Source of the DNA: a virus
IMG/VR virus record: IMGVR_UViG_3300010885_005673
Coordinates: 1 to 23,454 of that record
Length of the DNA: 23,454 nt
Strand: one strand, 5' to 3'
Part shown: in pieces, positions 1 through 23,454 of the stretch
Numbering within the stretch: the stretch's first letter is position 1
Layout: each line of letters starts with the position of its first letter
Translations under genes and position numbers: made by a program
The notes under the pieces: model-generated
What the model saw: only the letters and a program-made list of their open reading frames with translations
Databases searched by the model: none
Told to the model about the DNA's origin: nothing

Positions 1-1047
1 AAGTAACCTTTCATACATCACCTTATTAAACTGTACACCATAATCCATATGGCGGACACGAGTGTCCTCAGTTCCCTTGTTGTTCTTCAACACAAGCAAG
101 TCTTCAACTTCCAAATGCCAAAGTGGATAGTATAGTGTAGCCGCACCATTGCGAACACCACCTTGACTACAGCTACGAACAGCAGCCTGAAATAACTTAT
201 AAAACGGAATAACACCGGTGTGGCTAGTATCGCCATTACGCACAGGACTTCCCAACGCACGAATGCGGCCTGCTCCGATACCAATACCAGCCTTCTGACT
301 TACGTACTTTACAATTGCTGATGTTGTAGCATTGATAGAATCTAGGCTGTCGTCTGTTTCAATGAGCACACAACTACTAAACTGGCGCTGAGGTGTACGT
401 AATCCAGCCATGATAGGAGTAGGAAGACTGATGTCATGCTTGCTGATGCACTCATAATAATCCTTTACCCAATTGAGACGTGTTGACTTATCATATTTAG
501 AAAACAGAACTGCGGAGACCAATGCATACAGCATCTGTGGAGTTTCCATGATCTGCCCAGTCACTCGATTCTGCACCAGATATTTGCCACGAAGTTGTTC
601 CATAGCAACATATGTCAGTGTCATATCTCGTTCGTGATTGATGAAAGAGTTGATCTTATACCATTCTTCTTCTGAGTAAGATTCTAATAATTCAGCATCA
701 TACCAGCCACCAGCAACATTACGCTTAACAAGTTCCAGTATGTGGCAGGGTTGATAATCGCCATATACTTCCTTACGCAAATGATAATTGACCAGTCGAC
801 CAGCAACATACTGATAGTTGGGATTTTCTTCACTGATAAGATCAGCAGCAGCTTTGATCATAGTTTCCTGAATATCGCTTGTTTTGATATCATTATAAAA
901 TTGAATCTGACTACGAATTTCGACTTCACTCACACTGACATTCTTAAGACCTTCAGTAGCCCAATATACTACCTTGTGCAGTTTCTCAACATCCAGTGCT
1001 TCTTTACTTCCATCTCTTTTAATAACCATATTGCGTTGTGCGTTCAT
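1..1047 (-). CDS. nrdA: Ribonucleoside-diphosphate reductase alpha subunit (class I), 5' part only
   Basis: The enzyme reduces ribonucleoside diphosphates to deoxyribonucleotides, supplying DNA precursors during infection. The first 349 residues are present and the frame runs open off the left edge. Residues 6-95 fit the N-terminal ATP-cone allosteric domain. The block with QRQFSSCVLIE puts a cysteine at residue 226, equivalent to E. coli NrdA Cys225, one of the redox pair. The following SINATTSAIVKYVSQ, GIGIGAGRIRALGSP and SCSQGGVRNGAATL blocks are nearly E. coli-like. The radical-site cysteine and the C-terminal cysteine pair would lie outside the window. The ATG is preceded by AGAGG at a suitable distance. 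The gene follows an unknown gene after a 16-base gap. T4 also carries nrdA. Family assignment is very secure. Confidence 0.97.
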   Translation of the reverse strand, partial: MNAQRNMVIKRDGSKEALDVEKLHKVVYWATEGLKNVSVSEVEIRSQIQFYNDIKTSDIQETMIKAAADLISEENPNYQYVAGRLVNYHLRKEVYGDYQPCHILELVKRNVAGGWYDAELLESYSEEEWYKINSFINHERDMTLTYVAMEQLRGKYLVQNRVTGQIMETPQMLYALVSAVLFSKYDKSTRLNWVKDYYECISKHDISLPTPIMAGLRTPQRQFSSCVLIETDDSLDSINATTSAIVKYVSQKAGIGIGAGRIRALGSPVRNGDTSHTGVIPFYKLFQAAVRSCSQGGVRNGAATLYYPLWHLEVEDLLVLKNNKGTEDTRVRHMDYGVQFNKVMYERLL

Positions 1048-1063
1048 CGATGTGCCTCTTTTT

Positions 1064-1504
1064 TTAATTTTTAATTGGTAAATCATTAGCAGTTACGGTA
1101 TATTTAGGAGAAGGTAAATCTGCTGTCATAAGAATATTTACTGATCGGCCACTGTGGTAATTAAGCATATATTTCCCACCTTCCAAGGAGACTAAATTAA
1201 GTGTTAAGTGATCATTTGGTAAGTGATAATGTTCGATTCTCATGGTGTCTTTATGATTGTATGAACTATAATATAGCGTATAAAACATACCTAATGCAAC
1301 AGAAATGTCACAAAAGACTCCTTCATTTATCAAAGTCCATGCGTCTGGCCACAATTTTGTATTTTCATAGGTCAAGTACCCACTGGATAAAGGAGCAGTT
1401 GCCCATTTGTTGGCAACTGCTTCGATATCATCTGGCCATCGAGTCAATTGATTTCTGAATTCTCTCCACTCGAGAATTTTTTGTTCAGGACGACTATAAA
1501 ACAT
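1064..1504 (-). CDS. Conserved phage protein of unknown function (146 aa)
   Basis: I do not recognise a functional family. The protein is soluble-looking and rich in Trp and Tyr, with an N-terminal charged helix (EQKILEWREFRNQL) and a C-terminal half that reads as beta-strands (YHLPNDHLTLNLVSL, GGKYMLNYHSGRS). No signal peptide or membrane segment is visible. Its ATG overlaps the stop of the upstream gene as TAATG, so the two are probably translationally coupled. The position downstream of the tail-fibre gene suggests a virion or assembly role, but that is only context. Confidence 0.8.
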   Translation of the reverse strand: MFYSRPEQKILEWREFRNQLTRWPDDIEAVANKWATAPLSSGYLTYENTKLWPDAWTLINEGVFCDISVALGMFYTLYYSSYNHKDTMRIEHYHLPNDHLTLNLVSLEGGKYMLNYHSGRSVNILMTADLPSPKYTVTANDLPIKN

Positions 1505-1935
1505 TAATATTTTTGATTCTGTTGAATTTCAGTTTCTTTAATTACATCGCCGGGTTTTAATTGTTCTAATCTATAGTTTAATTGAGTCGAACTGTTTACT
1601 ATCACATGCCTACCTGTCATTAACTCTCTATAAGTCATCTTGAATTTATTTGGTTGGAATTCACTTACATATACTATAACTTCTTCGTCGGCAATCCAAT
1701 ATGTTAATTTTGCTTTAGGAAAGATTTTATACATAACATGTTTCATTATGCCATGCCTTATTGTCACAGTTTGATTCAATCTTTCTGCTTGCTGTACCTG
1801 CTTACCCCAAAATTTTAGTTTACCAAATAACCAAATGATACCAGACGACGTTCTAACAAATATATTACAGACTCTAGACACCAAGGTCTTGACATCACTC
1901 GAAACTTTCTGAATATCTTCCATTACTGTTCCCAT
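1504..1935 (-). CDS. Unknown protein with hydrophobic N-terminal helix (143 aa)
   Basis: No family recognised. Residues about 20-45 (VCNIFVRTSSGIIWLFGKLK) form a hydrophobic to amphipathic segment with basic residues, which could contact a membrane. The remainder is mixed alpha/beta and ends in a Gln/Glu-rich tail. The start codon abuts the stop of the tail-fibre gene directly (TAA then ATG), and its own stop overlaps the next start by one base. This ties it to the fibre transcript. An accessory role for the fibre, such as a chaperone or adaptor, is possible but there is no direct evidence for it. Confidence 0.8.
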   Translation of the reverse strand: MGTVMEDIQKVSSDVKTLVSRVCNIFVRTSSGIIWLFGKLKFWGKQVQQAERLNQTVTIRHGIMKHVMYKIFPKAKLTYWIADEEVIVYVSEFQPNKFKMTYRELMTGRHVIVNSSTQLNYRLEQLKPGDVIKETEIQQNQKY

Positions 1936-4900
1936 TTACCATGCCGTTTTAACATAATTCTCAGCCATCGACAATGTAAAACTAGAACCTCCCGAAGTGC
2001 TAGTATATTGAAGAGTTAAGTAAATATTTGTATCACTTCCTACGAAAGAATTTAGATTAAAAGTAACACCAACATCATCCGTCTCACTGCTTTCGTCGTC
2101 TATATTGAATGTATTCCCAGCAGGATTATATGCTATAAACAGTGTTCCAGTTCTGGTAGCAGATCCTCTTTTAATAACATATTGTATATGTTGATTAAAC
2201 CCGTTATCATTTATTAGATATGTTACACCTGTATTTGCATTTGTTTGAGCAGGATTCAATGTATACAGTTCACCACCCTGTTGTGAAAATAATCCAATTC
2301 TGAGATCGATTCCACCAAACCAAGCACTTGTGTTTTGATTTCCACTGACCCACGGAAAAGCAATTGTTTCATTTTCTTGTCTGTCAAATTGATCATTGAT
2401 ACTAGTACACCCAATACTCTGAGTACCAAAATCAATGACAACTGCAACAGCATTTCCTATTCCTAGATAATTGTTAGCAACATCTCTGTAACTATTAAAA
2501 GTGCTAGTAATATTTGTGGCAAAGTTAGTATCGATGGCTTTAAAAGCAATCAAATCAAACACACAATTGCTAACGGTCATGGTATTAACCATGCCATCAT
2601 TCTTATTCATCTGTATTCCGCTGTAGAGATTAATGAAAGAAGTACTATTGATTACAATATTTCTACTATACTCTGTATCCGGCTGTAGTAACCCATAATT
2701 GAATTGTTCGATATAGCAATCAATGATATTGATATCGGTTGGGGTAGCCAGCGAAGAACCCAATACATATACTCCACACCATTCATTTCCTGCAGAAGAT
2801 GGTAAAGACTGTGTGCCCGACATTCTAACTCTTTCAAGTGTTAATCTACTTGAATTCGTTAACCATACACCATCGCCAACTGCATTAAGACCGATGTCCC
2901 TAACTAAAATACTGCTTGGTAATGTCGCACCATTGTATCCAATCTGGCTTTCAACTTGTTGCTTACTGTCAGCAGTAATCATGACATAACTAACAACAGC
3001 AGGATCTGCTGTCTGTTGAATTACAGTATTATTATTTCCTTCTCCAATTAGTATTGCATCAGTTGGAACTTTGATACCATCACTAACAATATAATTTCCA
3101 GCAGGAAAATAGAGTGCTTTTCTAGCAGATGCATTTGCACTTCTACAATACAATTCATAGAGTGCTCTGTTGATAGATTCAGTATCGTCTGTCAAACCAT
3201 CGCCTTTAGCACCAAAATCTTTAACACTTACAAACTCATCGAGTTTATGCTGTAATGTTCTGACTGTTGAACTACTGCCATAAACATAACTAATTCCATT
3301 CCAGTTAACGCCGTCGATGCTACGAAGAATCAAACCTTTATTTCCAACTGCGAGAAATTCTTGATATCCAACAATGCAATCTAATATATCAGCGGTGTTA
3401 AGACTACTAAGTGTGAAGTTTCTTTGAGTCTGACTGTAGAAATTTTGTCCATCTAAACTAGTCAATATGGTATCATATTGCCCAACGATAACATAATAGT
3501 TAAAAGCATAACTACTATTATAAAGAGTAGGACCATTATATCCTGTGCTAGTATTATATAGAATATTCAGCGATTGGCTAGTTAAAGTTCCCGAATCTAA
3601 TATGTGCGATCCATAAACACTAGTGTACCCAATACTACCAATAACCCAAAATGTGTTATTTAGATAGTAAACATTCCATAGATGAGAAACTGTTGGGAAA
3701 TCGAGTTGAGTCCATGTCAGCGAATCATTGCTGTAAACAACTGTTCCATTATTACCAACTGCCACATAACCGTAAAAAGAATTTGAATTATAAGTCCATG
3801 TACAATAATTCACTGCATGTAGATCTTCAGATGATGGATTAGTTTGGCTAGTCCAATTTAATCCCGAATTATTACTGACTAAAATAACACCGTTGGTACC
3901 TACTGTTACTGCTTGATAAGTACCGCCGTCGAGGTCGACGATCGCAATACTTTCTAAGTCGTTTGTTTCACCAGACACTCTCGAGGTCCATGTTGTTCCA
4001 TTGGTGCTTGTCAAAATTTTGCCGTGAGAACCAACTGCAATGTAAGTTGTGGTACTCCACAACGCAACTCCATAAAGATTATATGTAGTTCCACTGTTTT
4101 GACTGGTCCAAGAATATCCAAGTGGACTTGTTAGAATAGTACCATGTTCTCCAACAACAACATATCTATGAACCACAGTGTTAAAAGTAACGCTATAAAG
4201 ATCATATGCTACTCCGCTGGTCTGCACGAGCCAGTTTACACCGTCTTCACTGACAATGATGGTCCCGTTGGCGCCAACTGCTACAAACAATCCACCAGCA
4301 AATGTAACATCATACAGATTTTGTGTAGTAGGACTTGCAACCATAACGAGAGATACATCTGAAGTCTTATATATGACTCCGCCATCTCCGACAAAAATAG
4401 TTATTCCAGATGCTGTAGACTTTGCTGATGCTCTAAAAGTATCTGTATATCCATATCCCCAATTGATACCATCAATACTTATTAATACTATGCTAGTATC
4501 GCCCGCTGCAATCCATTGATCATGACTGTATTTTACAGATCTTAGATTATAACTAGTTGGAACACTCTGAATTGTCCAAACTGTTGAATTTGTACTGGTA
4601 ATAATAGTACCGCTGTCGCCCACTGCGACTAATAAATTATCATTATAACCAATGGATGTTAGTTTAGTAGATATTCCACTTGTTGCACTGGTCCACGCAT
4701 TGCTATCAACGCTGATAATAATTTCACCGGTGTCACTGACTGCAACATAATTGTTGATTGTGCCGGATGCAAAAGTTATTGAATTTAAGTTGATTAATAT
4801 TCTATTAGTTGACTTTGTCCAAGTTATCCCGTCACTGCTGTTAATGATAGTTCCATTAGCACCAACAGCAACAAACAAGCCATTACCAAAACAAATGTCA

Positions 4901-5289
4901 TTGAGGTTATCTGTTGTGTTTGCGTAAACAGGGGACCATGTAATACTATCGGTGCTGGTTAAAACTGCGCCACTATTTCCAACTGCAACATATAAACTAA
5001 TACCATTATAAGCAACTGCATTGAATTTTGTAGTTCTTCCACCAGTGGTAGGACTATATCCGGCATCTTCATTGACATAAGAATATGTCTTAGCAAGATT
5101 TAAAACATCACTATATTCAGTTAATATTTCAGTATTGCCTAGTCTCGGGGCACCTTCTGCTGTGGTACCGTTACCAATATAGAGTTTTTGTTGGTCAATA
5201 CTCCAGCCTAATTCTGCACTTGCTAAACTTGGCAAGTCCTGTTGCAAACCTCTGCGATGCTGGATTCTTGAGATGCTTACTATAGCCAT
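1936..5289 (-). CDS. Tail fibre / tailspike: double beta-propeller plus pectate-lyase-type beta-helix (1117 aa)
   Basis: Probable receptor-binding or surface-degrading virion protein. Residues 1-50 (VSISRIQHRRGLQQDLPSL, then LGWSIDQQKLYIGNG) match the N-terminal attachment domain shared by many phage fibres, which starts with an RRG motif and ends with a YIGNG turn. Residues about 90-665 hold 14 repeats of roughly 40 residues with the core V-A-V-G-x-x-G-x-I-x-x-S-x-D-G-x-x-W, as in Ycf48/BNR-type beta-propellers; fourteen blades would make two seven-bladed propellers. Residues 688-705 (SVKDFGAKGDGLTDDTESI) open a pectate-lyase superfamily parallel beta-helix running to about 970. The last 150 residues are a separate, less recognisable domain. 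Start ATG; the ribosome-binding region lies in an inverted repeat at 5296-5322. Whether the helix is enzymatic cannot be told from sequence alone. Confidence 0.92.
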   Translation of the reverse strand: MAIVSISRIQHRRGLQQDLPSLASAELGWSIDQQKLYIGNGTTAEGAPRLGNTEILTEYSDVLNLAKTYSYVNEDAGYSPTTGGRTTKFNAVAYNGISLYVAVGNSGAVLTSTDSITWSPVYANTTDNLNDICFGNGLFVAVGANGTIINSSDGITWTKSTNRILINLNSITFASGTINNYVAVSDTGEIIISVDSNAWTSATSGISTKLTSIGYNDNLLVAVGDSGTIITSTNSTVWTIQSVPTSYNLRSVKYSHDQWIAAGDTSIVLISIDGINWGYGYTDTFRASAKSTASGITIFVGDGGVIYKTSDVSLVMVASPTTQNLYDVTFAGGLFVAVGANGTIIVSEDGVNWLVQTSGVAYDLYSVTFNTVVHRYVVVGEHGTILTSPLGYSWTSQNSGTTYNLYGVALWSTTTYIAVGSHGKILTSTNGTTWTSRVSGETNDLESIAIVDLDGGTYQAVTVGTNGVILVSNNSGLNWTSQTNPSSEDLHAVNYCTWTYNSNSFYGYVAVGNNGTVVYSNDSLTWTQLDFPTVSHLWNVYYLNNTFWVIGSIGYTSVYGSHILDSGTLTSQSLNILYNTSTGYNGPTLYNSSYAFNYYVIVGQYDTILTSLDGQNFYSQTQRNFTLSSLNTADILDCIVGYQEFLAVGNKGLILRSIDGVNWNGISYVYGSSSTVRTLQHKLDEFVSVKDFGAKGDGLTDDTESINRALYELYCRSANASARKALYFPAGNYIVSDGIKVPTDAILIGEGNNNTVIQQTADPAVVSYVMITADSKQQVESQIGYNGATLPSSILVRDIGLNAVGDGVWLTNSSRLTLERVRMSGTQSLPSSAGNEWCGVYVLGSSLATPTDINIIDCYIEQFNYGLLQPDTEYSRNIVINSTSFINLYSGIQMNKNDGMVNTMTVSNCVFDLIAFKAIDTNFATNITSTFNSYRDVANNYLGIGNAVAVVIDFGTQSIGCTSINDQFDRQENETIAFPWVSGNQNTSAWFGGIDLRIGLFSQQGGELYTLNPAQTNANTGVTYLINDNGFNQHIQYVIKRGSATRTGTLFIAYNPAGNTFNIDDESSETDDVGVTFNLNSFVGSDTNIYLTLQYTSTSGGSSFTLSMAENYVKTAW

Positions 5290-5295
5290 TTATTA

Positions 5296-5322
5296 ATCTC
5301 ACTTTCATATATTTAGTGAGAT
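5296..5322 (-). promoter_or_regulatory. Inverted repeat over the fibre ribosome-binding region
   Basis: An 8-bp perfect inverted repeat (ATCTCACT and AGTGAGAT) flanks an 11-base AT-rich loop. It overlaps the stop codon of the nuclease gene and ends 6 bases before the fibre ATG. In the minus-strand RNA the only purine-rich Shine-Dalgarno-like stretch, AGTGAG, lies in the downstream arm, so folding would hide it. There is no T-tract after the stem, so it is not a standard terminator. A translational control role is inferred. Confidence 0.4.
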
Positions 5323-6011
5323 AAGATATTAGAATAGTATTCCCAAACCTTATCAAACCACTTGTGTTCGTATTCGGTAAGATCAACTACCCAATGCTGT
5401 GGTTCAACATCTTTGCTACACATTAGGATGACACCTTGCTTAATATCAGTGCCATGTACAACATTATGAGCAGCGGCATACGCAGCAGCTTGGAGGAAAT
5501 AGTCCTGAACCCATTCCGTCTTCTTAGGCTTATTAGTTTGCTTAAAGTCAATAATACTGGGTACGCCATCATAGACGCCAACAAGATCAGTTGTGCCCGC
5601 ATATAACTCAGGATAATAGAGCCCAACTTCACTTCCCCACCATTCATCGAGCGAAGGACTTAAGTATTCCTCAATGATCCTTGTTGCCATCTTAGCACTG
5701 TGTTGATGTACAAGGTTACTCTTATTCTCAATTTCACCGAATGCAAGCCAATGTTCTAAATGGCTATGCATACTTGTTCCTCTGCTAGCTGCTTCAGTTG
5801 TAATCGCTTGTGCCTGTGCGTGACCTATTCGATTACGCCATTCGTTAAGTGCTTTCTTTGTTTCTTCTGACTTTGTCTTGTCAAGAATAGTAGTTACACT
5901 CGCAATAGCACGACCATCTGGTGTGACGTACTTGCGTCCTTCGCTTGTTTGTTTTCGATTGATCGGGGTGTAATTAAATTGTTCTCGAAATCTTACCAGT
6001 TTATCTGCCAA
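5313..6011 (-). CDS. PD-(D/E)XK-family nuclease, Cas4/RecB-like exonuclease (232 aa)
   Basis: A metal-dependent DNA exonuclease or endonuclease is predicted. The PD-(D/E)XK core is visible: Asp142 in AGTTDLVGVYDG, then IIDFKQTN with Asp155 and Lys157, followed by the helix motif YFLQAAAYA with Gln174, the order seen in RecB/Cas4-type nucleases. The upstream RGTSMHSHLEHWL helix (residues 77-89) fits the conserved histidine region. The only plausible start in frame is TTG, 7 bases after a GGTGAA; the frame overlaps the upstream gene by 19 bases, suggesting coupling. Such nucleases in T4-like phages are thought to act in recombination, DNA repair or host DNA breakdown; the exact role here is unknown. 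Confidence 0.85.
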   Translation of the reverse strand: MADKLVRFREQFNYTPINRKQTSEGRKYVTPDGRAIASVTTILDKTKSEETKKALNEWRNRIGHAQAQAITTEAASRGTSMHSHLEHWLAFGEIENKSNLVHQHSAKMATRIIEEYLSPSLDEWWGSEVGLYYPELYAGTTDLVGVYDGVPSIIDFKQTNKPKKTEWVQDYFLQAAAYAAAHNVVHGTDIKQGVILMCSKDVEPQHWVVDLTEYEHKWFDKVWEYYSNILSH

Positions 6012-6331
6012 TATAAGTTCACCATGTTTGTGCTTTTACGATTTATAGTATAGCCTAGTTTGGTGAAATAGTCAATAACTTTATTCATTTCGATGGTCTG
6101 TAATGTACCGATGGCTAATTTCTGCCAGACATTGTAATATACAGAATTATTTGTTATGGGCGATCCGGTTACATTAACCCCATTGACAGAAGTTACCGTA
6201 GCATTATTAAGTACAACACTAGTATACCCACCATCTTTAGCAGTCAATATTCTAACATATAGAAGATATATTTCTGTTTCTACAGTTAAATCACTCTGAA
6301 TCTGTGCTCGTAGGTCGCTTGCTGATAACAT
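5993..6331 (-). CDS. Conserved small phage protein of unknown function (112 aa)
   Basis: No functional family recognised. The N-terminal helix (MLSASDLRAQIQSDLTVE) is followed by a beta-rich middle with a TSVVLNNATVTSVNGVNV repeat-like hairpin, then a helical segment and an aromatic C terminus. There are no cysteines and no membrane segment. Its 3' end overlaps the nuclease gene by 19 bases, and the upstream gene ends 6 bases before its ATG. The gene looks real because of its tight packing and unbroken frame in this string of minus-strand genes. Confidence 0.75.
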   Translation of the reverse strand: MLSASDLRAQIQSDLTVETEIYLLYVRILTAKDGGYTSVVLNNATVTSVNGVNVTGSPITNNSVYYNVWQKLAIGTLQTIEMNKVIDYFTKLGYTINRKSTNMVNLYWQINW

Positions 6332-6337
6332 GACATT

Positions 6338-7312
6338 TTATCCGTTTTTATTATTTAACTCTTCTTGCTCACGCTTTTTCTTAACTTCAGCCCAATATTC
6401 ATCGTCATGCTTTTTGTAAATCGGTGCCCACTTCTCACGCATTGCATCAACATATTGATTACTGTTGGATATACCCATCTGTTTGAAGATTTTTAGCAAT
6501 TTAATTAATCCTGGATCGGCTTTGGCTTTGACATTATGGATGTCGGCACTTAATCCATTATAAGCATCTCTTGTGCTGTATAGAACTTTATCAATCACAC
6601 GCTTTGCTTCTTTGCTTAACTTGGGCTTCTCTTTAGCAAAGTATATCTCACGCCAACCTTTAAGGTAATCAGTTGGCTGTCTAGCAGGCCATGGTTTATC
6701 AAGCATGGGATCTTTCTGTGCTATGTTAGCAATGAAAGCACTGTTCACTGGAATTGCCTTGCGTGTATCCTGTAATAAAAATGCTGCTTCATCTTCATAA
6801 ACATAATGCGGTATACCCATCTGTTTTACACGGGTCAATAATAGACGCATCCACTGATTACGTCTCATATCATCATCGGGTTTGAATAGTATATGTACTG
6901 CTTTGATTAATTCTTTTGGATCTTTGGGAAGTGAAATAAAGGGTTCATCACTGAACACACGATCTTCCATTTCACTGTAACGACCTTTTAATCCCACTTC
7001 ACTTGTTTTAAATCCATTACCGCCCCAATAATCAACTGGGCCGCCTTTGTAATTGTAATTAAACCAATCACCATTTAGAACAAATACAACACCATCTTTA
7101 TGGAAATTGTGTAGTGTATAATCACCAACTTTACTGCGTGTTGTGCTTAGGTAATATTGTTTATTTCCGCGCTGTAATTTACGTTCTGCATCAGTACCAG
7201 GGCTTGCTGTAAGCCTAAAACGGCCATCATTCAGAATCTGAGCAGCATTATATAAACGTGTGGAATGATACACGATGGACGATACTGATTCAAATAAGTC
7301 AGTTAATAGCAT
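6338..7312 (-). CDS. Putative ADP-ribosyltransferase-like protein with capsid-targeting-like N terminus (324 aa)
   Basis: The N-terminal half resembles the ADP-ribosyltransferase fold of the H-Y-E type. YHST at residues 15-18 gives the NAD-binding histidine, followed by an AAQIL helix; YLSTTRS at 54-60 gives the aromatic plus Ser/Thr motif; SEMEDRVFS at 113-121 gives a candidate catalytic glutamate (114 or 116). The C-terminal 130 residues are helical and very charged. Residues 1-9 (MLLTDLFES) look like the capsid-targeting peptide of T4 Alt and internal proteins and contain an L-F-E site like that of T4 prohead protease (L-x-E). This suggests an injected enzyme that modifies host proteins. 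Weak points: this class of motif is short and degenerate, and the true fold must be tested by structure prediction. The gene itself is secure. Confidence 0.6.
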   Translation of the reverse strand: MLLTDLFESVSSIVYHSTRLYNAAQILNDGRFRLTASPGTDAERKLQRGNKQYYLSTTRSKVGDYTLHNFHKDGVVFVLNGDWFNYNYKGGPVDYWGGNGFKTSEVGLKGRYSEMEDRVFSDEPFISLPKDPKELIKAVHILFKPDDDMRRNQWMRLLLTRVKQMGIPHYVYEDEAAFLLQDTRKAIPVNSAFIANIAQKDPMLDKPWPARQPTDYLKGWREIYFAKEKPKLSKEAKRVIDKVLYSTRDAYNGLSADIHNVKAKADPGLIKLLKIFKQMGISNSNQYVDAMREKWAPIYKKHDDEYWAEVKKKREQEELNNKNG

Positions 7313-7322
7313 TTAATATTTA

Positions 7323-7682
7323 TTAAGAAGCGGGTTGTGCAACAGGCTGCTGAATATTATTTTGCGCAGCAGTTTGTGCCATTTGATCTACTGTGTCTTC
7401 GCCGCCTTCTTGATCGCCAGTCATATCATCATCTGTTTTACCAATGGTAATGGTATCTTGATTAAAATTACCTACCAAGTTTTGCAGATCAGGATTAGCA
7501 TCATACATTTTTTTAAAGTCATCATATGTCATGCCGTATCCAACATTTCTCATTAAATTAGATACGGCACTTATAGGAACCTGTGATCCTTTGCCAAGTT
7601 TAGATTGCAAATGTTGGAGGATGGTCATTAATGTGCCATTTTGTCCCATTACAAAATTAGGAGCAATCTCCAACAGTTTCAT
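7323..7682 (-). CDS. Conserved small virion-region protein (119 aa)
   Basis: Function unknown. The central segment (GYGMTYDDFKKMYDANPDL, then QNLVGNFNQDTITIG) is helical and looks like a short conserved fold; the last 35 residues are acidic and Gln-rich with low complexity (DDDMTGDQEGGEDTVDQMAQ). The N terminus MKLLEIAPN resembles the short targeting peptides of its neighbours and holds an L-L-E site. It starts 1 base after the stop of the 317-residue gene and ends 10 bases before the ART-like gene, so all three share a transcript. A head-associated protein is the likeliest guess. Confidence 0.75.
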   Translation of the reverse strand: MKLLEIAPNFVMGQNGTLMTILQHLQSKLGKGSQVPISAVSNLMRNVGYGMTYDDFKKMYDANPDLQNLVGNFNQDTITIGKTDDDMTGDQEGGEDTVDQMAQTAAQNNIQQPVAQPAS

Positions 7683-7683
7683 A

Positions 7684-8637
7684 TTATGCTCTCTTACCGC
7701 GGCCTAACTCTGCTGTTCCGCCAGCAGCAGCATCGCTAGTAGCCATGTCGTCTGCACGAGGAATTTCAACGCCGGAGTCTGTTCCTGCATCGGGAACAGG
7801 GGTTTCTGCACCCATCATATCTGCACCTGCATCAGCACCTAAATCTGCACCAGGGGCGGCGCCTGCGCCAATGTCAGCACCGGCTCCTGTAGCCATCGGA
7901 GCAGGCGCTTCACCTGCAACAGTACGAGCAGCACCATCCATTCCTTCTCTTGCAGCCTTAACAGCATCAAGCAGAGGAGTCAATGTCTGTGTTGCAGCAG
8001 CACCGAAAGCGGAAGCCTGATCAGCGCCAACACGATCGCGAATTGTATCCATCAATGGGGGAAGTTCTTCGTTAACCATAGCACTGATCTTTTCCACCAT
8101 CTTCTGTATCTCATCTACCATGCCACGAGCAGCAACAATTGCTGAAGCCTGATCAACTTCACCTTCATTTAGTTGAGTACGACCTAATAGTACACCTCGA
8201 AGAAGATCTAATGCTTCTTCAACTGATTTTTTCTTTGCCATCTTAGTAGCAGTGGCATACATAACATCCTTACCACGCTTGCCATAACGCTTGTCAAAAT
8301 CACCTTCAACTTTCTTCATGCTCTTGACATACTTCTCACGCTTCTTAGTCTCACCAGGTGATAGTGTACGTTCTGCAAGCATTTCACGACGCTCGTCTAA
8401 CCATGTTTCAAGGACCTGACTTACAAGCAATGCTTCCATGTACTGTGGATTACGCTCTGCATGATGTGCAAGACTGCTGTTCTTAATATTTCTAATCTTA
8501 TTTGAAACCTTATTAAGAGTTGAATGAGCATCTGACTCAGACAAATTTCTTAGATTTAGATTCCATTTATAAACACTTTTAAGTTGTACATTCAAGTCTT
8601 GACTTGTAATACGTTTGCCAAATTCATTGACGATCAT
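7684..8637 (-). CDS. Conserved T4-like phage protein, helical with Ala/Gly-rich acidic tail (317 aa)
   Basis: Residues 1-135 form a strongly conserved-looking, basic, helical region with the signature DFDKRYGKRGKDVMYATATK (about 113-132), which I recall from many aquatic T4-like phages, where it has no assigned function. Residues 160-230 are helical with heptad-like spacing. Residues 235-317 are a low-complexity Ala/Gly/Asp tail (GAGADIGAGAAPGADLGADA) ending in basic GRGKRA. Start ATG has a good ribosome-binding site (CGAGGAT, spacing 6) and an upstream NATAAATA late promoter at 8658-8665. A scaffold or internal head protein is plausible; this is inference from promoter class and neighbours. 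Confidence 0.85.
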   Translation of the reverse strand: MIVNEFGKRITSQDLNVQLKSVYKWNLNLRNLSESDAHSTLNKVSNKIRNIKNSSLAHHAERNPQYMEALLVSQVLETWLDERREMLAERTLSPGETKKREKYVKSMKKVEGDFDKRYGKRGKDVMYATATKMAKKKSVEEALDLLRGVLLGRTQLNEGEVDQASAIVAARGMVDEIQKMVEKISAMVNEELPPLMDTIRDRVGADQASAFGAAATQTLTPLLDAVKAAREGMDGAARTVAGEAPAPMATGAGADIGAGAAPGADLGADAGADMMGAETPVPDAGTDSGVEIPRADDMATSDAAAGGTAELGRGKRA

Positions 8638-8657
8638 GATTAAATCCTCGTTTAGTA

Positions 8658-8665
8658 TATTTATT
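8658..8665 (-). promoter_or_regulatory. Late promoter element AATAAATA
   Basis: AATAAATA on the minus strand lies 20 bases before the ATG of the 317-residue gene. It matches the NATAAATA late-promoter element of T4-like phages, which replaces the -10 box and needs no -35. It overlaps the stop codon of the upstream gene. Confidence 0.7.
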
Positions 8666-9092
8666 GCAAGCCGACAGATTTCTCTAATTCCGATATCTGT
8701 TTATATACGGAATCTAACTCAAAAGTTGTCCTACTGAGCCTATCTTCATATACTTCTTTATTATATTTGTTTGAAATCTTGTGTTCAAACAAATATTTGT
8801 CATGTTTTAGTGTAAAAAGTTTACTGTCAGTTTGCTCGACCATTGCAAGTAATCCAAACTTCTTCTTTACATGCAATGCAGCAGCAAGGATTGCCATCCT
8901 TACATTTTGGAAACGAGATATTTCTGAACCTAAAGAGTCCGTAAGAGCCCAATAGGTACCTTTAAGATGAATATTAAAGTTATTAACCTTATATCCATTC
9001 TTTGTTGTAATTAGAACCACTGAGTTTTTGGTTGCTTTTACTTGGTCTTCAACGAAGGACTGTATCTTGTGCAGTTGTTTGTTTGTAGCCAT
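8661..9092 (-). CDS. Unknown helical phage protein (143 aa)
   Basis: No family recognised. The protein starts with a basic helix (MATNKQLHKIQSFVEDQVKA), has a central beta-rich part, a helix with VRMAILAAALHVKKKFG (about 64-80), and a C-terminal coiled-coil-like stretch (FELDSVYKQISELEKSVGL). The upstream leader has no clear Shine-Dalgarno sequence. About 40 untranslated bases separate it from the next gene upstream. The stop codon is embedded in the late promoter of the next gene. Confidence 0.75.
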   Translation of the reverse strand: MATNKQLHKIQSFVEDQVKATKNSVVLITTKNGYKVNNFNIHLKGTYWALTDSLGSEISRFQNVRMAILAAALHVKKKFGLLAMVEQTDSKLFTLKHDKYLFEHKISNKYNKEVYEDRLSRTTFELDSVYKQISELEKSVGLQ

Positions 9093-9132
9093 AGTACAAT
9101 ACTAACATACCCAATAACACAAATCAACAAGT

Positions 9133-9414
9133 TTAATGAATTACTTTTATTACATATAACGATAAGCCTATCAATGTAGTTAATAATGAGCCAATAATTG
9201 TCCAACCGATGCCTAGTAGTTTCTTATATGCCTGATTTTCTTTCTCTGCCAACAAGTCTTTAATCTGTTTTACTAATGTTTCGACGTTGGTGAGACGTGT
9301 TTCCATTCTCTCCATGTTATCCTTCATAGCATCATAACGCTGAGCACACAACTCGACATGAGCTTCTAGACTTTCTTTTTCAATATCTGTAGGTATAATA
9401 GGTTGTGTGGTCAT
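9133..9414 (-). CDS. Small coiled-coil protein with C-terminal membrane anchor (93 aa)
   Basis: Residues 10-60 are a charged, heptad-like coiled coil (RYDAMKDNMERMETRLTNVE). Residues about 68-90 (GIGWTIIGSLLTTLIGLSLY) form one transmembrane helix with only a few residues after it. This layout, a cytoplasmic coiled coil with a tail anchor, resembles XhlA-type haemolysin accessory proteins and some phage lysis proteins, but similarity is at the level of architecture only. It has its own late promoter at 9437-9444 and a GGA ribosome-binding site, so late expression fits a lysis or membrane role. No endolysin or holin is adjacent in the window. Confidence 0.75.
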   Translation of the reverse strand: MTTQPIIPTDIEKESLEAHVELCAQRYDAMKDNMERMETRLTNVETLVKQIKDLLAEKENQAYKKLLGIGWTIIGSLLTTLIGLSLYVIKVIH

Positions 9415-9436
9415 TGCAATTCCATGCTTAGGATAT

Positions 9437-9444
9437 TATTTATT
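9437..9444 (-). promoter_or_regulatory. Late promoter element AATAAATA
   Basis: AATAAATA on the minus strand, 22 bases before the ATG of the coiled-coil membrane protein. Same NATAAATA form and spacing as the other late elements in this window; it lies in the 30-base gap between genes. Confidence 0.68.
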
Positions 9445-9816
9445 TTAAAAGGTATAATAAATGTTGCAATTATCACCTGTAGATCTCAAACAACAGGGCG
9501 GAACAATAAAATTATTATAATCTATCATTGGTATTAGATCAGTATCGGATATTAATTTTGCAATGGGACTATGTTCGTCTGCAAACAAATCGGGGTGCTC
9601 TACTTCAAATGTAAAACTCCATATCTTTGTTTGTCCTGTATATGATTTACCAAATTGGTAATTGTCTAGATAATCAATTTGAAAACTGGGAAAATCAATG
9701 ATAAAAGGTTGTGTCTTTAGACTGAGCAATTGGATCAATGTATTCCAATTTCTGATTTCAGATCTCGAACCTTTATTTGGTATATCAAATAGTGTATAGC
9801 AAGTATATGTAGTCAC
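9445..9816 (-). CDS. Conserved small phage protein of unknown function (123 aa)
   Basis: Function unknown. The protein opens with a beta-strand (TYTCYTLFDIPNKG), then RNWNTLIQLLSLKTQPFIID, and a beta-rich middle with many aromatic residues; three cysteines cluster near the C terminus (PPCCLRSTGDNCNIYY). The start is GTG; no ATG is available in frame nearby. A conserved protein with a similar opening occurs, to my recollection, in marine T4-like phages near tail genes. It directly follows the terminator of the 130-residue gene, so it must have its own promoter; TATAAG lies 6 bases before the GTG on the minus strand. Confidence 0.72.
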   Translation of the reverse strand: MTTYTCYTLFDIPNKGSRSEIRNWNTLIQLLSLKTQPFIIDFPSFQIDYLDNYQFGKSYTGQTKIWSFTFEVEHPDLFADEHSPIAKLISDTDLIPMIDYNNFIVPPCCLRSTGDNCNIYYTF

Positions 9817-9845
9817 GACATACTTATACTGCCCAAATTCAAGTC

Positions 9846-9874
9846 AAAAAGAAAGGGCGAATAAACGCCCTTTC
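9846..9874 (-). terminator. Rho-independent terminator
   Basis: On the minus strand a perfect 9-bp stem (GAAAGGGCG / CGCCCTTTC) with a 6-base loop is followed by TTTTT. It lies about 20 bases after the stop of the 130-residue protein gene and ends that transcript. Confidence 0.92.
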
Positions 9875-9894
9875 AATTCTAATATTAACTATTA

Positions 9895-10287
9895 TTATGA
9901 GTATGCTAGCTTGAAACCAACATCGGTTACAAGTGTTGAACCTGCATCCAACTGTGGGCTGCTGTTACCATAACCACCAGCACCGTTACCACCAGTACGG
10001 ATGATGCTCTGTACTGTTGCTGCTGAAAGGTTGTCGCCGCCTTCAATTAGTACGCTAACATTACCAGTTGAATTGTTTTCAATCTGATAACCTAGGATAG
10101 TTGCATTTGCACTAAGCATCTTGAAAATATCCTGAACTGCGCCATTAACGCCTAGTTCGCCACTTACGTCCTTTTGACCTGCTGTACCAGCAATTCTAAT
10201 TCCGAAAGCCTTAGGTGTCTTACCGATTAGACTTACGAAAGTACCAATTGTACCAACACTACCATTTGTGCGATAAAAATCTGCCAT
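9895..10287 (-). CDS. Probable virion structural/decoration protein, single-gene transcription unit (130 aa)
   Basis: The sequence is rich in Gly, Ala, Ser, Thr and Val and low in charge, ends in a beta-rich tail (GSTLVTDVGFKLAYS), and opens with MADFYRTNGSVGTIGTFVSL, a start I associate with small conserved virion-region proteins in T4-like marine phages. It has no cysteine and no membrane segment. The gene stands alone: a late promoter at 10324-10331, a strong ribosome-binding site (GGAGAAATAAG before ATG), and a perfect terminator right after the stop. This arrangement fits a product needed in high copy, such as a head decoration or tail protein. The identity of the structure it belongs to is not shown. 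Confidence 0.78.
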   Translation of the reverse strand: MADFYRTNGSVGTIGTFVSLIGKTPKAFGIRIAGTAGQKDVSGELGVNGAVQDIFKMLSANATILGYQIENNSTGNVSVLIEGGDNLSAATVQSIIRTGGNGAGGYGNSSPQLDAGSTLVTDVGFKLAYS

Positions 10288-10323
10288 CTTATTTCTCCAA
10301 TATTTGCGTGTTTACGCTGTAAA

Positions 10324-10331
10324 TATTTATG
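10324..10331 (-). promoter_or_regulatory. Late promoter element CATAAATA
   Basis: CATAAATA on the minus strand, 36 bases before the ATG of the 130-residue structural gene, in a 59-base gap that holds no gene. Together with the downstream terminator it defines a one-gene late transcript. Confidence 0.75.
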
Positions 10332-10346
10332 TCTGAAGACAAAAAA

Positions 10347-11114
10347 TTACCTAACTGGAGTACCTAAATCAGACAACAAATTTGTCAAAAGTTTCTGTTT
10401 TTCTTTCTTAGATAGTCCATCAACAGATTGCTTTACAACATCAAATGTAACTGGTGCTGCTGCCGGTGCTCCGCCCGGCGCTGCTGGTGCTGCTGGTGCT
10501 CCACCTGGTGCTGGCTTAGTTCTTTTAGGTACTGGCGCTGCTGGTGCTGCTGGTGCTCCACCTGGTGCTGGCTTAGTTCTTTTAGGTACTGGCGCTGCTG
10601 GTGCTGCTGGTGCTGCTGGTGCTCCACCTGGTGCTGGCTTAGTTCTTTTAGGTACTGGCGCTGCTGGTGCTGCTGGTGCTCCACCTGGTGCTCCACCTTG
10701 TGCTGGTGCTGCTGGTGCCGATCCTGCCGGTACTCTAACTCTAGGTTTAGGAGCGCCCGGTGCAGGTGCTGCTGGTGCAGGTGCTGCTGGTGCTCCGCCT
10801 GGTGCTGCTGGTGCTCCGCCTGGTGCTGTCTTAGTTCTTTTAGGTACCGGTGCTGCTGGCGCAGGTGCTCCGCCTTTTGCTGCTGCTCTGCTATTACGCT
10901 TACGAATAGCATTGGGTGTATTGCTAGTTTGGCCTGCTACTTTTCCGCCTGTCTTTTTATTCGCAGTAGCAACTATATTCCCTGGAGTCATCCCAAGTTC
11001 TGCTGCTTTGCGCTTAATATAATCTTCTTTTCCGCTTTTATAAGCAGCCTTAATATCGTCCCAAAAGCCTTCATCTAAAGACTGTTCATTTAAAATTATA
11101 TCACTGATCTTCAT
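10347..11114 (-). CDS. Lys/Ala/Pro-rich repeat protein, candidate internal head protein (255 aa)
   Basis: Residues 1-60 are a helical, charged head. The first residues ([20 protein letters not shown]) look like a capsid-targeting peptide with an L-N-E cleavage-like site at 8-10. Residues about 61-225 are a low-complexity tract built of repeats of the type [19 protein letters not shown], giving evenly spaced Lys-Arg-Thr-Lys clusters in an Ala/Pro/Gly linker, which recalls linker-histone or AlgP-like tails. Residues 226-255 form a compact helical end ([18 protein letters not shown]). Such a protein could bind packaged DNA inside the head; this is inference. The gene overlaps its upstream neighbour by 14 bases. 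A NATAAATA element lies 54 bases before the ATG. Confidence 0.82.
10513..10692. repeat. Tandem 57/66-bp coding repeats
   Basis: Three near-identical direct units start at 10513, 10570 and 10636. Each begins GGCTTAGTTCTTTTAGGTAC on the plus strand. Units one and three are 57 bp; the second is 66 bp by one extra GCTGCTGGT triplet set. A diverged fourth copy of the anchor lies at about 10828. The lengths are multiples of three, so the repeats change the length of the encoded Ala/Pro/Lys protein without frameshift. Confidence 0.9.
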
Positions 11115-11352
11115 TACGAATCCTTCTGAGACCTCTAATAAATTTGTTAGGATCTTTATTTCTAATACTATTTATTAGTCTACGTTCTAACTCAGAAGCA
11201 TCGTCGCCATCGTAGGATTCGTTTATCATTCTAAGTAAATTAATTGCTGAGTTAATGATATGAGTTGCCCTGCTCTCAATCACAAAATCTTTATCGTGAT
11301 GTGGGACAATGTTACTAATTTCATCTAATATACTACGAGTAGTTTTGCGCAA
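11101..11352 (-). CDS. Conserved small helical protein (83 aa)
   Basis: All-helical, charged and cysteine-free. RSILDEISNIVPHHDKDFVI, then ESRATHIINSAINLLRMI, and ELERRLINSIRNKDPNKFIR look like conserved blocks of a small protein I recall from aquatic T4-like phages, with no known function. The frame is open from a TTG at 11358, but that codon directly touches the GAGGA ribosome-binding site; the TTG at 11352 lies 7 bases after GAGG and is the better start. A late promoter element sits at 11369-11376. The 3' end overlaps the repeat-protein gene by 14 bases, so the two are probably made together. Confidence 0.75.
   Translation of the reverse strand: MRKTTRSILDEISNIVPHHDKDFVIESRATHIINSAINLLRMINESYDGDDASELERRLINSIRNKDPNKFIRGLRRIRNEDQ
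11169..11176 (-). promoter_or_regulatory. Possible internal late promoter element AATAAATA
   Basis: AATAAATA on the minus strand lies inside the 83-residue gene, 54 bases before the ATG of the Ala/Pro/Lys repeat protein. It could give the repeat protein its own late transcript. Being inside a coding region, it is less certain than the intergenic copies. Confidence 0.45.
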
Positions 11353-11368
11353 AATCAATCCTCAAAAT

Positions 11369-11376
11369 TATTTATT
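11369..11376 (-). promoter_or_regulatory. Late promoter element AATAAATA
   Basis: AATAAATA on the minus strand in the gap after the helicase gene, 16 bases before the preferred TTG start of the 83-residue gene. Expected transcription would begin close to the GAGG ribosome-binding site. It separates a late, virion-type block from the replication helicase upstream. Confidence 0.7.
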
Positions 11377-11397
11377 GAAAAACATGTCATATAGAAA

Positions 11398-12783
11398 TTA
11401 ACTCGTAGTTTTGATTTGCGATAACATCTGCTTTAATTTACTGCTTTCGACATTAGCAGTAATCTTAGGTTCTTGTCTTTCTGCTGGTCTTACCACTGGA
11501 TTAGAACGTATCTGTTCCATAATACTGCTGGGCCTCTTAGAAATGCCGCTATCCTCTTCAGTAGCATCCATGATTCGCAATGTATCAACATCAAATTGAA
11601 GTTCGACTTTTTGTCCGACACCACTACTACTGCGTGTCTTCATACACTGTAATTGATATCTACCATGCTCGCGCATTGCACGACTCGTAAAGATACCAAA
11701 CAGGTTATCTGCTGTATTAATCTTACTGATACCGCCACTGATATGACTGTGATCAAATTCGATCTCTTCAACTGCACTGCGATTCAACTGACTGGCTGTC
11801 ACTAACAACATCTGTAATTCTTTAGCAAGATTGCGAACTTCTTCTGCAACATACTTGTCCTTGACGAACAGATCGCTGGGACTTACTTTAGCACTAACTG
11901 GCATCAGTAGATCCATATAATCTAACATAACAAAGTCTAATTTCTTACCAGTCTTAATCTGTAGTTCTTTAAGATAAGCACGAATATCATTTACGTTGCT
12001 CTGTGCAGGCATATACTTGATCTGTAAGTTTCCTGCTTTCTTCCCGACCATACGAATCTTCATGTCCACAGTATCGATTTCTTTGAAGATATCCTTGCTG
12101 CTAATGTTTGCAAGCATACTATCGATGCGCATACTAGTCAGTTCTTCGCTGAGTTCTAGTGTTATATAAACACCGTTAAGTCCTAATAGCATCCAATTCA
12201 CAGCAATGTTCTGCATAAACAAACTCTTACCACTGCCGGATCCGCCAGCAAAGATATTAAGTTCACCTCTGTTAAATCCGCCATATAACAGTTTATCCAG
12301 CGTAGTCCAACCAGTACTGACCTGTCCGTTATTATCTTTAATCTTCATAAGACGTGCCCTGGGATCAGCAAAATAATCCGTTCCCATGTCTTTGGTAAGA
12401 CTAATCTGCACTGCGTCTTTAATCAATTTCTCAACTGGATCATACTCACCTTTTTCTAGCAAGTCTGCTGCTTTTAGAATTGCACGTTCGAGTTCTTTCT
12501 GTCTGGTAAAGCCTTCGAACTCATCAAGGAACCAATTATAGTGATCTTCATTGAGTCCAGGAGCTGGTTGCAGATCACTCTTACATACTGCATTGATCTG
12601 CTCGAACGTAGGCATTGTATTATGCTTTTCGCAATGCGATTTAATAAAGTCTGCAGGCGCTTTCAAACTACGATCAAAGTTTTCTACATTATAGATGTTT
12701 TGAACTCTGACAAAACTCTGAGGATCTTGCATCATCATCTCGAGAAATAACTTCTGGATGCCTGTATCGTACGATGTTGTCAT
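11398..12783 (-). CDS. 41: Replicative DNA helicase, DnaB/T4 gp41 type (461 aa)
   Basis: Hexameric 5'-3' helicase that unwinds DNA at the replication fork with the primase. The RecA-like core is clear: Walker A GGSGSGKS at residues 180-187, the catalytic glutamate in TLELSEEL (about 210), Walker B LDFVMLDYMDLL with Asp288, TASQLNRSAVEE (sensor/DNA-contact region), and the C-terminal MKTRSSSGVG arginine block. Residues 1-100 are the helical N-terminal domain. An upstream GTG at 12798 would add five residues; the ATG at 12783 is preferred because a TATAAT box sits 6 bases before it. A plus-strand radical SAM gene starts divergently just beyond, separating this gene from the primase. Confidence 0.95.
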   Translation of the reverse strand: MTTSYDTGIQKLFLEMMMQDPQSFVRVQNIYNVENFDRSLKAPADFIKSHCEKHNTMPTFEQINAVCKSDLQPAPGLNEDHYNWFLDEFEGFTRQKELERAILKAADLLEKGEYDPVEKLIKDAVQISLTKDMGTDYFADPRARLMKIKDNNGQVSTGWTTLDKLLYGGFNRGELNIFAGGSGSGKSLFMQNIAVNWMLLGLNGVYITLELSEELTSMRIDSMLANISSKDIFKEIDTVDMKIRMVGKKAGNLQIKYMPAQSNVNDIRAYLKELQIKTGKKLDFVMLDYMDLLMPVSAKVSPSDLFVKDKYVAEEVRNLAKELQMLLVTASQLNRSAVEEIEFDHSHISGGISKINTADNLFGIFTSRAMREHGRYQLQCMKTRSSSGVGQKVELQFDVDTLRIMDATEEDSGISKRPSSIMEQIRSNPVVRPAERQEPKITANVESSKLKQMLSQIKTTS

Positions 12784-12789
12784 GCTCTT

Positions 12790-12795
12790 ATTATA
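12790..12795 (-). promoter_or_regulatory. TATAAT -10-like box directly before the helicase start
   Basis: TATAAT on the minus strand, 6 bases (AAGAGC) before the ATG of the helicase gene. A host sigma-70-type -10 here would put the start site at or next to the start codon. No recognisable -35 was identified. Confidence 0.4.
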
Positions 12796-12838
12796 CACTT
12801 ATCTTGCATTTAATGTCATTATATATTACTATATTTTT

Positions 12839-13969
12839 ATGACTTATAAGTACCACATGCTAAGAACAGTCGAGCCTGCAATCGATCCCGCTAATAAAAT
12901 TAGTTTTCTACTAGATTGGGAGATTACACTACGCTGTAATTTGGATTGTAGTTATTGCGGTCCAGAATGGCATGATAATAAATTAAGACACCCCCCACTC
13001 GAAGAATGTTTAAAAACTATAGACTTTATGTTTGAGTATGTCAACATCTATATGCAGAACAAACCAAAATGGGCAAGAGAAGTAATTCTAAATGTCTATG
13101 GGGGAGAAAGTATATTCCACCCTGACATTATAAATGTATACGAAGCAATCAGAGAAAAATATGAAAAGTTTAAAGATGATTGGGTACTAACTATACAAAC
13201 CACTACCAACTTGGTTGCTGGTAAAACACTTATTAATAAGTTAAAAGATCTAATAGATTATTGGACAGTGAGTTATCACAGCGAAGCAAGTCCAAAACAA
13301 AAATCACAAGTCAGACAAAACATCCTTACACTCATTTCAAACAAGAAAAGAGTTAAAGTCATTGTATTGATGAATCCTACTAGGTTTGATGATTCTATCC
13401 AAATGATCGATTTCTGTAAAGAAAATAATATTGAATTCTTGCCAAGACAATTAGACAGGGTCAATGACACTCACATGTATTCTCCCCAACAGATAAATTG
13501 GTTCAATGACTTATATAATAAAAAATCCTTTAATACTGAAGAAATTAAAATTAATAGCAATCACGATGTTAATTTAACTAATGTTGGTAGGGCATGTTGC
13601 GGCGGACGACAAATATGCACAGATGGTAATTTTAAGGAACGTAACTTTTTTATCAAAAATAACTTTACCAACTGGAGTTGTAGTGTTAATTGGTTCTTCC
13701 TCTATATCAGACAGACTTCCAGAGAAGTTTTTCATAACAAAGACTGTCGAATGAAGTTTGATGGAACAGTTGGTCCAATTGGCACAGTAGATCAGGCAGA
13801 TTTAATTTTAGAGAATCTAAGAGATATGATGGGAAAAGATATGCCTGTTATTACCTGTGCTAAGAAATCTTGCTTCTGTGGACTATGTGCTCCAAAAGCA
13901 GACAACAGAGATTCATTTGATAAAATCTTTAAGAAGTATGTTAGTTATCAAGCCAACGCTTCATCATGA
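12839..13969 (+). CDS. Radical SAM protein with C-terminal cysteine-rich (SPASM-like) region (376 aa)
   Basis: The CX3CX2C motif of radical SAM enzymes is present as RCNLDCSYC (Cys33, Cys37, Cys40), followed by a YGGES motif (88-90), so it should bind a 4Fe-4S cluster and S-adenosylmethionine. The C-terminal third has many cysteines (253, 254, 260, 281, 303, 340, 345, 347, 350), ending in CAKKSCFCGLCAPKA, which suggests one or two extra iron-sulphur clusters as in SPASM/twitch proteins. Substrate unknown. The frame is open from 12758, but that extension would run antisense into the helicase 5' end; ATG 12839 or 12857 is more likely, and neither has a Shine-Dalgarno. The 3' end overlaps the primase gene tail-to-tail by 29 bases. 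Confidence 0.85.
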   Translation: MTYKYHMLRTVEPAIDPANKISFLLDWEITLRCNLDCSYCGPEWHDNKLRHPPLEECLKTIDFMFEYVNIYMQNKPKWAREVILNVYGGESIFHPDIINVYEAIREKYEKFKDDWVLTIQTTTNLVAGKTLINKLKDLIDYWTVSYHSEASPKQKSQVRQNILTLISNKKRVKVIVLMNPTRFDDSIQMIDFCKENNIEFLPRQLDRVNDTHMYSPQQINWFNDLYNKKSFNTEEIKINSNHDVNLTNVGRACCGGRQICTDGNFKERNFFIKNNFTNWSCSVNWFFLYIRQTSREVFHNKDCRMKFDGTVGPIGTVDQADLILENLRDMMGKDMPVITCAKKSCFCGLCAPKADNRDSFDKIFKKYVSYQANASS

Positions 13970-14957
13970 GTTGAATTTTAAGATTGTTAGTTTCAACACT
14001 GTTTAGAACACTACGCATTGTAAACAGTTGACCATATTTTTGTACAGCGTCCGAGCAATCTTTAATGTTTGGACCCCAATCTGGAAATGCAACATTCCAT
14101 CCATATTCCATTGCATGTCGAACTAATTCCATGCCTGCTTTATCACGATCTGGAACAACAATAACCTCACGATTCAGGCTATCAACGATATGTGCTTGCG
14201 ATTCGTTGCATTCGTTCGTTAAGATTGATAGCCCATCTACTGCGATCGCATCGAGTACACCTTCGACTACTAAGCAAAACTTAGCATCCTGCTGCTGCCT
14301 ATCATAATTGAATACAAAATGTGGAGGATGTTCTGTGTAGTATTTTCGTTTAGTTGGTACAATGCTGCGCCCGCTATATCCCATGGGTTGCCCTAACCAT
14401 GCAAATGGAACTAATACACGGTTATATACATGTGTTGTCTTATCATTGTGCCACTTGAAGTATTCTATCTTATCTCCAAGTCCTCTCGAATCAACATAAT
14501 CAAGAATAAGCATTGCTTGATCTAAATCTTCCTGGCTAATATCCTGCATGATAAACCAATCTAATAGATCATGCCCCGGACAGATTTCCTTACATTCAAA
14601 TTTTGGAAGTTCTCGGATTACTTCCTTCTTGACATCCATGCTGTTATCAAGTTGTCCCAATGCAAATAAACTGAGACGACGAATTTCATCTTCACCTACA
14701 CCCATCCAGGCCAATAGTTTACGCATCTTAAGAGTGATGCGACGCCCGGGTTGCCAGTTGGCAGTAAACCCGCAGTTAAAACAATGGTAACTGATCCCAC
14801 TTTCTTGCGTGGGTAGCAGACCCCCACGTCCACGCTGGTCGGTATTCTGCCCATTATGGTGACAACAGACAGCATTGGCACTGATCCAGCCAGTGGCAGT
14901 GCTTTTAGTCTTACGACCTCTAGTCCATGCTGATAGTATTTCCTGCTGGATGAACAT
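13941..14957 (-). CDS. 61: DNA primase, T4 gp61 type (338 aa)
   Basis: Makes RNA primers for lagging-strand synthesis together with the gp41-type helicase. The N-terminal zinc-binding site is visible: AVCCHH (Cys31/32, His33/34) and YHCFNCG (Cys59, Cys62). The TOPRIM catalytic part follows with LVVEGVLDAIAVDG (Glu232) and VIVVPDRDKAG (Asp270, Asp272). Length is close to T4 gp61. The ATG is preceded 5 bases upstream by TATAAT at 14963-14968. The radical SAM gene on the other strand overlaps its 3' end, so the helicase and primase, often neighbours, are separated here. Confidence 0.95.
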   Translation of the reverse strand: MFIQQEILSAWTRGRKTKSTATGWISANAVCCHHNGQNTDQRGRGGLLPTQESGISYHCFNCGFTANWQPGRRITLKMRKLLAWMGVGEDEIRRLSLFALGQLDNSMDVKKEVIRELPKFECKEICPGHDLLDWFIMQDISQEDLDQAMLILDYVDSRGLGDKIEYFKWHNDKTTHVYNRVLVPFAWLGQPMGYSGRSIVPTKRKYYTEHPPHFVFNYDRQQQDAKFCLVVEGVLDAIAVDGLSILTNECNESQAHIVDSLNREVIVVPDRDKAGMELVRHAMEYGWNVAFPDWGPNIKDCSDAVQKYGQLFTMRSVLNSVETNNLKIQLMMKRWLDN

Positions 14958-14962
14958 ACTTT

Positions 14963-14968
14963 ATTATA
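14963..14968 (-). promoter_or_regulatory. TATAAT -10-like box directly before the primase start
   Basis: TATAAT on the minus strand, 5 bases (AAAGT) before the primase ATG. The arrangement copies that in front of the helicase gene. No purine-rich ribosome-binding site is present. Confidence 0.4.
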
Positions 14969-14977
14969 ACAGATTAA

Positions 14978-15778
14978 TTATGGTCTGTAAAGTATCTTGT
15001 CTAATGAACCGCTAGTAGTATGAACTCTAAAGCGTACTAGCCCAATCTTACCAACAAAAGTGCTAAACTGGCATCCAGTAAGTTCATCAAAAGCCTGAGT
15101 GTCGATATCAAACCAATCATCTGGATATGCAGTTATAGTAGCACTAAGGCTACCTTGAATTTTTACTGTTCCAGTAAATCCTGATCCATAATACTGTACA
15201 GTCTGCAGAATACTACGAGATTTAACTCGATCTAATACATTGATAGCATCGGATATTATAGTACTTTGATCAGATCGATATCCATTGGAATTGGGGTTGT
15301 TATTATAGAATGGACCAAGTGTTGGTTTTATGCTTGGTCGAAATGTTGGATACACACCATCCACTACTCTTGCTTGTCCCTGAGCATTATAATTGTCATC
15401 ACTATAAATGATTCTGGCTTCGCCTTCGCCACTGTTTAATTGTAGACTGTAGTTGTAGATTCCTGCAGGTAAATCATTTAGATCCATTTGATCCAATGTT
15501 ATATAAGCAGATCCTTTATTAACATATGCTGTTACCAAACGTGTAAAAATCAATTCGCTAGTTGCACTATCAATTAAATTAAAGATGATCGTTGTATCTA
15601 ATAGGTTTTGAAGTTTTTGATCTTGATTCTTGATCAATAACTTAATCTTATTATCGATACCTTTGTAAATCTGTAAGGGCTTTGCATACACTAGCATATT
15701 CTCCCGATTAGGCAGTGCGTCCAGAATAATTACCACATCCATGGTTTGGTTATATAAATATCCTGAGATTGATTGCAC
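14978..15778 (-). CDS. Probable virion structural protein with BppU-like N-terminal domain (266 aa)
   Basis: Residues 15-120 read as an immunoglobulin-like beta-sandwich: LVYAKPLQIYKGIDNKIKLL, then TTIIFNLIDSATSELIFTRL, and YITLDQMDLNDLPAGIYNYS. That order fits the N-terminal domain of baseplate upper proteins and related fibre-connecting proteins. A proline/asparagine-rich linker (about 140-165) leads to a beta-rich C-terminal domain. The start is GTG with GGGG 6 bases upstream; an internal ATG 12 codons in lacks a good ribosome-binding site. A late promoter CATAAATA is 21 bases upstream. Virion role is inferred from fold pattern and late promoter; exact position in the particle is unknown. 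Confidence 0.75.
   Translation of the reverse strand: MQSISGYLYNQTMDVVIILDALPNRENMLVYAKPLQIYKGIDNKIKLLIKNQDQKLQNLLDTTIIFNLIDSATSELIFTRLVTAYVNKGSAYITLDQMDLNDLPAGIYNYSLQLNSGEGEARIIYSDDNYNAQGQARVVDGVYPTFRPSIKPTLGPFYNNNPNSNGYRSDQSTIISDAINVLDRVKSRSILQTVQYYGSGFTGTVKIQGSLSATITAYPDDWFDIDTQAFDELTGCQFSTFVGKIGLVRFRVHTTSGSLDKILYRP
15753..15760 (+). promoter_or_regulatory. Late promoter element TATAAATA (plus strand)
   Basis: An exact T4 late-promoter box, TATAAATA followed by TCC, on the plus strand, 44 bases before the ATG of the 124-residue plus-strand gene. It lies inside the 5' end of the minus-strand structural gene. Confidence 0.72.
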
Positions 15779-15799
15779 TTTAAACCCCGTCTCTTAGAA

Positions 15800-23454: not shown

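What the first reader, a model, noticed from the sequence alone, without database searches (positions are those of the whole stretch)
6338..7312. Candidate injected ADP-ribosyltransferase with an Alt-like N terminus
The motifs YHST, YLSTTRS and SEMED are spaced like an H-Y-E ADP-ribosyltransferase. The first nine residues, MLLTDLFES, resemble those I recall for T4 Alt (MELITELFDED), an ADP-ribosyltransferase packaged in the head and injected with DNA. Alt itself is of the R-S-E type, so this would be a different fold lineage carrying the same delivery signal.
Basis: partly seen in the sequence, partly recalled or inferred. Interest (0 to 1): 0.72.

Follow-up and report, generated by a model that had tools for sequence, protein, structure and literature searches.

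The report
Injected DarT-like phage enzyme family
This gene from a giant-phage relative encodes an enzyme with the DarT type of ADP-ribosyltransferase fold and a short head-targeting-like leader, so it is probably packed in the virus particle and injected to modify a host molecule, and the same leader trick flags sets of other likely injected proteins in several unrelated large phages.

Summary
The ORF is real (window 6338-7312, minus strand, 324 aa, dN/dS about 0.1) and belongs to an unannotated family in large and jumbo phages that matches no Pfam, PHROG or solved-structure family by sequence. Across 24 diverse relatives (mostly 25-34% identical to the window protein) H16, S56, R59, E114-x-E116 and R118 are essentially invariant. 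AlphaFold models (domain pLDDT 80, pTM 0.80) find only DarT DNA ADP-ribosyltransferases in the PDB at E below 0.01. So the ADP-ribosyltransferase call is supported; the type is DarT-like, not Alt-like. The Alt-like N terminus holds up: T4 Alt starts MELITELFDED. In Lu11 and Slicko01, paralogs share a phage-specific leader with unrelated neighbours, including ART-PolyVal matches; the Lu11 leader is kept as peptide while codons vary. Leaders of five lineages all contain a T4-protease-type [LI]xE site. The window is collinear with a PA5oct block rich in mass-spectrometry-verified virion proteins. Head packaging and injection are therefore likely but unproven; the target (protein or nucleic acid) is unknown. 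Head-packaged phage ADP-ribosyltransferases were already predicted; this family, its DarT-like fold and the shared-leader cargo sets appear new.

The parts
6338..7312 (-). DarT-like ADP-ribosyltransferase gene, 324 aa
7286..7312 (-). N-terminal leader MLLTDLFES (residues 1-9), candidate capsid-targeting propeptide; predicted cleavage after L-F-E8
   Evidence: T4 Alt MELITELFDED; leaders of relatives; cleavage site inferred from the T4-type [LI]xE rule
6743..7285 (-). ART catalytic domain, residues 10-190
   Evidence: domain model pLDDT 80.2, pTM 0.80; DarT hits; Vibrio relatives of 193-197 aa consist of the leader and this domain only
7265..7267 (-). H16 codon (first ART motif, beta-1 YH)
   Evidence: invariant in 24 of 24; aligned to the LFHFT motif of DarT1
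7145..7147 (-). S56 codon (second ART motif, L-S-x-x-R)
   Evidence: invariant in 24 of 24
7136..7138 (-). R59 codon
   Evidence: invariant in 24 of 24
6965..6973 (-). E114-x-E116 codons (catalytic glutamate motif)
   Evidence: in every relative that covers the site
6959..6961 (-). R118 codon
   Evidence: in every relative that covers the site
6341..6742 (-). C-terminal helical region, residues 191-324 (variable; absent in Vibrio relatives)
7323..7682 (-). Neighbour, 119 aa, MKLLEIAP; adjacent upstream gene
   Evidence: only a weak match to PA5oct gp247 (E 0.015)
7684..8637 (-). Neighbour, homolog of virion protein gp247 of PA5oct (ESI-MS/MS)
5993..6331 (-). Neighbour, homolog of virion protein gp245 of PA5oct (ESI-MS/MS)
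5313..6011 (-). Neighbour, exonuclease, homolog of PA5oct gp244
10347..11114 (-). Leader-like N terminus [15 protein letters not shown] on a Pro/Ala-rich protein; same pattern as PA5oct gp333 (MKINDIITE) and gp246 (MKIKDILVES)

Best explanation
The gene encodes a mono-ADP-ribosyltransferase of a DarT-like family. Shown: conserved ART signature, DarT-like predicted fold, purifying selection, location inside a virion-gene block, and an N-terminal leader of the T4 internal-protein type. Inferred: the protein is made late, the leader MLLTDLFE brings it into the prohead core, the T4-type head protease clips it after E8, it stays in the head with the DNA, enters the next host at injection, and transfers ADP-ribose from NAD+ to a host macromolecule early in infection. 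Target identity is open: a host protein (as Alt does) or nucleic acid (as DarT does).
For: ART chemistry: H16, S56, R59, E114-x-E116, R118 conserved across 24 relatives; two models, full length and domain only (pTM 0.80), whose PDB hits with E below 0.01 are only DarT entries, Foldseek probability 1.00; independently, the family profile searched against all PDB sequences has one hit below E=10, DarT1, at E 0.47 over the YH motif. Delivery: T4 Alt MELITELFDED and ipII/ipIII MKTYQEFIAEA; in Lu11 ten genes at 156-170 kb share MKI.LA.A-type N termini and in Slicko01 eight consecutive genes plus one nearby share an LYES-type leader, although the bodies show no similarity between the family and the other proteins; in Lu11 leader residues are identical in 83% of pairs while 61% of those use different codons; two sharers match ART-PolyVal. 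[LI]xE in 12 of 12 leaders of five lineages against 15-22% of genes in the phages measured. Vibrio K566 carries MKKFNEFANELAEA on this enzyme and the near-T4 leader MKTLQEFLAEA on a small protein. Synteny with PA5oct virion proteins; PA5oct gp333 (MKINDIITE) lies between portal and head protease and is MS-detected. The T4 leader is known to be sufficient for packaging (PMC9026906).
Against: No proteomics for any member. PA5oct itself has no member, so its mass-spectrometry data do not speak directly to this protein. Dickeya and Salmonella Sen-NF members start at the YH motif with no leader, so a leader is not universal. Foldseek TM-scores are moderate (0.43-0.49 for the domain) and the ARTT region (98-112) is modelled with low confidence. 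The leader pattern for the window lineage was chosen after inspection; its enrichment in the 67-kb relative (5 seen, 0.45 expected) includes the gene itself. The 9-residue match to Alt would mean little alone.
Confidence: 0.62

Rival explanations
1. An active DarT-like ART made inside the infected cell (late expressed) and not packaged; the N terminus is just the first helix of the domain, and the gene acts on host or phage molecules during the same infection.
For: Dickeya and Sen-NF members lack the leader and still keep all catalytic residues; T4 ModA and ModB show that non-packaged phage ARTs exist (established knowledge; PMC9503650).
Against: The leader is shared with unrelated proteins within a phage, which a domain helix would not be, and in Lu11 it is under peptide-level constraint.
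Confidence: 0.22
2. A refinement rather than a full alternative: a nucleic-acid ADP-ribosyltransferase like DarT, injected to ADP-ribosylate host DNA or RNA and shut down host replication or transcription.
For: DarT is the only confident structural neighbour; Lu11 and HRDY3 also encode NADAR domains, the family that removes guanine ADP-ribose in DarT1 systems (PMC11543638).
Against: DarT2 base recognition uses a long ARTT loop with His119 (PMC11281641); here the loop varies greatly in length and is very short in the Dickeya members. No NADAR or Macro gene in the window's relatives, although those contigs are fragments.
Confidence: 0.25
3. A toxin of a toxin-antitoxin or superinfection-exclusion module carried as a cargo gene.
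For: DarT is a toxin-antitoxin toxin; some phage ARTs are paired with antitoxins (PMC9503650).
Against: No DarG (Macro) or NADAR gene found in the window's relatives; neighbours are homologs of virion proteins; tandem multiplication up to five copies.
Confidence: 0.06
4. A structural or degenerate ART-fold protein without enzyme activity.
For: No biochemistry exists for any member.
Against: Near-complete conservation of H, S, R, E-x-E and R over 24 diverged sequences and dN/dS about 0.1.
Confidence: 0.07

Closest known systems
DarT (DarT2 7OMW/7YK3, DarT1 8BAQ), DNA ADP-ribosyltransferases
   Same: Predicted fold (Foldseek probability 1.00); LFHFT/YHxT beta-1 motif; Q/E-x-E catalytic glutamate motif; serine at the second motif position as in DarT1
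   Different: Not matched by the DarT HMM PF14487; 10-13% identity; variable ARTT loop; no antitoxin partner seen; phage-borne with a leader
T4 Alt, head-packaged ADP-ribosyltransferase
   Same: Leader MELITELFDED vs MLLTDLFES; ART cargo; carried by phages with T4-like head biology
   Different: Alt is R-S-E type and 682 aa; no homology of the catalytic domain detected (T4 gave no match to the family profile)
T4 internal proteins with capsid-targeting sequences (ipII, ipIII)
   Same: Short N-terminal leader shared by unrelated cargo, ending in a [LI]xE protease site
   Different: Each phage lineage here has its own leader; Lu11 uses MKIQLAVA without a glutamate; cargo includes ADP-ribosyltransferases
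ART-PolyVal (PF18760) and polyvalent injected proteins
   Same: Predicted injected ARTs; ART-PolyVal matches carry the same leader in Slicko01 and Lu11
   Different: Different ART family; here each effector is a separate gene with its own leader, not a domain of a giant multidomain protein

Membership tests
ADP-ribosyltransferase superfamily | ART split beta-sheet fold | tested here: met
   alternating strands and helices, DarT the only confident PDB match (predicted model, not a solved structure)
ADP-ribosyltransferase superfamily | Three-part catalytic signature (H/R - Y/S - E) | tested here: met
   H16 and S56 invariant, E114-x-E116 in every covering sequence of 24 relatives
ADP-ribosyltransferase superfamily | NAD-dependent transfer activity | not testable with these tools
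   needs biochemistry
DarT (PF14487) | Match to the family HMM above cut-off | tested here: not met
   no match in 6 phage records; no PF14487 hit among 18 family members
DarT (PF14487) | DarT fold as nearest structure | tested here: met
   sequence profile also picks DarT1 (E 0.47)
DarT (PF14487) | Long ARTT loop with base-coordinating His/Asn | tested here: inconclusive
   loop 96-113 of low confidence; length varies from short (Dickeya) to longer (window)
DarT (PF14487) | Adjacent Macro (DarG) or NADAR antitoxin | tested here: not met
   no Macro or NADAR in the window's relatives (contig fragments); NADAR elsewhere in the genome in Lu11 and HRDY3
T4 Alt family | R-S-E catalytic signature and Alt homology | tested here: not met
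   H replaces R; family profile has no match in T4
T4-type capsid-targeting leader | Same leader on non-homologous proteins of one phage | tested here: met
   Slicko01 and Lu11; for the window lineage only similar, not identical, leaders
T4-type capsid-targeting leader | Prohead-protease site [LI]xE at the leader end | tested here: met
   all 12 leaders of five lineages, background 15-22%; not in Lu11 or Dickeya types
T4-type capsid-targeting leader | Packaging and cleavage in virions | not testable with these tools
   needs virion proteomics
ART-PolyVal (PF18760) | HMM match | tested here: not met
   no match for the window protein or for any of 18 family members; matched only by other leader-bearing proteins

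The most novel reading that the evidence does not exclude
Large phages carry phage-specific N-terminal address tags that mark their injected-effector set, and through them deliver several DarT-like ADP-ribosyltransferases that modify host nucleic acid, so the chemistry bacteria use against phage DNA is used by phages against the host at the moment of injection.
Probability: 0.2. Interest if true: 0.9.

Novelty: new variant of a known kind. Interest (0 to 1): 0.7.

Why it matters
Which proteins a large phage injects is mostly unknown because their genes lack annotation. Here a short leader, kept as peptide while the codons drift, marks sets of unrelated proteins, including ADP-ribosyltransferases, in phages that are only distantly related. 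If confirmed, reading leaders would list injected effectors directly from genomes, and it would show that the DarT type of ADP-ribosyltransferase, so far known mainly as a bacterial anti-phage toxin, is also a weapon of phages. Both claims can be tested with cultivated phage-host pairs (Slicko01, Lu11, Vibrio K566).

Tried and rejected
Direct family look-ups gave nothing (Pfam, PHROGs and PDB sequences; PADLOC only one weak hit). A profile of 18 diverse members was too divergent for the collection scan. Scans of IMG/VR with SCTP-2 and Vibrio members found no relatives, and a scan of the bacterial and archaeal genome collection with the window's close group found none, so the family looks phage-borne at that sensitivity. 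I considered that the leader might be a mere extension of the first strand: disfavoured because unrelated proteins share it. I considered recent tandem duplication of DNA as the reason for shared leaders: rejected for Lu11 because codons differ at 61% of identical residues; in Slicko01 the codon bias is strong so this test is weaker. A generic T4-leader-like pattern was enriched in the window's relative (5 seen, 0.45 expected) but not in K566, Slicko01 or Lu11, so I do not use it as general evidence.

Full report
The object. Window 6338-7312 on the minus strand is a 324-residue ORF starting MLLTDLFESVSSIVYHST. The window is a 23,454-base viral record. Close relatives occur in other IMG/VR contigs at 82-89% identity, with synonymous differences far in excess of non-synonymous ones (dN/dS 0.075-0.10). 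It is a functional protein-coding gene.

The family. tblastn against phage genomes finds relatives at 25-33% identity in 37 records, all labelled hypothetical or unannotated: Salicola SCTP-2, an uncultured 484-kb phage, Alishewanella Slicko01 and Slickus01, Dickeya JA11/13/29/33, Vibrio K566 and kin, Pseudomonas Lu11 and HRDY3, Rhizobium phages, Salmonella Sen-NF. Several carry tandem paralogs: five in Slickus01, four in Slicko01, three in Lu11, two in the Dickeya phages. No Pfam or PHROG family and no solved-structure sequence matches, apart from one weak Tox-ART-HYD1 hit (E 0.016) on one member. Aligning the domain from 24 diverse members leaves M1, H16, S56 and R59 invariant and E114, E116, R118 in every sequence that covers them. 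That is an ART-type signature: H - L-S-x-x-R - E-x-E-[DE]-R.

The fold. A full-length AlphaFold model (18 sequences, pLDDT 72, pTM 0.57) and a domain-only model (20 sequences, pLDDT 80, pTM 0.80) have alternating strands and helices as expected of the ART sheet. Foldseek against the PDB returns DarT entries as ranks 1-7 and ranks 1-6 respectively (best E 6e-4 and 2e-4); no other protein reaches E below 0.01. TM-scores are moderate (0.43-0.49 for the domain). Independently, the sequence profile of the family, searched against all PDB sequences, has a single hit below E=10, DarT1, over the LFHFT motif (E 0.47). DarT1 also has a serine where DarT2 has the H-Y-E tyrosine (PMC11543638), and DarT1 and DarT2 have Q-x-E at the catalytic glutamate (PMC11281641), against E-x-E here. 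So the class is best described as DarT-like. It is not a member of the DarT Pfam family and not Alt-like.

The leader. The Alt N terminus was checked in the T4 record: MELITELFDED. The window lineage has MLLTDLFES, MLVNELFES or MFLTDLFES. Nine residues alone would be weak evidence, so I asked whether leaders are shared between unrelated proteins of one phage. In Slicko01, eight consecutive genes (85888-91558) plus one nearby begin with variants of MKIDxLYESLLEE; four belong to this family, one matches ART-PolyVal (E 2e-11), four have other bodies. In Lu11, ten genes at 156-170 kb begin MKI[QM]LA[VLIT]A or MRIQLAVA; three belong to this family, one matches ART-PolyVal weakly (1.6e-4), and others include 627- and 887-residue proteins. 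In a genome-wide profile scan the best-scoring non-family proteins lie overwhelmingly in the same clusters. After removing the leaders, the bodies of the family and of the other proteins show no similarity. In Lu11 the leader is identical at the amino-acid level in 83% of comparisons, yet 61% of these use different codons, which indicates selection on the peptide. In Vibrio K566 the enzyme has MKKFNEFANELAEA, and a small protein in the same phage has MKTLQEFLAEA, nearly the T4 ipII/ipIII leader MKTYQEFIAEA. All 12 leaders from five lineages contain [LI]xE, the T4 head-protease type of site, against 15-22% of genes in the phages measured.

The neighbourhood. The nearest isolates are the jumbo phages PA5oct and kin. 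The window block is collinear with PA5oct gp262-gp242: homologs of gp262, gp260, gp259, gp247, gp245, gp244, gp243 and gp242 appear in order, and gp262, gp258, gp257, gp254-249, gp247-245 and gp243 are marked ESI-MS/MS in the record. The ART gene lies between the gp247 and gp245 counterparts. PA5oct lacks the ART. Its gp246 (MKIKDILVES, MS-detected) and gp333 (MKINDIITE, MS-detected, between portal and head maturation protease) show the same type of leader, similar to [10 protein letters not shown] on window protein 10347-11114.

Mechanism. Shown by sequence and model: ART fold and catalytic signature, leader, virion-gene context. Inferred: packaging via the leader, cleavage, injection, ADP-ribosylation of a host target. 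In T4 the leader alone suffices to package foreign proteins and Alt modifies host RNA polymerase after injection (PMC9026906). The paralog expansion and the variable ARTT region suggest several targets. DarT kinship raises, but does not show, a nucleic-acid target; Lu11 and HRDY3 carry NADAR genes, which fits but is thin.

Prior knowledge. Iyer and co-workers predicted that head-packaged ARTs are widespread in myoviruses from gene context and MuF fusions and noted DarT-related ARTs in insect viruses (PMC9503650); jumbo phages were known to encode ARTs (PMC7824862). I found no mention of the phages examined here or of shared leaders in the passages of PMC9503650 that I searched; supplements could not be read, so the family may be listed there. 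Hence 'new variant of a known kind'.

Limits. No virion or enzyme data; the leader is missing in Dickeya and Sen-NF members, so delivery may differ there; sequence-pattern statistics for the window lineage were made after seeing the data; MS status is taken from record annotation.

Noticed in passing
window 1936-5289 (-): 1117-aa tail protein combining a Major tropism determinant N-terminal domain (PF18454), many VAVGxxGTIxxSxDGxxW beta-propeller-like repeats and a pectate-lyase-like domain (PF12708).
   Followed up: partly
window 12758-13969 (+) and 17688-18764 (-): Two radical-SAM/SPASM-type genes in a phage contig; function in the phage unknown.
   Followed up: partly
window 10347-11114 (-): Protein with tandem [17 protein letters not shown] repeats behind a leader-like N terminus [10 protein letters not shown]; relatives keep the leader (MKINDIVLNE, MKTSDIILNE).
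   Followed up: partly
L010 10889-11524 (Slicko01 85888-86523): Leader-bearing protein with a kinase-like stretch (VAFLVTYQGRKTVIKVALNAKG), PHROG 4301 of unknown function; a candidate injected effector.
   Followed up: partly
L009 11992-13754 and L016 5131-6816: Dickeya and Salmonella Sen-NF phages carry two tandem copies of the enzyme without any leader, next to DNA ligase and (Dickeya) not far from the prohead protease and capsid genes; how these would be delivered is unexplained.
   Followed up: no
Lu11 JQ768459 232033-232440 and HRDY3 PQ015379 27210-27599: NADAR domain genes (ADP-ribose removal family) in phages that also carry the DarT-like enzymes.
   Followed up: no
BFVD entry A0A6J5LK92: A 503-aa uncultured phage protein annotated 'ASCH domain containing' matches the model at 32% identity, suggesting a fusion of this ART with an ASCH domain.
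   Followed up: no
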